Assembly: GCA_030615625.1 (NCBI GenBank)
Contig: JAUWYX010000001.1
Span: 1-64,000, forward strand
Reading direction: 5' to 3'
Source: Dehalococcoidia bacterium
GTDB taxonomy: Bacteria > Chloroflexota > Dehalococcoidia > GIF9 > AB-539-J10
DNA length: 64,000 nt
Each line of letters opens with the position of its first letter. Positions within the stretch are counted from its first letter, which is position 1. Below, one piece after another: positions 1 through 64,000 of this stretch. Made by a program: the position numbers and the translations under genes. Under the pieces are notes generated by a model. It was not told the origin of the DNA. It saw nothing but the letters and a program-made list of their open reading frames with translations, and ran no database searches.

Positions 1-2
1 AG

Positions 3-551
3 GAATTGGGGCGGCAGGAACATTCCATAGAATGGGAGATAGATTCCCTGGTGGATAAGCTGGCCACTGTTGAAGAGAAGCTATATAGTGGCAAGATAAA
101 TAACCCCAAGGAGCTGACCAGCCTTCAGCAAGAGGTTGACGGGCTAAGAGTTAGGCGTAACCATCTGGAGGATAAAGCGCTGGAGATAATGGAGGAGGTT
201 GAGGCAGTTACAGCCGGTGTAGCCAGCATCAGTAGCCAGCTTAAAACATTGGAGGCTGAGTGGCATAGCCAGCAACAGCAATTATCTGCTGAGATGGAGC
301 AGCTCAAAACCGTGCTATCTCGCCTTAGAGATAAGCGAGAACTACTATCAGCCGAAATTGACAAGATTGACCCTCAGGCAATTGACTTCTACCATGAACT
401 TAAAAGGCAGAAGGGGCAGGCGGTGGCTAAGGTAGTGCAGGGGATATGCCGCGGTTGCCGAATATCATTACCCTCAATTGAGTTGCAGCGGGCAAGAGGT
501 GGTAGCCTGGTGCAATGCAGCAGTTGCGGGCGCATCCTATTCTTGGACTAA
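3..551 (+). CDS. Zinc-ribbon coiled-coil protein (5' partial)
   Basis: The reading frame is open to the window edge, so the true start probably lies upstream. About 180 residues are visible. The first 130 are rich in Glu, Lys, Gln and Leu with heptad-like spacing, consistent with a long antiparallel coiled coil. The C-terminal 35 residues carry two CxxC pairs (CRGC and CSSC) separated by about 20 residues, forming a C4 zinc ribbon. This layout matches the bacterial family of coiled-coil proteins with a C-terminal zinc ribbon (zf-RING_7, COG1579), usually about 240 residues. A role in nucleic-acid binding is often proposed but not established. It lies directly upstream of the RNase P RNA gene. 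Confidence 0.8.
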   Translation, partial: ELGRQEHSIEWEIDSLVDKLATVEEKLYSGKINNPKELTSLQQEVDGLRVRRNHLEDKALEIMEEVEAVTAGVASISSQLKTLEAEWHSQQQQLSAEMEQLKTVLSRLRDKRELLSAEIDKIDPQAIDFYHELKRQKGQAVAKVVQGICRGCRISLPSIELQRARGGSLVQCSSCGRILFLD

Positions 552-591
552 GATAGTAACCACAGGAGTTTTACCACGGATAGGTTCATAG

Positions 592-620
592 TTGACTTGT
601 AACCCCTTCCATACTAAAGT
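592..620 (+). promoter_or_regulatory. Candidate promoter of the RNase P RNA gene
   Basis: TTGACT at 592-597 and TAAAGT at 615-620 are separated by 17 bases. This places a start near 627, where the first RNase P helix begins. The -10 box is only a partial match, so the call rests on its position. Confidence 0.45.
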
Positions 621-627
621 GTAAGTA

Positions 628-1012
628 GGTCAAGTAAACCGGGTGACCGCCCGCCCTAGGCGGGAGGAAAGTCCGAGCTCCACCGGGCAGGATGCTGGGT
701 AACACCCAGGAGGGGTGACCCTACGGAAAGTGCCACAGAAACATACCGCCCTGACTTAATTGGGGCAAGGGTGAAATGGTGAGGTAAGAGCTCACCAGCA
801 GCCAGGTGACTGGCTGGCTGGACAAACCCCACCTGGAGCAAGACCGAATAAGAGGGCTCAACTACTCCAAAGTCTCAGGACTCTGGGGTAAGTTTAAGGT
901 GCTCGGCCGAAGCCCTTGGGTTGGTCGCTTGACCCTGATGGTAACATCAGGGCTAGATGGATGGTCACCACTCTATGTGGAGTACAGAACTCGGCTTACA
1001 GGTTTACTCGCC
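628..1012 (+). ncRNA. rnpB: RNase P RNA, bacterial type A-like
   Basis: This is the catalytic RNA that removes 5' leaders from pre-tRNAs. The universally conserved P4 5' segment GAGGAAAGTCCG lies near 661-673. The conserved ACAGAAACATACCGCC segment lies near 734-749, and the 3' P4 strand ACAGAACTCGGCTTA at 984-998. Helix P1 closes the molecule: AGTAAACC at 633-640 pairs exactly with GGTTTACT at 1001-1008. The length of about 385 nt is normal for a bacterial RNA. The ends are inferred from P1 and may be off by a few bases. Apparent protein frames across this interval are spurious. Confidence 0.96.
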
Positions 1013-1169
1013 CAAAAATATTTTTCAGGCTTATATGCGGCAAAGGACAAGGATGAGACTCAAACCTTGACCAGGGGGTTATCCAAGGGAAAAATAAGGG
1101 AGAGGATGGCATCCCAGCAGCCATAAACAAGTTTGTTAAACCAGAGTCCCGGGCATAAAATAATAATGC

Positions 1170-1397
1170 ATGTGTGACATCCCCCCAAAGCTTCGTGATT
1201 TTATTCTCTTTTGTGCTCAGAGGCGGAGCCCGGAGTGGCCGGCTATTTATGATGAAATGACCAGGGTAGCCGGAAGAAAATTGTTCCAGGGATTAGGCTG
1301 CAAAGAGCTTAAGCAACTGGGGTTATCCTTCTCCCTGTCTGGTATGGACAAGACCATCCAATTGGTGAAACAAGTTACCTCCCAAAACCATCAGTAA
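1170..1397 (+). CDS. Small hypothetical protein
   Basis: I do not recognise this 75-residue protein. It starts at ATG 1170 with no clear Shine-Dalgarno sequence. Composition is normal for a soluble protein, with two Cys, several aromatic residues and a Gly-rich turn near residue 40. It has no membrane segment. It sits alone between rnpB and the phosphodiesterase gene on the same strand. The main alternative is a chance frame; the protein-like composition and its position in an otherwise empty gap favour a real gene. Confidence 0.5.
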   Translation: MCDIPPKLRDFILFCAQRRSPEWPAIYDEMTRVAGRKLFQGLGCKELKQLGLSFSLSGMDKTIQLVKQVTSQNHQ

Positions 1398-1506
1398 GAA
1401 GCATTTTGCAGTCTTTCATCCAAGATGATAGCATTTTAACAAGCTTGAAATTGCCTCCCGCTGGCAACCGATACCAAGATCCCGATGTAGTTCAAGGAGG
1501 ATTGTT

Positions 1507-1971
1507 ATGCGAATAGCTGTGCTTGCTGATACTCATGTAAACGCGCTTGAACACCTCCCTAAAAAGATAATTGATGCCCTCGCCACGGTGGATTTGATAA
1601 TCCACGCTGGAGATTTCACCGATATACAAGTGCTCAAGGAATTGAAACAGTTAAGGGAGGTAAAAGCAGTCAAGGGTAATATGGATTCAACGGAGCTAAA
1701 GACTGTACTCCCGGTCAAGGAAATAATTGAAATAGAAAATAAACGAATTGGCATAACTCATGGCTCAGGCAGTCCTTGGGGAATAGGAGAGAGAGTAAGG
1801 AAAATGTTTGAGTCAGACCGGATTGACATTATCGTCTATGGCCATTCTCACCGATCCCAAAACAAGGTCAGCGATGATATTCTTTTTTTCAATCCCGGCA
1901 AGGCCACAGATTCTTTTGGCATCCTCACGATCGATGGAGAGGCCAAAGGAGAAATAATCAGCTCTCGATGA
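1507..1971 (+). CDS. YfcE/MJ0936-family metallophosphoesterase
   Basis: Predicted cytosolic two-metal phosphodiesterase of 154 residues, the usual size for the family. The metal ligands appear in order: DTH at residues 8-10, GD in HAGDF near 37, GNMD near 58, THGSG near 87 and GHSH near 116. A strong ribosome-binding site (AAGGAGG) lies 7 bases before ATG. Family members hydrolyse phosphodiesters in vitro, but their physiological substrates are mostly unknown. The gene converges with the MEMO gene, whose stop lies 7 bases away. Confidence 0.88.
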   Translation: MRIAVLADTHVNALEHLPKKIIDALATVDLIIHAGDFTDIQVLKELKQLREVKAVKGNMDSTELKTVLPVKEIIEIENKRIGITHGSGSPWGIGERVRKMFESDRIDIIVYGHSHRSQNKVSDDILFFNPGKATDSFGILTIDGEAKGEIISSR

Positions 1972-1978
1972 TGATTGT

Positions 1979-2812
1979 TTACCGTTTTATCACGATGGAG
2001 CCGTAGCCGACTACTTGGGAGAAATCGCCACTAGTGTCTCCGCTGGTGGCATATTTCAATAAACTTGCCCTTTGGGCTTTCATTTCTTTGGCTGCGACAA
2101 TAGCTGAAGCAACCGGACCATACCCGCACATGGTACAATTAAGGCTCTCACAGCGCTCGTATAGCTCTTCTTCATCAAGAGCAACTATGGCCTCAATTAC
2201 AGAGCCATCCTTTTCCATAGCTACAGAGTGAGGCTCATAATGCGTGAAATCGCTGCTGGCGATAATTATTAAGTTATCGCCTGCCTGGGAAATAGCCTTG
2301 CCCACCGTCCGAGCTGTTTCTATGTCTTGAGCCAGCATAGTTATAGGCACAATTTTTACCTTCTTATAGAGGTGTTGGAGCCAGGGTAATTGCACTTCAA
2401 TACTGTGCTCATGTATATGAGCAGTCTCGTCTGCTTTGATCACCTTCCCCAATAGCCTTTGGGCAAGCTCTTTGTTTATTTCCACCTCACCCAAGGGCGT
2501 GCTCCAGCCAGCTCCTGCCCATAGAGAAACAGGATACCCATACCCGGTGTGGTTAGGACCAAGTATCACTGCGGTATCGAATATTCCATCATCAGCAAGC
2601 TCCTTATAGGCATGGGCTGCTACTGGCCCCGAGTAATAATAGCCAGCATGGGGGGCAACGATAGCCACAATCTCCCTCAGCCCTTTGCTATTCACCCGGG
2701 GTATAGCTCCCGGTCCAAGTTCATGTTTGTAGCACCATTCAATTTGTTCTTCTAATTCTCTGGCAGTGCCGGCATAAAACATACCGGAAACAGCAGGTTT
2801 TCTTATCTTCAT
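1979..2812 (-). CDS. MEMO-family protein (AmmeMemoRadiSam protein B)
   Basis: The protein begins with the family signature RKPAVSGMFYAG and continues with APHAGYYYSGPVAAHAY, GPNHTGYG, HEHSIEVQLPWLQ and IIASSDFTHYEPH. These contain the conserved His and Asp cluster that resembles the metal site of extradiol dioxygenases and N-isopropylammelide-related enzymes. The start at ATG 2812 follows a GGGGGTG ribosome site; a longer frame adds only five residues. Many genomes encode MEMO beside an AMMECR1 domain and a radical SAM protein, but neither is adjacent here. The biochemical role of the bacterial protein is not firmly known. The length of 277 residues is normal. Confidence 0.87.
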   Translation of the reverse strand: MKIRKPAVSGMFYAGTARELEEQIEWCYKHELGPGAIPRVNSKGLREIVAIVAPHAGYYYSGPVAAHAYKELADDGIFDTAVILGPNHTGYGYPVSLWAGAGWSTPLGEVEINKELAQRLLGKVIKADETAHIHEHSIEVQLPWLQHLYKKVKIVPITMLAQDIETARTVGKAISQAGDNLIIIASSDFTHYEPHSVAMEKDGSVIEAIVALDEEELYERCESLNCTMCGYGPVASAIVAAKEMKAQRASLLKYATSGDTSGDFSQVVGYGSIVIKR

Positions 2813-2834
2813 GAGACACCCCCGCAAAGCAGGA

Positions 2835-3548
2835 CTACCCTTTAGACTCTCCTTTTGTCCTTTTCCTGGTCTTTTTCTCGACCTCCTCAGCTTCTCCCTC
2901 GGTCTTTCCTTTGCTCTCCTCTGCGAGCTTCTCTATCCTCAGCATGGCTTGGTCACGGTACCAGCGGTGTATCTCGTCCAGAGCTGGTGGGAAGATACTG
3001 AACACCTCTATATCACTAGGAAATTGCACCGAGTGTTCCTCTCTAATGAACAGAAGCCCAGCCTCATCGTCTTTAAGCGTCTCGCTTATCTTTTTAGCCA
3101 TAAATTCATTTCTCTTCTTTGCCGCCTCAACATAGAATTCAGAAACTTTACTTGCCACCTTAGCGCTTATAAAGCCAAGCATCAGGCATCTCTGCCAGTC
3201 CATGACCTCTTCAAATAATTCCCTTTCTTCAACTGCTTCAAAGATAGCGCCATTAGCGCACTGAGTTTTAGCAATTTGATAACTGCTTGGGTTCAGCCTC
3301 TCCATAGTCTTCATACCATCCTCACCAGATTGAAAGATTGATTCGTGGTAAACCCGGTTTACCCTCCCGATCTTCGACGCTAAATTGGTTAGCTGTTCTG
3401 CTACTTGTTGCCAATAACGACTACATTTTTCTTTATATTCATCAAGGGCTTCCTCGCCGGAATATACAAGTGGGACGAGGTAAAGCTTCTTCCCCTGTTT
3501 GAAGCGCTCAACTTCAAGCCTCTCTATTTTGCCTAATTGCTCTGGCAT
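2835..3548 (-). CDS. Unrecognised protein with a charged C-terminal tail
   Basis: I cannot name this 237-residue protein. It is soluble and largely helical by composition. The last 35 residues are a run of Lys, Glu, Thr and Arg, probably disordered. A Cys pair occurs near residues 110-140 (TQCANG and QRCLML). A ribosome-binding site (GGGAG) lies about 11 bases before ATG. It is followed 22 bases later by the MEMO gene on the same strand, suggesting co-transcription. A link to MEMO function would be guesswork. Confidence 0.65.
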   Translation of the reverse strand: MPEQLGKIERLEVERFKQGKKLYLVPLVYSGEEALDEYKEKCSRYWQQVAEQLTNLASKIGRVNRVYHESIFQSGEDGMKTMERLNPSSYQIAKTQCANGAIFEAVEERELFEEVMDWQRCLMLGFISAKVASKVSEFYVEAAKKRNEFMAKKISETLKDDEAGLLFIREEHSVQFPSDIEVFSIFPPALDEIHRWYRDQAMLRIEKLAEESKGKTEGEAEEVEKKTRKRTKGESKG

Positions 3549-3648
3549 GGCTATTTAGCTCCCAACAAAGAAGTCCTCCAAAGCCTCAGTGCACTTTATA
3601 TCGGGATGGGCTTAAGTGGAAAAGAGCAAAGCAAACTTTTCATGGGTA

Positions 3649-3966
3649 CTACTCATCAGGCTCTCCTTCTTTTCCCCAGTTCTGCATCATCTCCTTGATT
3701 CGCTGGGCAAGTTTGGGATCCTCCTTGAGACGCTGAGTAAATACAGGGCAACTCTGAAGAATCATCTCCTGACTCATAGAGGCCATACTTTCCATAATCT
3801 GGTCTAGTTCGCTTTTGGCTTGTTCAGGTAGATTTGTCCCCTGCATCGCTATCCGGAACTGCGCGATATCCTCAATGCTAACCTGAACCGGAGTTAGGCA
3901 GTTTTTATACCAGGGGCACTCCTTACATCTGATAAGCGCCGTGACTTCATCTAAAATATCACCCAT
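3649..3966 (-). CDS. Small CxxC-x3-C protein, unknown function
   Basis: This 105-residue protein has an N-terminal cluster [12 protein letters not shown], resembling a metal or Fe-S ligand set, and a later single Cys (QSCPVF). The remainder is predicted helical and rich in Met, Gln and Glu. A perfect AGGAGG sits 8 bases before ATG, so translation is well supported. It precedes the 237-residue gene on the same strand by about 100 bases. I do not recognise the family. Confidence 0.68.
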
Positions 3967-4054
3967 TTTTAGTCCTCCTGGTTAACGTAATTTTAGCACT
4001 TTTCCTTGATATAAAGGAAATTAAATTCCTTGAGACTGGTTATTAATCACCGCG

Positions 4055-4148
4055 TGTCATTGTGGGGCATCCCGAGCATAAGCGAGGGAACTTGCCAAAG
4101 CAATCTCTTGGACGAGTATGAGATTGCCGCGCTTCACTCGCAATGACA
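4055..4148. repeat. 94-bp MITE-like element with terminal inverted repeats
   Basis: The ends are TGTCATTG (4055-4062) and CAATGACA (4141-4148), a perfect 8-base inverted repeat. Inside, GCAATCTC and GAGATTGC form a second hairpin around 4101-4128. No protein is encoded. Related fragments ending in GCAATGACA or GTCATTCTG occur near 22680 and 54436, so it appears to belong to a dispersed repeat family. Confidence 0.65.
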
Positions 4149-4235
4149 TTAGGGGAAGGGGCTTGGAATGACAAAAGGTACGTAGGGTCAAGGCTTGTCC
4201 CTGACCTCACTCCTGTTTTACTAATTGATTCCTTG

Positions 4236-4244
4236 TGTTATAAT
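4236..4244 (+). promoter_or_regulatory. Extended -10 promoter of rplJ-rplL
   Basis: The sequence TGTTATAAT at 4236-4244 matches the extended -10 consensus (TGnTATAAT). No good -35 box is present at the standard distance. It lies just upstream of the L10 leader, as expected. Confidence 0.5.
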
Positions 4245-4249
4245 AAATC

Positions 4250-4342
4250 AGCGCCAGTGACAGCAGGTACCTTGAGGGTTTAAATAACTTGCCTGCCGAG
4301 GCTTAGGTTAACCCTGTGTTCGCTGGCACAGGGATTTTTGTT
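4250..4342 (+). promoter_or_regulatory. Ribosomal protein L10 leader with attenuator hairpin
   Basis: The region shows the L10-leader hallmarks GACAGCAGGTAC near 4259 and CTTGCCTGCCGAGGCTTAG near 4289, which form the kinked stem that binds the L10(L12)4 complex. It is followed by a hairpin, CCCTGTG (4312-4318) with CACAGGG (4327-4333), and a T-rich stretch, which would act as a terminator. In the known system excess L10-L12 binds the leader and stops expression. rplJ starts 48 bases downstream. Confidence 0.82.
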
Positions 4343-4389
4343 ATAGACTTCCTCTCCCATGACGGGAGGGAATTAAAGAAAGGGCGAAT

Positions 4390-4911
4390 ATGTTAAGAGA
4401 AAAGAAAGTGCAAATAGTAAGCAATCTAGCCGATGATTTGTCGCGGAGTACTATTATCATCGCTACTAATTACCAGGGCCTGCTTGCTAAACAAATGGCT
4501 GAGTTGCGTAATGCGTTGGCAAAAGCAGGTGTCGAGTATCATGTGGTCAAAAACAGTCTGGCCTATCGTGCCGCTGACCATGCAGGTAAGCCACAACTGA
4601 GGGATATAATCGAGGGTCCTGTGGCTCTGGCCTTCGGCTACGAGGACATAGTTAATACAGCTAAAGCCCTTAACCAATATATCAAATCCGCGGCATTACC
4701 TTTACAAATTAGAGGAGGACTGTTAGGGGACCGAATTCTGCCTCCAGAAGAGGTGGTAAGGCTGGCTAATTTGCCACCTAGAGAAGTTCTCATCTCCAAA
4801 CTAATTGGGCAATTACAAGCCCCCGTAGGAACTTTACATAATATTCTTAGCTTTCCCTTTCAGGGGCTTCTGAACGTATTACAAAACAGGGCTCAAACTA
4901 TTAGCAAATAA
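4390..4911 (+). CDS. rplJ: 50S ribosomal protein L10
   Basis: L10 anchors the L7/L12 stalk to 23S rRNA. The N-terminal domain shows the family pattern, including [15 protein letters not shown] and [13 protein letters not shown]. The C-terminal helix that binds L12 dimers follows [18 protein letters not shown]. The length of 173 residues is normal. The ribosome site is AAAGGGCG before ATG. It lies 14 bases before rplL and behind the L10 leader, so it is probably autoregulated. The other usual neighbours (rplK, rplA, rpoB) are not adjacent here. Confidence 0.97.
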
Positions 4912-4925
4912 CAAAGGAGGACATC

Positions 4926-5573
4926 ATGTCACCAGAAGAAGTAGAGAAAGAAGCTCAGGAAGAAGCTAAGGGAGAAGCTAAGGAAGAAGCTAAGGAAGAA
5001 GCTAAGGGAGAAGCTAAGGGAGAAGCTAAGGGAGAAGCTAAGGGAGAAGCTAAGGAAGAAGAGGTAAAGAAAGCCCCAAGGGCAAAAAAAGAAGTTAAGG
5101 AAGGGGAGGTAAAGGAAGCTCCAACGGCACAAAAAGAAGTTAAGGAAGAACAGGTAAAAGAAGCTCCAAGGGCTAAGAAAGAGGCCAAGGGTTTGACCAA
5201 GGAAGAAATTATCGCTGCCATTAAGAATATGACAGTGCTGGATCTGGCTGATTTGGTCAAGACCCTGGAGAATGAATTCGGGGTTAGCGCTGCCCCTGTA
5301 GCAGTAGCAGCGCCGGCAGCTGCTCCTAGTGAGCAAGCTGAAGCACCCTCAGCGGAGGAGAAGACGGAATTCACCGTCACCTTGAAGAGCTTTGGCGAGA
5401 AGAAAATCGAGGTTATCAAGGCGGTGCGTGAGGTAACCACTCTAGGATTAAAACAAGCTAAGGATTTGGTAGAAGCTGCTCCACAGGTAGTAAAGGAAGG
5501 CGTCCCCAAGGAAGAGGCCGAAACAACAAAGCAGAAATTAGAAGCTGCTGGAGCGACTGTAGAGATTAAGTAA
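4926..5573 (+). CDS. rplL: 50S ribosomal protein L7/L12 with repeat extension
   Basis: Residues 90-215 are an ordinary L7/L12: dimerisation domain from [11 protein letters not shown], an Ala/Pro hinge near 122-145, and the factor-binding C-terminal domain with [13 protein letters not shown] and [10 protein letters not shown]. Preceding it are about 88 extra residues made almost only of Glu, Ala, Lys and Gly. There is a block of EAKG/EAKE tetrads (about 9-45), then three 15-residue units built on KEAPxAxKEVK (about 48-88). Typical L7/L12 has about 125 residues; this has 215. The start is fixed by AAAGGAGG placed 5 bases before ATG, and no alternative start with a ribosome site exists before the conserved domain. 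The extension should lengthen the stalk protein N-terminus, near the L10 contact. Confidence 0.95.
4950..5190 (+). repeat. Coding tandem repeats in the rplL extension
   Basis: Between about 4950 and 5058 a 12-base unit of the form GAAGCTAAGG(G/A)A repeats about nine times with single-base changes. From about 5065 to 5190 a 45-base unit coding for KEAPxAxKEVKExxV repeats almost three times. All units are multiples of three, so the frame is kept. Such a tract could vary in length by slippage. Confidence 0.85.
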
Positions 5574-5574
5574 A

Positions 5575-5682
5575 AGCAAAAAGCAAACGTAAAAATGCAA
5601 AAATACAGAGCAAAAATTAAAAAGTTTTGCCTTTTGATTTGTCATTTTGATTTTTGCCCTTTGACTTTTGATTTTAAGTGAC
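5575..5682. repeat. AT-rich CAAAA/TTTTG inverted repeat, possible terminator
   Basis: The first half repeats AAAAGCAAAAAGC and ATGCAAAAATA motifs. The second half repeats TTTTGCCTTTTGATTT and TTTTTGCCCTTTGAC. The halves are loosely complementary around 5620 and could fold into a long imperfect hairpin just after the rplL stop. It may end rplJL transcription in both directions. The sequence style resembles dispersed low-complexity palindromes seen in many genomes. Confidence 0.5.
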
Positions 5683-5937
5683 ATGTCTCTGGCTAGTTAC
5701 CAAGTTATCTTAGTGATGGGAGGATGTTTCCTCCTTCTGGGTATTATTTTTATTCTCTGGAACAAGAGGGAAAAGAAACGATATTACAATTCTATTTTGT
5801 TAACCCGAAGAGATATTAAGGAGTCTCTAACCCATGAACCAAGGCGTTCCTGGCTACACGCCTGGCAAATAGGAGGCAGGATTTCCCTTATCGTTGGCAT
5901 TGTACTGCTGATTATTGGCGGAATTCTTGCGCCTTAA
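5683..5937 (+). CDS. Small two-helix membrane protein
   Basis: From ATG 5683 the protein has 84 residues. A first membrane segment lies at about residues 5-25 (VILVMGGCFLLLGIIFIL) and a second at about 60-80 (ISLIVGIVLLIIGGIL), joined by a basic loop of about 35 residues. A TTG at 5668 would add five residues. No clear ribosome site is visible upstream, which lowers confidence. Function is unknown. It lies between rplL and the convergent YifB/ComM gene. Confidence 0.55.
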   Translation: MSLASYQVILVMGGCFLLLGIIFILWNKREKKRYYNSILLTRRDIKESLTHEPRRSWLHAWQIGGRISLIVGIVLLIIGGILAP

Positions 5938-6076
5938 CCTTCTTCTGGGCATTGGAGAGCGGCTCAAAAGGCTGCTCATAGTATTCGCATAAAGGAAAGG
6001 ATTCCTTCACGCCTCAAGGTTTGGTGCTGACGTATTCTACTTCGGGCTTGACGTGTATACCAAACAGGTTCTATGC

Positions 6077-7597
6077 TCAAATTATTTCCTTATGCCGGTA
6101 CTGTAGAGCTTCAGCCATATGGTGTGTTTTGATGATGTCGCTATGCTCTAAGTCGGCGATGGTGCGGGAAAGCTTGAGGATGCGATGGAAGGCACGGCCA
6201 GTGAGATGAAGCTGCTTCATGGCGGCGCGAAGCAGGCTCTGAGCTGCTGGCTCCACTGTGCAGGATTCCTTCACCTCTTTGGGCGTCATATCGGCATTAC
6301 ATCTCAGCTTCGTCCCTCGAAAACGTGCAAGCTGTATTTCATGTGCTGCCTTGACCCTGGCCCTGACTTTATCCGAGCTTTCCCCGGGCTTATCTTCAGT
6401 GAGTTTTTCATAATCAATATGGGGAACATCAACGAAGATATCAATACGGTCCAGTAATGGTCCGCTTATCCTTTTATGATAGCGAGAGATTTCTCCTGAC
6501 GAGCATTTACATTCCTTAAACGGGTCGCCATAATACCCACAGGGGCAGGGGTTCATAGCGGCAACCAGCATAAAGCTGGCCGGGAAGGTAACACTGCCAC
6601 GAGCACGGCTGACGGTAATTGTTCTGTCTTCTATTGGTTGGCGCAGCGATTCCAGAGTGATGTGCCCAAACTCAGGGAATTCATCCAGAAAAAGCACCCC
6701 GTGGTGCCCCAGGCTTATCTCCCCGGGCCTTGGCCATTGCCCCCCTCCCACCAAGCCAGCATGGGAAATAGTATAGTGAGGGGAGCGAAAAGGGCGCTCT
6801 ACAATGATGGGAGTGTCTTGCGGCAACAATCCATTAACGCTGTAAATCTTGGTTACCTCGATAGCTTCCTCCATGGTCAACAGGGGAAGTATCGAGGGCA
6901 AAGAACGAGCCAACATAGTCTTGCCGCTTCCCGGTGGGCCACACATGAGGATATTGTGTCTTCCTGCCGCCGCTATCTCCAGAGCTCTCTTGGCATGCTC
7001 TTGACCCTTAATATAAGTGAGGTCGAAGGCATAACTAGGGCGAAATTCCTGTTCCCAATTTAGCTCGCTATGGTACTCCGGGATGTCTACTTCGCCTTGA
7101 AGGTGAACAACCAGTTGTGCTAACGATTCCGTAGGGAATATATGTATATTGTCTATAAGGGAAGCCTCTTTAGCATTATCCAAAGGCACGAATATAGTAG
7201 ATAAGCCTTTATCACGGGCTAAAGCTACCATAGGCAATACCCCATGGGTATGGCGTAGCTTGCCATCCAAAGAGAGTTCCCCTAAAAAGATACTGTGGGT
7301 GAGGTCGGCGTTTAGCTGTCCTGAGCTCATCAGTATGCCTATGGCTATGGGTAAGTCGTAAGCAGGGCCTTCCTTTTTTAAGTCTGCTGGAGCTAGGTTG
7401 ACAGTAATACGCCTGTTAGGGAACTTGTAGTAGGAGTTTCTTATGGCCGACCTTACTCTTTCTCTTGCCTCCTGGACTGCCTTGTCTGGTAGTCCAACGA
7501 TTGTGAAAGAAGGTAAGCCTGGTGATAAATCCACCTCTACTTCCACTACAGCTCCCTCCAAACCCACCACAGCAGCACTTTTTACCTTGGCTAGCAT
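6077..7597 (-). CDS. comM: YifB/ComM family Mg-chelatase-like AAA+ ATPase
   Basis: The 506-residue length is normal. The N-terminal ChlI-like domain carries PGLPSFTIVGLPDKAVQEA and RITVNLAPADLKKEGPAYDL. The ATPase follows with Walker A GPPGSGKTMLAR near residue 218 and Walker B GVLFLDEFPEF near 300. AMNPCPCGYYGDP and a C-terminal helical domain (RAFHRILKLSRTIADL) complete it. In transformable bacteria ComM is a helicase that promotes branch migration during DNA uptake. In other bacteria the role is less clear. It follows the two PAC2 genes after a 30-base gap on the same strand. Confidence 0.93.
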   Translation of the reverse strand: MLAKVKSAAVVGLEGAVVEVEVDLSPGLPSFTIVGLPDKAVQEARERVRSAIRNSYYKFPNRRITVNLAPADLKKEGPAYDLPIAIGILMSSGQLNADLTHSIFLGELSLDGKLRHTHGVLPMVALARDKGLSTIFVPLDNAKEASLIDNIHIFPTESLAQLVVHLQGEVDIPEYHSELNWEQEFRPSYAFDLTYIKGQEHAKRALEIAAAGRHNILMCGPPGSGKTMLARSLPSILPLLTMEEAIEVTKIYSVNGLLPQDTPIIVERPFRSPHYTISHAGLVGGGQWPRPGEISLGHHGVLFLDEFPEFGHITLESLRQPIEDRTITVSRARGSVTFPASFMLVAAMNPCPCGYYGDPFKECKCSSGEISRYHKRISGPLLDRIDIFVDVPHIDYEKLTEDKPGESSDKVRARVKAAHEIQLARFRGTKLRCNADMTPKEVKESCTVEPAAQSLLRAAMKQLHLTGRAFHRILKLSRTIADLEHSDIIKTHHMAEALQYRHKEII

Positions 7598-7627
7598 CTT
7601 GATAAAATTCTTTCGTCTGAGTAAGGC

Positions 7628-8461
7628 TCAGTCTCCCTCCCTTAGAAAGTCCTCAATTTTTTTAATTAGCTCTCCATTTTCTTCCTCAGATAGCATAAGG
7701 TTGCTTTCCAGCCTGTTAATATAATCATCGATTTGAGGAAAGCGAGATCTTACTTGGGCTAGCTGTTCATTCTGTTCTCGAACCTCCTGGTCCAAATCAC
7801 TAAAATCAATTTTCAGGTCTAATCTTTCGTTCAAAAAGCTCAGGACCTTCTTTTGAGCCTGGGCATCTTCCATTGCTGCCAGGTAAAAAGGTATTGGCAC
7901 CCACAGGCTCACCCCAGGGATATTCCTCCCCTTAGCTATCCATAAGAGAAAAGAATTCAAGGTTGGCCTTTCACCAAGTGGAGTTTGATAATCCATATCC
8001 CTGGCCAAGTCATATTGGCTCAAGACTTCTTTCATTTCTGCCGAGTTAACTACGGCAAGTAACTCCCGGGGAGTCGTATGAGCACTAAAGCTAACCATGG
8101 CCCCAAGGATATAGAGCTCTTTTACCCGACAATGATGCTCAGCCACATCTAAAACTGAGTTTAGAAATTTATACCATTCCGCCCCGGGATAGTAACTCTG
8201 GAAAATCACCAGCTCATGTTTCTGGCAGGTATAGAACTTGCTTTCAGGAAACCGGGCCAGATTACCTTCTATGGCAACTCCACCCAGGGAAAAGAAATCC
8301 TCTGGTTCAATCTCGGCAAATTCTTCCCCTTTCAGCTTCCGATTCAAGTAGCCAGTAGCTTTTCGCCCTAAATTTCCCATATCTTCGCTCCAACCCAGCA
8401 CTAAAGAGGACCGGCGAAGGTCTGGTTCCTTATAGATTTTAACAGGATATCCCTGGCTCAA
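7628..8461 (-). CDS. PAC2-family protein, second of a pair
   Basis: This protein of 277 residues shares the PAC2 fold pattern with its upstream neighbour: an SSLVLGWSEDMGNLG start strand, an EIEPEDFFSL segment, an SVLDVAEHHCRVKELYILGAMVS core and a C-terminal coiled coil. PAC2 proteins are related to proteasome assembly chaperones, but most bacterial members have no known function. The apparent start is TTG overlapping the upstream TGA, preceded by GGTGAGGGAGG. This 4-base overlap implies translational coupling. The C-terminal 80 residues are Glu/Gln-rich and helical. Confidence 0.8.
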   Translation of the reverse strand: MSQGYPVKIYKEPDLRRSSLVLGWSEDMGNLGRKATGYLNRKLKGEEFAEIEPEDFFSLGGVAIEGNLARFPESKFYTCQKHELVIFQSYYPGAEWYKFLNSVLDVAEHHCRVKELYILGAMVSFSAHTTPRELLAVVNSAEMKEVLSQYDLARDMDYQTPLGERPTLNSFLLWIAKGRNIPGVSLWVPIPFYLAAMEDAQAQKKVLSFLNERLDLKIDFSDLDQEVREQNEQLAQVRSRFPQIDDYINRLESNLMLSEEENGELIKKIEDFLREGD

Positions 8462-9369
8462 CCTCCCTCACCTCGCTTTTTAAAGAACTTTTCAACATCT
8501 TCCATAATTCCTTTCTCTTCTTCCTCGGTAATCGGCCCGGGCTCAGCCGGTTGGGCATAAGTCACATGCTTTAACCTATCCAGTTGCCCCCTTATTTCTA
8601 AAGGGATTTGTTGGTAAAATTCTTCAATGCTTCGTTCTACCTTTTGGTCTAATTCATCCAATTTGTCCAGGTTAACCTCTAGTTTTAGACTATAGCTGAG
8701 GACTTCCAGCACGGACTTCGAAGCTTTGGGGTAGGACAGAGGCAATCCCTGAAGATATACTGGTATCTCGCCCATCAGGCAAATAGCCTCAAAACCTCTT
8801 TTTTTGGCAACTCCCAGCAAGAGTCCATTCAAGCCGGTAATATTTCCATGTCCTCCCCTTCCTTCGATGTCGGACATGAGTACAGTGTTCCCGTATCCTC
8901 TTATCTCAGGGATTAAATTTTCGCTATTGGGCACGGCCCAGACTCTTGGCTTTGTACTATGGTGGGTCAAAGCCACAGCCGCTCCTGAAGTATAAACTCT
9001 GCGACATTTAAATTTCTCAGCTACATCCAGAACCAGGTTAGCCATGTGATAGGCCTTTCTTCCCTCAGCATACATCCTCCCCCCTTCGGTGGGCTGTTCT
9101 TCCCCAATAAAAAATATTATATCTTTTCCTCCTGTTCTCTTGAAATAAAATTTGCTGCTGGGAAATTCCAGGTATTCCAAAACTCCCTTCCTAATCAAGA
9201 CCCGTTTGGGATAGAAGAAATCCCAAGGCTCAATTTCTCCAAACTCCTCTGCCTCTAATATCCCTCTTAAAGTATCAACAGCGATTATCCCGATATTTCC
9301 TATTCCCGGCCAACTAGCTACCAAAATCGGGTTCTCAAGTTGTAGCTCCTGATAAAGTCTGATTCCCAT
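8458..9369 (-). CDS. PAC2-family protein, first of a pair
   Basis: The N-terminus LENPILVASWPGIGNIG and the later EIEPWDFFYP, VYTSGAAVALTHH and NITGLNGLLLGVAKKRGF segments fit the PAC2 family (COG2047-like). ATG at 9369 is preferred because GGGGAG lies 5 bases upstream; an ATG at 9393 would add eight residues. The two PAC2 genes may encode a heterodimer, as the eukaryotic assembly chaperones do, but this is inference. No proteasome genes are in the window. Transcription diverges from the gene at 9460. Confidence 0.82.
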   Translation of the reverse strand: MGIRLYQELQLENPILVASWPGIGNIGIIAVDTLRGILEAEEFGEIEPWDFFYPKRVLIRKGVLEYLEFPSSKFYFKRTGGKDIIFFIGEEQPTEGGRMYAEGRKAYHMANLVLDVAEKFKCRRVYTSGAAVALTHHSTKPRVWAVPNSENLIPEIRGYGNTVLMSDIEGRGGHGNITGLNGLLLGVAKKRGFEAICLMGEIPVYLQGLPLSYPKASKSVLEVLSYSLKLEVNLDKLDELDQKVERSIEEFYQQIPLEIRGQLDRLKHVTYAQPAEPGPITEEEEKGIMEDVEKFFKKRGEGG

Positions 9370-9459
9370 CGCACTCCCCAAATCTGATTTCATATTATAT
9401 ACTATCTTCTCACCTGTATGGTGAAAAATAACCGTCGCCTATTTATGAGGAGCCAGGCA

Positions 9460-10056
9460 ATGAGAAATTGGGAGAAAGACCTTCCACCAATCGCTAGAGA
9501 AAGACTAGCCAAGATTGGGGAGTTGACCCGAGAAGAAAAAGAGAAGGTGATAGATTCTGAGAGGGTGAACTCTCTACTCTCGGAATTTTACCAAGGTCAG
9601 ATTGACCCCGAAAGCTTGTGGAAGAGGTTAAAGGAAGAAGGCAAGCCATCCCTTTTGAGGGAAGCCCAGATGAGACTGATAGATTCCCTTAGTTTTGAGA
9701 GTACTCCAGCCGAGCTGCAAAGAAAAAGGGACGGAATTTTAGCCATAGAGACCCTCAAGAAAGAACAGAACACTTCTATAGTTGAGCTAAATTTAAACCT
9801 GATGGAGGACTTACAAAAGAGATATAGAGCAGAAATAGAGCAAGCCTACAATGGCATAAGAGCTGAAGTAGAAGGAAATCCCCAACTAAGGGTAAAACAA
9901 GTTCAGCAAGGACAAAATACCATGATTGTTCAACTGACTGTTGATGAGGCGATAAAACAGCTTCCTCAATGGCAGGATTTTCTCTCCGACCACGAAAAAA
10001 GATACAGCCAGGAGTTTGCCAAAGTAATGGAGAAATTAAAAAGAGGGTTAAAATAA
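9460..10056 (+). CDS. Unrecognised coiled-coil protein
   Basis: The preferred start is ATG 9460 because AGGAG lies 7 bases upstream; ATG 9418 would add 14 residues. The 198-residue product is highly charged (Glu, Lys, Arg, Gln), with no Cys and no membrane segment, and long helices over residues 20-150. The sequence does not match a family I recognise. It is divergent from the PAC2 pair and convergent with acpS, whose stop lies 6 bases away. Confidence 0.62.
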   Translation: MRNWEKDLPPIARERLAKIGELTREEKEKVIDSERVNSLLSEFYQGQIDPESLWKRLKEEGKPSLLREAQMRLIDSLSFESTPAELQRKRDGILAIETLKKEQNTSIVELNLNLMEDLQKRYRAEIEQAYNGIRAEVEGNPQLRVKQVQQGQNTMIVQLTVDEAIKQLPQWQDFLSDHEKRYSQEFAKVMEKLKRGLK

Positions 10057-10062
10057 AGGACT

Positions 10063-10422
10063 TTATATACCTATAGCTACAGCAACGGCATTTTGCTTAC
10101 TATCAGAAAGGCTAACAGAGACCTCTTTTAAGTTTAATTCTGTAGCTTTATTCAAAGCTTGCCCGTAAAGTTTGACCGACGGTTTGCCATCGTCGCCAGT
10201 GAGAATCTCAATTTCACGCCAGCAAATAACTATCCCACCTGTTCCCAGGACCTTCATCACCGCCTCTTTGGCAGCAAATCTGGATGCTAAGGACGCAAGT
10301 CTATTCTGGCAAATCCTGAGCTCCGTTTCGGTGTAAATCCGGTTTAGAAAGCGCTCCCCCCATCGTTTGATCACCGATTCAACGCGCTCTATCTCTATAA
10401 TATCAACGCCAATAGCTGGCAT
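10063..10422 (-). CDS. acpS: Holo-[acyl-carrier-protein] synthase
   Basis: AcpS transfers 4'-phosphopantetheine from CoA to Ser of acyl carrier protein. The Mg-binding motif GVDIIEIERV at the N-terminus and the FAAKEAVMKVLGTG motif near residue 50 are present. The start at ATG 10422 follows AAGGAGAGGAG. The length of 119 residues is normal for the AcpS type. Its likely substrate gene acpP is at 46991. Confidence 0.94.
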   Translation of the reverse strand: MPAIGVDIIEIERVESVIKRWGERFLNRIYTETELRICQNRLASLASRFAAKEAVMKVLGTGGIVICWREIEILTGDDGKPSVKLYGQALNKATELNLKEVSVSLSDSKQNAVAVAIGI

Positions 10423-10464
10423 CTCCTCTCCTTCTCGGCGCACTTCTATTTTTCTTTGTGCATA

Positions 10465-11889
10465 CTATATGTCGCTATATAGCTCAAACTCGTAGGGATG
10501 CGGTCTGGCCTGTAGTGGATTTACTTCCCTTTTCAGCTTATATTCAATCCAAGCGTCTATCAAATCTTCAGTAAACACTTCGCCTTTTAACAAAAAGTCA
10601 TGGTCGTCTCTCAGGGCATCTAAGGCGTCCTCCAAAGAACTGGGTAGAGCCTTAATATTAGCTCGCTCTTGTTCCGGCATCTCGGCAATATCTATATCAA
10701 AGGGGCCAAATCCTTCGGCAGCTGGGTCTATTTGATTCTCGATTCCATCAAGACCTGCCATTAGCATAGCTGACAAAGCCAGATAGGGATTACAGGTTGC
10801 GTCCGGTGGGCGGAATTCTATCCTTGCCCTTTGTTTATTTACGTCATACATAGGTATACGCACTGCCGCTGTCCTGTTTGCCGCAGCATAGAAAAGATTC
10901 ACTGGGGCTTCATAGCCAGGGATAAGCCTTTTATAAGAGTTGGTGCTGGGACTGGTAAACGCTAGGAGTGCTGGGCCGTGTTTTAACAAGCCGCCAATGT
11001 AATTTAAGGCCAGTTGGCTCAGGCCAGCATAGCCGTTTTTATCATAGAAGAGTGAAATCTTGCCGTCAGATAGATACTGATGGACATGCATACCATTCCC
11101 AGCTTCCTGGTAAAGCGGCTTGGGCATAAAGGTAGCAACTTTACGACTTTGGTGGGCAATATTCTTGATTAGGTACTTCATCAGCATCACCGCATCTGCC
11201 GACTTTAGTAAAGTATCGTGTAGCACCTCTATCTCCACCTGAGCTGCGCCTACCTCATGGTGGTGATATTTCACTGGTATGCCAGACTCTTCTATTAGCT
11301 TGACCAACTTCGACCTTAGATTGAACGTGCTGTCTGCAGGTGGGATACCCTGATATCCAGCCTGTGAGGGAATCTTATATCCCAAATTTGGGTTCTCTTG
11401 TCTTCCTGTGTTCCAAAAAGCTTCAGTAGAATCGATGTAATAAGATGATTGGTGTGTTTCTGAAATATATCTGATCTCATCAAAGACGTAGAACTCAATC
11501 TCCGGGCTAAACAGAGCGATCCCTTTCCGAATTGAGGCCATATATTGCTCTGCTCTCCTGGCAACATTGCGTGGATATCTAAGGTAGGGTGTCCCATCAG
11601 GCTCGCAGATATCACATACTATGCTGAGCGTCCTAAGGTCGGGAAAGCGGTCAATGATACGAGTACTAATGTCCGGTATTATTTTCATATCTCCAGCTGT
11701 AACCTTCTTATAACCAGGATAGCTAGAGGCATCTATCCCAATACCATCGGTGAATGTCGACTTACTCAACTGGCTTGCAGGGATAGTCACATGGTGCCAA
11801 CGACCGATTAGGTCAACAACCTTGAAATCTACCATTTCAACACTCTGAGCCTTAACAAACTTGAGTATTTCTTCCTTTGTTGGAACCAT
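10465..11889 (-). CDS. glnA: Glutamine synthetase, type I
   Basis: Catalyses glutamate + ammonia + ATP to glutamine. The beta-grasp N-domain has VKVVDLIGRWHH-like spacing. The catalytic signatures are SPEIEFYVFDE, HHHEVGAAQVEIE, GNGMHVHQYL, NSYKRLIPGYEAPVN and RIEFRPPDATCNPYLA. The C-terminal ARPHPYEFELYSDI is typical. The loop that carries the adenylylated Tyr in the beta subtype reads GPFDIDIAEMPEQ and has no Tyr, so control by adenylylation is unlikely. A GGAGG precedes ATG. It lies downstream of the Cys-less asparagine-synthetase-like gene and the corrinoid cluster on the same strand. The 474-residue length is normal. Confidence 0.94.
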   Translation of the reverse strand: MVPTKEEILKFVKAQSVEMVDFKVVDLIGRWHHVTIPASQLSKSTFTDGIGIDASSYPGYKKVTAGDMKIIPDISTRIIDRFPDLRTLSIVCDICEPDGTPYLRYPRNVARRAEQYMASIRKGIALFSPEIEFYVFDEIRYISETHQSSYYIDSTEAFWNTGRQENPNLGYKIPSQAGYQGIPPADSTFNLRSKLVKLIEESGIPVKYHHHEVGAAQVEIEVLHDTLLKSADAVMLMKYLIKNIAHQSRKVATFMPKPLYQEAGNGMHVHQYLSDGKISLFYDKNGYAGLSQLALNYIGGLLKHGPALLAFTSPSTNSYKRLIPGYEAPVNLFYAAANRTAAVRIPMYDVNKQRARIEFRPPDATCNPYLALSAMLMAGLDGIENQIDPAAEGFGPFDIDIAEMPEQERANIKALPSSLEDALDALRDDHDFLLKGEVFTEDLIDAWIEYKLKREVNPLQARPHPYEFELYSDI

Positions 11890-12155
11890 ATTTGCCTCCT
11901 ATCCCTGAAATTCACATAACCTTTACTGCTGCCCGCAATTTACCATGGCTTGGTCTCTAACACACGTCAATTCTCCTGATTCTTGGAGTAATTGGTCGCT
12001 ATGAAACCACAAGTTGGAGCGGAAGTCAACTGGGTAACGCTCCTCGTGCTCCGATCCCTGTGTCTGTCCGGCTGAAACGATCACGCTGATACAGGGCTTG
12101 CTCAGTGTGAGAGTGTAGTGCACATGACTGTGTATGCGCCGCTACACATTCATTT
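11890..12155. other. Intergenic region upstream of glnA
   Basis: No convincing gene is visible. The only frame, about 66 codons on the minus strand, lacks a ribosome site and protein-like features. Short paired segments occur: GGAGCG with CGCTCC around 12016-12043 and CCCTGT with ACAGGG around 12055-12096. They could form a structured leader, but I cannot match it to a known riboswitch. The glnA ribosome site lies at the left end. Confidence 0.4.
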
Positions 12156-13643
12156 TCACTTGAAGGGGTCCCACCGCACCGTCTGCTTCTCATACGCAGG
12201 CGGGAACAGCTTCAAAAACTCGTCATAATAAAGGAGTTCTTTGAACGTGGCGAATGGCATGCCGTAGGCTGACTTTGGGCGCCTCTTTATCTCTTCTCGG
12301 TCGATTACCTTGGATACCAGCATGTCCATGACGTTATCTGTGCCGACCCCCATGGCAAACCTAAGCTTCTCACGACTGGCAATCTTCTCAGGAAGCATAT
12401 CGCGGAACGCCTCACGCAGAATGAACTTTTCTATCTGCTGCTCACCGTAAATCTTCCACGCCATCGGTATCTTCTTGGCGAAAGCGACAATCCTGGCGTC
12501 CAGGAATGGTAGCTGATACACCACGGCGTTCGCCATCCAGCCCCGGTCGAGGCGCCTCAGAGCAGTGTTGTAGGCAATATCCAGCAACCTTTGGGCAAGC
12601 TGCTCTCGGTGGGCGTCATCGACCACTTTGGGGCTCTTCAGCACCATGCGGTATCCCCCAAACAACTCATCGGCTCCTTCACCGACCAGGACAATATCGG
12701 TGTATTCCTTTGCCATCCGCGCAACGTAGTAGTTAGAGATAATGCCCGATATACAGTCCTCGTCAAAACTCTCAAGGTGCCAGACTGCCCGGGGAATCAA
12801 ATCGCAAATGTCAGAATCGGTTATCCGGTAGATGTGAAGCTGGTGCTCCAGACCGAGGAATTCGGCCATCAGCACCGCATTTTCCAGGTCGGGACCGGGC
12901 GCGCTGTCAATTGTGCCGGTGAACAGGTGCAGGTCAGGGTTGTACTCCTTGGCGATGGCGGCCACAATAGAGCTGTCCAGGCCGCCGCTCAACGAGACGC
13001 CCCGTACGCCTGGCATTCTTTTTTGCACTGCCTCTATGAGGAGTTGACGGAGGGTCATAGCTGTTTCCTTTATGCTTCCCGGCTCAGGCACGTCAGGAAC
13101 AAAAGGCTCAAATGGCTTCAGTCCTTCGCTGGTGCTGTAGATGTGGCCAGGGGGCAACTCGTTGACGTCAAAGCGAATGTGGTCTATCAGTCCCTTCATT
13201 TCGCTGCTGAAGCATAACAAGCCATGTTCCGACCCGTAGAAGAGAGGTCTGGCGCCCACAGGGTCCCGTGCCAGGATTACTTCGCCTGCGTCAACGATGG
13301 CGCACGTATAGCTTCCCTCGAGCAGGGAGAAACACTCCTTGCCGTGTTTCTCATAAAACTCCTTGAACAGCTCAACATCATGCTGGCCTGGGGCTCTTTC
13401 GTTGAACAACTCTCCATCAAAAACGACGAATGGAGGTCTTGAGAGCGAGGTGCAGCAAGTTCTCTCCGGCGTCAGATTGACTTCATTGGCACCCAGAGCG
13501 CCGTGGTGGTGGTTAGGCAGGGTCCGCACGACCGCATTGTCTGGACCGCGGTGTTGCATTCGCTCCAGCATCTTGCCAACCTGTTGTCCGCATCCCTCCA
13601 GCACGTCTTCATTCAGTGAAAAGATTCCGGCTATGCTTGCCAT
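12156..13643 (-). CDS. Asparagine synthetase-like protein lacking the catalytic Cys
   Basis: The layout is that of AsnB: an Ntn glutaminase-like domain (residues 1-190), then a PP-loop synthetase domain with GVSLSGGLDSSIVAAIA near 212, GEGADELFGGY near 330 and a C-terminal domain. In active AsnB the protein starts Met-Cys-Gly-Ile-Ala-Gly, with Cys as nucleophile after Met removal. Here it starts Met-Ala-Ser-Ile-Ala-Gly. GGAG lies before ATG and the next residues align, so the loss of Cys is real in this sequence. The enzyme probably cannot hydrolyse glutamine and may use free ammonia or form another amide. It lies between the corrinoid genes and glnA. The length of 495 residues is somewhat below typical AsnB. 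Confidence 0.88.
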   Translation of the reverse strand: MASIAGIFSLNEDVLEGCGQQVGKMLERMQHRGPDNAVVRTLPNHHHGALGANEVNLTPERTCCTSLSRPPFVVFDGELFNERAPGQHDVELFKEFYEKHGKECFSLLEGSYTCAIVDAGEVILARDPVGARPLFYGSEHGLLCFSSEMKGLIDHIRFDVNELPPGHIYSTSEGLKPFEPFVPDVPEPGSIKETAMTLRQLLIEAVQKRMPGVRGVSLSGGLDSSIVAAIAKEYNPDLHLFTGTIDSAPGPDLENAVLMAEFLGLEHQLHIYRITDSDICDLIPRAVWHLESFDEDCISGIISNYYVARMAKEYTDIVLVGEGADELFGGYRMVLKSPKVVDDAHREQLAQRLLDIAYNTALRRLDRGWMANAVVYQLPFLDARIVAFAKKIPMAWKIYGEQQIEKFILREAFRDMLPEKIASREKLRFAMGVGTDNVMDMLVSKVIDREEIKRRPKSAYGMPFATFKELLYYDEFLKLFPPAYEKQTVRWDPFK

Positions 13644-13701
13644 ACAACACTCCTTTGTCGCACGTATTTCTGCTGCCTGCGTCTACACCCCAGCCTGTCT
13701 G

Positions 13702-14376
13702 TTAGTAGCCCTCGAGCACTCTGACCGCGTCGAAGGCATCAACACAATAGGCATCAGCACCTATCTCTTGGGCAAACTCCTCGGAGACAGCAGCGCCACC
13801 AATGAGCACTTTTACACTGCTCCGGAGTTTGTTTTCCTCAAGAGCTTTGATCACCACGCCCATTTCAGTCATGGTGGTGGTAAGCAAGGCTGATAGTCCC
13901 AGATATCCCGGTTTTTCTTCCCTCACAAACTCCACCACTTTCTCCGTGGGCACGTCTATTCCCAGGTCATGCACCTCGTAACCAGAGCCTTTCAGCAGGA
14001 TAGCAACGATGTTTTTGCCGATATCGTGGATATCCCCCTTTACTGTGGCAATGGCGAATTTCCCCTTGGTCTCCACGTTCGCTGACTCCAGCGCTGGCTT
14101 CATAATATCCATCGCCGCTCCCACCGCTTCAGCCGAGGCAAGCATGTCCGGAATAAAATACTCTTTGGTAGAAAACCTCTCACCGACCACCTGCATCCCA
14201 GCAGTCAAGCCGTCGGTTATTATCACCTGTGGGGAGATATTCTTCCCAAGAGCTTGTTGCGTGAGTTCCACCACGCCGGCTGTTCCAGCAAGACTGTCAT
14301 CTATCCCCACATCCTCCTGCGTCTTTCTTCCCTGTATCACATTCTCTTTAATTGTCGCAATTATATCCTTGCTCAC
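13702..14376 (-). CDS. Corrinoid protein of the MtbC/MttC family (copy 2)
   Basis: A cobalamin-binding methyl carrier for an MttB-type methyltransferase. The N-terminal helical cap domain (about 1-90) includes FIPDMLASAEAVGAAM. The Rossmann-like B12 domain follows, with the DxHxxG motif in GDIHDIGKNIVAILLKGSGY that supplies the lower axial His to cobalt, then GLSALLTTTM and LIGGAAVSEEFA. The start is GTG 14376, one base after the mttB-2 stop, with AAGGGGGAG 6 bases upstream. A longer frame into mttB is unlikely. The size of 224 residues is normal. It presumably partners MttB-2. Confidence 0.92.
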   Translation of the reverse strand: MSKDIIATIKENVIQGRKTQEDVGIDDSLAGTAGVVELTQQALGKNISPQVIITDGLTAGMQVVGERFSTKEYFIPDMLASAEAVGAAMDIMKPALESANVETKGKFAIATVKGDIHDIGKNIVAILLKGSGYEVHDLGIDVPTEKVVEFVREEKPGYLGLSALLTTTMTEMGVVIKALEENKLRSSVKVLIGGAAVSEEFAQEIGADAYCVDAFDAVRVLEGY

Positions 14377-14377
14377 G

Positions 14378-15916
14378 CTAACTCCCCCTTTCATAAATGT
14401 TAAGTCGTGGTAGTATGCCGGGAATTTCCTCGAATATTCTGGAAGTTGTCTCTCGATCAATGTGTTCCACCGGTCTTGCCAGCAATTCCTTCATTCGCTC
14501 ATAGGCAAGCTCGAAAACATCGTCTGTCTCACCACTGCCCTCAAAGGGATATATCCCAGATATTTCCCCACTACGTAACAGGGGACGAATATAACCTATA
14601 TACAGCTTTTGCGGCGTAGTCACTACCGCGCGTATCTGTTTCAGCACTGCTTCCATCTCCGGCTGGTCAATCCGCGGTTGTCGTAAGAAAAACTTTATCA
14701 TCTTGAAGTGGGCATCATCCAAGACCGCTTGGAGGAGACAGAAGACAGAATTACAGTCCAGAAGACCAAAGGCGCAGTGCAGGTATTGAGGTCCTGACAT
14801 GGCCACCACTATATCCGAGAACAGCCTCTCTATTGATGATTGCTGGCCAGGTATCTTCGTGTCACAGACGCCAGAGGTAGAATAGTTGGGGATCCCGTAG
14901 AAACGTGCCATCTGGACGCAGTCAATGTTGTATTGACTGGTCTCGACAGAGCCGTAAGAATCACCCAGGGTGTCCATCCTGGCTCTAACCGGCACGCTAC
15001 CGTAGAGCACTGGAGTCCCCGGTTTTACCAGTTGCCCTAGAGTTATGCCTGCCAACACCTCCGCATTTATCTGAGCTATGATACCAGCTTCCTTTATAGG
15101 TGCGGTGGTGCCTGCTTGTGGTGATGACGACACGGCAACAGGCAATCCTCGGCGGCACACTTCAATGAAAGTGGCTGTGGTGTCATCGACGAACTGGAGT
15201 GGGCTCTTCACCAAGCAGGTGATAAACGAGATGATGGGGTTATCCTCAAGTGCCTTTTTGCCTCCAGCGACGAGTTCTGCCATCCTCACCACGTTGTCAA
15301 GCTGCTTCAAACTGGTCAACCCGCTCATAAAGTGTTTGGTATTGTTGTTAAGCGAGGCAAAGAATTTATTGACGTCTTTATTATCCTCGGTTATGTCGCG
15401 GTCCTGGATATTCACGGTGCGAATGTAGCCATCAGCCATCTCAAGATGCTCACAAACATGGGCTGACTGGCATAGGTCGTCAACTGTACCTCGCCTGGGC
15501 TTAAACTCGGGTACCCTAATCTCCCTGGTAGGGTCAGCCTTACTCACATAGATAGGAAAATCCACATCCAGCCAGATATTAGTCTCCGACCCCGTGATAA
15601 AATATACCCTGGGCTCATCACCGTGCATGATGAGGGTATTATCCGGGTTACGAGCCCCCAGTTTCACGATCCTGGGAGCGGTGTCCAGCGCTTTTAATAC
15701 CAATTGCTCTGGAATCTTCACCTGCCAGCTCTGATGGTCACCAGCGATGGACTCAACAGCCGCGCCATGACTATGGAGTATATCCACTGCTTCCCGGTTG
15801 AAGCTTATTAGCCCGGGGTCAGTTAGTATCTGCATGGAAACCTGGTGAATTAGCTCCACCTGCTCCCTAGTCAACCTTTCGTATGGTCTATCAACAAGTA
15901 TTCCTTCTCTTGGCAC
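14378..15916 (-). CDS. MttB-family methyltransferase, non-pyrrolysine (copy 2)
   Basis: Belongs to the trimethylamine methyltransferase MttB superfamily, which moves a methyl group from a quaternary or tertiary amine to a corrinoid protein. No amber codon interrupts the frame, so it is of the non-pyrrolysine type, like glycine betaine methyltransferase MtgB. The substrate cannot be told from sequence. Recognisable segments are FITGSETNIWLDVD, FFASLNNNTKHFMSG, PGTPVLYGSVPVRARMD and the Gly-rich core near TSGVCDTKIPGQQ. The start is taken as GTG 15916 with AAGAGG 6 bases upstream; an upstream TTG would run through a palindrome. It is followed by corrinoid gene 2 after one base. The product has 512 residues. 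Confidence 0.88.
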   Translation of the reverse strand: MPREGILVDRPYERLTREQVELIHQVSMQILTDPGLISFNREAVDILHSHGAAVESIAGDHQSWQVKIPEQLVLKALDTAPRIVKLGARNPDNTLIMHGDEPRVYFITGSETNIWLDVDFPIYVSKADPTREIRVPEFKPRRGTVDDLCQSAHVCEHLEMADGYIRTVNIQDRDITEDNKDVNKFFASLNNNTKHFMSGLTSLKQLDNVVRMAELVAGGKKALEDNPIISFITCLVKSPLQFVDDTTATFIEVCRRGLPVAVSSSPQAGTTAPIKEAGIIAQINAEVLAGITLGQLVKPGTPVLYGSVPVRARMDTLGDSYGSVETSQYNIDCVQMARFYGIPNYSTSGVCDTKIPGQQSSIERLFSDIVVAMSGPQYLHCAFGLLDCNSVFCLLQAVLDDAHFKMIKFFLRQPRIDQPEMEAVLKQIRAVVTTPQKLYIGYIRPLLRSGEISGIYPFEGSGETDDVFELAYERMKELLARPVEHIDRETTSRIFEEIPGILPRLNIYERGS

Positions 15917-15940
15917 TAGATTCCTCTTGGTTTTTATAGA

Positions 15941-15962
15941 GTTGCCCAATTTATTGGGCAAC
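15941..15962. promoter_or_regulatory. Palindrome between corrinoid-1 and mttB-2
   Basis: GTTGCCCAAT and ATTGGGCAAC form a perfect 10-base inverted repeat around a TT centre. The same 22 bases occur inverted at 20262-20283. It lies 24 bases before the GTG of mttB-2. No T-run follows on either strand, so it is not a standard terminator. An operator or RNA-processing hairpin is possible. Confidence 0.6.
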
Positions 15963-15983
15963 TGCAATCAGATTATCGCTATT

Positions 15984-16676
15984 CTAGCTCTCTGTGCCAG
16001 AAGCGAGATCTTCGACTACAGCTATGGCCTGAAAGCCGTCTGCGCCATATCCATCAGCGCCGATGCTTTTAGCAAACTCTTCTGAGACAGGTGCTCCGCC
16101 GACTATAATCTTCACCTGATCCCTGAGCCCATTTTCCTCAAGCATTTGTATCACATCTGCCATCCGGGCCATGGTGCTTGTGAGCAGGGCGGACAAACCC
16201 AGAAACTGTGGTTTTTCCTCCCTCACCGCATCTACAATGACCTGGGTGTCAATATTGTTCCCCAGGTCTTTAACAGTGTATCCTGCCCCACGAAGCAGAA
16301 TGGATACTATGTTCTTGCCAATATCGTGAAGGTCATCTTTTACCGTAGCCACGATTATAGTGCCTTTGGTCTTAATGTTGCTCGCGGCAAACCGGGGCTG
16401 CAATATCTTCATGGCCGCGCTTACTGCTTCGGCCGAGGCTAGCATGTCGGGAATAAAGTATTCCCCCGCTTCAAATTTTTGTCCCACAATGTTCATGCCA
16501 CCAGAGAGACCCTTAGTGATTATGTTTTGAATACTCAAGCCGGAGGCGGGAGCCCTCTCAACGAGCTCGGTAACGCCGGGCTGACCTATCATCCCTTCAT
16601 CCATGCCTTCATCATCCTTTGTTATCCTCCCTTGGATAACACTTTCCTGGATTAAACTGATTATATCCTCTGGCAT
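15984..16676 (-). CDS. Corrinoid protein of the MtbC/MttC family (copy 1)
   Basis: Same architecture as the gene at 13702. The cap domain contains FIPDMLASAEAVSAAM, and the B12-binding domain has KDDLHDIGKNIVSILLRGAGY with the DxHxxG ligand motif, followed by GLSALLTSTMARM and IVGGAPVSEEFA. ATG 16676 is chosen because GGAGG lies 6 bases upstream; an in-frame ATG two codons earlier abuts the ribosome site. It contains 230 residues. It follows the methyl-pterin methyltransferase gene by about 130 bases and probably serves MttB-1. It would carry the methyl group between that enzyme and the pterin methyltransferase. Confidence 0.92.
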   Translation of the reverse strand: MPEDIISLIQESVIQGRITKDDEGMDEGMIGQPGVTELVERAPASGLSIQNIITKGLSGGMNIVGQKFEAGEYFIPDMLASAEAVSAAMKILQPRFAASNIKTKGTIIVATVKDDLHDIGKNIVSILLRGAGYTVKDLGNNIDTQVIVDAVREEKPQFLGLSALLTSTMARMADVIQMLEENGLRDQVKIIVGGAPVSEEFAKSIGADGYGADGFQAIAVVEDLASGTES

Positions 16677-16809
16677 TATCATCCTCCAGTTTCAGTAATT
16701 TATTAAGCTGCTTGGCTTGTTGGACAGCAGTTAGAGCATTGTGCATGCTTACTCGAATTCATATTGAATCTTACGGTTTCTAGCTGCACTTCTGAAATCT
16801 GCGCTAGAT

Positions 16810-17619
16810 TCAATCTACTATGTTACCTTTTCTGTGTGCCCTGAGGTATGCCCTGCATGAAGAGTCTTTTCCTATGAGCATATCGGCTACCTTGATAAGA
16901 CTCATCGCTTTATTATCAAGCGGGTCAACAATCACTGCATCTAAGCCAGCATAAGCGGCCATTGGCAAGAAGGCGCGGTTCACTAACTTTCTCTTGGGCA
17001 ATCCATATGAAATGTTGCTCAGTCCCATCACTATCCTAGCATCAGGATAGCGTGATTTGATTTGCTCTATGGTTTTTAATGTGACCAATCCCTGGCGTGT
17101 ATCCACAGCGATAGGTAATACAAGCGGGTCAAATAATACTTGTGCTGCCTTTACGCCCAAACCAGTCAGGTATGCCATAATCTGTTCGCAAGCAGTCAGA
17201 CGCTCTTCGACGCGGTCAGATATTCCTTCTGTTCCCATGGCCAGTGCTATTACCCAGGCCTGTCGCTCGGCTACCAATGGGCCGATAGATTCCAACCTCA
17301 CTGGCTCTGCAGTGACCGAATTAATTATCAACATCTCACCATGATATTCCTGTAGGGCAGCCTTGATAACCTCTGGAGAATCACTATCAATAGACAGTGG
17401 CTGCTCAATGGCAGCCTGGATTATTCCCACCAGCCACCTGATAGCTGCAGTTGCTTCTTGTAGTGACCCATGACCACTGCCAGCGTTGACATCGATGAAA
17501 TCAGCTCCGGCTAGTGTTTGAGCTTTAGCCAGGTTTACCAAGAACTCCTCATCTCGTTTGGCAATAGCCTCAGCGACTACCTTGTTTGATGCGTTTATGT
17601 TTTCTCCGATTACAAGCAT
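16810..17619 (-). CDS. Methyltetrahydrofolate:corrinoid methyltransferase-like
   Basis: A TIM-barrel pterin-binding protein of 269 residues in the AcsE/MtgA/MtvA group, related to dihydropteroate synthase. It shows GENINASNK at the start, ADFIDVNAGSGHG, LSIDSDSPEVIKAAL, LIINSVT, VLFDPLVLPI and MGLSNISYGLPKRKL. It should move methyl groups between the corrinoid protein and tetrahydrofolate. It starts 3 bases after the mttB-1 stop, so it is co-translated with the methyltransferase. This supports oxidation or assimilation of the methyl group through the folate pathway. Confidence 0.9.
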   Translation of the reverse strand: MLVIGENINASNKVVAEAIAKRDEEFLVNLAKAQTLAGADFIDVNAGSGHGSLQEATAAIRWLVGIIQAAIEQPLSIDSDSPEVIKAALQEYHGEMLIINSVTAEPVRLESIGPLVAERQAWVIALAMGTEGISDRVEERLTACEQIMAYLTGLGVKAAQVLFDPLVLPIAVDTRQGLVTLKTIEQIKSRYPDARIVMGLSNISYGLPKRKLVNRAFLPMAAYAGLDAVIVDPLDNKAMSLIKVADMLIGKDSSCRAYLRAHRKGNIVD

Positions 17620-17622
17620 ATT

Positions 17623-19062
17623 TCAAGCAATTATCTCTTTGATTTGTGATAGTACTTGCTGTCTTATTGGCGCGGAAAGGCTGTGTTTAGGCTTAGCCAG
17701 AAGCTCCTTTACAATTTCTGAAGCTCTTTCCCATGTCTCCTTTCCGCCTTTGGCTAGCCACTCCTCTTGGCTATTTCTGTCGCTCAGAGACGGCTGGTAG
17801 TGCTCGCTGCGCATGAAGTGCCTTGTATGCCTGGCGGCTACGAAATTACCCCCTGGTCCTACTTGCTTTATGAGGTCAAAGGCCAGAGTGTCATCATCTA
17901 CTTTGATTCCCTCTACGGCTCTCATCACCATTCCCAGTATCTCGTTATCTATGACATACTTTTCATAGGACACGGTCATTGCGAATTCCATAAGGCCAGC
18001 AGCATCATGGATGAAGTTAGCTCCTGAAAGGGCACAGAGCAAGTTGGTCAAAGCAGACTCATAGCCACTCTGAGCGTCGAGTGTTTTAGAATCGGTCATA
18101 CCACCGGTAGCGTAGAAAGGAAGTTGATAGAACTGTGCCATCTGTGCGCCAGCTGCGTTGAGCAAGCCCATCTCAACCGAACCTGCCAGGTACTTTAGGT
18201 CTCTCAAGTCAGTATTTGTGGCGACCGAACCGAAGAGGACTGGTGTCCCCGGGTTTACAATCTGGGTGAGCATTACACCCAACAGCGAATCTACAGTCTG
18301 GACTACCAGGGTTCCAGCGAGCGTAACCGGTGAAGTGGCACCACACAATGGTTCTGCGGGACAAGCTACAGGTATGCCATTTCTGGCAATAGTCACGAGC
18401 AAGTCGCCATATGTCTTGTCTATCCTTAGTGGGCTTATGATGCAGGCTATCATGGATATCAAGGGGCGCTGGCGAAGATTTTCAGCAGAGCCGGCAACAA
18501 TTTGTGCCATCCGTATTACCTGTTCCGCACCAGCAAGTGTATAAACACCCCCCATAATATGCTTGGTGGTATTGTCCAGTCCGGCGAAAAACCGGTTCAC
18601 GTCTACCTGTTCTAAAGGCAGTTCATTGGGATATGTCGGCAGCAGAAAAAAGTGGATGTTATCCAGCTTATCAACCAATCTGGCGATGCATCGCAGGTCT
18701 TCTATGCTTGCCAGTCTTTTCTGGTTAACGTCAGGCTGATAGACATAAAGTGCCGTGCCACCCGTTCCAGCATACACTCGCCGGCCACCCAAAATAATAT
18801 CATTTGCTTCATCCTGTCCACAGAGTCTAATTTCCGATGGTGCCGCTTCAATAAGCTCCTTGACTTTGTCCTCATTCAGCCGCACCAAGTGCTTTTCCCA
18901 ATCCACTCTGGCTCCAGCTCCCTCGAAAAGTTCCAGTGCCATGTCCGATTGCACTTCAAAGCCCACCTCTTCAATCACTTGCATCGCAGTCTGGTGCACC
19001 TTCAATATAGAATCTTCAGTTAGAATCTTGAAACTGCCTCCGTCCAGTCCTTTGCGAGTCAT
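17623..19062 (-). CDS. MttB-family methyltransferase, non-pyrrolysine (copy 1)
   Basis: A second MttB homologue, 479 residues from ATG 19062, whose A overlaps the upstream TAA (TAATG coupling). An AAGGAG lies 14 bases before this ATG; a TTG at 19092 is an alternative start. It has no internal amber codon. Family segments include ILKVHQTAMQVIEEVGFEV, VYAGTGGTALYVYQP, FFAGLDNTTKHIMGG, PGTPVLFGSVATNTDLR, YATGGMTDSKTLDAQ and GPGGNFVAARHTRHFMR near the C-terminus. It is only moderately similar to the copy at 14378, so the two probably act on different methyl donors. Substrates are unknown. Confidence 0.9.
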   Translation of the reverse strand: MTRKGLDGGSFKILTEDSILKVHQTAMQVIEEVGFEVQSDMALELFEGAGARVDWEKHLVRLNEDKVKELIEAAPSEIRLCGQDEANDIILGGRRVYAGTGGTALYVYQPDVNQKRLASIEDLRCIARLVDKLDNIHFFLLPTYPNELPLEQVDVNRFFAGLDNTTKHIMGGVYTLAGAEQVIRMAQIVAGSAENLRQRPLISMIACIISPLRIDKTYGDLLVTIARNGIPVACPAEPLCGATSPVTLAGTLVVQTVDSLLGVMLTQIVNPGTPVLFGSVATNTDLRDLKYLAGSVEMGLLNAAGAQMAQFYQLPFYATGGMTDSKTLDAQSGYESALTNLLCALSGANFIHDAAGLMEFAMTVSYEKYVIDNEILGMVMRAVEGIKVDDDTLAFDLIKQVGPGGNFVAARHTRHFMRSEHYQPSLSDRNSQEEWLAKGGKETWERASEIVKELLAKPKHSLSAPIRQQVLSQIKEIIA

Positions 19063-19757
19063 TATGCTTGGCTGTATCTCCTTCCTGGACAATCTTGTTT
19101 CTTGCAGGTCTTACAAGGGTTATAGTTCTCCACATTGGCTTTTGAGGGTCCGATACCGATAATGCCTGAAATTGACTTCTGAGGAATCATTAAACACTCC
19201 CCAGTCAAGCGAATCCCTACCGTATTACCGCTTAGAGCATAGAAGAGCATCCGTTGCTGACCTATGTTCCAGTCGCAATAGCCGGGGCTGAAGCGTCGGC
19301 TGGTGACAAGTCCCTTAGCCTTGCTTATCTCCTTTATTTTGTCTTGGACAAAGTCCGCCACCTTCTCCACAGCGCCTGACCCTATTGCATCTAAAACAGT
19401 CGCCTGTAGTATGAGTCCGTCTTTGGCTAGCTGAGATGCTGTCTCTTCCAGGTATTTGCCTATTGTCACTAAGAATATTGCCACCTGGGGACAACGCTCC
19501 AACAAGTTAGCGATAATTCGGCTTTTGAAGATAACCGAACCTTCAATAAGGGCGATGGAGCCTCGAGCCCACTCCACATCCTTTATAACACATGAACATA
19601 ACGGGTTAATAAGGGAATGAGCATGCTCTGCGTAGTCATCAATTAAAGAAGAAATACGGGCTGACAGATTCTTATCATCAGCATATCCTATGTAGTGGCA
19701 CACTTGCTTTTTGTCGATTTCAATATCGACATCAACCCTATCATCAGTGACAAACAT
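19062..19757 (-). CDS. Corrinoid activation-like protein (MetH activation domain family)
   Basis: A 231-residue protein resembling the activation domain of B12-dependent methionine synthase, often found beside MttB genes. The diagnostic stretch is SRRFSPGYCDWNIGQQRML, comparable to the RxSPGY segment that meets AdoMet and cobalamin, followed by IGIGPSK. The C-terminus has four Cys (NPCKTCKKQDCPGR) that may bind a metal. It is probably used for reductive methylation or recharging of the corrinoid. It is the first gene of the cluster. The stop overlaps the ATG of mttB-1. Confidence 0.8.
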   Translation of the reverse strand: MFVTDDRVDVDIEIDKKQVCHYIGYADDKNLSARISSLIDDYAEHAHSLINPLCSCVIKDVEWARGSIALIEGSVIFKSRIIANLLERCPQVAIFLVTIGKYLEETASQLAKDGLILQATVLDAIGSGAVEKVADFVQDKIKEISKAKGLVTSRRFSPGYCDWNIGQQRMLFYALSGNTVGIRLTGECLMIPQKSISGIIGIGPSKANVENYNPCKTCKKQDCPGRRYSQA

Positions 19758-20336
19758 ACTACTATAACCTTCCTTTCATTCGGCATGCTACGAGTCAATG
19801 CTCTTGCTTCGCGTAAGACAAAATCCGGGGGAATAATGCGTGTTCGGCCGAGGGGTGATTTGGAGGAGTTTAGTGAAGATTAATTCTTTGTAATTTGGGA
19901 AACTCAAAAGTCAAGACATAAACAAAACTAACTTTGCATTATGAACAAGATAATTAAGCTACTATCTGTGTGTAAAAAAGCAGGTGGATAACCCCAGATT
20001 AAGCTCATCTTGCTTGTCTCACAACATAGCATGTCCTCCTTCTGAGATTTTCTTTCCTTTCCTGATCATAAACTGAGGAGATGATATCATAAAATTCACC
20101 TCTCTGTCCAACTGCAATTGGAATCATCTAAAATCTAACCAAGAGACTTTAAGATATAGCTCGGTTATTGCTATTCTGAAAGAGGTTAAACCGGGCTATG
20201 GGAAGGATGGATATGCACTTAAGGAATGAATATCTCAAGGAAGAGGTTGTTTAAAAATGTAGTTGCCCAATAAATTGGGCAACCGAGCTTGATAAATCAG
20301 GCAATTACAAAAATCTGGACATCAGCCAACTCAAAC
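19758..20336. other. Intergenic region upstream of the methyltransferase cluster
   Basis: No supported gene. A possible minus-strand promoter lies here: TTGACT (19914-19909) and TACAAA (19892-19887) with a 16-base spacer, about 130 bases before the first start codon. The ribosome site AAGGAAGG precedes that start. I looked for a cobalamin riboswitch B12 box and did not find one. The repeated palindrome lies at 20262-20283. The rest is AT-rich and featureless. Confidence 0.4.
20262..20283. promoter_or_regulatory. Second copy of the GTTGCCCAAT palindrome
   Basis: GTTGCCCAAT and ATTGGGCAAC around an AA centre; read on the other strand it is identical to 15941-15962. It lies 54 bases beyond the stop of the YbjQ-like gene. 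On the minus strand it is followed by TACATTTTT, so here it might also act as a weak terminator. Confidence 0.6.
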
Positions 20337-20651
20337 TCACGCCACTTTCACCGCTGTTCCATAGGCTACCATCTCAGCAGCTCCAGACATCACCATCGAG
20401 GTTACAAACCTGGTGCCTACTATGGCATTAGCACCCATTTTCTCAGCTTGCTCAATCATCCTCTGTATTGCCTCTTCCCGAGCCTGTGCCAGCATTACGG
20501 TGTAATCCTTGACTTCACCACCAACAATGTTGCGCAAGCCAGCCATAATATCACGCCCCATATGCCTAGCCCTGATAGTGCTGCCTCTAACCAAACCCAG
20601 GGTTTCTGTTATTCTTTTGCCCTCTATCTGTTCTGTGGTAACAACAATCAT
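20337..20651 (-). CDS. YbjQ/UPF0145 family protein
   Basis: From ATG 20651, preceded by AAGGGGGTGG, the protein has 104 residues. The family pattern is clear: IVVTTEQIEGKRITETLGLV, RGSTIRARHMGRDIMAGLRN, then an EAIQRMIEQAEKMGANAIVG helix and a VAYGTAVKV end. Members form pentamers and are annotated as heavy-metal binding, with no proven role. A longer frame would run through the neighbouring membrane-protein gene and is rejected. The start overlaps that gene's stop by 4 bases. Confidence 0.9.
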   Translation of the reverse strand: MIVVTTEQIEGKRITETLGLVRGSTIRARHMGRDIMAGLRNIVGGEVKDYTVMLAQAREEAIQRMIEQAEKMGANAIVGTRFVTSMVMSGAAEMVAYGTAVKVA

Positions 20652-20872
20652 TTTTCCACCCCCTTGAATTTCTCCTTTTCTTCTCTGGATGCTCGATATC
20701 TCTCCCGGCCTAGTGATGCCAGGAGTATGATAAGCCCCACAGCTATTGCAGCAATAGCAATCTTGACTGGCAAGGGCAGCGATAAGAAAGCTAAACTGAA
20801 GAACCAATAAAGACCCCAGCCTATCAAAATGCCCAGGCCCACTGCTAGCAAGATACCACCGATTTTCCTCAA
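20648..20872 (-). CDS. Small two-helix membrane protein
   Basis: The start is TTG 20872, directly behind the nadE stop, with AAGGAGGAG ending 4 bases upstream and shared with the nadE 3' end. The 74 residues contain two membrane segments, at about 7-27 (ILLAVGLGILIGWGLYWFF) and 35-53 (VKIAIAAIAVGLIILLASL). A basic tail follows. Function is unknown. Tight coupling to nadE and the YbjQ gene suggests an operon. Confidence 0.68.
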   Translation of the reverse strand: MRKIGGILLAVGLGILIGWGLYWFFSLAFLSLPLPVKIAIAAIAVGLIILLASLGRERYRASREEKEKFKGVEK

Positions 20873-20873
20873 G

Positions 20874-22610
20874 CTACTCCTCCTTGAATTTATTGGTGAT
20901 GGGCAATCTCCTATCCCGGCCAAAGTCTCTGGGGGTTATCTTTATACCGGGAGCAGCCTGGCGGCGCTTATATTCGCTCCTGTCTACCAAGCGAGCCGTT
21001 TTTATAACTATCTCAGGGTCAAAACCCATGGCTATAATCTGGTCAATTGTCACGTCGTCCTCTACATAGGCCTTTAGGATAGGATCCAGTATATCATATG
21101 GTGGCAGGGTATCGGTATCCTTTTGTTCGGGTCTTAGTTCAGCCGATGGTGCTTTGGTTAAGACAGCAGAGGGTATCACATCTTTCCCGGCTTGGCGATT
21201 CTTGTATCTGGCTAACTCAAGGACCATCGTCTTGGGGACATCTTTCAGGGGAATAAACCCTCCAGCCATATCCCCGTAAAGGGTGGTATAACCCGTAGCC
21301 GTCTCGCTTTTATTGCTGCAAGCAAGCACCAACCAGCCGAACTTATTGGACAAGGCAAAGAGAATATTGCCCCTGATCCTTGCCTGGATGTTCTCCTCGG
21401 TGACATCCGGTTGAATATCCTTGAAGGGCTCAGCCAGCGTTTCCAAATAGGAGCTAAACGCTTTCTCAATAGATATTACCTTGAACTGTATTCCTAGATT
21501 TCTTGCTAGAGCTTCGGCGTCCGATTTGCTGCCCGGTGATGAATAGCGAGAGGGCATGGAAACACCTATGACATTGTCAGCACCAAGGGCATCTGCTGCT
21601 ATGGCAGCTACCAAGCTTGAATCAACTCCACCGGACAAGCCGATAACTACTTTCTCAAAGCCGTTCTTGTGCACGTAGTCTCTGGTACCGAGGACAAGGG
21701 CCTGGTAAATCTCAGCAAGTTCATCCAGTCTGTCAACCCGTCTTGGCGATAAAGGAGGCCTGGCAATTGCCGGATACTCAGTTGACACCTCTATCTTGGT
21801 AGCTTCTTTTAGTCTCTCCCTAACCCATGGCGTTTCTTTCCTTCGTCGAGGATCATGCAACTGAGAACGGAGTACCGACTCCACATCCAAATCAATTACT
21901 ACAAAGTCTTCCTCAAACTGCTTCCCCCGAGCAACGGCTTCTCCTTTCTCATTGATAATCAAGCTACTGCCGTCAAATACAAGCTCATCTTGACCACCCA
22001 CCAAATTATTATAGACAACAATAGCTACACTGTCCGATGCTCTGGTAGCAAGCATCCTCTCCCTAAAGAGCCCTTTTCCGGCATGATATGGAGAAGCGCT
22101 TATATTAATCAAAACCTTTGCTCCGGCATAGGCCTGGACAATTGCCGGCCCGGCTTCATACCACATATCTTCACAGATAGTTATACCTATGCCGATGCCA
22201 TAAATGATGAAAACTGGATATTCCCTTCCTGCCTGAAAATACCTATTTTCATCAAACACGCCATAGTTCGGCAAATAGAATTTGTGGTAAACACCCACCA
22301 ATTTTTTGTCACAGAGCACCGCGGCAGCATTGTATATATCACCATCACTGTCAACAAAGCCTACCACTACCACTATATCTGAGCTGTGCTTTATTATTTT
22401 GTCAAGGCATTCCCTGTTTTGCTCAATGAATTGTGGTTTAAGCAGCAAATCTTCGGGGGGGCAACCGGTTATTGCCAGTTCAGGGAAGGTGAGCAGGTCA
22501 ACTCCCAGCGACTTTGCCTGGTCAATGGATTGCATTATTTTTCTTGTATTACCACTGAGGTCGCCTACAGTGGAATTAATCTGAGCTATTCCAACCCTGA
22601 TGCTGCGCAA
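20874..22610 (-). CDS. nadE: Glutamine-dependent NAD+ synthetase
   Basis: The two-domain enzyme makes NAD+ from nicotinate adenine dinucleotide using glutamine. The nitrilase-type glutaminase domain (1-270) has the catalytic Glu in FPELAITGCPPEDL, Lys in VGVYHKFYLPNYGVFDE and Cys in ITICEDMWYE. The synthetase domain has IGLSGGVDSSLVAAIA near residue 320, and GNILFALSNKFGWLVL and TTLYGDMAGGFIPLKDV further on. The 578 residues match the fused form. It is the first gene of a three-gene unit. Confidence 0.96.
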   Translation of the reverse strand: MRSIRVGIAQINSTVGDLSGNTRKIMQSIDQAKSLGVDLLTFPELAITGCPPEDLLLKPQFIEQNRECLDKIIKHSSDIVVVVGFVDSDGDIYNAAAVLCDKKLVGVYHKFYLPNYGVFDENRYFQAGREYPVFIIYGIGIGITICEDMWYEAGPAIVQAYAGAKVLINISASPYHAGKGLFRERMLATRASDSVAIVVYNNLVGGQDELVFDGSSLIINEKGEAVARGKQFEEDFVVIDLDVESVLRSQLHDPRRRKETPWVRERLKEATKIEVSTEYPAIARPPLSPRRVDRLDELAEIYQALVLGTRDYVHKNGFEKVVIGLSGGVDSSLVAAIAADALGADNVIGVSMPSRYSSPGSKSDAEALARNLGIQFKVISIEKAFSSYLETLAEPFKDIQPDVTEENIQARIRGNILFALSNKFGWLVLACSNKSETATGYTTLYGDMAGGFIPLKDVPKTMVLELARYKNRQAGKDVIPSAVLTKAPSAELRPEQKDTDTLPPYDILDPILKAYVEDDVTIDQIIAMGFDPEIVIKTARLVDRSEYKRRQAAPGIKITPRDFGRDRRLPITNKFKEE

Positions 22611-22938
22611 TTTGCCTCCTTACTGCGACAAATTATAGTATACCAGACGTTAATAAGCATCTCTACAATGCTTAACTCGCAATGACACGGAGAACTGCTA
22701 AACAACCTCTATCTTTGGGAAATTGACAAGTTCGCCATATGTCTGACAAGATTATCGGTAAAAGGTTGTCGGAGGCAAACAACGAAGAGGGTGGAAATTT
22801 GCAACATAATAAGCTCGAGAAATAAAGAGAAAGGCAATCGCTATTCTTGGAGTTGTGAGCCAATCTAGTGAGTCTCCATTCGGGCTCATCCTCAGACCCC
22901 TCAGAGATATACATTACCAGTAATCTGGGATTTATAAG
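22611..22938. other. Intergenic region between nadE and hisF
   Basis: No gene. A fragment of the dispersed repeat family ends in CTCGCAATGACA near 22675-22686. The rest has no clear promoter, and no good ribosome site is seen before hisF. Confidence 0.45.
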
Positions 22939-23709
22939 ATGAACGTAGTGAGAATCATACCCTGTCTAGATGTGAAGGATGGCAGGGTGGTCAAGGGAGT
23001 AAAGTTCATAAACCTGAGGGATGCTCGAGACCCTGTAGAGGCGGCGGAGGCTTATTGCCGAGAAGGCGCTGACGAACTGGTTTTCCTTGATATCTTCGCC
23101 ACCGTGGAGAGTAGAAAGACGCGTTTTGAATGGGTGAAAAAGGTCTGTGATGTGGTTACGGTTCCCTTTGCCGTGGGAGGCGGTATCGCTAGCCTTGAGG
23201 ACATGCAGACCTTGTTCGACCTTGGCGTAAATAAAGTCTCGATAAATACCGCGGCTGTAAGAAATCCCGAGCTTATAAGGGAGGCTTCGAGAAGATTTGG
23301 CAAGGAAAGGCTTGTTGTAGCCATAGATGGGCGAAAAAACCCACCTAGGAGTGGTCGTCCACGCTTAGAGGTGGTGGTCAAGAGTGGCAGCGAGGCTACA
23401 GGGATAGATGTTGTTGACTGGGCAAAGAGGGTGGAGAAGCTGGGAGCTGGAGAGATTCTGCTCACCAGCAAAGACGCCGATGGCACCAAGGCGGGCTATG
23501 ATTTGGAGATGACTAAAGCTGTGGCTGAAGCTGTTAAGATTCCAGTCACTGCCTCCGGCGGAGCAGGAAAGCTGGAGCATCTTTATGAAGCTGTAACAAT
23601 GGGCAAAGCAGCGGCAGTTTTAGCTGCCTCTATCTTCCATTTCGGAGAAATATCTGTCTCTCAGGCAAAAGAATACTTGGCTGAGAAAGGGATATCTGTA
23701 AAAATGTAG
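22939..23709 (+). CDS. hisF: Imidazole glycerol phosphate synthase, cyclase subunit
   Basis: HisF closes the imidazole ring in histidine synthesis, using ammonia from HisH. It is a TIM barrel with the catalytic Asp in IIPCLDVKDGRVVKG (near residue 11) and the second in VVAIDGRKNP (near 130). Phosphate-binding loops are AVGGGIAS and TASGGAGK. The 256-residue length is normal. No other his gene is in the window, so it is an orphan here. It is 44 bases upstream of the NuoE-like gene on the same strand. The residues between 140 and 150 (RSGRPRLEVVVKSG) are a little different from common HisF but fit. Confidence 0.95.
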   Translation: MNVVRIIPCLDVKDGRVVKGVKFINLRDARDPVEAAEAYCREGADELVFLDIFATVESRKTRFEWVKKVCDVVTVPFAVGGGIASLEDMQTLFDLGVNKVSINTAAVRNPELIREASRRFGKERLVVAIDGRKNPPRSGRPRLEVVVKSGSEATGIDVVDWAKRVEKLGAGEILLTSKDADGTKAGYDLEMTKAVAEAVKIPVTASGGAGKLEHLYEAVTMGKAAAVLAASIFHFGEISVSQAKEYLAEKGISVKM

Positions 23710-23752
23710 GAATGAAAAGGTCAGGAAAAGTACGGGGAGAGGTGCTCATGCA

Positions 23753-24256
23753 ATGGTAAACGATTATGAAAAAGTGAAGGCCATAGTGGATAGATACGGT
23801 GGCAAACACGCTAGTGTCATCGCAATACTTCAGGATGTGCAATCGGAATATCATTATCTGCCAGAACATGCTCTAAGGGCGGTAGCGGGCCAGTTGAGGC
23901 TTCCCTTGATACAGGTCTGTGGTGTGGCTACCTTTTTTAAGGCATTCAGTTTGAAGCCACGGGGGGAGCACACAGTGACCGTTTGTCTCGGTACCGCCTG
24001 CCATGTACGCGGCGCTCCGGCCGTACTGGATGAAGCGAAAAGGCAACTGGGCATCGAGCCTGGCAACACCACTGATGACATGCGCTTCACACTGGAGACG
24101 GTGAATTGTCTGGGAGCATGCGCTTTAGGACCTATCGTTGTTGTAGATGATGAGTACCAAGGACAAATGGGCCCCAGAAAAGTCAAGAAAGTCCTTAATA
24201 AATACAAAAAGACACCGAGAGACCGTAGACATGCAGAGATTGTGGTCAGCAGTTGA
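23753..24256 (+). CDS. NuoE/HndA-like [2Fe-2S] subunit
   Basis: A 167-residue thioredoxin-like ferredoxin subunit as found in complex I, HndA, HoxE and bifurcating hydrogenases. The four cluster Cys are in VCLGTACHVRG (C-x4-C) and NCLGACALGP (C-x3-C). The N-terminal helical bundle has AILQDVQSEYHYLPEHAL. GGGGAGAGG lies before the start. It is followed by the NuoF-like gene, whose start lies inside its last 26 bases. The pair should accept electrons from NAD(P)H. Confidence 0.93.
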   Translation: MVNDYEKVKAIVDRYGGKHASVIAILQDVQSEYHYLPEHALRAVAGQLRLPLIQVCGVATFFKAFSLKPRGEHTVTVCLGTACHVRGAPAVLDEAKRQLGIEPGNTTDDMRFTLETVNCLGACALGPIVVVDDEYQGQMGPRKVKKVLNKYKKTPRDRRHAEIVVSS

Positions 24257-26090
24257 ACTGGAAAAATTGCGGGGCAGGATACTGAGCCAGCGCAAGCCAG
24301 AAAAGCCCTGTATCTCAATCTGCGGAGGCACTGGATGTCATGCGTACGGGTGTGAGGATATTGCCAAAGCATTCAAGAACGAGATAAAGCGACAAGGGTT
24401 AAGCAAGCAGGTAGAATTGAAAGTGACAGGATGTCATGGTTTCTGCGAACGTGGTCCACTAATTGTAGTGTATCCCCAGAAGATATTCTACCAGCGCGTT
24501 AGTTCAGACGATGTTTCTGAAGTAATCGCGGAGACAATCATAAAAGGCAACATTATCGATAGGCTACTTTATGTTGACCCGGTGAGCGGAGAGAAGGCGC
24601 AGTTTGAAAAAGATGTTCCTTTTTACAAAAGACAGCAAAGACTCGTCTTTGGCAATAATGGCCTTATTGATCCCACAAACATAGAGGACTACCTTGCTAC
24701 AGGCGGTTACTCGGCTTTGTCCCAAGTCCTCTTCAACATGCAGCCAGAGGAAGTAATTGAAGAAATCAAGAAATCCGACCTACGTGGGCGTGGTGGTGGG
24801 GGATTCCCCACAGGCAGAAAATGGGAGTCCTGCCGCAATGCTCCGTCTGCAGATGGCATCCGCTATGTCATCTGCAATGCCGACGAGGGTGACCCTGGCG
24901 CCTATATGGACAGGAGTCTTCTCGAAGGGAACCCTCATAGTATCTTGGAAGGTATGGTAATAGGTGCCTATGCCATGGGGACACACGATGGGTATGTCTA
25001 TGTGCGGCTCGAGTATCCACTCGCTCTGAAGAATCTTGGCATAGCCCTGGGTCAGGCAAGGGAGTACGGTTTTATTGGTCAGAATATACTTGGCTCTGGC
25101 TTTGACTTCAATGTAAAAATCTCGCGTGGTGGAGGTGCCTTCATCTGTGGGGAGTCCACAGCACTCATGGCTTCCTTGGAGGGAAGGGTCGGAGAGCCAC
25201 GTCCCAAGCATATCCACACCGCCCTACAGGGACTTTATGGCAAACCCACTAATCTCAATAATGTGGAGACTTGGGCAAATGTGCCTCTCATTATTAACCG
25301 TGGTGCCGACTGGTATTCGCAAATCGGTACTGATGGAAGCAAGGGCACGAAGATATTTTCCTTGGTGGGTAAGATAAACAATACTGGGCTCGTTGAGGTA
25401 CCCATGGGCATTACGCTCAGGGAAATCATCTATGATATCGGGGGTGGCATCCCCCATGGCAAGAAATTCAAAGCTGTCCAAACCGGTGGTCCATCAGGCG
25501 GATGCCTGCCTGAGAGTTTGATTGATTTGCCGGTTGATTTCGACAGGCTTACCAAGGCAGGATCCATAATGGGCTCGGGTGGAATGATAGTCATGGACGA
25601 AGGCACCTGTATGGTAGACATAGCCAGATATTTCGTCCAATTCCTCACAGGAGAATCCTGCGGCAAATGCGTGCCCTGCCGTGAAGGACTGGACAGGATG
25701 CTGGACATCCTTACCGACATAACTGAAGGGAAAGGCAAGGAGGAGGATATCGAACTCCTGGAAGAGATTGGCGGCGTCATTAAGGAAGCCTCCCTGTGCG
25801 CTCTCGGTGGCACGGCGCCTAACCCCGTTCTCTCTACTATCAGATACTTCCGCGATGAGTATGAGGCCCACGTAAGAGAAAGGCGGTGCCCGGCGGGGGT
25901 ATGCAAGGCACTTATAACTCTCGTGATCGACGTGGAGAAATGCACTGGCTGTCAGGTGTGCGCCCGAGAATGCCCGCAGGGTGCCCTATCAGGTGAAAAG
26001 AAAAAGCCACACATAATTGACCAGGAAAAGTGCATCAAGTGTGGTCTCTGCCACGACAGCTGTAAGTTTGATGCAGTTATAATCTTGTAA
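24231..26090 (+). CDS. NuoF/HndC-like NAD(P)H-binding flavoprotein subunit
   Basis: 619 residues from ATG 24231; an in-frame ATG upstream lies deep inside the previous gene. An N-terminal thioredoxin-like [2Fe-2S] domain (CGGTGCHAYGC, TGCHGFC) is followed by the 51-kDa domain. This has the NADH/FMN loops GRGGGGFPTGRKWES and CNADEGDPGAYMDR, plus GGGAFICGESTALMASLEG. Next come an SLBB domain and the N3-type [4Fe-4S] site ESCGKCVPCREG. The C-terminal 60 residues are a two-cluster ferredoxin (CTGCQVCARECP, CIKCGLCHDSCKFD). This arrangement is typical of soluble NAD(P)-linked and bifurcating enzymes, not respiratory complex I. No hydrogenase or membrane subunits follow. Confidence 0.94.
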   Translation: MQRLWSAVELEKLRGRILSQRKPEKPCISICGGTGCHAYGCEDIAKAFKNEIKRQGLSKQVELKVTGCHGFCERGPLIVVYPQKIFYQRVSSDDVSEVIAETIIKGNIIDRLLYVDPVSGEKAQFEKDVPFYKRQQRLVFGNNGLIDPTNIEDYLATGGYSALSQVLFNMQPEEVIEEIKKSDLRGRGGGGFPTGRKWESCRNAPSADGIRYVICNADEGDPGAYMDRSLLEGNPHSILEGMVIGAYAMGTHDGYVYVRLEYPLALKNLGIALGQAREYGFIGQNILGSGFDFNVKISRGGGAFICGESTALMASLEGRVGEPRPKHIHTALQGLYGKPTNLNNVETWANVPLIINRGADWYSQIGTDGSKGTKIFSLVGKINNTGLVEVPMGITLREIIYDIGGGIPHGKKFKAVQTGGPSGGCLPESLIDLPVDFDRLTKAGSIMGSGGMIVMDEGTCMVDIARYFVQFLTGESCGKCVPCREGLDRMLDILTDITEGKGKEEDIELLEEIGGVIKEASLCALGGTAPNPVLSTIRYFRDEYEAHVRERRCPAGVCKALITLVIDVEKCTGCQVCARECPQGALSGEKKKPHIIDQEKCIKCGLCHDSCKFDAVIIL

Positions 26091-26102
26091 CGGGGGAATA
26101 GC

Positions 26103-26771
26103 ATGGTTGAACTGACTATAGATGGAATAAAAACACGGGTATCCGAGGGTACCACAGTCCTCGAAGCAGCCAGCGAGATGGGCATTACTATCCCTACACT
26201 CTGCTACTATCACGGTCTGAGTTGCTACGGTGAGTGTCGTGTCTGCCTGGTTGAGGTGGTTAAGGGCGATCGTTCGTCGCTTGAAGCCTCCTGTACCCTG
26301 CCGGTAGAACAGGGGCAGGTGATTCTTACCGACTCAGAAAAGGCGAGGAAGGCGCGTAAGGTGATTGTAGAATTATTGCTCGCCTCTTGTCCAAACTCCA
26401 AGACGCTACAAGACATGGCTGCAAATATGGGCATTAACAAGATTCGTTTCAAGATAAAAGACAGGGGCTGTATTCTCTGTGGACGTTGTGTGCGCTACTG
26501 CAAAGAACAGATGAAATCTGGCGGCATTGGATTTGTTGGCCGCGGCACATCACGGAGGGTAGCAACCGCTTTTGATGTCACTCCCGAAGAATGCCGCAAC
26601 TGTGGTGGTTGTGAGTGGATATGCCCGGTTTGCGAAAAAGCTTGTATGGCAGAGAGCCTGATAGATGGTCTTTGTGGCGGCTGCCAGAACCTAGCACCAG
26701 TGGAAACATGTCTCGTATGCACAGGATGTTCAGAGAGTGTCGGTCCACAAGGCCATAGGGTTTACAAGTAA
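26103..26771 (+). CDS. NuoG/HoxU-like Fe-S subunit with Cys-rich tail
   Basis: The 222-residue protein begins with a plant-type [2Fe-2S] domain (CYYHGLSCYGECRVC and a later SCTLP Cys). The usual His-Cys3 cluster segment of NuoG is degenerate here (LLASCPNSKTLQDM). Two [4Fe-4S] motifs follow: CILCGRCVRYC near residue 124 and CRNCGGCEWICP near 165. The last 50 residues carry about eight more Cys, including CPVCEKAC, CGGCQN and CLVCTGCSE, which could bind another cluster or zinc. It has no molybdopterin-like domain, so it is truncated compared with NuoG. It links the NuoF-like subunit to the protein encoded next. Confidence 0.88.
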   Translation: MVELTIDGIKTRVSEGTTVLEAASEMGITIPTLCYYHGLSCYGECRVCLVEVVKGDRSSLEASCTLPVEQGQVILTDSEKARKARKVIVELLLASCPNSKTLQDMAANMGINKIRFKIKDRGCILCGRCVRYCKEQMKSGGIGFVGRGTSRRVATAFDVTPEECRNCGGCEWICPVCEKACMAESLIDGLCGGCQNLAPVETCLVCTGCSESVGPQGHRVYK

Positions 26772-26826
26772 TGAAGATGCAATCAAGAAATAATGCAATT
26801 TACAGAAGTATAGAAGGAGGTCAGAC

Positions 26827-28404
26827 ATGACACTGACAAGGTATAACGCAACAGCCGCTACATTGACTAAGAACAGGACTGCTGGTGACTGGTGCCCGGT
26901 AAGTGGGATGTGTGTCACTTGTGTGGAAGGTTGTATCGGTATGTGCGAAATTGGTAAGAGCGCATACCGGGGTCACGAGGTTATTTACCCGCAGCCATTC
27001 GGAATAATAACAACCGCATCACAAAAGGCATACCCTGTTGATTTATCGCATTTCAACATAATGGGAACAGTTGCTGGCGCTGTTGGCATAGAAGAAGACT
27101 CGGATAGGGCTATCTTCCCAAATGTTAGCCTTGAGACGAGATTAGGTCAGGATAAAGGAATCAAGTTGCGCCTGCCTCTACTCATTGCGGGTCTGGGTTC
27201 CACAAATATCGCCACTCAGAACTGGGAAGGTTTAGCCATTGGTGCTGCACTTACTGGGATACCGCTCACCATCGGCGAGAATGTCTGTGGCATGGATGTG
27301 GACGCGAAAATACAGAATGGAAGGGTGATTCACTCACCTGACCTCGAGAGGCGTGTAAAGCTTTACCAGCAATGGCAGCGCGATGGCTATGGTGCTATTG
27401 TTGTACAGGCAAATGTCGAAGACAGTCGCCTTGGTGTACTGGAGTATGCCATAGAGAGACTCGGGGTCAATGCGGTAGAATTGAAATGGGGACAAGGAGC
27501 CAAGGATATTGGTGGTGAGGTAAAAATCAAGAGCCTTGAAAAGGCACAGCTCCTCAAGAAACGGGGCTACATTGTCCTTCCTGACCTGCTTGATCCTGCT
27601 ACGATAGAGGAGTTCAAGAATGGCATTTTTACTGAGTTTGAGAGGCATTCACGGGTTGGTATGGTTACTGAAGAGGGCTTCCTTGAGGCTGTTACTCAAT
27701 TGCGGAAGGCTGGCGCCAAACATGTATCGTTGAAAACTGGCGCCTACAGACCCGCAGACCTTGCGCGTGCAGTCAAGTTCTCCTCTAGGGCAAAGATTGA
27801 CTATATCACCGTTGATGCTGCAGGTGGGGGTACCGGCATGAGCCCGTGGCGTATGATGAATGAGTGGGGTGTACCTGGTATAGAACTATGGTCGCTGCTC
27901 TATAAATATTGTAGCCGTTTGGCCCAGAAAGGCGAATATGTGCCTGACATTGTCATTGCAGGTGGATTTGTTTTGGAAGACCAGATATTTAAAGGCTTGG
28001 CACTATGTGCTCCCTATGTGAAAGCAATAGGCATGGCACGAGCACCTCTCGCTGCGGTTATGGTTGGTAAGACTATCGGTGAAACGATAAATAGCGGACA
28101 ACTTCCTGTTTATCTCCAGCGATTTGGCAAAACGAGGGAAGCTATCTTTGTTACTGCTGAGGGGCTGAAAAGAGAGTACGGCAAAGATTATGAGAGAATC
28201 CCAACTTCGGCTATCGGGCTCTACACTTATTATGAGCGGCTCGCCCAGGGTTTACGCCAGCTCATGGCTGGAAGCCGCAAGTTTGCCGTCGAGTTCCTTG
28301 ACCGTAGCGATATTGTTGCCCTCACTCATGAGGCGGCGGAGGTCTCCGGTATACCATACGTGATGGAGGCAGATAAGGAAGAGGCGGAGAAGATTCTGGG
28401 ATAA
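26827..28404 (+). CDS. FMN glutamate-synthase-like protein with Cys-rich N-terminus
   Basis: Residues about 90-480 match the FMN-binding TIM barrel of glutamate synthase (GltB central domain, also MgsC). Recognisable parts are LPLLIAGLGSTNIA, VELKWGQGAKDIGGEV, HVSLKTGAYRPADLARAV and YITVDAAGGGTGMSPWRMM. Canonical glutamate synthase carries a [3Fe-4S] C-x5-C-x4-C motif after the phosphate loop; here that place reads GMARAPLAAVMVGKTIGE and has no Cys triplet. Instead residues 23-40 read CPVSGMCVTCVEGCIGMC, five Cys in close spacing. There is no glutaminase domain. An AAGGAGG precedes ATG. It follows the NuoEFG-like genes by 55 bases. True glutamate synthase activity, N-methylglutamate synthesis, or another flavin reaction are all possible. 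Confidence 0.85.
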   Translation: MTLTRYNATAATLTKNRTAGDWCPVSGMCVTCVEGCIGMCEIGKSAYRGHEVIYPQPFGIITTASQKAYPVDLSHFNIMGTVAGAVGIEEDSDRAIFPNVSLETRLGQDKGIKLRLPLLIAGLGSTNIATQNWEGLAIGAALTGIPLTIGENVCGMDVDAKIQNGRVIHSPDLERRVKLYQQWQRDGYGAIVVQANVEDSRLGVLEYAIERLGVNAVELKWGQGAKDIGGEVKIKSLEKAQLLKKRGYIVLPDLLDPATIEEFKNGIFTEFERHSRVGMVTEEGFLEAVTQLRKAGAKHVSLKTGAYRPADLARAVKFSSRAKIDYITVDAAGGGTGMSPWRMMNEWGVPGIELWSLLYKYCSRLAQKGEYVPDIVIAGGFVLEDQIFKGLALCAPYVKAIGMARAPLAAVMVGKTIGETINSGQLPVYLQRFGKTREAIFVTAEGLKREYGKDYERIPTSAIGLYTYYERLAQGLRQLMAGSRKFAVEFLDRSDIVALTHEAAEVSGIPYVMEADKEEAEKILG

Positions 28405-28670
28405 AGGAGAGAAGATACCTATAGCTGGCATTGGCCAGTCGGTCCAGGGCACATATTTTCGCACACTATATCGCACCACCCCAAAATCTCTATGTCTTGA
28501 GTTCTGCACTGTGCTTACTTTCACTTCTCACCTTCCACCATGTCCTAGCTCTCGTAAACAACTGGCTATATAAATAGGTCGACTCACGAGGTATAATACT
28601 TCCTAGCTATATCAGTGAAGCTTCTATGAGTATTCCACCGAATCCGCTTACAGAATCAAAGCAGTTATAA
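28405..28670. other. Intergenic region before the ABC remnant
   Basis: No gene is seen. TATAAT at 28592 has no good -35 partner. The region may hold the former promoter of the ABC gene. Confidence 0.35.
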
Positions 28671-28850
28671 ATGTTTGCGATACATGTCGAGAATCTAGTC
28701 AAGACATATGATAGCCGGCGTGTGCTTGACGGAGTTAACCTTGATGTGGTGGAGGGCGAGTTCTACGCCTTGATGGGGCCAAACGGTTCGGGCAAGACTA
28801 CACTGGTACAGCCTTATACTCAAGACTCGGTCGGAAGGTCGAGTAACTAA
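28671..28850 (+). pseudogene. Truncated ABC transporter ATP-binding protein
   Basis: The 59-codon frame begins like an ABC ATPase: [20 protein letters not shown], then [18 protein letters not shown] with a complete Walker A. The similarity stops right after Walker A, and 12 unrelated residues lead to a stop. No Q-loop, signature motif or Walker B follows, and no permease is adjacent. It is a gene remnant cut by a deletion or insertion. A possible -10 box, TATAAT, is at 28592-28597. Confidence 0.85.
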
Positions 28851-28915
28851 TCAAGTTCTATAAAATGAGAGTAAACAGTCCTGACTGATGTCAAGAATAG
28901 GAGCCAAGAGGATAA

Positions 28916-30040
28916 ATGCTTGCTGAAGTCGATGTGGCAATCATTGGTGCCGGAGTGATTGGCCTGGCTACGGCTCGTGAAATTGCACAAGAAAAAAGAG
29001 GAGTTTTCGTCTTTGAAAAGAATCGCACCTTTGGGCTCGAGACTAGTAGCAGGAATAGTGAAGTAATTCACACTGGCATCTACTATCCTGAGGACTCCCT
29101 TAAGGCTAAGCTTTGTGTAGAAGGCAAAAGCCTGCTTTACAAGCTTTGCGACAAACATAATATCGCCTATAAGAAGTCTGGCAAGATTATCGTGGCAGCA
29201 GACGAAAATGAGATTAGCTGGCTCGAAGAGCTTTACGAGCAGGGAAGAAAAAATGACGTTGATGATTTAGTGCTCCTTTCCCGGACGGAATTGAAGAAAC
29301 TCGAGCCAAACATTGAAGCTAGAGCCGGACTATTATCCCCATCCAGCGGAATTTTGGATTCCTACACTTTGCTGAAGTTTCTTTACAGCCAAGCAAGGGA
29401 CAAAGGAGCTGAGTTTGTGTTTGGCACTGAGGTGATAGGAATAGAAAGGGCAGGGGCAAAGTACAAAGTTCAAATAAAGGACCGAGATGGGATTTCTGCT
29501 TTTGTTGCCCATGTTGTCGTGAACTGCGCTGGCTTAAACTCTGACAGGATAGCCCAGCTAGCTGGGCTAGATATAGCTAAAGCAGGTTACAAGCTTCATT
29601 ATTGCAAAGGCGAATACTTCAGTCTAAGTTCAAAATATAGAAATCTTGTAAGCAGGCTCATCTACCCCACCCCAGAGCAAGCTGGACATGGGATTCATTT
29701 GAGACAGGGGCTCGATGGTAGGGTGCTACTTGGCCCCAGTGCCCACTATGTTGAAGCGATAGATTATGCGGTTGATGAGACACAGAAGCAAGCTTTCTGC
29801 AATTCGGCCAAGAAATTCCTTCCCCTTGTTGAACTTGAAGATTTAGCCCCCGAATCTGCTGGCATAAGGCCTAAGCTTCAGGGGCCAGGCGAAGCCTTCC
29901 GAGATTTCGTCATTGCCCATGAAGAGAAAGCGAACTTCCCGGGCTTAATAAATCTAATCGGGATAGAATCCCCGGGTCTAACTGCCTCTCTTGCCATTGC
30001 AAGATACGTCGGCAGAATGGTGGATGAGCTTTTTGACTGA
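28916..30040 (+). CDS. LhgO-type FAD-dependent oxidoreductase
   Basis: A 374-residue member of the D-amino-acid oxidase-like family, closest in layout to L-2-hydroxyglutarate oxidase/dehydrogenase. The Rossmann FAD motif is VAIIGAGVIGLATAREIA at residues 7-24. ETSSRNSEVIHTGIYY is the segment typical of LhgO, and HYCKGEYFSL and the C-terminal GIESPGLTASLAIARYVG close the FAD site. ATG follows AAGAGGATAA. It could oxidise L-2-hydroxyglutarate or glycerol-3-phosphate-like substrates. The neighbouring genes do not settle which. It is not linked to the preceding NuoEFG-like genes by short spacing. Confidence 0.85.
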   Translation: MLAEVDVAIIGAGVIGLATAREIAQEKRGVFVFEKNRTFGLETSSRNSEVIHTGIYYPEDSLKAKLCVEGKSLLYKLCDKHNIAYKKSGKIIVAADENEISWLEELYEQGRKNDVDDLVLLSRTELKKLEPNIEARAGLLSPSSGILDSYTLLKFLYSQARDKGAEFVFGTEVIGIERAGAKYKVQIKDRDGISAFVAHVVVNCAGLNSDRIAQLAGLDIAKAGYKLHYCKGEYFSLSSKYRNLVSRLIYPTPEQAGHGIHLRQGLDGRVLLGPSAHYVEAIDYAVDETQKQAFCNSAKKFLPLVELEDLAPESAGIRPKLQGPGEAFRDFVIAHEEKANFPGLINLIGIESPGLTASLAIARYVGRMVDELFD

Positions 30041-30207
30041 AGTTATTAGGGGCGGGGCTGTGGCTGTAAAGGCACCACAGAGTCTAAGTTTAATGCATAG
30101 TATTTATCAAAATTCTGCTGTACGACGTTTAAAAAATTTGGCATTTAATTTTTTGCCAGGCAGCCCTCCCTTAATCTGAGTTGACATAATGTTACAACTG
30201 CCTGATT

Positions 30208-31146
30208 CTAATCTGACTTGGCCAGAGGATGGTATTTGCGGTGAGTCTCTTCAGCATACTTATCGGAGGTATGGACATAGCTGGTGATGCCATCTAGGGA
30301 CTCATGACCAAAAAGAACCTGAAGGGGAACTGGATTAGCACCTTCCTCAGCCAGATAAGTAGCGAAACCATGCCTCAGAGAATGTGCTGAAGTGGGGACG
30401 TTGATCTTTAATTTCTCCCGGTATCTCTTAATTCTATCCTGAAGGTAATTGGTGGAAATCCTTTTCCTTGATTTAGCGACATTTCTGCCGGCATAAGGGA
30501 TAAAAAGGGCAGGACAATTATCCTGGCGAGTCACTAAATATGTATCCAGGTGCTGTTTAGCCCGTGGAGTTAAGTAAACGAAGCGTTGCTTTCTGCCTTT
30601 ACCGGTAATAAAAATCCGCCCGGTATCATCGATTTGACTACGATTCAGATTGCATAGCTCGGAGATTCGCATGCCAGTAGCAAATAGCAATTCCAGCATG
30701 GTGCGGTTTCTTAAAGCCGTTTTGATATTCGACTCTAACGAACTCGGCGCTTCAATCAGTCTAATTAAATCCTTAAGCTCAGCTACTTGGGGATGTTTTC
30801 TTCCAGCCTTTGTTAATTTGACCGCTTCAGGCGGCAGGGGACAAGGGTAATCAATGTCAATTAAGTAGCGCAGGTAAGCTCTCAGCGCCGACAGCATGCG
30901 GTTTATAGAGCGGGAATCAAGTTGTTTTTCGCCTTGCTTTCCCAGATTCGCTGTTTTGCGATCACGCGAAACTAAATATGCTTTGTAGTAGGTGATAGCG
31001 CGCTTATCAGCCTTATCAAACTCAATGTTGCTTTCATCCAGGAAATTGCTGAAAACATTTAAATCTCGTTCGTAGTTGTAAACTGTCTCAGAAGAATATT
31101 TATCGGCTTGTAAATTTAGTAAAAAATCATCGACATGCGGCAGCAT
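30208..31146 (-). CDS. Tyrosine recombinase (XerC/D-like), downstream copy
   Basis: 312 residues from ATG 31146. A SAM-like N-terminal core-binding domain (DDFLLNLQADKYSSETVYNY) precedes the catalytic domain. Catalytic residues are visible: Arg in ATGMRISELCNL, Lys in FITGKGRKQRFVYL, His-x-x-Arg in AHSLRHGFATYLAE, His in LFGHESLDGITSY and the Tyr nucleophile in SYVHTSDKY. The second box has the usual Xer spacing. It starts one base after the stop of the middle gene. It differs clearly from the second recombinase at 31735. Presumably the two act as a heteromer or on an element. Confidence 0.9.
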   Translation of the reverse strand: MLPHVDDFLLNLQADKYSSETVYNYERDLNVFSNFLDESNIEFDKADKRAITYYKAYLVSRDRKTANLGKQGEKQLDSRSINRMLSALRAYLRYLIDIDYPCPLPPEAVKLTKAGRKHPQVAELKDLIRLIEAPSSLESNIKTALRNRTMLELLFATGMRISELCNLNRSQIDDTGRIFITGKGRKQRFVYLTPRAKQHLDTYLVTRQDNCPALFIPYAGRNVAKSRKRISTNYLQDRIKRYREKLKINVPTSAHSLRHGFATYLAEEGANPVPLQVLFGHESLDGITSYVHTSDKYAEETHRKYHPLAKSD

Positions 31147-31147
31147 T

Positions 31148-31729
31148 TTAAATTGGTCCTTTTTCCTGCGCGCTGCGCAATATGTCACCTTGATCATCTC
31201 GGCAGGTAAATTCTACGGCTCGCTTCTCATCTGGCACTATTAGAATCTTAGAATTTATCAACATCTGTAAGTTCCACCACAGCTTATAAGGAGAGATAGT
31301 GCCTACTTCGACAGACAAATCTATGTAGCCGTCTTTATAGATGCCTAAATCAGCACGTCCTTTATTAAGGAACGGTTCAGGAATTACCTCGAATCCCTTA
31401 TCTTTAAAGTATTCAGTAATAACGTCCATCATTCTTCTGTGCCAGCTACCACCATGACGCGCAGATCCCTTTATGCCATGTTTCTGTGTCAGATCATCCC
31501 ATAAGTCATGCCCATCTCTGGAAATAAATTCCTTTGCTTTAATTTTGCCTGTAATAATCAAGAGAGCCATCTTCCTGAAAGTATATGGACATTCATCACA
31601 CCCGGGTACTTTTTCCGTGGGTCCTGGCACGATAACCTGCCTCAACCATTTGCTCTCACGATTGATAGCTTCCTCGACAACATGCCAAGGCAAACCTGTT
31701 TCTGCAAACTTTCTATCCTTCCTTGACAT
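31148..31729 (-). CDS. Unknown protein between two recombinases, possibly nuclease-like
   Basis: The 193-residue protein is wedged between two tyrosine recombinase genes (spacing 5 bases and 1 base). The C-terminal half shows EVIPEPFLNKGRADLGIY followed by IDLSVEVGTISPYKLWWN. This Asp ... Glu-x-Gly ... Lys arrangement resembles PD-(D/E)XK nuclease cores, but the match is weak and may be chance. The N-terminal half has two Cys pairs' worth of residues (PGCDECPY), which may bind metal. I do not recognise the family. Its position in the operon suggests a role in recombination or target handling. Confidence 0.7.
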   Translation of the reverse strand: MSRKDRKFAETGLPWHVVEEAINRESKWLRQVIVPGPTEKVPGCDECPYTFRKMALLIITGKIKAKEFISRDGHDLWDDLTQKHGIKGSARHGGSWHRRMMDVITEYFKDKGFEVIPEPFLNKGRADLGIYKDGYIDLSVEVGTISPYKLWWNLQMLINSKILIVPDEKRAVEFTCRDDQGDILRSAQEKGPI

Positions 31730-31734
31730 AAAAT

Positions 31735-32670
31735 TTATCCTTGCTTATTTCTACTATGGAAAGCTTTGTGAACCTCTTTTAGATGCCTATTAGTGACGTG
31801 GGTGTAAACCTGGGTTGTTCTGATACTTTCATGGCCCAGCATTTCTTGCACAGAGCGAATATCAGCTCCACTTATCAGCAGGTCTGTGGCAAAAGAATGC
31901 CTCAGCGTGTGAGGAGTGGCCTTGATTGGCAAACCGGACCTTTTTGCATACTTGGAAACAATATTTTGGATGGACCTTGCTGTCAGTCGCATTTTTTCAC
32001 CGTTTTTCTGAGCATCTACCTTACCACGATGGCGAATAAACAGCGGCTTGAAATGGTCCTGACGCGAGCGCAGGTAACGCTCAATCCACTGCGCGGCTGT
32101 ATCTGATAGAAAAACTACCCGTATTTTATTTCCTTTGCCTTTGACGCCAAATTCCTTACGCTGTAAGTCTACCTGGTCACGATTTAAACTAACTAATTCT
32201 GATACCCTTAAGCCTGTGCTGAATAGGGTTTCTAGAATAGTCTTATCCCTCAGTCCCACATTATTTGATATTTTGGGGCTGTTTAGCAGTCTCTCTATCT
32301 GCCCTGGGTTCAAAAAACTGACGGAACGAGAGCCCTGTTTGGGAAGTTCTATCTTGTCAGGGGATAGGGTGGGTATGTCGCGCTGAACCAGTAGATACCG
32401 CAAAAAAGCCCTCAACGCAACGATGTGGTAGCTCTGGGTCACGCGCTGCAGCAGTACACCATCGCGGGCACGCAGGTGCGCTAAGTATAACCTGTACCTT
32501 CTAACAATCTCCAAGTTTATGTCTTCAGGTTTTGTAGCAGAAGAATTCTCGGTGAGCCAGTTGTGGAAACGTTTCAAATAATGTCTGTATTCCCGAATGG
32601 TAAGAGGAGAGCAGCCTTTCTGGATTTCCAGGTATTCTAAGAACTCGGCGATCAATAAGTCCAGGCTCAT
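31735..32670 (-). CDS. Tyrosine recombinase (XerC/D-like), upstream copy
   Basis: 311 residues with the full XerC/D plan. The core-binding domain starts LLIAEFLEYLEIQKGCS. The catalytic set is Arg in STGLRVSELVSL, Lys in GVKGKGNKIRVVFL, His-x-x-Arg in PHTLRHSFATDLL, His in MLGHESIRTTQVY and Tyr in QVYTHVTNRHL. This is the more canonical of the two recombinases and could be the chromosome dimer resolution enzyme. It is the first gene of a three-gene unit. A dif-like palindrome and a promoter lie just upstream. Confidence 0.92.
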   Translation of the reverse strand: MSLDLLIAEFLEYLEIQKGCSPLTIREYRHYLKRFHNWLTENSSATKPEDINLEIVRRYRLYLAHLRARDGVLLQRVTQSYHIVALRAFLRYLLVQRDIPTLSPDKIELPKQGSRSVSFLNPGQIERLLNSPKISNNVGLRDKTILETLFSTGLRVSELVSLNRDQVDLQRKEFGVKGKGNKIRVVFLSDTAAQWIERYLRSRQDHFKPLFIRHRGKVDAQKNGEKMRLTARSIQNIVSKYAKRSGLPIKATPHTLRHSFATDLLISGADIRSVQEMLGHESIRTTQVYTHVTNRHLKEVHKAFHSRNKQG

Positions 32671-32700
32671 GCTTAATTCTTATGTCTCATAGATTGCTTC

Positions 32701-32728
32701 TTTTCGCAAAAGTGACAGTTTGCGAAAC
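32701..32728. promoter_or_regulatory. dif-like 11-6-11 palindrome upstream of xer genes
   Basis: TTTTCGCAAAA (32701-32711), GTGACA (32712-32717) and GTTTGCGAAAC (32718-32728). The arms are inverted repeats matching at 9 of 11 positions, with a 6-base centre. This is the exact geometry of a Xer recombination core site. It also sits close to a putative promoter start, so an operator role is possible. Confidence 0.5.
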
Positions 32729-32740
32729 AATTTTACATTA

Positions 32741-32763
32741 ATACTTTTGTGATTTCTTGTCAA
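32741..32763 (-). promoter_or_regulatory. Candidate promoter of the xer module
   Basis: On the minus strand TTGACA (32763-32758) is a perfect -35 box. A TAATGT follows after 17 bases as a weak -10. The start of transcription would fall beside the palindrome at 32701-32728. Confidence 0.35.
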
Positions 32764-32895
32764 CTATTTGCATTCTTTGATACGATTATTGATGCCTTTC
32801 CCTCCTTTGGTTCAAGGTTTGGGCTGAGACATCATCAAGTCCATGGCAAATTGCTAAACAATGTTACAATAAACACTCCGAAAGATAGCAGCACC

Positions 32896-33552
32896 ATGAT
32901 TAAGGAAAACGTGGGGGAATTGTTAGCTGAACTCCCTGACGGAGTCGAGGTGGTGGCGGCAGCAAAAACAAGAACACCTGAGGAAGTCCTGGAAGCTGTT
33001 CAGGCGGGAATAAAAATCATTGGAGAAAATTATGTCAAGGAAGCAAAGGAAGCATATGAGCTGGTGGGAAAGAGAGCGAAATGGCATTTTATTGGAACCT
33101 TTCAAAAGCATAATGTCAGGAGAAAGGTGCTGGAAATATTCGACATGATAGAAAGTGTCGATTCTTTAGAAATAGCCAGGGAAATTGATAGAAGGTGTGC
33201 TCAAATTGGCAAAATAATGCCAATATTGATTGAGGTAAACAGTGGCAGAGAACCCCAGAAGTCAGGAGTGCTCCCGGAAGATGTGGAACAATTAGTAAGA
33301 GAAATATCCGGTCTTAGGAATATCAAAGTGATGGGTCTTATGACCATGGGACCCCGTTTTGGCAACCCCGAAGATTCCAGACCTTATTTTGTGGAGACAA
33401 GAAGGATATTTGAAAAAATTAAAGGGCTGGAGTTGCCCGATGTAGAGATGAGATATCTTTCCATGGGCATGACTAATTCTTATAAGGTTGCCCTGGAGGA
33501 GGGCGCTAATATGATCAGGATAGGCACCAAGATATTTGGCGAAAGAGATTAG
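32896..33552 (+). CDS. YggS/PLPBP family pyridoxal-phosphate protein
   Basis: A fold-III PLP-binding single-domain TIM barrel of 218 residues, involved in PLP and amino-acid homeostasis. The PLP-binding Lys is in VVAAAKTRTPEEV near residue 25. GENYVKEAKEAYE, WHFIGTFQKHN, ESVDSLEIA, EVNSGREPQKSG and LSMGMTNSY follow, with EEGANMIRIGTKIFGER at the end. In most homologues the motif reads IGxLQxNK; here it is IGTFQKHN. The start at ATG 32896 fits the family; an upstream frame adds about 49 non-conserved residues. The ribosome site is weak. Confidence 0.9.
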   Translation: MIKENVGELLAELPDGVEVVAAAKTRTPEEVLEAVQAGIKIIGENYVKEAKEAYELVGKRAKWHFIGTFQKHNVRRKVLEIFDMIESVDSLEIAREIDRRCAQIGKIMPILIEVNSGREPQKSGVLPEDVEQLVREISGLRNIKVMGLMTMGPRFGNPEDSRPYFVETRRIFEKIKGLELPDVEMRYLSMGMTNSYKVALEEGANMIRIGTKIFGERD

Positions 33553-33582
33553 TTATGATAGTTGACGTGTCTAATTTGTCCC

Positions 33583-34722
33583 CTAAAGATGACGCGCTAC
33601 CTTATTTAGAAGTTCGTCCTTTCCCCATCCTTTGGCAGCAGAGATGAGAGCAATGCTCTCGTTTGGCAACACGATTTCTTCCTCGAAGTTAGGAATAGTA
33701 GTTAATGCTTTCATCTCTGCCTCGCTGCTTAGAGCTAAGTCTAGCTTGTTGAACACGGTGATTTTTGGTTTATTTTCCAGATTTAGCTCGCTGAGTACCT
33801 TTTCTACTGTGAGGCACTGATTAGCAGCATTCTTGTGTGTTATGTCAACTATATGTAGAAGTAAATCAGCTTCATCCAGTTCCTCCAACGTGGCTCGGAA
33901 GGAGGCAATTATTGAAGGCGGAAGTTTGTGAATAAAGCCAACGGTATCGGTGATTAGAAATTGTTGCCCGGTGGGCAGAGCCAACCGCCGAGTCACGGGA
34001 TCCAAAGTAGAAAAGAGCCTATCTTCCACATCTACAGTGGCCTTGCTTAAGGTGTTAAACAAAGTGCTCTTACCGGCATTAGTATAACCCACGAGAGCTA
34101 CGATGGGCGTGCCGGTCTCCTTACGGCGCCTCCTGTAAAGTGCTCGATGCTTCCTGACACTTTCTATTTTATGCTGAAGGAGGTTGATACGCTTATAGAT
34201 AAGGCGGCGATCGGTTTCCAATTGTGCCTCACCGGGACCTCTGGTGCCGATGCCACCGCCAAGTCGCTCTAAATGGCGCCACTGCCCGACAAGCCGGGGC
34301 AGAAGATATTGGTGCTGGGCCAATTCAACCTGGAGTTTTCCTTCGTGGGTTTGAGCTTTTCGGGCGAATATGTGTAAGATCAGAGCGCTGCGGTCAATAA
34401 CTTTGACTCCCAATGCCTCTTCGAGATTTCTTTGCTGCCTCGGCGACAGCTCATCATCAAAGATTACCGTGTCGTACTGAGTTTGCTCTTTGAGGCTAAT
34501 TAGCTCCTCAATTTTACCCTTACCTATATAATAGGTAGGCGAAGGCGCGTCCAGGTTCTGAGTTAATATACCTACTACATTGGCGCCTGCTGTTTTAGTC
34601 AGGTATGATAGCTCTTTTAAAGAATCTGTAACTGACCAATCATTGTTAGAGGTCTTGCTTCCCACCCCGACGAGGAATGCTCGTTCTACCTTGGCTGCAG
34701 TAGTAAAAAATTTTTGCTTTAT
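33583..34722 (-). CDS. hflX: GTPase HflX, apparent AUA start
   Basis: HflX is a ribosome-associated GTPase that splits stalled ribosomes. The N-terminal domain (YYIGKGKIEELISL, IFDDELSPRQQRNLEEAL, RGPGEAQLETDRR) precedes the G domain with GYTNAGKSTLFNTL, DTVGFIHKLPP and FNKLD. The first standard start is GTG 34665, which would remove the conserved opening AKVERAFLVGVG. Upstream in frame there is no ATG, GTG or TTG before a stop codon. A strong AGGAGGA lies 4 bases before ATA at 34722, giving a protein starting (M)KQKFFTTAAKVERAFLVG. I therefore take AUA as the likely start. It is the last gene of a seven-gene unit. Confidence 0.85.
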   Translation of the reverse strand: MKQKFFTTAAKVERAFLVGVGSKTSNNDWSVTDSLKELSYLTKTAGANVVGILTQNLDAPSPTYYIGKGKIEELISLKEQTQYDTVIFDDELSPRQQRNLEEALGVKVIDRSALILHIFARKAQTHEGKLQVELAQHQYLLPRLVGQWRHLERLGGGIGTRGPGEAQLETDRRLIYKRINLLQHKIESVRKHRALYRRRRKETGTPIVALVGYTNAGKSTLFNTLSKATVDVEDRLFSTLDPVTRRLALPTGQQFLITDTVGFIHKLPPSIIASFRATLEELDEADLLLHIVDITHKNAANQCLTVEKVLSELNLENKPKITVFNKLDLALSSEAEMKALTTIPNFEEEIVLPNESIALISAAKGWGKDELLNKVARHL

Positions 34723-34758
34723 CTGCTCCTCCTACACACATTCGAAGTTGCTTCGTTG

Positions 34759-35943
34759 CTAACGTTCCTCACAATGGCAATTTCGGGCGTGCCAAGCCAA
34801 TAGACGATTTATCCCCTGTTCTAGGTGGTCATCAGAAATGGTCAGGGAAAATCTGATGTAACCCTCTCCCTCCTTCCCATAGCCAATTCCCGGAGTTACC
34901 GCTATCCCGGCTTCGTCCAGCAATTTCTTGGTAAAATCCATAGATGTATATCCCTGGGGAATCTTAGCCCAGATATAAAAAGTTGCCTTGGGTATCCTGG
35001 CTTTTAGCCCTATCTCATTAAGGACTTTTAGCAACTTATCTCGGCGCCGTTGAAAAATGGCATTATGCTCAGCGATGTGTTCTTGGGAGCCGCGCAGAGC
35101 TTCCACAGCAGCATATTGAATTGCCTGGGGAATGCCTGAATCCAGGTTGGATTTAACTTTAAATAAGGCATCCACCATGTCAGCATTACCTACCACCATG
35201 CCTATTCTCCATCCTGTCATGTGATAAGTTTTGGACAGGGAATGAAATTCCACACCTCTTTTCTTTGCCCCAGGTATCTGCATGAAGCTCGGTGGCTTGT
35301 AGCCATCAAAGGCAACTTCGGTATAAGGAGCGTCATGGCAGATTACTAAGTCGTGCTGCTGTGCGAAATGAACTGCTTTCTCAAAGAAATCAAGGCTAGC
35401 TATAGCACCGGTGGGATTGTTGGGGTAGTTAAGCCACATAAGTTTTGCCTTATCGGCTACCTCGGCTGGAATAGCTTTAAAATCGGGCAGAAAATCGTTT
35501 TCTTCCTTCAAGGGCATAAAGTAAGGCTTGCCACCGGCTAATATGGTGCCCAGAGAAAATGGCGGATAGCCCGGGTCAGGCACCAAAGCCAGGTCACCAG
35601 GCTCGATAAAGCATAAAGCCATATGCCCGATCCCCTCCTTGGAGCCAATAAGCGGCAAGACCTCTTTAGCCGGATTCAAGGTAACCCCAAAGCGTCTCTC
35701 ATACCACTCAGCAATGGCTTGACAAAGTTCAGGCAAGCCGGCGGTTTCAGAGTAACGATGGTTTGTAGGGTCATGAGCTGCCTGACACATATATTCGATG
35801 ATATGAGATGGCGTAGGTAAATCAGGGTCGCCAATAGCAAAGCTGATTACTTCCTCCCCTCTGGCTCGAAGCTCAGCGATTTTCTGGTTTATTTCCACAA
35901 AAAGATACGGAGGCAATCTATTAAGCCTTTTAGCTAATTCCAT
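34759..35943 (-). CDS. dapL: LL-diaminopimelate aminotransferase-type enzyme
   Basis: A fold-I PLP aminotransferase of 394 residues. It carries SFAIGDPDLPTP, HRYSETAGLPELCQAIA, WLNYPNNPTGA, CHDAPYTEVAF and the PLP Lys in FHSLSKTYHMTGWRIG. The adjacent dapF gene supports the DapL role: conversion of tetrahydrodipicolinate to LL-diaminopimelate in one step. It overlaps dapF by 14 bases. The last residues NCHCEER come from a dispersed repeat that has replaced the original stop region, so the C-terminus is slightly altered. Other class-I aminotransferases remain a less likely possibility. Confidence 0.9.
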   Translation of the reverse strand: MELAKRLNRLPPYLFVEINQKIAELRARGEEVISFAIGDPDLPTPSHIIEYMCQAAHDPTNHRYSETAGLPELCQAIAEWYERRFGVTLNPAKEVLPLIGSKEGIGHMALCFIEPGDLALVPDPGYPPFSLGTILAGGKPYFMPLKEENDFLPDFKAIPAEVADKAKLMWLNYPNNPTGAIASLDFFEKAVHFAQQHDLVICHDAPYTEVAFDGYKPPSFMQIPGAKKRGVEFHSLSKTYHMTGWRIGMVVGNADMVDALFKVKSNLDSGIPQAIQYAAVEALRGSQEHIAEHNAIFQRRRDKLLKVLNEIGLKARIPKATFYIWAKIPQGYTSMDFTKKLLDEAGIAVTPGIGYGKEGEGYIRFSLTISDDHLEQGINRLLAWHARNCHCEER

Positions 35944-36823
35944 TAACTCTTTCCTTCGAGAGCCATTCGCCAGTGAAAACTTCCTCCACTGGACCGGTAA
36001 GTAACACCTCCCCTACCCTATCCCAGGACACGGTCAAAGTCCCGCCTTTGAGTATTATGTCAACCTGTGGCTCTACATAGTCCAATAATTGAGCGGCCAC
36101 AGCTATGGCGCAAGCACCACTACCACAAGCCAGAGTTTCCCCAACACCCCGCTCCCACACCCTGGCTTCTATCTCCCCCCTGTTCAAGACCCTGGCTACC
36201 TCAAAATTAGCCCTTTGGGGGAACATGGAGTGTCTCTCCACTTTCGGTCCTATCTCAGCTAAAGGAAAATCAGCAATTGGCCGGGATAAAAAGCTCACGG
36301 CGTGGGGATTTCCCATGGATAGAAGAGCTAAAGTCAATTCTTTTCCGTTTAGCACTAAAGCATAATCCAATATTGGTATTATGTCAACTTTAACCTTTAC
36401 AGGAATTTGCTCCGGTTGGAACTGGGGCAGGCCCATATCTACCTCGACCTGGTTGACCTTATTCCCCAACATATAAGCTTTAACCTTTCTTATGCCTGCC
36501 AAAGTCTCTATGGCAAGGTAGAGATTGCTTCGCTCCGCGCTCGGTGACATTTTGCCAGTCAAGCCTTTCGCAATAGCATACTTGGCAAAACATCTCAGCC
36601 CATTGCCGGAAACCTCAGCTTCAGAACCGTCGGAATTTAAAATACGCATCTTTAAATCAGCGATGGTCGAACCCTGCACCAGTATCAAGCCGTCGGCTCC
36701 TACTCCAAAGTGACGGTCGCACATAGCTCGGGCCAATTCTCCCCAATCACCTTCTCCTGGTCCTGTGAGGGTATCTACCAGGATGAAGTCATTACCTGTG
36801 GCTTGTAACTTGGAGATTTTCAT
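35930..36823 (-). CDS. dapF: Diaminopimelate epimerase
   Basis: Epimerises LL- to meso-diaminopimelate for lysine and peptidoglycan-type precursors. Both Cys of the acid/base pair are present: SGNGLRCFAKYA and LACGSGACAIAVAA. The start KLQATGNDFILVD and MGNPHAVSF are typical. It has 297 residues. Its start overlaps the miaA stop by 4 bases and its end overlaps dapL, so the three are translationally coupled. A longer than usual loop occurs near residue 95 (KMSPSAERSN). Confidence 0.95.
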   Translation of the reverse strand: MKISKLQATGNDFILVDTLTGPGEGDWGELARAMCDRHFGVGADGLILVQGSTIADLKMRILNSDGSEAEVSGNGLRCFAKYAIAKGLTGKMSPSAERSNLYLAIETLAGIRKVKAYMLGNKVNQVEVDMGLPQFQPEQIPVKVKVDIIPILDYALVLNGKELTLALLSMGNPHAVSFLSRPIADFPLAEIGPKVERHSMFPQRANFEVARVLNRGEIEARVWERGVGETLACGSGACAIAVAAQLLDYVEPQVDIILKGGTLTVSWDRVGEVLLTGPVEEVFTGEWLSKERVNGIS

Positions 36824-37746
36824 GATATGAAGCCTTCTATGAGACCCTTTACTTTGTTCAGGGCGACAATGCTGGCTTTGGCTTCTGCCTCGCTAGTATC
36901 AAACCAGTGAATCCTGCTATCGCTGAGGCGAAACCAAGCATACTGGTGGCGAGCCAGTCGATGGGTTTCATATTTTATTTTATCAATAGACTGGGGCAAA
37001 GTCATCTCGCCTCGAAGAAACTGTCCTATTTGCTTGTAACCTATTCCCGACATAGAAGGCAATGAAGGGCTATAACCTTTTTTCAATAGCTGTTCTACTT
37101 CTTCAACCAATCCTCTTTGTATCATTTTATCAACCCGCCAATCAATCCTTCTATATAGCTCGCTTCTTTCTTGGGTTAAACCAATGAGCAGGATGGGGAA
37201 ACCTGGCGACTCTTTACGTTGTAATTGAGAAGGATGCTGCCCTGTCGTATGATATATTTCCAGGGCCCTTATAATGCGGCGGATATTAGTGGGACTGATT
37301 TTTGCTGCTGCCGAAGGGTCAATATCCTGCAATTCCTGATAAAGGCTTTGGCTATCTTCTTGCTCCGCTCTGGCTTCTAACCGGCGTCTTAGCTTTTGGT
37401 CAGGTGGCACCTGAGGTATTTTCCACCCCTCCACCAACGACCACACATAAAGACCGCTGCCACCGACCAGTACTGGCAATTTGCCTTTCTGCTGAATGGC
37501 TTTCAGCGCCTCAATGGCTAGCTGGTGATACATAGCCAGGCTAAAAGCTTCGTCGGGCTCTACTACATCGATGACATGGTGAGGGACCGATGCCCTCTCG
37601 GCCCAAGTTGGCTTATTAGTGCCGATATCCATATACCGATAGACCTGGCGGCTATCAGCGCTTATTATCTCCAAGGGAAAGTATTGAGCCAGGTGCAGAG
37701 CAAGCTCACTTTTACCTACAGCGGTGGGACCAACGATAGCAATCAC
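36820..37746 (-). CDS. miaA: tRNA dimethylallyltransferase
   Basis: Adds the isopentenyl group to A37 of tRNAs reading UNN codons. The P-loop is VGPTAVGKSELALHLA, followed by ISADSRQVYRYMDIGTNKP and HHVIDVVEPDEAFS. Further conserved pieces are VLVGGSGLYVWSLVEG, RRIIRALEIYHTTG and GIGYKQIGQFL. The 308 residues match the family. It starts 3 bases after the tpiA stop, and hflX is in the same operon, an association also known in proteobacteria. Confidence 0.95.
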   Translation of the reverse strand: MIAIVGPTAVGKSELALHLAQYFPLEIISADSRQVYRYMDIGTNKPTWAERASVPHHVIDVVEPDEAFSLAMYHQLAIEALKAIQQKGKLPVLVGGSGLYVWSLVEGWKIPQVPPDQKLRRRLEARAEQEDSQSLYQELQDIDPSAAAKISPTNIRRIIRALEIYHTTGQHPSQLQRKESPGFPILLIGLTQERSELYRRIDWRVDKMIQRGLVEEVEQLLKKGYSPSLPSMSGIGYKQIGQFLRGEMTLPQSIDKIKYETHRLARHQYAWFRLSDSRIHWFDTSEAEAKASIVALNKVKGLIEGFIS

Positions 37747-37749
37747 TGG

Positions 37750-38517
37750 CTACTTTGTTCTTTTTTTGATTTCAGCGGTTTTTTCGACAATGCTCACGAA
37801 TTCTTCGGCTTTGAGGCTGGCTCCACCAACCAGGGCACCATCGATTTCTGGATGGGAAATAAACTCAGCAATGTTAGCACTGGTAACACTGCCACCATAA
37901 AGGATGTGTAAATCTTGAGCTATGCTCTTATTCCATAGCTTAGCCACAACATCACGAATAAATTGGATAGTGGCTGCTGCCTGCTTGCCGCTCGCTGCCT
38001 TGCCTGTGCCAATAGCCCAAACCGGCTCGTAAGCAATCACTAAGTCACGGACAGGCTCTATACCATTCAAAGCTGCCGTCACCTGCCTATTAATCACCTC
38101 CTCTGTCTTGCCAGCTTCATTCTCTGCAAGCCTCTCCCCAACACATAAGATAGGCTTAAGCCTGTTTGCCAAAGCCGCCTTTACCTTCTTGTTAACTATT
38201 TCATCAGTTTCCCCAAAATACCATCTCCGCTCAGAATGTCCCAGTATGACAAATTCGCACAACTCGCTGAGCATTAGTGGGGATATCTCACCGGTGTAAG
38301 CCCCTTTAGTCTCAAAATACATATTTTGAGCACCGAGCTTAATAGACGAACTCTGGAGCATCATACTTACGGCAACTAAAGATACGAATGGCGGACAAAG
38401 TATCTTTTCCACTCCTTCTATCTTATCCAGTTTATCAAGCATCTCGAGGACAAGCTTTTCAGCTTCAGTCGCCGTGGTATTCATTTTCCAGTTGCCAGCA
38501 ACAAAAGGGATCCGCAT
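37750..38517 (-). CDS. tpiA: Triosephosphate isomerase
   Basis: Interconverts dihydroxyacetone phosphate and glyceraldehyde-3-phosphate. The catalytic residues are visible: Asn/Lys in FVAGNWKMNTT, His in ILGHSERRWYFGE, and Glu in IAYEPVWAIGTGKAAS. The phosphate loop LYGGSVTSAN and DGALVGGASL follow. The 255 residues are normal. It lies 14 bases after pgk in the same direction; AGGAGG is before ATG. Confidence 0.97.
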   Translation of the reverse strand: MRIPFVAGNWKMNTTATEAEKLVLEMLDKLDKIEGVEKILCPPFVSLVAVSMMLQSSSIKLGAQNMYFETKGAYTGEISPLMLSELCEFVILGHSERRWYFGETDEIVNKKVKAALANRLKPILCVGERLAENEAGKTEEVINRQVTAALNGIEPVRDLVIAYEPVWAIGTGKAASGKQAAATIQFIRDVVAKLWNKSIAQDLHILYGGSVTSANIAEFISHPEIDGALVGGASLKAEEFVSIVEKTAEIKKRTK

Positions 38518-38531
38518 TTCACAACCTCCTG

Positions 38532-39722
38532 TTATTTTTTATCTAACAAAACTTTCACACCAGGTAATGCAGCGCCTTCCAAGAACCTCAAGCTGGCACC
38601 GCCTCCTGTGGAAACATGGGTCATCTTATCAGTTAATCCCATTTCTTGAACTATTTCAGCAGAAGAGCCACCGCCAATAACAGTGGTGGCATTGAGGGTG
38701 GAGAGAAAACTGGCTATAGATCTGGTTCCTTGAGCAAATTGGGGTATTTCATAAATCCCCATAGGACCATTCCACGTGATAGTACGACATTTTGCCAATT
38801 CACTGCAGAAAAGCTTAATGGATTGAGGACCAATATCTACGATATGACTACCCGATGGCATATTAGTTATTGGCACTACTCTAGTTGGGGCTCCGACTCT
38901 GATTTCTTCCGCCACAACTGCATCAATGGGTAGTAGAAATGGCACCCTCCACTCCTGGGCTTCCTGTAACAATTTCTTGGCCAGGCCCAACTTATCGTCC
39001 TCTATTAAAGAATGCCCTACCTCGTATCCCTGCGTCTTTAAGAAAGTAGCGGCCATGCCACCACCAACCAGCAACATGTCAACCTTTCTTAGCATATTTT
39101 GCAATAGTTCTATCTTATCGCTCACCTTAGCACCGCCTATAAGGCAGGCTGATGGTCGCTCTGGATTATGCAAGAGCTTTTCCATAACCTCTAGCTCTTT
39201 TTTCATTAAAAAGCCAGCCACCGCAGGCAAGTATTTAGCTACACCCACGGTAGAGGCATGAGCCCGGTGGGCAGTGCCAAAGGCATCATTAACATAAATA
39301 TCAGCTAGCCTGGCCAGCTTCCGGGCAAAGTTGGCATCATTTGCTTCCTCTTCGGGATGAAAGCGCAGATTTTCCAAAACCAAAATATCGCCCTCTTTGA
39401 GTGTCTTTACTTTGCTTTCTACTTTCCTGCCTATACAATCGGCTGCCGTGCTGACAGGTAAGCCTATAAGCTGTGACAACCTCTGCGCTATTGGCGCCAT
39501 CCGCAAACTTTCAACTACTTTGCCTCCAGGGCGTCCTAAATGAGAGCAGAGGATTACCTTAGCTTTATGGTCAATGAGATATTTGATAGTAGGTAGTGAC
39601 GCTCGGATGCGGCTATCATTGCTAATGGAGCCAGTGTTTATATTTAGGGGAACATTAAAATCAGCCCTGAGTAGAACTTTCTTGCCTTTAACTTCTATGT
39701 CTTCAACAGTCTTTTTCGGCAT
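38532..39722 (-). CDS. pgk: Phosphoglycerate kinase
   Basis: Glycolytic and gluconeogenic enzyme of 396 residues, starting at ATG 39722 behind AGGAGGGAAA. Diagnostic parts are [13 protein letters not shown], the [10 protein letters not shown] loop, [38 protein letters not shown] and the Gly-rich hinge with [11 protein letters not shown] and [15 protein letters not shown]. It lies 8 bases after the prenyl synthase gene and before tpiA. Confidence 0.97.
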
Positions 39723-39730
39723 TTTCCCTC

Positions 39731-40765
39731 CTAGAAGTCGCGCTTCAGCAGGAAACAAGCTGTCTCTTTAAGCGGAGCTTGCCTGGATGTGTCAAGCCGA
39801 GTAACTTCGAGGTGTGCCAAAGCTTTGTAATAATATTGCTCAGCCAAATTCTCAGCATAATCCCTGGCGCCTAATTGGTCCAGAATCTTAGTAACCTCCG
39901 TTATATCTTCGCCCTCGATAGATTTTTGAGAATAAAGCTTCTCAAGTCTCTTTCTTGCCTCACCCTTACTATTTTGCAATCCGTAAACTATGGGCAAAGT
40001 TTTCTTCCTCTGCGAGATATCGCTAACAGATTTACCAATGCTTTCCTCCACTCCCCAAATCCCCAATATGTCATCACAAATCTGATAGGCTATGCCTAAT
40101 TCTTTGCCGAACAGGTGAAAAAAATCCACCAACTTACTATCTTCGCTGCCCAGGTATGCCCCCAAAGAAGTCGATACGGCAAGCAGGGCTGCTGTTTTTT
40201 TGGCTGCCATGTCAAGGTAATCCTCGATGGTGGTGTCGAGACGGTTCTCATATTCGACGTCTAAGTATTGTCCCTCACAAAGTTCCAAACAAGCCAGGCT
40301 CAACATTTTAGTGGAACTAGCGATCTTTTCATCAGCTATCCCCTTTTCTTTTAGTTTAAGCAACGCTAAATAAGCTAGAGTGAACATGGCATCGCCGGCG
40401 TTTATCGCTTGAGACTGACCCCATAATTTCCATACAGTTGGCCGGTGATGACGTTCATAGCTAGCATCTTCTATATCGTCATGGATTAAAGAAAAATTGT
40501 GGATGAGCTCGACGGCTGCTGCGGCGGGCATTACCTGCGAAATGTCACCCCCCACCGCTTGACAACTAAGAAGGCAAAGGGTAGAGCGAATAAATTTGCC
40601 CGATTCTCTGCTACAGGAGTGTCCATGCTCATCTTCCCAGCCCATGTGGTATCGTAGCATATCACAAAGAACTGAAGGACAACTATCGATAACCTTCTTT
40701 AACTCAACTCGCACTGTGTTGCGATAAGATGTGAAGGACTCAGGCACGCTATATTTTATGCCCAT
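39731..40765 (-). CDS. Polyprenyl (geranylgeranyl-type) diphosphate synthase
   Basis: A trans-isoprenyl diphosphate synthase of 344 residues that elongates allylic diphosphates with IPP. The first Asp-rich motif is in [17 protein letters not shown], and the second in [13 protein letters not shown], with [15 protein letters not shown] after it. Its product length cannot be read from sequence. It opens the pgk-tpiA-miaA-dapF-dapL-hflX unit. The first motif reads DDIED followed by Ala and Ser, a usual variant for this family in Chloroflexota-like genomes. Confidence 0.9.
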
Positions 40766-40874
40766 AAAAGCTAGTCCATATTAACGGCTATGAAAACAGA
40801 TTGTCAACTAAGTGGGCTTTGTGCCCTGCTGCCAAAGGTAGCCATAACGTACAAGATAACTGCCAACAGAAAGC

Positions 40875-40903
40875 TTGATAAAACTCTATCAGCACGCTAT
40901 AAT
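40875..40903 (+). promoter_or_regulatory. Strong sigma-70 promoter of the zinc-protein operon
   Basis: TTGATA (40875-40880) and a perfect TATAAT (40898-40903) with an exact 17-base spacer. Transcription should start near 40910, inside the overlapping CIRCE element. Confidence 0.82.
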
Positions 40904-40929
40904 TAGCACTTTGGTAGCAAGAGTGCTAA
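40903..40929 (+). promoter_or_regulatory. CIRCE operator (HrcA binding site)
   Basis: TTAGCACTT (40903-40911), nine bases, then GAGTGCTAA (40921-40929). This differs from the consensus TTAGCACTC-N9-GAGTGCTAA at one position. It overlaps the -10 box and the start of transcription, so HrcA binding would block the promoter until heat or unfolded protein stress. CIRCE normally controls groESL and dnaK operons. Confidence 0.88.
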
Positions 40930-40946
40930 TTACAGGAGGCAAGTAG

Positions 40947-41216
40947 ATGAATTGTACTGTATGCGGGAATCCATTGCTTTTTGACAGGGTTGTTTTCCAT
41001 TGTTCCTGTGGTGCCTTTGTGCACGCCTACTGTTGGGATGAGCATGTAGTGCAAGCTCATCAACCATCCTTTGAGATAGGCGCCGTCAATTTGGATGGTG
41101 AATTTATAGCAAGGGAGAGTAAAGTAGAGGAACAGGTCTCAGGGGCGCAAGCCTCAGAAGAACCAGGCTCAGAAGATCAAAGCTCAGAGGAAGAAATAAC
41201 ACCTCTTTTGGAATAA
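40947..41216 (+). CDS. Small Cys/His zinc-binding protein with acidic tail
   Basis: The first 45 residues hold CTVCGNP, CSCGAFVHAYCWDEH and a QAH, giving six Cys and several His in a zinc-finger pattern like a reduced RING or B-box. From residue 55 on, the chain is a Glu/Ser-rich disordered tail. AGGAGG lies 7 bases before ATG. It is the first gene after a CIRCE operator, so it is likely stress-regulated. The 39-residue protein at 41474 repeats its finger. Function is unknown; I do not recognise a named family. Confidence 0.82.
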   Translation: MNCTVCGNPLLFDRVVFHCSCGAFVHAYCWDEHVVQAHQPSFEIGAVNLDGEFIARESKVEEQVSGAQASEEPGSEDQSSEEEITPLLE

Positions 41217-41228
41217 AGGAGGATATAG

Positions 41229-41477
41229 ATGCCTATTTATCAATACCGATGTTTGAACTGTAAACTGCAATTTGAGCTTAAGCAGAGCTTTCATGATAAG
41301 CCGATAGCTGATTGTCCTAGTTGCCACGGAATTGCCCGTCGCCTTTTCTCGCCGGTCCCCATCCTATTTAAAGGACCAGGCTTTTATGTAACCGACTCCA
41401 GAGAGGAAAGAGGAAAAAGGGCCAATCCTGAAGGGCTAGGGAAAAAAGAAAAAGATAGTGGAGGCAGTGAATCATGA
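41229..41477 (+). CDS. FmdB-family zinc ribbon protein
   Basis: The 82-residue protein begins with MPIYQYRCLNCKLQFEL and has a second CPSCHG pair. It also shows FSPVPILFKGPGFYVTD, all diagnostic of the FmdB/CxxC_CxxC_SSSS regulatory domain. The tail is Lys/Glu/Gly-rich. AAAGGAGG stands before ATG. FmdB was named from a formamidase regulator, but most members have no known function. It sits in the CIRCE operon, 12 bases after the first gene. Confidence 0.9.
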   Translation: MPIYQYRCLNCKLQFELKQSFHDKPIADCPSCHGIARRLFSPVPILFKGPGFYVTDSREERGKRANPEGLGKKEKDSGGSES

Positions 41478-41593
41478 AATGTCCTGTCTGCGGTAAGGAA
41501 GCCAGGGCCCATATCTATTACTGTGCCAGATGTGCCGTTTATGTGCACGAGAAATGCTGGCAGAGGCATGTAGCACAGGCTCATAAAGACTAG
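41474..41593 (+). CDS. 39-residue zinc-finger protein
   Basis: ATG overlaps the FmdB stop (ATGA). The product has KCPVCGKEARAH, YYCARCAVYVHEKCW and RHVAQAHKD, repeating the Cys/His/Trp pattern of the protein at 40947. The agreement of CxxC, HxxCW and HVxQAH spacing makes it a true gene, not a chance frame. It ends the CIRCE operon, 55 bases before tRNA-Arg. Confidence 0.8.
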   Translation: MKCPVCGKEARAHIYYCARCAVYVHEKCWQRHVAQAHKD

Positions 41594-41648
41594 CTCCCCC
41601 TTGTTATTCTTATCATTCCAGTCCTATCATGCTATACTTAATTTGGTT

Positions 41649-41725
41649 GTCCCTGTAGCTCAGCTGGACAGAGCGGCTGCCTTCTAAGCAGCGGGTCGTG
41701 GGTTCGAATCCCTCCAGGGACGCCA
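41649..41725 (+). tRNA. tRNA-Arg (TCT)
   Basis: The cloverleaf is complete. The acceptor GTCCCTG pairs with CAGGGAC, the anticodon loop CTTCTAA gives anticodon TCT, and the T-arm is GTGGGTTCGAATCCC. The 3' CCA is encoded at 41723-41725. Confidence 0.96.
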
Positions 41726-41753
41726 GGGAAACTTGCGCTTTAGTAAATAGGCG

Positions 41754-42344
41754 ATGACCGATAAGTATGACATAGAGGTGAAGTTACTTGCCGTCACCCC
41801 TGATGCCGAAAAATTGATAGAGACAGCAGGTAGGCTGTGTTGGGACACACAAGATAAAACAGGCACGGTACCCGACCGAATTCAAAAGTGGCTGGAGGTC
41901 GGGCATGAGTCAATGATTGAACATGCTTGTGCTACCTTCTACATTCGTGCCAGCCGTGTCCTGACCCATGAGCTTGTCAGACACAGATTGGCAAGTTACA
42001 GCCAGAGAAGCCAGCGATATGTGAAAGAAACCGAGCCCAGATATATCGAGCCGCCTCCAATTAAGGACAACGAATCTGCCCATAAGCAATTCGAAGAGGT
42101 AATGACGATTTGCTGGCAAGTCTATGGTGACTTATTGGCCAGGGGGATAAAAGCTGAGATTGCTCGCTACGTCCTTCCTAATGCCTGTGAGACCCAGATA
42201 ATCTGCACCTGGAATTTCCGTGAAATTCGCCATATCATCAAGCTGCGCGCATCCAAACGAGCGCTTCCTGAGTTTAGGGCTGTCGCCGAGGAAATGCGGA
42301 AGATAGTAAAGGAAATGGCCCCCCAAATATTTGCGGACCTGTAA
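41754..42344 (+). CDS. thyX: Flavin-dependent thymidylate synthase
   Basis: ThyX methylates dUMP using methylene-tetrahydrofolate and FADH2. The signature is RHRLASYSQRSQRY (the RHRxxSxxxxSxR type), with the flanking HESMIEHACATFYI and VLPNACETQIICTWN. The 196 residues are slightly shorter than the usual 215-250, but all binding motifs are present. The start codon lies 29 bases after the tRNA-Arg gene with no strong ribosome site. No thyA is seen in the window. Confidence 0.95.
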   Translation: MTDKYDIEVKLLAVTPDAEKLIETAGRLCWDTQDKTGTVPDRIQKWLEVGHESMIEHACATFYIRASRVLTHELVRHRLASYSQRSQRYVKETEPRYIEPPPIKDNESAHKQFEEVMTICWQVYGDLLARGIKAEIARYVLPNACETQIICTWNFREIRHIIKLRASKRALPEFRAVAEEMRKIVKEMAPQIFADL

Positions 42345-42412
42345 GTGGCTAACATCCTCCCTCAGACTTTCCCGTAAAAGCCACAACTAATAAAATCACT
42401 CTGAGAAGTTAT

Positions 42413-43894
42413 TTATTCCTCTACTATGAGCCAACCTTTGGCTCGTTCTAATGCTCTTTCCCAACCACGGCGCAACGCCTGGCGTTCCGTGGCTTCCATA
42501 CGTGGCATGAACCGCTGGCCTACTTCCCGTAGTGCTTCTATCTCCTGACCAGATTTCCAAAACCCTATCCCCAGGCCCGCGAGATAGGCTGCTCCTAGAG
42601 CCGTCGTCTCTAACATTTTCGGTCGAGATACTTCCACCCCGGCGATGTCAGCCTGAAACTGTGCCAAGAAGTTGTTAGTCGCGGCTCCACCATCCACCCG
42701 TATCTCCGCCAGCCGAAGACACGAGTTAGCCACCATCGCTTCCAAAACGTCCGTCACCTGATAAGCAATTGATTCCACAGCAGCTCTTACAACCTGGGCT
42801 CTGCCGCTACCTCGAGTCAGCCCGAGGAGCGTACCGCGCGCATACATGTCCCAGTGAGGTGCCCCCAGGCCAACAAAAGCGGGTACCAGGTACACACCAC
42901 CGGTATCCTTTATTTCCATTGCCAGTTGCTCTGACTCTCCTACCTCCCTGATCAATCCTAAATCCTGTAGCCATTGGATAGCTGCCCCCGCAATAAATAC
43001 ACTGCCTTCCAAAGCGTACTCTGCTTTGCCGTCGAGGCTACAAGCCAAAGTAGTCAGCAGACCATGTCTGGCTACGACAGGTTTCTTGCCTATGTTCATA
43101 AGCACAAAAGCACCTGTGCCATATGTCACCTTGGTCATACCGGGCTGATAGCATGCCTGGCCAAACAAGGCCGCCTGCTGGTCACCGGCTACTCCAGCAA
43201 TGGGAATCCCGTCCTCGGTATAACCAAAAATGTTAATCGAGGGGTAAACATCTGGTAGCATAGAACGCGGAATGTTGAAAAGTCGCAGTAGTTCGTCATC
43301 CCAATCCAGGGTATTGATATTAAACAGCATGGTGCGAGATGCATTTGAGAAATCGGTGGCATGTACTCTGCCATTGGTGAGTTTCCAGAGCAACCAAGCG
43401 TCCATGTTACAAAACAGAATCTCACCCCGTTCTGCCCGCTCCCGTATCCCAGACAAGTTCTCCAAAAACCACTGTATCTTTGTTGCCGAAAAGTAAGCAT
43501 CGATTACCAGGCCAGTCTTGGCCTGGATGATTTCGGCCATCCCTTGTGCTTTGAGTTGATCACACCTGTCTGCCGTCCTGCGGCACTGCCACACGATAGC
43601 CCGCCCTATAGGCTCTCCAGTCACTCTATCTATAAGTATGGTCGTCTCCCGCTGGTTGGTGATGCCTATGGCGGCGATAGCAGCATCCTCAACTCCGGCA
43701 GCATGCTTAGCTTGGCTGACCGCGTGTAAAGTCTGCTCCCAAATCTCAGAGGGGTCATGCTCCACCCAGCCTGGCTTTGGATAGTACTGGGTAATCTTGG
43801 CGTAACCACGCCCACGTATGATCCCATCACGGTCAACAATAAGTGCTGTTGTCCCGGTGGTACCCTGGTCAATAGCCAGAATGTAAGTTCTCAC
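42413..43894 (-). CDS. glpK: Glycerol kinase
   Basis: A FGGY-family kinase of 493 residues forming glycerol-3-phosphate. It has ILAIDQGTTGTTALIVDRDG at the ATP site and QYYPKPGWVEHDPSEIWE. ITNQRETT, IVWQCRRTAD, DAYFSATKIQWFL and IAGVAGDQQAALFGQ are further family segments. The C-terminal ATPase half has GLTRGSGRAQVVRAA and RVDGGAATNNFLAQFQAD. It stands alone between thyX and tRNA-Ala. Confidence 0.96.
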   Translation of the reverse strand: MRTYILAIDQGTTGTTALIVDRDGIIRGRGYAKITQYYPKPGWVEHDPSEIWEQTLHAVSQAKHAAGVEDAAIAAIGITNQRETTILIDRVTGEPIGRAIVWQCRRTADRCDQLKAQGMAEIIQAKTGLVIDAYFSATKIQWFLENLSGIRERAERGEILFCNMDAWLLWKLTNGRVHATDFSNASRTMLFNINTLDWDDELLRLFNIPRSMLPDVYPSINIFGYTEDGIPIAGVAGDQQAALFGQACYQPGMTKVTYGTGAFVLMNIGKKPVVARHGLLTTLACSLDGKAEYALEGSVFIAGAAIQWLQDLGLIREVGESEQLAMEIKDTGGVYLVPAFVGLGAPHWDMYARGTLLGLTRGSGRAQVVRAAVESIAYQVTDVLEAMVANSCLRLAEIRVDGGAATNNFLAQFQADIAGVEVSRPKMLETTALGAAYLAGLGIGFWKSGQEIEALREVGQRFMPRMEATERQALRRGWERALERAKGWLIVEE

Positions 43895-44276
<382 letters not shown>

Positions 44277-44370
44277 ACGGTCAATTATTGTATCAAATAC
44301 TGTGTGATAGCAAAAGCTTTATCCTTTTTAGTTTGTGGCATTACTGCTATACTAAAAATAGGATACATAG

Positions 44371-45078
44371 ATGCCGGACATAAATTTCTTAGTGGCTCTC
44401 GGCTTAGGGATTCTATCCTTTTTATCACCTTGTATCTTACCGCTAGTTCCGGTTTATCTGGCTAACATAGCCGGGGCATCAGTTCTTACCCCAGACCCTC
44501 CTGCCCGAAGACATATTTTCCTCCATACTATCAGCTTCATAGTCGGTTTCTCCCTGTTTTTCATCGCTTTGGGAGTTTTTTTTGGCTTATTGGGGGCCGT
44601 GGTGCCCACGGAAGTGTTGGAAAAAGTGGGCGGTGCTTTATTAATCACGTTTGGCATATTCCTGATAGCTGCCACTAAGGTGCCCTGGCTCAATTATGAG
44701 AAACGCCTTAACTTCGCCCACGCCAAAGGTACAGGCTATCTGAGGTCTTTGCTAATAGGGATAATATTCTCCGTGGGCTGGACTTCCTGCACTGGCCCAC
44801 ATCTGGGGGGTGTATTGACCCTGGTTGCAAACTCGCAAACAGTGTGGCAGAAAGTTTATCTTCTGCTTGCTTATTGTTTAGGGCTGGGGCTGCCTTTCAT
44901 CGCCGTGGGTCTAGCGTGGGGGACAGCATCAAGATACATTAGATGGCTCAGCCGCCATGCTTTCGTCACCTCCATAGTAGCCGCGGTACTGCTTATCAGC
45001 GTAGGAATTCTGATGTTGACCGGTTACCTAGACTATCTCATGGGGCTTATGCCAGGAGGTTATCAATATGGCCAGTAG
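44371..45078 (+). CDS. ccdA: CcdA/DsbD-type thiol-disulfide membrane transporter
   Basis: A 235-residue membrane protein with six predicted helices that moves reducing power across the membrane. The two functional Cys are in FLSPCILPLVPVYL (helix 1) and GWTSCTGPHLGG (helix 4). AGGATACATAG precedes ATG. The stop overlaps the next gene, a membrane-anchored redoxin, by 11 bases; together they form a usual ccdA-resA-like pair for cytochrome c maturation or periplasmic thiol reduction. No cytochrome genes are near. Confidence 0.93.
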   Translation: MPDINFLVALGLGILSFLSPCILPLVPVYLANIAGASVLTPDPPARRHIFLHTISFIVGFSLFFIALGVFFGLLGAVVPTEVLEKVGGALLITFGIFLIAATKVPWLNYEKRLNFAHAKGTGYLRSLLIGIIFSVGWTSCTGPHLGGVLTLVANSQTVWQKVYLLLAYCLGLGLPFIAVGLAWGTASRYIRWLSRHAFVTSIVAAVLLISVGILMLTGYLDYLMGLMPGGYQYGQ

Positions 45079-45631
45079 AATGTCAAAGACTCGGTTAATA
45101 ATAATGGTAATCCTGATTATCGCGGTTGGTGCTATAGTTGCAATCGTACTTAGTCGCAATTTCTCCAGCCCCTCCGAGCACAATGAACTAACCATGATAG
45201 TAGCCCTGGATGAAAATAAAGAAACTTTTGTGAACTATTGCCAAAAGTACAATAACCCACGAAGAGCTATTCCATTTACACTATTCATCGATAGCGAAGG
45301 TCTAGTCCGGTACGTAAAAATTGGCGCATTTGCCAGTGAGACAGAGTTGTGGGATACCCTACACAACCTCTCAGACTCAACCCCACAACCTCAAGAGGCA
45401 CCGAACTTCACATTGCTCACTATGACAGGGGCTAACACAACCCTGTCTGAGCTAGAAGGGACTCCGGTAGTGCTTAATTTCTGGTCTATTTCGTGTTATT
45501 GGTGCAGGAAACAACTGCCCTACCTTGAGAGTGTAGCCCAACAAAGTGCAGGGGAGACAAAGGTCATAGCCGTTAACATAGTTGATAATGCTGCAAGTGT
45601 GCGAAACTTCTTCGGAATTGCTATCCCTTGA
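45068..45631 (+). CDS. Membrane-anchored redoxin with permuted/truncated domains
   Basis: An N-terminal membrane helix (residues 8-28, LIIMVILIIAVGAIVAIVL) suggests an extracytoplasmic anchored protein. Residues 38-95 look like the C-terminal half of a TlpA/ResA redoxin, with IPFTLFIDSEGLVRYVKIGA. Residues 107-187 look like the N-terminal half, with EGTPVVLNFWSISCYWCRKQ and its CxxC. The protein then stops at FFGIAIP, where a cis-Pro strand and D-x-x-G segment would be expected. So the two halves are in reversed order. The 3' end overlaps the convergent fabF stop. It may be the product of a deletion in a tandem redoxin, a working permutation, or a decaying gene. AGGAGG precedes ATG. Confidence 0.75.
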   Translation: MASRMSKTRLIIMVILIIAVGAIVAIVLSRNFSSPSEHNELTMIVALDENKETFVNYCQKYNNPRRAIPFTLFIDSEGLVRYVKIGAFASETELWDTLHNLSDSTPQPQEAPNFTLLTMTGANTTLSELEGTPVVLNFWSISCYWCRKQLPYLESVAQQSAGETKVIAVNIVDNAASVRNFFGIAIP

Positions 45632-46871
45632 CTTTCCTAAAGACAAGGGTAGCATTGACTCCACCAAAGCCAAAGGAGTTAGAAAGAGCTATATTTACCT
45701 GCGCCTTTCTGGTTATATTAGGGACATAATCTAAGTCACATTCAGGGTCCGGAGTATCATAATTTATAGTAGGCGGTATAATACCATCCCTGATAGTAAG
45801 AACGGTGAAAATAGCTTCCACTGCACCTGCTGCCCCCAATAAATGACCGAACATAGATTTATTGGAGCTTATGGGCACCTTTTTGTTGTGTTCTCCTCCT
45901 AAGGCTGCCTTTATAGCCTTGGTCTCAGATACATCATTGATAACGGTAGACGTTCCGTGAGCGTTAATGTACTCAACATCGCTAGGCGAGATAGCGGAGT
46001 CATTTAAGGCCAGCTTAAGACACCGTGCTTGATTTTCCCAGTCAGGCTCGGTTATATGAAAGCTATCGATGTTGGAGCCATAGCCAATAAGCTCGGCATA
46101 TATTTTAGCTCCTCTTCGTACGGCTGACTCCATTTCCTCCAAGATAACAACCCCGGCACCTTCTCCGATTATAAAACCATCACGGTCTTTATCAAAGGGG
46201 CGGCTTGCCTTCTCGGGCTCACTATTCCTTCGGGATAGGGCTCTCATTTTGTCAAATCCAGCAATGGCGATGGGGAGAATGTAGGCATCGCTCCCTCCAG
46301 CAATCATGGCATCTGCTTCGTCATATTGAATAAGCCTGAAAGCATCACCAATACAATTGCTTCCGGTAGCACAGGCAGTAACCACACATTTGCTCGGTCC
46401 CCGGACACCAAAATCCATGGAGACCTCCCCTACCGCCATGTTGGCTATAAATCCAGGAATGAAGAAAGGGGAAACCTTCTCTGGCCCCTCATCGCGAAGG
46501 GCGAAAAGGTTCTTTCCATACATGTTCATGCCGCCAGCACATGAGCCTAGCACTACTCCTACCCTACTGGCATTATTTCCATTTATAGTCAATCCAGCAT
46601 CATCTATTGCCATGCGAGCAGCCACCATTGCATACTGTATGAAGGGATCTGTCCTTCTAATTTTTTTCTTATCCAGAAAATCCTCAGGATGAAAATCCTT
46701 GAGCTCGGCAGCGATTTGCACGTTAAAACCAGAAGGATCAAACTTGGTGATTCTGGCTACTCCTGATTTGCCCTGGCATAGCTTGCGCCAGGATTCTTCA
46801 ACACCCGTGGCTAAAGGAGTAACAGCACCAAGTCCAGTGATTACTACTCTTCTTTTAAGTGCCCTGTTCAC
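45621..46871 (-). CDS. fabF: Beta-ketoacyl-ACP synthase II
   Basis: A condensing enzyme of fatty acid elongation, 416 residues. The catalytic triad is Cys in VTACATGSNCIGDAF, His in YINAHGTSTVINDV and His in SNKSMFGHLLGAAGAVEA. RRVVITGLGAVTPLATGVEE at the N-terminus and SFGFGGVNATLVFRK at the end are typical. It lies about 120 bases after acpP, with which it is probably co-transcribed. Other fab genes are not in the window. Confidence 0.96.
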   Translation of the reverse strand: MNRALKRRVVITGLGAVTPLATGVEESWRKLCQGKSGVARITKFDPSGFNVQIAAELKDFHPEDFLDKKKIRRTDPFIQYAMVAARMAIDDAGLTINGNNASRVGVVLGSCAGGMNMYGKNLFALRDEGPEKVSPFFIPGFIANMAVGEVSMDFGVRGPSKCVVTACATGSNCIGDAFRLIQYDEADAMIAGGSDAYILPIAIAGFDKMRALSRRNSEPEKASRPFDKDRDGFIIGEGAGVVILEEMESAVRRGAKIYAELIGYGSNIDSFHITEPDWENQARCLKLALNDSAISPSDVEYINAHGTSTVINDVSETKAIKAALGGEHNKKVPISSNKSMFGHLLGAAGAVEAIFTVLTIRDGIIPPTINYDTPDPECDLDYVPNITRKAQVNIALSNSFGFGGVNATLVFRKVKG

Positions 46872-46990
46872 GCTTGTTCAACACTTATTTTCCAGCCTAA
46901 AAAGCTTTTTAAGCTAATTTTCTAGCCCTATCAGCACCGTCACAAGCAATAAATGGAGGCATGAGTGCTTATTCCGGCAATGGCTACCTT

Positions 46991-47230
46991 CTAGATTTTT
47001 GATTCGATGTAGTCGAGTGCGTCTTGAACAGTTTGTAAATTTTCCGCGTCCTCATCGGAGATTTCGATTTTGAAGGTGTCTTCCACCGCAGTAATCAATT
47101 CAATAAAGTCCAGGCTATCAGCATTAAAGTCATCAGCAAATGACGCCTCCGGCACTATTTTCGATTCATCGACCTCCAACAGCTCCACGATCAACCCTTT
47201 TAGCTGTTCAAAGGTTTCGTTCTCACTCAT
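46991..47230 (-). CDS. acpP: Acyl carrier protein
   Basis: A 79-residue acidic helical protein. The phosphopantetheine attachment Ser is in DDFNADSLDFIELI near residue 37. The C-terminal helix ENLQTVQDALDYIESKI is normal. AAAGGGGGCGACAAA precedes ATG. It lies upstream of fabF. AcpS at 10063 is the likely modifying enzyme. Confidence 0.96.
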   Translation of the reverse strand: MSENETFEQLKGLIVELLEVDESKIVPEASFADDFNADSLDFIELITAVEDTFKIEISDEDAENLQTVQDALDYIESKI

Positions 47231-47346
47231 TTTGTCGCCCCCTTTCTGGCGCTAATTTCTTAAGCCTTACTTGAATCATATTGCCTGAGGTAGTTCTGCT
47301 TGATTTACCATTGTGATAGTTTAGTTTTTGAGCTCCTAAAACTTGT

Positions 47347-47383
47347 ATTATATCATCCCCACACTGTCAAGGGAATCTGACAG
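47347..47383 (-). promoter_or_regulatory. acpP-fabF promoter region with inverted repeat
   Basis: TATAAT occurs on the minus strand at 47352-47347. Upstream, CTGTCA (47364-47369) and TGACAG (47378-47383) form an inverted repeat around eight bases, with TTGACA embedded in it. The TTGACA to TATAAT spacing is only 12, so the -35 is uncertain. The repeat could be an operator. Confidence 0.4.
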
Positions 47384-47405
47384 TTCAGTCCTTGGGATGA
47401 ATTCC

Positions 47406-47423
47406 AAGCTCCCCGGGCAGGAC
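47406..47423 (+). repeat. Direct repeat of tRNA-Asn 3' end (att copy, left)
   Basis: The 18 bases AAGCTCCCCGGGCAGGAC are identical to 48040-48057, where they form the 3' end and T-arm side of tRNA-Asn. Here no tRNA continues beyond the repeat. This is what a site-specific integration into a tRNA leaves at the far end. Confidence 0.85.
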
Positions 47424-47441
47424 GACGTTAGAACCCATCTT

Positions 47442-47993
47442 TTAAGAAATTACCCAAAAACCACCCCCGTTTTCTTTTCCGTGGGATTCTATGGCTTTGG
47501 ATATTTCCTCTAAAGAAACATTTCTATATTTTGGCACCCTGTATTCAGGATCAATTAAGGTTACAATATCATCCTCTATATTTTCTATAATAGAAACGTG
47601 CCCCCTACTATCTCTTTGTTTATGATATAGATTTTTATAATCAAAACACACAATAATATCTTTATCTTTCAGATTCTTTTTTAAGAATTCCTTTATTTCT
47701 TTTGGTTTAATTAAAAAGGAACGTTCTTCTTTAAGGTTTATTCGGTTCTTTCTAAAGAAATTATTTAGTGAGTAGATTAACTTCCCTGTCTGTGTCCCCC
47801 AGCCATCTTTTGGCCTTTTACCCGTTCTGACTTTTCCGAATAATTTCTTATACCTTTGTGGAACAATTAACCCCAAGTCATATCCTATTTCCTCCTGTGA
47901 TTTTAACGGTATGCCCCGCCTCAACAAAATCATTTGTATACAAGCTGGAACACAACAATATGGCTGTTCTGTTATGGGAATATATTTTTTCAT
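47442..47993 (-). CDS. C39-like cysteine protease-fold protein
   Basis: A 183-residue protein with a papain-like C39 pattern. The N-terminal TEQPYCCVPACIQMILLRRG gives the catalytic Cys (QxxCxxA-type), and DSRGHVSIIENIEDD gives His, with LIDPEYRVPK giving Asp. The Lys/Ile/Asn-rich, AT-rich codons contrast with neighbours, indicating recent transfer. No signal peptide or membrane segment is seen, so it is not a bacteriocin exporter. It may cleave a peptide or act in an anti-phage or toxin role; nothing in the sequence decides. It is the only gene of the tRNA-Asn element. Confidence 0.72.
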   Translation of the reverse strand: MKKYIPITEQPYCCVPACIQMILLRRGIPLKSQEEIGYDLGLIVPQRYKKLFGKVRTGKRPKDGWGTQTGKLIYSLNNFFRKNRINLKEERSFLIKPKEIKEFLKKNLKDKDIIVCFDYKNLYHKQRDSRGHVSIIENIEDDIVTLIDPEYRVPKYRNVSLEEISKAIESHGKENGGGFWVIS

Positions 47994-48039
47994 ATCTCAA
48001 TTTTACTAAAAACCGCCCAAATAAATAGGCGGGAAAGCA

Positions 48040-48057
48040 AAGCTCCCCGGGCAGGAC
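48040..48057 (+). repeat. Direct repeat within tRNA-Asn (att copy, right)
   Basis: The right copy of AAGCTCCCCGGGCAGGAC. It spans the 3' acceptor strand and part of the T-arm of the intact tRNA-Asn gene. Confidence 0.85.
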
Positions 48058-48114
48058 TCGAACCTGCAACCAAGCGGTTAACAGCCGCCTACTCTACCAT
48101 TGAGCTACCGGGGA
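48043..48114 (-). tRNA. tRNA-Asn (GTT)
   Basis: On the minus strand the acceptor TCCCCGG pairs with CCGGGGA, the anticodon loop CTGTTAA gives GTT, and the T-arm is GCAGGTTCGAGTCCTGC. CCA is not encoded. Its 3' 18 bases are duplicated at 47406. Confidence 0.95.
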
Positions 48115-48307
48115 ACGAATACCTTAGCGCAACTGCTCAAATTCGCTAGGCTGATTTTGGCATTTTTTAGGATTTTCCTCAAGGTGCCTTTCCCTAAGTC
48201 TCTCTTTTATGTATCGTCACGGTTACCCATCTTCCATTAGCGCGGTGATAAACAGCGTGGCTTCCACCTTGGCGAATGTGAATTTATAGTCTGGTATACC
48301 CTGCTGT

Positions 48308-48787
48308 TTATTTTAGCTCACTCTGAGAGATATAACTCTCATCACCAGGCAAATTCGGTTGCTGGGCAGCTTGCATGGCTAGCTCGTCGCAGCGTATATT
48401 TTCCGGGGTTCCGGCATGCCCTTTAACCCAGCTAAACTGTACCTCATGATACTCGCATAGTTGCAAGAGCCTTTCCCAGAGGTCGGGATTCAACGCTTTT
48501 TCCCGTTTATTGCGCTTCCACCCGATTGCTCGCCATTTCTGAGCCCATCCTCTTGACATCGCCTTGACTAAGTACTCGGAATCACTGTACAACGTCACTT
48601 TGCATTTCCCTTTTAGAGCCTCTAATCCAACAATCGCAGCCATTATTTCCATTCGGTTATTGGTAGTTTTGCGATAGCCCCCTGATAGCTCTTTTCTGTG
48701 ACCCTGATAGAGGAGTATTACTCCATACCCACCGGGGCCAGGATTTCCGATGCATGCGCCATCGGTATATATAGTCACGTGCTTCAT
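48308..48787 (-). CDS. rnhA: Ribonuclease HI
   Basis: Cleaves RNA in RNA-DNA hybrids. The DEDD active-site residues lie in [46 protein letters not shown] and [10 protein letters not shown]. The basic handle [18 protein letters not shown] is present, and [18 protein letters not shown] follows. The start ATG 48787 fits the family (KHVTIYTDG); ATG 48796 is an alternative adding three residues. The protein has about 159 residues. It stands between tRNA-Asn and tRNA-Gln. Confidence 0.95.
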
Positions 48788-48864
48788 TTCTTCCATTGTA
48801 GTTTTTATTTTGACATCAAGACTTTCACTTGGATAAGGCTATACCTTTCCCTGCTGATTTTAAT

Positions 48865-48938
48865 TGGCTGCCGGGCCAGGATTCGAACCTGGGCTAAAGG
48901 ATCCAAAGTCCTCTGTGCTACCGCTACACAACCCGGCA
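48865..48938 (-). tRNA. tRNA-Gln (TTG)
   Basis: On the minus strand the acceptor TGCCGGG pairs with CCCGGCA, the anticodon loop CTTTGGA gives TTG, and the T-arm is CAGGTTCGAATCCTG. CCA is encoded. Confidence 0.95.
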
Positions 48939-48968
48939 CTGACACCCATTTATGTTTGCTATCTATAG

Positions 48969-49053
48969 TGCCGAAGGTCGGACTCGAACCGACACGGAGG
49001 TTGCCCCCCAACAGTTTTTGAGACTGCCGCGTCTACCATTCCGCCACTTCGGC
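48969..49053 (-). tRNA. tRNA-Leu (CAA)
   Basis: A class II tRNA of 85 bases on the minus strand. The acceptor GCCGAAG pairs with CTTCGGC, the anticodon loop CTCAAAA gives CAA, and a long variable arm (TTGGGGGGCAA area) is present. CCA is not encoded. Confidence 0.95.
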
Positions 49054-49161
49054 GCACTTACCCTAGAAGCCTTAACCCCCTTTAAACATTCTCAGTGGCC
49101 TCCCCTTTGCAACGAGGAGTTCTACTGCTAACCTGGTTCTGCTCTACAACCTCATAGTTGG

Positions 49162-49234
<73 letters not shown>

Positions 49235-49333
49235 ATCAGGGATATTGTAGGTTTTCCCCATCCTAGTGTCAAGCAAGTATACTCGTGATTGTTTAACTGC
49301 TAGCCTTGAGCAAGGGGAGTGCTAAACGGGCTG

Positions 49334-49900
49334 CTAGCTTGGGGCACCAGGCTTGACCAGGGGGATGTGAGCAGCACAAAGGGGGCATTCTTGAGGCGAA
49401 TAAACTGTGGTGGGGGCACGAAGACAGCTGAAGAAGGGCAGGTTAAAGTCCAAATTTTCCTCACTGCGGTCGACAAGCACTCCAATACCAATGACAATCC
49501 CCCCCTGTTTAGCTACAGCACTTATCGTCTCTCTGAGCGAACTTCCTGTGGTCAGGATGTCATCAACAATAAGGATGTGTTCGCCAGGAGCAATTTCAAA
49601 ATCGCGCCGGAAGATCCTTACCTCTCCCTCTTTTTCGGCAAAGATGCTCCTCGCTCCTAATTGGCGGGCGGTTTCAAAGGCTAAAATAATGCCGCCGGTG
49701 GTTGGCCCAGCAACTACGTCTATTTTTTGCCCTTTAAAGTGTTGGGCGATAAGGCGACACAGTTTCTCAGTAAGATGCGGGTGCTGCAAGATGCGAAATT
49801 TTTCCCAATAAACAGGTGAGTGCAATCCTGAAGCGAGCAGGAAATGGCCTTCTTTTATTGCTCCGGCCGTCTTGAATATCTCTAGCACATTGTCACTCAA
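49334..49900 (-). CDS. pyrE: Orotate phosphoribosyltransferase
   Basis: Makes OMP in pyrimidine synthesis. It has 188 residues from TTG 49900, which overlaps the lepB stop by 8 bases. The PRPP-binding motif is ILIVDDILTTGSSLRETI near residue 115. Other conserved segments are GHFLLASGLHSPVYWEKFR, VVAGPTTGGIILAFETAR and FAEKEG. The C-terminal CPLCAAHIPLVKPGA is a feature of a PyrE subset. No other pyr genes are adjacent. Confidence 0.94.
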   Translation of the reverse strand: MSDNVLEIFKTAGAIKEGHFLLASGLHSPVYWEKFRILQHPHLTEKLCRLIAQHFKGQKIDVVAGPTTGGIILAFETARQLGARSIFAEKEGEVRIFRRDFEIAPGEHILIVDDILTTGSSLRETISAVAKQGGIVIGIGVLVDRSEENLDFNLPFFSCLRAPTTVYSPQECPLCAAHIPLVKPGAPS

Positions 49901-50471
49901 GTTGCACCCTAACCGAATAGCTAACCATCATGTCTTGCTCACCGGCCTCAGTTAACTCCGGGTAGCTGTAATGCTTGACTACTCTCCATTTGCTCGGTGG
50001 CCAGTAGATAAACCAGGCCTTGCCAATGATATTATCCCGTGGCACCGTCCAGCCTTTACTTGAATCTGTGCTGTTGTTGCGATTATCGCCGAGGACGAAG
50101 TATTCGTTCTCGGGAACTTCTGTGACCGGCATCGTGTGGTTTGGCGGCGCCATGATATATTCCTCCTCCAGGGGGATGCCGTCGATAAAAACCTTTTCAT
50201 CTTTAATCTCCACGGTCTCGCCGGGCAAGCCAATAACACGTTTGATGAAAGGGTATTTGGAATCAAACGGCGGGTCAAAGACTATTACCTCTCCTCGCTG
50301 TGGGCCAGAAGAGCGGTGACACACCTTGTTAACCATAATGCACTCACCTTCTTGGAAATTTGGCTCCATACTGGACATTACCACAGTATAGCTCTGTACA
50401 GTGAGCCGAAGGAGAACAAAAACGGCTACGGCGATAAGAATAGTTATGCCGACTTCACGAAGAATTTTCAT
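49893..50471 (-). CDS. lepB: Signal peptidase I
   Basis: Membrane-bound peptidase that removes signal peptides. One N-terminal membrane helix (VGITILIAVAVFVLLRLTV) is followed by the catalytic Ser in VVMSSMEPNFQEGE and Lys in PFIKRVIGLPGETVEI. The third box YFVLGDNRNNSTDSKGW-like segment is complete. The 192-residue length is normal. It is co-transcribed with pyrE. Confidence 0.95.
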   Translation of the reverse strand: MKILREVGITILIAVAVFVLLRLTVQSYTVVMSSMEPNFQEGECIMVNKVCHRSSGPQRGEVIVFDPPFDSKYPFIKRVIGLPGETVEIKDEKVFIDGIPLEEEYIMAPPNHTMPVTEVPENEYFVLGDNRNNSTDSSKGWTVPRDNIIGKAWFIYWPPSKWRVVKHYSYPELTEAGEQDMMVSYSVRVQLE

Positions 50472-50566
50472 TAGCGAAGGTTTATTTTATCATAAACCAT
50501 AAGGTTAGTTCATTCGTTATAGCTCTACTTGTCTGCGCTGCTCCTTAATGCTAACATTATTACCTC

Positions 50567-50639
<73 letters not shown>

Positions 50640-50734
50640 CATTGGATACCGAACCCAACGGCAGCTGGTTGACAAAAAACCCTAGGATGAACCTTTCCTG
50701 GATAGGAGATATTATTCCAGCGTCTCGATAATAG

Positions 50735-51871
50735 CTATTTGGGCGTTGAACTTATCCCGAAATCGGCTCGGGTGCGAAAAAAGCGAGCTATATCTTCTCG
50801 GTTTATTACTCCAATAACTTTCCCGGCTTCTATTACCGGTATGTGATTGGTATTTTCCCCATTCATTTCTTGGAGCACACTCAAGACATCTTGGTCAGCA
50901 TGAGCTACCTTTAATTTGCTTGCCGGGGTCATGATATCCTGCACAGAGGTAATTGCCCAACGGGTGCGGGGGACTTTCTTTATCTGCTGCAGGGTGACCA
51001 TGCCTTCTAACCCAGCCCCCCAGCTTATCAGGAAGCAACTTCGTCCTGTGGGCAATATATGTTGCTGGACCAGCTCCGTTAAGTTGAGATCAGGAGGGAT
51101 TAAGGGACAATCATAGTCCGTAACCTGGCGTGCTGTGATACCAATAAGGGCATCGCGGAGTAAAACCTGCTGATAACTAGCTCTGGCTGCATCACGGAGA
51201 AACCAGCCAATGAATATCAGCCACAGGCCGGTAAGCCATAACTGGAGAGCAAAAATGAGAACAAGGCCTCCAGCGATAAAGGCGTAAGCTATCCCTTGTC
51301 CTACTTTAGTAGCAATGCTGGTTGCTCTGTGGTAATCGTGGGTCCTTTGCCACATAAGGGCACGAAATATTCTGCCTCCGTCTAACGGAAAACCGGGGAT
51401 TAAGTTAAATACAGCTAAAATCACATTTATTAAAGCTAGCCATTGCATTAAGCTAGCGGCCAGGATGTGCTGCGTTCCTGCCAGTAAAAGATGCAATCCG
51501 TAAAAAATACCAGCCAGAGCCAGGCTGGTTAAAGGGCCAACTATAGCTATTGAGAGTTCTACTCTGGGGCTGGTTGCTTCCTTAGTTATCTGGGAAACAC
51601 CGCCAAAAACAAAGAGGGTAATCTCTTTAACCGGGATGTTGTTACGAATAGCCAGGATGCTGTGGGCTAGTTCATGGGTAAGGATGGAGGCAAAAAAGAG
51701 CAAGCTGGTTAATATGCCCAAAATTATCCTCTGTTCTATAGGAGGGTAAGGAGGCTCTACCAAAGGGTAAAGCACGAGTGAATAGGTAACCAGAGCAAAG
51801 ATAATAAACCAGGTATAATGGAGTCGCAGGGGAATACCGAAGACCCTACCTAAACTTATATTACCCCTCAT
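50735..51871 (-). CDS. Site-2 protease family protein with CBS domains
   Basis: An M50 metalloprotease of 378 residues from ATG 51871, which overlaps the speB stop (ATGA). Zinc ligands are HELAHSILAI (HExxH) near residue 61 and the NLIPGFPLDGGRIF Asp motif near 155. Five or six membrane segments lie within the first 230 residues. Two CBS domains form the C-terminus (RQVTDYDCPLI and VQDIMTPASKL; VIGVINREDIARFF), which would sense adenine nucleotides. This SpoIVFB-like layout is common in Chloroflexota and Firmicutes. The substrate is unknown. Confidence 0.93.
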   Translation of the reverse strand: MRGNISLGRVFGIPLRLHYTWFIIFALVTYSLVLYPLVEPPYPPIEQRIILGILTSLLFFASILTHELAHSILAIRNNIPVKEITLFVFGGVSQITKEATSPRVELSIAIVGPLTSLALAGIFYGLHLLLAGTQHILAASLMQWLALINVILAVFNLIPGFPLDGGRIFRALMWQRTHDYHRATSIATKVGQGIAYAFIAGGLVLIFALQLWLTGLWLIFIGWFLRDAARASYQQVLLRDALIGITARQVTDYDCPLIPPDLNLTELVQQHILPTGRSCFLISWGAGLEGMVTLQQIKKVPRTRWAITSVQDIMTPASKLKVAHADQDVLSVLQEMNGENTNHIPVIEAGKVIGVINREDIARFFRTRADFGISSTPK

Positions 51872-52794
51872 CGTCCTTCTTGCGGCACAGTGCAACCGAT
51901 AAGCTTGTAAGCTAATTTAGCCAATAGAAAAGCGCAAGAACCTGGCCCCTCCCCGGGGCAAAATTCCATTAAATCGAAGCCCACGACATGCTTGTGAAGG
52001 GCAACCGATTCTATTATATCCAGGACTTGCCGCCATGACATGCCGTCAGGCTCGGGGGTGCCTACTGCCGGCATAATGGAAGGGTCAAGAACATCTACAT
52101 CTATGGTGATATAGACATCTTCGCTAAGCGAGTCCACTATCTGGTCTAGAGAAGCTGTATTCGATGCCAAATCAGACATATAAAGGGGCGTCAGCTTGTT
52201 TTGTGTTAAGAATTGTTTTTCTTCCCGGCTAAGGCTGCGCACTCCTACCTGAGAGATAGGGCAAAGCTCAAAGATGCGGCGCATAACACAAGCCTGGCTA
52301 TATTTAGTCCCCAGATATTCATCTCGAAGGTCGGCATGGGCATCCAGTTGCAACACAGAAAGTCCGGGAAATGTTTCCTTGAATGCTCGAACTGCCCCTA
52401 AAGAAAGAGAATGTTCTCCACCAAGCAACACTACAAATCTCTCCTTTTGTATTAAGCCTTTAATCACCTGATAAACTCTGTCAATCATATCTTGGGGGCT
52501 GCTCAGCAGGGGTTCTACTTGGGGCAGGGTACAAATACCAACTTTATATATCTCGCGATCCAGCTCTAAATCATAAAGCTCTAAGTACTGGGAGGCATCG
52601 ATAATAGCCTGTGGGCCATGGCGAGATCCGCTTCGCCATTCGCTGGTGCTGTCGTAGGGGACAGGCAGAATTACAGTCTTGGCTTGCTGTAAATTTGAAT
52701 AAGGTGGGGCTAATCCAGCAAAGCCCCGATGTGGCAGGAATGTCCCCTCATGCCAACAAGCGAAGGGCTCAGGGTTACAGTCGTGGTCATTCAT
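51868..52794 (-). CDS. speB: Agmatinase-family ureohydrolase
   Basis: A 308-residue Mn-dependent hydrolase. The metal ligands are visible in VVLLGGEHSLSLGAVRAF, LQLDAHADLRDEYLG, YITIDVDVLDPS and the GVRSLSREEK loop. It should cleave agmatine or N1-aminopropylagmatine to release urea. The start ATG 52794 overlaps the speD stop. Upstream in-frame residues are not conserved. The next gene upstream is speD, making a polyamine unit. No speE is in the window. Confidence 0.92.
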   Translation of the reverse strand: MNDHDCNPEPFACWHEGTFLPHRGFAGLAPPYSNLQQAKTVILPVPYDSTSEWRSGSRHGPQAIIDASQYLELYDLELDREIYKVGICTLPQVEPLLSSPQDMIDRVYQVIKGLIQKERFVVLLGGEHSLSLGAVRAFKETFPGLSVLQLDAHADLRDEYLGTKYSQACVMRRIFELCPISQVGVRSLSREEKQFLTQNKLTPLYMSDLASNTASLDQIVDSLSEDVYITIDVDVLDPSIMPAVGTPEPDGMSWRQVLDIIESVALHKHVVGFDLMEFCPGEGPGSCAFLLAKLAYKLIGCTVPQEGR

Positions 52795-53182
52795 GGTAAA
52801 TAAAACTTTGGGGGTTGGCCATCGCAGGTTCTGCTTTGGGCCATTCTCTATCAATCAGGCAGGTTCGCAATTTAACCAGCTGAAATCCCTCTCGGAAATC
52901 TTTTATTGCTTTCTCGGTATCAAAATCCTCGCAAGAGAAAATGTCTATGTTAATATAATTCCGCTCAACAAAGGTATGGATGCCAATATGACTTTCCGCT
53001 ATAAAAACAAATCCTGATATTCCCCAATCCTCTAACACCGGTCCTGTGTAGCTGAGCACGTATGGCGGTGAAATTCTGGTCATTCCAATCTCGGCGGGAT
53101 AACTTTCCAACCATTTCCGAAGGAAGTCTTCGTCTCGGAGAATTTTTTGGTTGCTGGAATAGCCATCTATAATTAGGTGCAT
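52787..53182 (-). CDS. speD: S-adenosylmethionine decarboxylase proenzyme-like
   Basis: A 131-residue pyruvoyl-dependent decarboxylase of the small bacterial type. The self-cleavage site is Glu-Ser in IAESHIGIHTFVERNYINID, where Ser becomes the pyruvoyl group. DIFSCEDFDTEKAI contains the conserved Cys. It overlaps cinA by one base and speB by 8 bases. The product would feed aminopropyl transfer to agmatine or putrescine. Confidence 0.93.
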   Translation of the reverse strand: MHLIIDGYSSNQKILRDEDFLRKWLESYPAEIGMTRISPPYVLSYTGPVLEDWGISGFVFIAESHIGIHTFVERNYINIDIFSCEDFDTEKAIKDFREGFQLVKLRTCLIDREWPKAEPAMANPQSFIYHE

Positions 53183-54402
53183 TAAACCTCCTCGAGCAAC
53201 ATCTTTCTTAAATCGAAAAGGGCGGCATAAACTGTCCTTTGCTTCATTCTTGAGCGATTTCCACGGAGCATATGGGTGAAGGTTTGCTCAAATTTATCAC
53301 TGCTCAGGCCTATGAATGCGTCGCCGGAATTTTTATCGGGATTTATGTTACCACCAACACCCATGCCGATATCGGTTTTCAAATTCCTGCGTGCAGTCTC
53401 AGCCATTGCCTTAGCTACCTGAGTGTTTTCCTTGCCGTATCGCTCCATAATGGAGGTATCCACACCGCAAGCCATCTTAGCCTCATCACAGCAAGCTAAC
53501 AATCCCCCTTTGAAATAAGTATAGCTTTCCCGGCCACTGGCAATGGTGCTGCATAGAAGCCCCTCGGTGCAAGATTCCATAGTTGCTAAACTCAAGTTTT
53601 TGGCTCTGAGCAGCTCCCCAATAACAGAGTCCAGGGTATCATCGTCCACCCCCCAAATATAAGAAGAAAGAACGCTTCGAATTTGTTCTTCGCTTTGGGA
53701 AATAAGGCGTTGAGCTTCTGTTTTTTCCTTTGCTTTGGCTGTGATACGCAGATAAACACCGTCTGGCTTGATATAAGTAGCCAAAGTAGGGTTGGATAGT
53801 TTGGAAACATGGGCCACCAATTCATCTACCTTAGCTTCGGCTAGCCGAAAAGTCTTAATTATCCTGGATAGGATGACCTCTCCAGTTACTCTTTGTTTCA
53901 GTTTGGGCAAAATGCCTTCCTGCCACATCAATTTCATCTCATCGGGCGGCCCAGGTAGGGCTATAATTATGTGGTCGTCTTTCTCAACCCACCAACCAGG
54001 CGCTGTGCCCATACGATTGGGAATTATTTGAGCCGAAGGGATGATAGTTGCCTGTTTTATATTGCTTTGTGGTATTTCCCTAAGATAGCGGCTGAATAAA
54101 TCTTGCAATTCTTGCCATAACTTCTCATCGACTGTCAGTTCCTCACTCACTAGCTCGCCAATGGCCTCTCGGGTTATATCATCTTGGGTAGGTCCCAATC
54201 CACCTGTGGTGATAATGAGGTCTGCCCTCTTCCAAGCTTGTTTTAGGGTATCAACCAACCTTTCCTGATTGTCGCCTACCGTAGAGATAAAATATAAGTC
54301 GATTCCCAGCAAAGGTAATTGATTGGCTAAAAAGGAAGAATCAATATCAATTATATTGCCCAGTAAAATTTCTGTGCCAACGGGTATTATCTCTGCCTTC
54401 AT
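53182..54402 (-). CDS. cinA: CinA-family nicotinamide mononucleotide deamidase-related protein
   Basis: The full-length two-domain form of 406 residues. The N-terminal MoCF/COG1058 domain has IPVGTEILLGNIIDIDSSFL and LIITTGGLGPTQDDITREA, with ALPGPPDEMKLMW. The C-terminal CinA domain (about 250-406) has SLATMESCTEGLLCSTIA and TDIGMGVGGNINPD. Known members deamidate NMN or hydrolyse ADP-ribose; the exact activity here is not proven. The usual C-terminal GIAGP motif reads GVGGN here, a small deviation. It is the first gene in the speD-speB-M50 unit. Confidence 0.92.
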   Translation of the reverse strand: MKAEIIPVGTEILLGNIIDIDSSFLANQLPLLGIDLYFISTVGDNQERLVDTLKQAWKRADLIITTGGLGPTQDDITREAIGELVSEELTVDEKLWQELQDLFSRYLREIPQSNIKQATIIPSAQIIPNRMGTAPGWWVEKDDHIIIALPGPPDEMKLMWQEGILPKLKQRVTGEVILSRIIKTFRLAEAKVDELVAHVSKLSNPTLATYIKPDGVYLRITAKAKEKTEAQRLISQSEEQIRSVLSSYIWGVDDDTLDSVIGELLRAKNLSLATMESCTEGLLCSTIASGRESYTYFKGGLLACCDEAKMACGVDTSIMERYGKENTQVAKAMAETARRNLKTDIGMGVGGNINPDKNSGDAFIGLSSDKFEQTFTHMLRGNRSRMKQRTVYAALFDLRKMLLEEV

Positions 54403-54432
54403 TTTAAAATATTAGCTGCGAGCCCTTCGCTT

Positions 54433-54510
54433 CCCGTCATTCTGACCCTGAACGCAGTGAAGGGGGAAGAATCTCGCGTCGCTCAGAACGGGCTCAGCGA
54501 AGCAATCGCA
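54433..54510. repeat. Dispersed repeat copy (GTCATTCTGA type)
   Basis: The stretch CGTCATTCTGACCCTGAAC, followed by GAAGGGGGAAGAATCTCGCG and later AGCGAAGCAATCGCAG, is characteristic of a widespread intergenic repeat. It lies between cinA and thiC and encodes nothing. It shares the GTCATT end with the element at 4055. Confidence 0.6.
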
Positions 54511-54511
54511 G

Positions 54512-55807
54512 TTAGCATTTACTTACTGAGATGTCTAGATACCTTTCTACTATTGCCATAGCGCAATATTTGCCACACATGCTGCAAGTCGCTCCGCTAG
54601 CAGGTATCTTACTATGGACCTGCTGCGAAAGTTCTGGGTCTAGAGATAGTTTAGCTTGAGTTTTCCAGTCAAGAGCCTTGCGAGCCCTGGACATTTGTTC
54701 ATCCCACTCTTTGGCACCTTTTACGCCTTTAACAACATCGGCAGCATGAGCAGCTATACGAGAGGCGATTACCCCTTCTTTAACATCCTCTACATTGGGG
54801 AGGGAAAGGTGTTCAGTGGGGGTAACATAGCACAAAAAGTCTGCGCCAGCAGCAGCGGCAATTGCTCCTCCAATAGCAGCAGTTATATGGTCGTAGCCAG
54901 CACCTATATCAGTCACTAAAGGCCCAAGGACGTAGAAAGGTGCCCCACGGCAGAGGCTCTTTTCCAATTGAACATTAGTGGCGATTTGATTCAATGGCAA
55001 ATGCCCAGGACCTTCTATCATAGTTTGAATGCTAGCTTTCCTGGAGCGCTCTACTAATTCACCAAGGATGATTAACTCTTCGATTTGAGCTCTATCGGTG
55101 GCATCAGCTAAACATCCGGGACGCAAGCCATCGCCCAAACTTAAAGTGAAATCGTATTCAAGAGCCAAGTCCAGTAGGCGGTCATAATATTGATATAGGG
55201 GATTTTCCTTATCATTGTGGAGCATCCAGCCGATAAGAAAAGCTCCTCCTCGAGACACTATGTCAGTCATCCTACCCTGCTTTTTAAGTCTGGCCAGAGA
55301 TGCTTGAGTCACTCCGCAATGAACGGTCATAAAATCAACACCGTCTTTGGCATGGTCTTCAATTACAGCGAAAATCTCGTCCGCACTCATGTTTACAATG
55401 GCTCCATGATTCTCAATAGCTTCAATACCCGCCTGATAAATGGGCACCGTCCCCATCGGCACGGTGCTAGCACTCATGATAGCCCGCCTGATAGCCGAAA
55501 TATCGCCCCCAGTGCTCAGGTCCATTACAGTGTCAGCACCAAAGTCGATGGCGGTCTGTAATTTCCTTAATTCCGTGTTCAAATCACAAAAATCTGAGGA
55601 TGTGCCTATGTTAGCATTGATCTTGGTCCTCAGCCCTTTGCCTATGCCGCAGGGGATTAGGTTTGTGTGATTAACGTTGGCCGGAATTATGATTTCACCC
55701 TCAGCCAAGCCTTGGATGATAAAGTCCATCTCCACCCCTTCTTTTTCGGCTACGTGCTTTATCGAAGGTGATAGAGTGCCCTTTCGCGCTAACTCCAGTT
55801 GGGTCAT
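54512..55807 (-). CDS. thiC: Phosphomethylpyrimidine synthase ThiC
   Basis: A radical SAM enzyme converting AIR to HMP-P for thiamin. It has 431 residues with [46 protein letters not shown] and [14 protein letters not shown]. The [4Fe-4S] ligands are at the C-terminus in [10 protein letters not shown] (C-x2-C-x4-C). I looked for a TPP riboswitch in the 120 bases upstream and did not find the conserved CUGAGA or thi-box elements. The shorter length compared with plant or proteobacterial ThiC is normal for this bacterial group. Confidence 0.96.
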
Positions 55808-55811
55808 CTTG

Positions 55812-55889
55812 CTAAAAACCTCGCATAAGTTGCAGTAAAACTAAAGTATAAAATAGAGCGATTATCAATGCAAACGCAACCCCGGCCAT
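55812..55889 (-). CDS. Possible 25-residue membrane peptide
   Basis: ATG 55889 opens a frame of 25 residues ending just before thiC. It consists of a single hydrophobic segment ([19 protein letters not shown]) plus a short basic end. There is no good ribosome site, so it may be chance. Its position, 4 bases upstream of thiC, is the main reason to list it. Confidence 0.28.
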
Positions 55890-55926
55890 AACAAGGTGAG
55901 CAAAAGTGAAGAACCTGGATACAAAT

Positions 55927-56640
55927 TCAAGACAAAGCCCTTAAAGTTTCCTTCTGGATTTTGAACAGTTTATCTATCCCTTGCTGGGCTAAAGAAAGTA
56001 AGGCATCGGCGGTTTCTTTGGAGAAAGGTTTGCCCTCGGCAGTTCCCTGAATTTCCACAAACTCATTTTTGTCGGTCATGACCACATTGAAATCAACTTC
56101 AGCTTGGTAATCCTCTTCGTAGCAAAGGTCAAGTAGCATATTGCCATTCACAATGCCCACGCTGGTGGCCGCTATCATTTTATTTAATGGCATAAATGGC
56201 AAAACGCCTTGTTTTCTTAAGTTATGGAAAGCATGATAAAGAGCGACATATCCACCTGTGATAGCTGCTGTTCTGGTGCCGCCATCTGCTTGCAATACAT
56301 CACAATCTACTACAAATGTCTTTTCTTCCAGGATGACTAAGTTAGTCGCTGCCCTTAAGCTGCGGCCGATAAGGCGTTGGATTTCTTGGCTTCTTCCCTC
56401 TGCCCTGTTGCGCGGGGTACGGGTAACTGTGGAGCGAGGCAACATAGCATACTCCGCAGTAACCCAGCCTTGGCCACTGCCTTTAAGAAAAATGGGTACT
56501 CTTTCTTCCAGGCTTACGGAGCACAGCACCCTTGTTTTCCCCAGTTCAATTAAAGCTGAACCCTCGGCAAAACTCTGGTACCCCAAAATTATGCGCACGG
56601 GACGGAGCTCATTTTCAGTTCGGTTATCTATTCTTGGCAT
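55927..56640 (-). CDS. rph: Ribonuclease PH
   Basis: A phosphorolytic 3'-5' exoribonuclease that trims tRNA 3' ends. It has 237 residues with ELRPVRIILGYQSFAEGS, AEYAMLPRSTVTRTPRNR, RGEG-like EGRSQEIQRLIGRSLRAA and DCDVLQADGGTRTAAITGGY. QGTAEGKPFSKE follows. Since several tRNAs here lack encoded CCA, 3' processing enzymes of this kind are expected. Confidence 0.96.
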   Translation of the reverse strand: MPRIDNRTENELRPVRIILGYQSFAEGSALIELGKTRVLCSVSLEERVPIFLKGSGQGWVTAEYAMLPRSTVTRTPRNRAEGRSQEIQRLIGRSLRAATNLVILEEKTFVVDCDVLQADGGTRTAAITGGYVALYHAFHNLRKQGVLPFMPLNKMIAATSVGIVNGNMLLDLCYEEDYQAEVDFNVVMTDKNEFVEIQGTAEGKPFSKETADALLSLAQQGIDKLFKIQKETLRALS

Positions 56641-56697
56641 ATTAGAAAAAGTATAGCAAACTATTTAGCAATCTGCTTGTCCATTTTGAGCTGTTAT

Positions 56698-56907
56698 TTA
56701 CCACCGTCCTCTTTTTTGATAGGTCTCGATAAATTTTTCGATAGAGCGGTCATAAGTCTTCTCCACATCGTCGGGGAAAAAGCAGGCTGGCAGTTCGCCT
56801 GACTGCCAATGGTATCTTATACATTCGCAGCAAATACCCTTCCTGCTGCATGGCTCATAGGTGCAGTTACATTTTTTCTTGTTTTGCTCCACGGTGCACT
56901 CTCTCAT
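56698..56907 (-). CDS. Cys-rich small protein (DUF6485-like)
   Basis: A 69-residue protein with seven Cys in [18 protein letters not shown] and a later [16 protein letters not shown]. Its pattern fits a conserved family of unknown function seen in anaerobes, and the Cys probably bind a metal cluster. The start ATG 56907 follows GGAGGAGAGTGACT. It stands alone between rph and the DEDD exonuclease. Confidence 0.75.
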
Positions 56908-57063
56908 AGTCACTCTCCTCCGTTCATCGATTTAGCGGAATGCTTCTCTGTTCACAAGCTGGAATGATATTATGTAATAGCATAAAAACACAAAGCTGCG
57001 CCACTTTTCAAAACATACGCTATTATATGCTAAAATAGGTGTATCGGAAAGGAAAGCAACAGG

Positions 57064-57576
57064 TTGCAATTATTATTCGATGCTTATCTTGATATTGAGA
57101 CCACAGGCTTATGCTCGTTTTATGACGAGATAACCGTTATTGGCATTTGTTTAGCCAATGACTATGAGAATAGATTGGTTCAACTTGTTGGGGATGATGT
57201 AACCAGGGTTAACTTGCTCAGAACCTTGCGTTGTGTGAATACAATCTATACATACAACGGCAGCCGCTTTGACCTTCCTTTTATCAATTTCCGTCTGAGG
57301 GTAAATCTGAGAGAGCATTTTCATCACCATGACCTGATGCATGATTGCTGGAGGAACAATTTATATGGTGGCTTCAAGGCGGTAGAGCGGCAATTGGGTA
57401 TTCCTCGACGGCTGCGGGGTATTGGGGGAGCAGAGGCGGTGATACTTTGGTGGAGATATCAGATTCACCGTGACAGAAAGGCGCTGGATTTGTTGCTGGA
57501 ATACAACAAGGAAGACGTGGTTAATCTGATAACATTGAGGGGGAAGCTAGAAAGGTTCGGATGTGGAACCTGCTGA
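57064..57576 (+). CDS. RNase H-like 3'-5' exonuclease (DEDD type)
   Basis: A 170-residue single-domain nuclease of the YprB/RNase_H_2 family. The DEDD residues appear in AYLDIETTGLCSFYDE, YNGSRFDLPFINF, HDLMHDCW and YNKEDVVNLITL. The start is TTG 57064 after GGAAAGGAAAGCAACAGG. In several bacteria the domain follows a helicase; here it is free-standing. Substrate (DNA or RNA) is uncertain. Confidence 0.85.
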   Translation: MQLLFDAYLDIETTGLCSFYDEITVIGICLANDYENRLVQLVGDDVTRVNLLRTLRCVNTIYTYNGSRFDLPFINFRLRVNLREHFHHHDLMHDCWRNNLYGGFKAVERQLGIPRRLRGIGGAEAVILWWRYQIHRDRKALDLLLEYNKEDVVNLITLRGKLERFGCGTC

Positions 57577-57614
57577 GGAAAGCGGTTAAACCAGATTTTG
57601 CTATCTCGCTTCGC

Positions 57615-58268
57615 TTAATCTTCATCCCATGGAAAAGATTCATCATAGTAATAGAGGTCGTTAAAGGCTTCGGTAATTTCGTATTCGTCTAGTTCAGAAT
57701 CAGGGTGTGCCTTGGGAGGCCCGAACCAGAGATACCAAGAAGAGAGTTGAGCAGGCGCTTGGGACTCTATCCTCCGCCACTCCCCATCGTGATTCCAATC
57801 CTCTATCAAGAAGGCATGTCCATCTTCTTTATCATCAACACCAAGGACGACATATATCTGCTCCGCATCAAGGCCATAGGCTCTAAGGAGGGAGCACAAT
57901 AAAGTAGAAAAGTCCTCGCAATCCCCTGTGCTGTAGGACAGGGTTTCTTCGGGGGTTTGCCAATAGTCCTCACCCCATCGGTCTTCATCAGATTTATACT
58001 TTATATTATCAGCAACCCAGTCTCGGATATCATCAAAGCCAACTTGAGAAGGTTCGTAAGGGAGGTCACCGAGGATACCTTGCAAAGTTCCCTCAACCCA
58101 TGGGCAATCGGGCGTGATGTAAGACTTAAAGTCAAACTCCATCGTCGGAAGCTCACGAGCAGTAGAGCTCTCGGGGTAAATGACGCAGCTGACGCAGTTC
58201 ACCCCAGACACAATGAGCAAGCCAAGCGCAGCTCCACAGACAAGAAGGGTTAGGAAGCGCTTTTTCAT
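57615..58268 (-). CDS. Transglutaminase-like lipoprotein or secreted protein
   Basis: From ATG 58268 the protein has a basic start (MKKRFL), then a hydrophobic segment LLVCGAALGLLIVSGVNC. This is a signal sequence, with Cys residues that could be a lipobox. The mature part holds a transglutaminase-like Cys protease core: Cys in YSTGDCEDFSTLLCSLL, His in EDGHAFLIEDW. Length after the signal is about 190 residues. It probably acts outside the membrane on the cell surface. No neighbours explain its role. Confidence 0.8.
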   Translation of the reverse strand: MKKRFLTLLVCGAALGLLIVSGVNCVSCVIYPESSTARELPTMEFDFKSYITPDCPWVEGTLQGILGDLPYEPSQVGFDDIRDWVADNIKYKSDEDRWGEDYWQTPEETLSYSTGDCEDFSTLLCSLLRAYGLDAEQIYVVLGVDDKEDGHAFLIEDWNHDGEWRRIESQAPAQLSSWYLWFGPPKAHPDSELDEYEITEAFNDLYYYDESFPWDED

Positions 58269-58350
58269 ACGCAAGACCCCGGTCATTTTAAGTAATAATT
58301 TAGTTTTTCCAAAACCCAAATATGATTTACCACTCAAACGGACATAAGTC

Positions 58351-59307
58351 CTACTGCCGGGCTTGGAAATATTGCTTTCTCTTGACCGCTGACTTCACCG
58401 ACTCTTCAATGTCTCTGGCGGTCAATCCGTATCTTTGAAGCAGCTCATCAGCTTTGCCCGACAAAGCATACCTGTCACCGAGGTTGACGAATTCCATAAG
58501 CACTGGCTTCTCTTTAGCTACTATCTGAGCAACTCGGCTGCCTAGACCACCATGAGCTAAGTGCTCTTCAGCGACGACAATTGCACCCGTCTCCGAGGCT
58601 GCTTTGACTATGGCTGCTTTATCCAGAGGTTTTAGGGTATGCGTGTTTATTACCCGGCAATCTATACCTTGTCTTGCCAGGTTATCTGCTGCCTCCAGAG
58701 CCTTAGCGACCATGATGCCCATGGCTATAATAGTTGCATCCTTGCCCTGTCGCATGGTTACTGCCTTGCCTAATGTGAAGTGATAGCCTTCGGGGTAAAC
58801 AATCGGTGTCTTAGGGCGGCTGAGTCTTATGTAGAAAGGTCCATAGTCACTTGCCGCCACTCTTATTGCCCCAGCAGTCTCTATGGCGTCTGCGGGGACG
58901 ACCACGGTGAAGCTAGGAAGAGCACAACACAAGGCTAGATCTTCAATTGCCTGATGTGAAGTGCCATCCTCCCCTACGCTGATGCCGCCATGAGTAGCTA
59001 CGATTTTAACATTTAGATTCGGCTGGGAAAGGCATAGCCTTAGCTGGTCGAAACAGCGACAGACGACAAAAACAACGAAAGTGGTGGCAAAGACAGTTTT
59101 GCCCGAAGCAGCCAAGCCAGCAGCTATGCTGACCATGTTTTGTTCTTCCAGGCCGCAATCAAAAAAGCGGTCAGGAAACTCCCGGGCAAAAAAACTAGTC
59201 ATCGTTGAGGGAGACACATCGGCGTCTAGAACAACGATATTGGGATTTTCCCTGCCCAGCTCGACTAAGGTCTTGCCGTAAGTTTCCCGAGTAGATGCTT
59301 CAGCCAT
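58351..59307 (-). CDS. Transketolase, C-terminal subunit
   Basis: The split transketolase carries the pyrimidine-binding and C-terminal domains here (318 residues from ATG 59307, 2 bases after the stop of the N-terminal subunit). It has VVLDADVSPSTMTSFFA, RFFDCGLEEQNMVSIAAGLA, VATHGGISVGEDGTSHQAIE and the C-terminal TIIAMGIMVAKALEAADNL. Split transketolases are common in archaea and some bacteria. It would pair with 59310-60176 to give a functional enzyme of the pentose phosphate pathway. A DXP synthase-like function is less likely. Confidence 0.93.
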   Translation of the reverse strand: MAEASTRETYGKTLVELGRENPNIVVLDADVSPSTMTSFFAREFPDRFFDCGLEEQNMVSIAAGLAASGKTVFATTFVVFVVCRCFDQLRLCLSQPNLNVKIVATHGGISVGEDGTSHQAIEDLALCCALPSFTVVVPADAIETAGAIRVAASDYGPFYIRLSRPKTPIVYPEGYHFTLGKAVTMRQGKDATIIAMGIMVAKALEAADNLARQGIDCRVINTHTLKPLDKAAIVKAASETGAIVVAEEHLAHGGLGSRVAQIVAKEKPVLMEFVNLGDRYALSGKADELLQRYGLTARDIEESVKSAVKRKQYFQARQ

Positions 59308-59309
59308 AC

Positions 59310-60176
59310 TTACTCTAACTCCTTTAGTGCCCTTTCGGCCTCTTTCCACGTAGGTGCCTTGCCGTGAAATGCCGCATTGTTTTCCATGAAGCTAACCCCT
59401 TTGCCTTTGATGGTGCGGGCGATGATGACAGTGGGTTTGCCTTTTATTTTTTCAGCCCCTTGGCAAGCGGGCAGGATTTGGTCAAGGTCATGTCCGTCTA
59501 TATCAATAGTATGCCAGCCAAAGGCTTGCCATTTCTGAATAAAAGGCTCAAGGTTCATGATGTCGCGAGTCCATCCACTGAGCTGCATACCATTGCAGTC
59601 AATTATGGTCGTTAGGTTATCTACTTTGAAGTGGGCCGCTGAAAGGGCCGCCTCCCAAGTTTGCCCTTCCTCACATTCTCCATCGCTAAGAAGAACATAG
59701 GTCCGGTAAGTTTTGGAATCCAGCCTGGCGGCCAGGGCGACGCCAATGGCAAAGGATAGACCCATACCTAAAGAACCAGCTGACATTTCTACCCCGGGAG
59801 TGAACTTCCTATCAGTGTGTCCCTGGAGGCGACTATCCAACTTTCTCAATGTTGTTAGCTCTGCCACGGGAAAGTAGCCAGCTTCAGCCAGGGCAGCGTA
59901 TAAGATTGGGGCAGCATGTCCCTTGCTCAATATAAATCGGTCACGGTTTGACCACTGGGGGTTTTTGGGGTTATAACGCAAAACCTTGAAATAAAGGGCA
60001 GTGATAATATCAGCTGCTGATAGAGAGCCGCCAGGATGCCCACTGCCTGCCGTAGCTGTCATGGTGATTACGTGACGGCGCAGTTTCTTAGCCATTTCCT
60101 TGAGCTCTGCCGTGGACAGGTTGAATTTGTTACTGGGAGAAGTGCTTTCTGGGCATACTTCGCTGTGATTTGGCAT
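59310..60176 (-). CDS. Transketolase, N-terminal subunit
   Basis: The thiamin diphosphate-binding half, 288 residues. It has TATAGSGHPGGSLSAADIIT, FILSKGHAAPILYAAL, LGMGLSFAIGVALAARL and LSDGECEEGQTWEAAL followed by IIDCN, the Mg-ThDP motif (GDG-x-N variant with SDGE). It precedes its partner by 2 bases in a two-gene operon. Confidence 0.94.
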   Translation of the reverse strand: MPNHSEVCPESTSPSNKFNLSTAELKEMAKKLRRHVITMTATAGSGHPGGSLSAADIITALYFKVLRYNPKNPQWSNRDRFILSKGHAAPILYAALAEAGYFPVAELTTLRKLDSRLQGHTDRKFTPGVEMSAGSLGMGLSFAIGVALAARLDSKTYRTYVLLSDGECEEGQTWEAALSAAHFKVDNLTTIIDCNGMQLSGWTRDIMNLEPFIQKWQAFGWHTIDIDGHDLDQILPACQGAEKIKGKPTVIIARTIKGKGVSFMENNAAFHGKAPTWKEAERALKELE

Positions 60177-60258
60177 TGGTCAAGGATTACATTGTAACTC
60201 AGAATGGCTTACAATGTCTATGGTGAGCAAGCTATCCTCAGACCTAAAGGGACATATT

Positions 60259-60894
60259 TTATATCGGGGGTATGAGGAGGCTCTTTAATTGAGTCAAATC
60301 GCTAAGAGATTCCTGATGGTTTCTCCCCGACCTGTCAAGATAGAGAGCATTTATGCCAGCCTGTCGGGCATTGAGGAAATCAAATTGCCAGTTATCACCC
60401 ACATGGGTGATCTGGCTTGGCTCGACGCCCATCTCTTCACATATCCTGAGGTAAAAATCAGGGTTTTTTAATTGCCTATAATGTGAAACGGAAGAAAAAA
60501 TTCGAACAAAATAAGGTTTGATATCTCGCAATAAGACATGCAGTAGCTCCAGTGGCGTGCCTGAGGCAACAATTAACTTATATTCACTGGCTAAGGAAGA
60601 AAGGACCTCAGTTATCTCAGGATAATAGGCTATCTTACTCAGGCAGCTCTGTATCACTGGCTCAGAAGAACCCAAGCCGAGATAGCTAAACCAGTATTCG
60701 ATATCATACCACTCAAGCCTCTGGTCGCCGATCTTGTCATATTCCTCAGCGATGTGCCTCTTGGCTTGAGCAAGGTCAAGTCCTTTTTTCTGAGCATAAA
60801 GCGCAGGGATAGCCTCATGCCATATAGCCTCGCTGAAATCAGGTGTTACCACTGTTCCCTCAGCATCAAAAGAGATTAATTCAATTTGCTTCAT
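60259..60894 (-). CDS. HAD-family hydrolase
   Basis: A 211-residue haloacid dehalogenase-like phosphatase. Motif I is SFDAEGTVV, where the second Asp of DxD is Glu. Motif II is in LIVASGTPLELL, motif III Lys in LKNPDFYLRI, and motif IV in THVGDNWQFDFLNARQAG. A helical cap lies at about residues 18-85. The start ATG 60894 leaves the divergent radical SAM gene a clear upstream region. The substrate is unknown. Confidence 0.86.
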   Translation of the reverse strand: MKQIELISFDAEGTVVTPDFSEAIWHEAIPALYAQKKGLDLAQAKRHIAEEYDKIGDQRLEWYDIEYWFSYLGLGSSEPVIQSCLSKIAYYPEITEVLSSLASEYKLIVASGTPLELLHVLLRDIKPYFVRIFSSVSHYRQLKNPDFYLRICEEMGVEPSQITHVGDNWQFDFLNARQAGINALYLDRSGRNHQESLSDLTQLKSLLIPPI

Positions 60895-60973
60895 TTGAAA
60901 TACTGATATTATCATGGTAAGGAAGCGAAAGTCCATTTGCCTATTCCCCTCCCAGCACGCTAAAATACGCAGA

Positions 60974-62137
60974 ATGCTAAGTTACTCAGTCACAGAGAAG
61001 CTGAGCCATACCTTTGAGCTAGGTCCTATAAGACCTCCTAGTGAAGCTTATTCCCTGCTGATAAGGGCGACCAGAAATTGCCCCTGGAATAGATGCCAGT
61101 TCTGCCCTGTATACAAAGGCAGTAAGTTTGAGCTGAGGCCAGTAAAAGAGATTATAAAAGATATTGAGGCGGTTAAGGCTATCAGCGAGGGTATAAAAGA
61201 AATAGCCTGGAAGATGGGCTATGGCAACAAAGTGAGAGAGGTAGCGGCAATGTTCTCTAACCAATCTCAATATGGGCAATGTGTGCATAATGTTGCCCTC
61301 TGGCTTGGGACAAGAGGAAAGACAGCCTTCCTCCAGGATTCTAATACCTTAATCATGCGCACCCCTGAGCTAACTCAGGTGATTACTTTCTTGAGAAAAA
61401 CCTTTCCCAGCTTAAACAGAGTAACTACATATGGGCGGTCTCATACGGCAGCCAGGAAGTCGTTAGCAGAGTTAAAGGAACTCAAGGATGCCGGGCTAGA
61501 TAGGATTCACATCGGATTGGAGACTGGCTACGACCCTTTGCTGGCTTATATGGAAAAAGGATGCACTGCTAAGAACCACATTGAGGGTGGAAAGAAAGTG
61601 AAAGAAGCAGGCATTTCTCTGTGTGAATATGTTATGCCTGGTCTTGGGGGCAAGAAAATGTCTCAAGAGCATGCCCGGGAAACAGCTAAGGTGTTAAACG
61701 AGATTGACCCTGATTATATCAGGCTGCGCAGCCTCCACGTTTCTCCCACGATGCCGTTGTGGGCCAGGTTGCAGGACGGAGATTTTGAGCTGCAAACAGA
61801 AGACGAAGTAGTAAGGGAAATAGGTGTTTTCATCGAAAACTTGCAAGTTACCAGCTATCTTAAGAATGACCATATACTTAACTTGTTGATGGAAGTCGAA
61901 GGCCAAATGCCCGAGGATAAGGGAAAATGCCTCAATATTATAAATAAGTATTTATCTTTGCCAGATGAGGAAAGGCTCAATTTCAAAGTTGGCAGGCGGA
62001 CTGGTTTGTACAATAGGCTACCTGACCTCAGTGATAGCTACAAACATGATAAAATAGAACAAGCTATAAAACACCTCAGAGCACAGGGTAGCAATGTTGA
62101 GGAGGCGATATTCAGGCTGAAGAATAGCTTTATTTAA
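60974..62137 (+). CDS. Radical SAM protein
   Basis: A 387-residue enzyme from ATG 60974. The cluster motif is ATRNCPWNRCQFCPVYKG, with C-x4-C-x2-C spacing instead of the classic C-x3-C-x2-C. This variant occurs in a COG1032-like group that lacks a B12 domain. RIHIGLETGYDPLLAYMEKG and CEYVMPGLGGKKMS are typical later parts. The last 110 residues are helical. A radical reaction on an unknown substrate is expected. It diverges from the HAD gene; two tiny genes follow. Confidence 0.9.
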   Translation: MLSYSVTEKLSHTFELGPIRPPSEAYSLLIRATRNCPWNRCQFCPVYKGSKFELRPVKEIIKDIEAVKAISEGIKEIAWKMGYGNKVREVAAMFSNQSQYGQCVHNVALWLGTRGKTAFLQDSNTLIMRTPELTQVITFLRKTFPSLNRVTTYGRSHTAARKSLAELKELKDAGLDRIHIGLETGYDPLLAYMEKGCTAKNHIEGGKKVKEAGISLCEYVMPGLGGKKMSQEHARETAKVLNEIDPDYIRLRSLHVSPTMPLWARLQDGDFELQTEDEVVREIGVFIENLQVTSYLKNDHILNLLMEVEGQMPEDKGKCLNIINKYLSLPDEERLNFKVGRRTGLYNRLPDLSDSYKHDKIEQAIKHLRAQGSNVEEAIFRLKNSFI

Positions 62138-62147
62138 GGGGAGAATC

Positions 62148-62276
62148 GTGGCAAAAGGATTTGTAAACCTAAATCGTTTCAAGCATGGCCGGGCAATAAA
62201 GCGGAATAGCAAACAAAAAGCCGATTTACAGGGCGGCAAGGGTATCAGAGGAAGAAAGGTTAAATTTCGTGGCTAA
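62148..62276 (+). CDS. Possible 42-residue basic protein
   Basis: GTG 62148, with AAGGGGAG 4 bases upstream, starts a frame of 42 residues. About a third are Lys, Arg or His, with Gly-rich ends (FKHGRAIKRNSKQK, RGRKVKFRG). It starts 11 bases after the radical SAM stop. It could be a nucleic-acid-binding peptide or a precursor substrate. It might also be chance. Confidence 0.4.
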   Translation: MAKGFVNLNRFKHGRAIKRNSKQKADLQGGKGIRGRKVKFRG

Positions 62277-62427
62277 AATAGATGAATTTACCTTTGGCTC
62301 TGCGGAAAGCTGGGCTAAGGGGAAAAATCTAAGCCTATTGGTTCAGCCAACCTATGACGCCGTAGCCAGGCCAAACGAGCTTGCCAAACAAAAGCAGGTT
62401 GCTGCCTTGATTCACACAACCTGCTAA
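62269..62427 (+). CDS. Possible 52-residue protein
   Basis: GTG 62269 overlaps the stop of the previous small frame by 8 bases. The product of 52 residues has AKIDEFTFGSAESWAKGK near the start and ends with TTC. I do not recognise it. The chain of overlaps after the radical SAM gene supports translation. Confidence 0.35.
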   Translation: MAKIDEFTFGSAESWAKGKNLSLLVQPTYDAVARPNELAKQKQVAALIHTTC

Positions 62428-62441
62428 GGCATAAATTTATC

Positions 62442-62876
62442 TCAGCGTGATTTCTCTATAATGCTCTCAGTTGTGCTTCCGGTGTTCTCTTTCACATGGA
62501 TAAATAAGTAAATAAGTTCCCTAGTTGCAAGCAATAGTAGCCATGCCAGGAATGAGCCAATTATTCCTAGTACAATCCGCAACCCACCTCCAAATCCACC
62601 CGTTGTAATTCCCCAAAAAAGCGAACCGATAAAGCCAATTGTCAGTACTATCCATGCTATGACCCTCAAAACACTAATTGCGTATTTTATATAATAGTAC
62701 TCCTGTGGCTTGCCTGCCTTACGTCTCCTTTGCAGAAAATTACGTATCCTCTGGGGTATTGGCAGCCGCAGCCTTTTAACGAGTTTGCGGAACAGCGCAC
62801 CAATAAAGCCAAGTACGAGTGCTACCCGACCTATGACTCTCAAAATACTACCCCGTGCGCTAGCAAAATATGTCAA
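62442..62876 (-). CDS. Membrane protein, duplicated motif paralogue
   Basis: The 144-residue protein has an N-terminal partial copy (LRVIGRVALVLGFIGALF), a basic linker (RLPIPQRIRNFLQRRRKAG), then a full unit with three hydrophobic segments (LRVIAWIVLTIGFIGSLFWG, LGIIGSFLAWLLLLATREL). It closely resembles the upstream neighbour, overlapping it by 4 bases. Function is unknown. Confidence 0.72.
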   Translation of the reverse strand: MTYFASARGSILRVIGRVALVLGFIGALFRKLVKRLRLPIPQRIRNFLQRRRKAGKPQEYYYIKYAISVLRVIAWIVLTIGFIGSLFWGITTGGFGGGLRIVLGIIGSFLAWLLLLATRELIYLFIHVKENTGSTTESIIEKSR

Positions 62877-63175
62877 TCTGATTCCTTTATAATGCGCTCG
62901 GCGGTGTTTCTGGTGTTCTCTTCTACGTCCATAAACAGGTAAAAGAGTTCACTGGCGGCAAGCAAGAATACCCACGCCAGAAATGAGACAATTATTCCCC
63001 CAATAGCCATGAAAATACCTGTAACTGCACCTCCCACTCCACCTATAGCTCCATTGTCAGCGCCGCCCGTCATAATTCCGAAAACAATCGAACCAATAAC
63101 GCCAAGTACCAGTACTATCCACCCCACAACTCTCAAAACCTTGGCTGCAAAGGGTAGAAAACTATACTTTTGCAT
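62873..63175 (-). CDS. Membrane protein paralogue
   Basis: A 100-residue protein with the unit LRVVGWIVLVLGVIGSIVFG, a Gly-rich linker, then IVSFLAWVFLLAASELFYLF and a charged ENTRNTAERI tail. The tail ENTxxTxExIIxxS also ends the downstream paralogue. AAAGGAGG precedes ATG. The two were made by local duplication. Confidence 0.75.
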   Translation of the reverse strand: MQKYSFLPFAAKVLRVVGWIVLVLGVIGSIVFGIMTGGADNGAIGGVGGAVTGIFMAIGGIIVSFLAWVFLLAASELFYLFMDVEENTRNTAERIIKESD

Positions 63176-63272
63176 CTTGCCTCCTTTCTGTACTCAAAGT
63201 TTTTCAAACAATATCTTGTAGTTGCCTGACTCATCAGGCACAATCACTTCATAACTTGCAGAACCTTGGACT

Positions 63273-63587
63273 TTATTCAAATTCGCCCTTCCCCAAGCTG
63301 ACGAATATAATGGCGAGTATCCCAAGAAGACCCCAAGGACCAAAGAATGCACAGATAGACCCGGCAAGCGCCAGTCCCCAAATCTTTCTTTTTAAGGCGC
63401 ATATACCACCAGTGATAGCAATTATCCCCAATACAATTATGGGAGCACCAATGGCGCTAAACCATGGCATCCAAAAGAACCATCCGATGCTACCGACTAC
63501 AGTAAATACTATACCGACGATCACACCAATGACTCCTGCAATAATACAGAGTATGCCCGCAGCTGTCGGCTTCCATGTTTCCTGCAT
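63273..63587 (-). CDS. Small four-helix membrane protein
   Basis: A 104-residue protein with four hydrophobic segments (AAGILCIIAGVIGVIVGIVF; WFFWMPWFSAIGAPIIVLGI; ALKRKIWGLALAGSICAFF; GLLGILAIIFVSL). The pattern resembles DUF4064-like membrane proteins that track cellular stress, but the match is weak. AGGAGG precedes ATG. It is upstream of the two paralogues on the same strand. Confidence 0.72.
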   Translation of the reverse strand: MQETWKPTAAGILCIIAGVIGVIVGIVFTVVGSIGWFFWMPWFSAIGAPIIVLGIIAITGGICALKRKIWGLALAGSICAFFGPWGLLGILAIIFVSLGKGEFE

Positions 63588-63775
63588 TTCTCGTCCCTCC
63601 TTTTTTTACATAACGATATAATCAGAAGCTCTCATTGTCAATACCCCAAAACCTCAATCACCAACGCGGCAGCGGGTTTGCCTGCCGTAACCCAGCCCGG
63701 CGCGGCAACCACCACACCCCTGCCTTGTCGCAATAGTAATCCTCACAACCCCCAGGCAACCATCTAAAGAGCTCA
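63588..63775. other. Intergenic region with short hairpin
   Basis: No gene. CGGCAG (63667-63672) and CTGCCG (63682-63687) form a small hairpin. The remainder is C-rich with no clear signal. Confidence 0.35.
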
Positions 63776-63943
63776 TCAAGGCATGCACCAAGGCATGAGT
63801 TCCCAGTGCATGCATACCACGCCCACCTTGAATAGAATGAACATGATTGCCCCGATTATCACAGATATTCCCAGGCTAATAAGAAACATCCTCCACCACA
63901 TTCCCCAAGCTAATTTCCAGGTTGGCTTTACCTCGTTATCCAT
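63776..63943 (-). CDS. 55-residue single-helix membrane protein
   Basis: ATG 63943 is preceded by GGAGAAAGAGCAG. The product has a Trp-rich start (KPTWKLAWGMWWRM), one membrane segment (FLISLGISVIIGAIMFILF) and a short tail with two Cys. It lies upstream of three small membrane proteins on the same strand. Function is unknown. Confidence 0.55.
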   Translation of the reverse strand: MDNEVKPTWKLAWGMWWRMFLISLGISVIIGAIMFILFKVGVVCMHWELMPWCMP

Positions 63944-64000
63944 CTGCTCTTTCTCCTTTCTTTGTTTTCTCAGGTTCCAAGCCTCTCAATTGATTGAGTA

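Follow-up and report, generated by a model that had tools for sequence, protein, structure and literature searches.

In this Dehalococcoidia genome, the only tRNA-Asn gene has a precise, integrase-less, single-gene insertion at its 3′ end. The window, by which we mean the whole 64,000-nucleotide stretch of DNA that was analysed, contains no N. We consider it likely that the insertion is a CIME-like micro-element that was integrated in trans, plausibly by a serine integrase of the type encoded by the viral contig L208. The locus consists of the following features.

46991 to 47230, minus strand: acyl carrier protein gene (acpP), named from its sequence; it forms the left flank and adjoins tRNA-Asn in relatives with an empty site.
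47406 to 47423, minus strand: distal 18-bp repeat, an exact match, read as the displaced original tRNA-Asn 3′ end together with the bases that originally followed it; this is the att junction farther from the tRNA.
About 47424 to 48041, no strand: inserted DNA, 33.7% GC, without a blastn match to nine empty-site loci and absent from congeners.
47442 to 47993, minus strand: cargo gene, an ORF for a 183 amino acid C39/papain-like protein with relatives in Patescibacteria and Micrarchaeota (structure model pLDDT 88.9).
48013 to 48032, minus strand: terminator-like hairpin between tRNA-Asn and the cargo gene, CCGCC...GGGCGG followed by TTTTTAG.
48040 to 48057, minus strand: proximal 18-bp repeat, read as a 3′ end that the element supplied and that now completes tRNA-Asn; this is the att junction adjoining the tRNA.
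48042 to 48114, minus strand: tRNA-Asn(gtt) predicted by ARAGORN, the integration target and the sole tRNA-Asn-like match in the genome.
48308 to 48796, minus strand: ribonuclease H gene, named from its sequence; it forms the right flank and is syntenic in relatives.

There are exactly two copies of the 18-mer AAGCTCCCCGGGCAGGAC in the 1.62-Mb genome (47406-47423 and 48040-48057), with one mismatch allowed, and a reversed-pattern control gives no match. Their start-to-start spacing is 634 bp. About 15 bases of the repeat belong to the tRNA (the 3′ strand of the T-arm, the 3′ strand of the acceptor and the discriminator), and the other 3 lie immediately downstream. A first-pass annotation made from the letters of the window had described this exact copy and its spacing correctly. 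It had also named, as grounds for rejecting its proposal, a repeat that occurs in many non-tRNA places, and the 18-mer is found nowhere else in the genome. Among the tRNA genes of the genome that were tested, using flanks of at least about 1.5 kb that are shorter at contig ends, only tRNA-Asn has a repeat of comparable kind within 1 kb. The interior between the repeats is indeed AT-rich, as had been claimed, with 33.7% GC versus 47.0% for the window, and it is the lowest of all 618-bp tiles in the window. The cargo gene occupies 89% of this interior, leaving 18 bp to one repeat and 46 bp to the other. No convincing promoter was found for it, and terminator-like sites, judged by consensus only, number 3 versus 1.2 expected by chance.

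Empty junctions between acpP and tRNA-Asn are found in nine of 19 congeners (G001, G003, G005, G006, G007, G011, G014, G016 and G017), wherein the acpP spacer leads directly into an intact tRNA-Asn. The flanks of the window, once the insert is removed, are 94.8% identical to G003 over 213 columns, and the insert itself has no blastn match to any of the nine empty-site loci. On its acpP side the distal repeat is bordered by GGGATGAATTCCAA, which is the same sequence that precedes tRNA-Asn in the empty site of G003. Because GGGATGAATTCCAA adjoins tRNA-Asn in G003, the distal copy is the end that the tRNA had originally, and the one now completing the tRNA arrived with the insert. Of 52 family genomes, this is the sole one in which the 16-base tRNA end occurs twice within 1 kb of a single contig. 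These empty sites, together with the duplicated tRNA end and the single ORF that fills the insert, uphold the earlier proposal of an integration at tRNA-Asn with one cargo gene and no integrase. They also supply the empty site that had been suggested as a check, and relatives do not share the arrangement, which had been proposed for refutation in the form of an arrangement common to all relatives with unremarkable GC.

The anatomy of the site suggests how the element may have arrived. An att sequence carried by the element would have furnished the tRNA with its new 3′ end (48040-48057), thereby displacing the old one by 634 bp (47406-47423). The predicted attP, or circle junction, reads ...GGCGGGAAAGCAAAGCTCCCCGGGCAGGACGACGTTAG... 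There is no integrase inside the insert, whose only filling ORF is the C39-like gene, and therefore the insert probably moved with a borrowed one. The integration would have been carried out by a recombinase that acted in trans or has since been lost; that a site-specific recombinase integrated it in trans has good support from the anatomy. The best candidates as a class would be large serine integrases that target tRNA genes, of the kind encoded by L208, where the integrase gene terminates in the same 18 bp. This class is a plausible mover.

Among the viral contigs, the 18-mer is found exclusively in L208, within the 3′ end of a gene for a protein of 544 amino acids (L208:175-1809). The domains of this protein (Resolvase, Recombinase and zinc-ribbon) are those of a large serine integrase, and the tRNA end in the 18-mer lies about 1553 nucleotides from the integrase start. 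Four integrases of the same subfamily (L231, L236, L238 and L239) have an ORF that runs into a convergent tRNA gene, and in each the tRNA 3′ end is 1533-1560 nucleotides from the integrase start. Their tRNA partners are tRNA-Ser in the viral contig L231, tRNA-Ala in congener G012, and tRNA-Ile in congeners G009 and G019. Because the L208 18-mer is homologous in position and orientation to the tRNA ends in these related integrases, it would most simply be an attP for the 3′ end of tRNA-Asn. A single 18-mer match could arise by chance given the size of the collection, and the position within the gene alone argues otherwise. No distal tRNA repeat was found at the serine-integrase loci of congeners, because the contigs end there.

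The genome under study has no match to an L208-type serine integrase, and the att arms of the element beyond the 18 bp are unlike those of L208. Thus, L208 is considered to represent the class of recombinase and not the actual helper. There are six matches to tyrosine recombinases in the same genome. The element has led to large serine integrases with genes running into tRNA genes as a candidate recombinase class. The ORF of a more distant serine integrase (L242, from G015) runs into tRNA-Gln. A paper from 2014 states that only tyrosine recombinases are known to target tRNA genes (PMC4383910), and the serine integrase ORFs that run into tRNA genes (Ser, Ala, Ile, Ile and Gln) contrast with this statement.

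The first-pass annotation had recommended looking for other cargo at the same tRNA, and different small inserts are present there in two congeners. In G015, an intact tRNA-Asn is followed by a GIY-YIG gene (Pfam E 5e-17) and then by a degenerate old tRNA-Asn. The GIY-YIG gene of this insert (L117:1128-1600, G015:C47) encodes 87 amino acids, and the degenerate tRNA copy contains short TCCTT...GAAGGA hairpin-like stretches. In G019, the tRNA-Asn is broken near the anticodon by an insert of about 1.1 kb (L042:1510-2710, G019:C47), which carries a complete divergent tRNA-Asn on the opposite strand along with a SEC-C ORF, and in which no integrase was seen. This 99%-complete genome gave no further tRNA-Asn-like match of similar quality, and therefore the tRNA on the insert probably stands in for the broken one, in keeping with the logic of tRNA-dependent lysogeny (PMC10865867). 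Orphan tRNA-Asn 3′ fragments of 43-45 nucleotides also occur in congeners G005, G016 and G017 (L112:2717-2759, L116:3011-3055 and L115:3875-3919), and they are probably what remains of att sites from other integrations of larger size.

It is possible, though not the reading we favour, that the locus is the decayed remnant of a larger element that carried its own tyrosine or serine integrase at tRNA-Asn, wherein an internal deletion spared the two ends and a single gene. Integrases occur commonly across the genus, the orphan fragments just described suggest larger integrations in the past, and CIMEs are generally regarded as decayed elements (PMC5704250). However, such a deletion would need to have halted exactly at either end of a gene that is intact, and an interior that is 89% gene, with 18 bp and 46 bp separating it from the repeats, holds no scrap of an integrase.

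The micro-element that we favour instead is a very small form within the CIME-like integrase-less islands, which are an already known kind. A CIME is an island flanked by attL and attR that lacks integration and transfer genes (PMC5704250). The element is likewise flanked by att repeats derived from the 3′ end of its target gene and has no recombinase inside; there is no integrase or transfer gene among the ORFs that fill it, and its site is empty in the nine congeners. Unlike CIMEs, it measures only 634 bp, holds one gene, lacks a tandem helper neighbour and is known here from sequence. The islands found at ssrA in Dehalococcoides have an integrase gene over attL, and 15 islands without an integration module may, as the authors of that work suggest, be cis-mobilizable (PMC3146451). 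As with the present element, integration occurred at the 3′ end of an RNA gene that is present once, the direct repeat left behind measures some 20 bp, and there are integrase-less members. In their helper-type elements the serine integrase gene overlaps the att site, as in the L208-type anatomy. The ssrA islands differ in their tmRNA target, in their multi-gene cargo (reductive dehalogenases) and in their tandem arrangement.

Like the tDNA islands of the Islander type, the element is bounded by a regenerated tRNA on one side and by a tRNA 3′ fragment that has been displaced on the other, in the correct order and orientation. Because Islander requires an integrase gene and a length of at least 2 kb, such that candidates of less than 2 kb are rejected (PMC4383910), an element with 634 bp and no integrase is invisible to it. 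The same tRNA-Asn carries other small inserts in congeners, and elements of such size go unseen by island finders.

The cargo was originally called C39-like on the strength of a weak Pfam match. When the cargo is searched alone, Peptidase_C39_2 is matched at E 0.12 and 13.4 bits, which is below the curated cut-off of 24, and single-sequence searches (Pfam, NCBIfam, PADLOC, and phmmer versus PDB) give no secure hit. A single-sequence structure model is likewise poor (pLDDT 52). A model from an 8-row alignment reaches a pLDDT of 88.9, and its matches include the pseudomurein endoisopeptidase PeiR and the phytochelatin synthase Alr0975 (each with a VIA Z of 14.7), with the peptidase domains of ComA and PCAT1 at a VIA Z of about 13. 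Similarly, PF13529 is matched at E < 1 by five of eight scanned members of the cargo family. The family alignment and the structure model thus agree with the original assignment, and the cargo is predicted to have a papain-like fold of the C39/phytochelatin-synthase-like kind.

Cys14 is invariant among 16 aligned members, His132 is kept in all of them except L147 (Ala), and Asp148 is kept in all except one (Asn). A putative catalytic Cys-His-Asp set (Cys14, His132 and Asp148) is therefore present in the cargo. Position 9 is Glu in the window protein versus Gln in each of the other 15 aligned members, and Gln10 is present. In papain-like enzymes, the Gln equivalent to position 9 forms the oxyanion hole. 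The cargo has Glu9 in place of this oxyanion-hole Gln before the catalytic Cys, and therefore its activity may be lowered; even protease activity is uncertain. The two nearest members have different active-site changes, with His replaced by Ala in L147 and Gln9 replaced by Glu in the window copy.

The cargo shares the order of Cys, His and Asp and the overall fold with the Peptidase_C39_2/C39 and phytochelatin-synthase-like papain fold. It differs from C39 peptidases in that it is a free-standing protein of 183 amino acids without an ABC transporter domain, has Glu9 and falls under the Pfam cut-off. We regard a cytosolic cysteine peptidase or acyltransferase, kept as a single gene, as its probable identity. 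An identity with Tae4 was dropped, as the hit is weak (E 0.01) and is found in one member only.

The cargo gene is missing in 59 relatives as well as in 399 further genomes from the phylum. It has no match in viral contigs, plasmid records or phage records at the sensitivity used, and a pattern search for loci related to the cargo found no relative. Its relatives were found by a scan for the motif C-V-P-A-C-x-Q-M, which gave 25 hits, more than half of them chance matches. Seven are clear relatives, and they come from Parcubacteria, WWE3, Jorgensenbacteria, Kerfeldbacteria, Peregrinibacteria and two Micrarchaeota. Outside this genome, genes of the kind thus belong to tiny bacterial epibionts and to small archaea. 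The closest is parcubacterial (L147:2318-2866), at 64% identity on the amino acid level and 71% on the nucleotide level over 554 bases; the other relatives from Patescibacteria and Micrarchaeota are at 31-45%. A profile search gives a strong match in eight of 380 sampled Patescibacteria genomes, mostly one gene each and in varied neighbourhoods, and no tRNA gene was detected near these eight matches in the surrounding stretches that were fetched.

The GC content of the cargo gene (0.33) and its GC3 (0.30) are Patescibacteria-like, whereas the measured host genes have a GC3 of 0.42-0.57. Pairwise comparison with L147 by NG86 gives a dN of 0.23 and a dS of 1.79, the latter being near saturation, which suggests purifying selection on the cargo over the divergence of these two sequences. 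We infer an ancestry of Patescibacteria/DPANN type for the cargo, with the direction of transfer read from this distribution.

The first-pass annotation had also raised a possible satellite, with a cargo that could act in competition or defence. In its active form, this would be a mini-element that a temperate phage specific for tRNA-Asn mobilises and packages, with a protease cargo that acts on the phage or on competitors, and we judge it decidedly unlikely. The L208 serine integrase is located near a gene that resembles a peptidase-type endolysin (named from its sequence), and papain-like proteases act as interbacterial toxins (PMC12136450). However, the element consists of a single gene, no integrase, replication or packaging gene is seen in it, and none of its sequence could be assigned to packaging, replication or regulation; on this count it could equally be a decayed remnant. 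The suggested role in competition or defence fares no better, as there is no PADLOC model match, the cargo is missing in viral contigs and phage records, and the change of the oxyanion-hole Gln9 to Glu may have reduced activity.

A tandem duplication of tRNA-Asn, after which one copy decayed and an unrelated gene was inserted between the two, would dispense with site-specific integration and might be likened to the intact tRNA-Asn and degenerate copy that lie about 0.3-0.4 kb apart in G015 or to the second, divergent tRNA-Asn of G005. Yet this is very improbable, because a decaying tRNA would give graded similarity along more of its length, whereas the distal copy comprises the last 15 nucleotides of the tRNA only, is perfect over 18 bp and ends abruptly, and empty-site relatives have one tRNA-Asn here. 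There is least chance of all that assembly or binning misjoined a Patescibacteria fragment into the genome. A Patescibacteria-like cargo in a draft genome of 19 contigs with 1.1% estimated contamination speaks for it, but host DNA continues on both sides of the site within a 288-kb contig, the junctions exactly duplicate the tRNA 3′ end, which is a signature of integration and not of a chimera, and 18 bp is shorter than the k-mers usually used by assemblers.

A micro-element of 634 bp with one gene of Patescibacteria/DPANN type suggests an inter-phylum transfer route that can be searched for systematically. A broader and rather doubtful idea is that one-gene ‘tRNA cassettes’ are spread in this lineage by large serine integrases that phages and islands encode and that are specific for tRNA genes. 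Each cassette would be a compact unit composed of a cargo, a terminator and two tRNA-end att sites, would move only in trans and would carry genes between phyla. If this were true, then the Patescibacteria, members of which live on other bacteria, would be the source of the gene here, and a possible host lineage its recipient.

A tRNA-Met on contig C16 was dropped as a second case from the same genome, as its repeat is longer, diverged and present in congeners too. This tRNA-Met follows the rRNA operon (L132:743-3700, G000:C16), and a 5′-truncated tRNA-Met with a duplicated terminator is located 2.8 kb further on. Between the two copies are ferredoxin-like and aldehyde ferredoxin oxidoreductase-like genes, which are named from their sequences.
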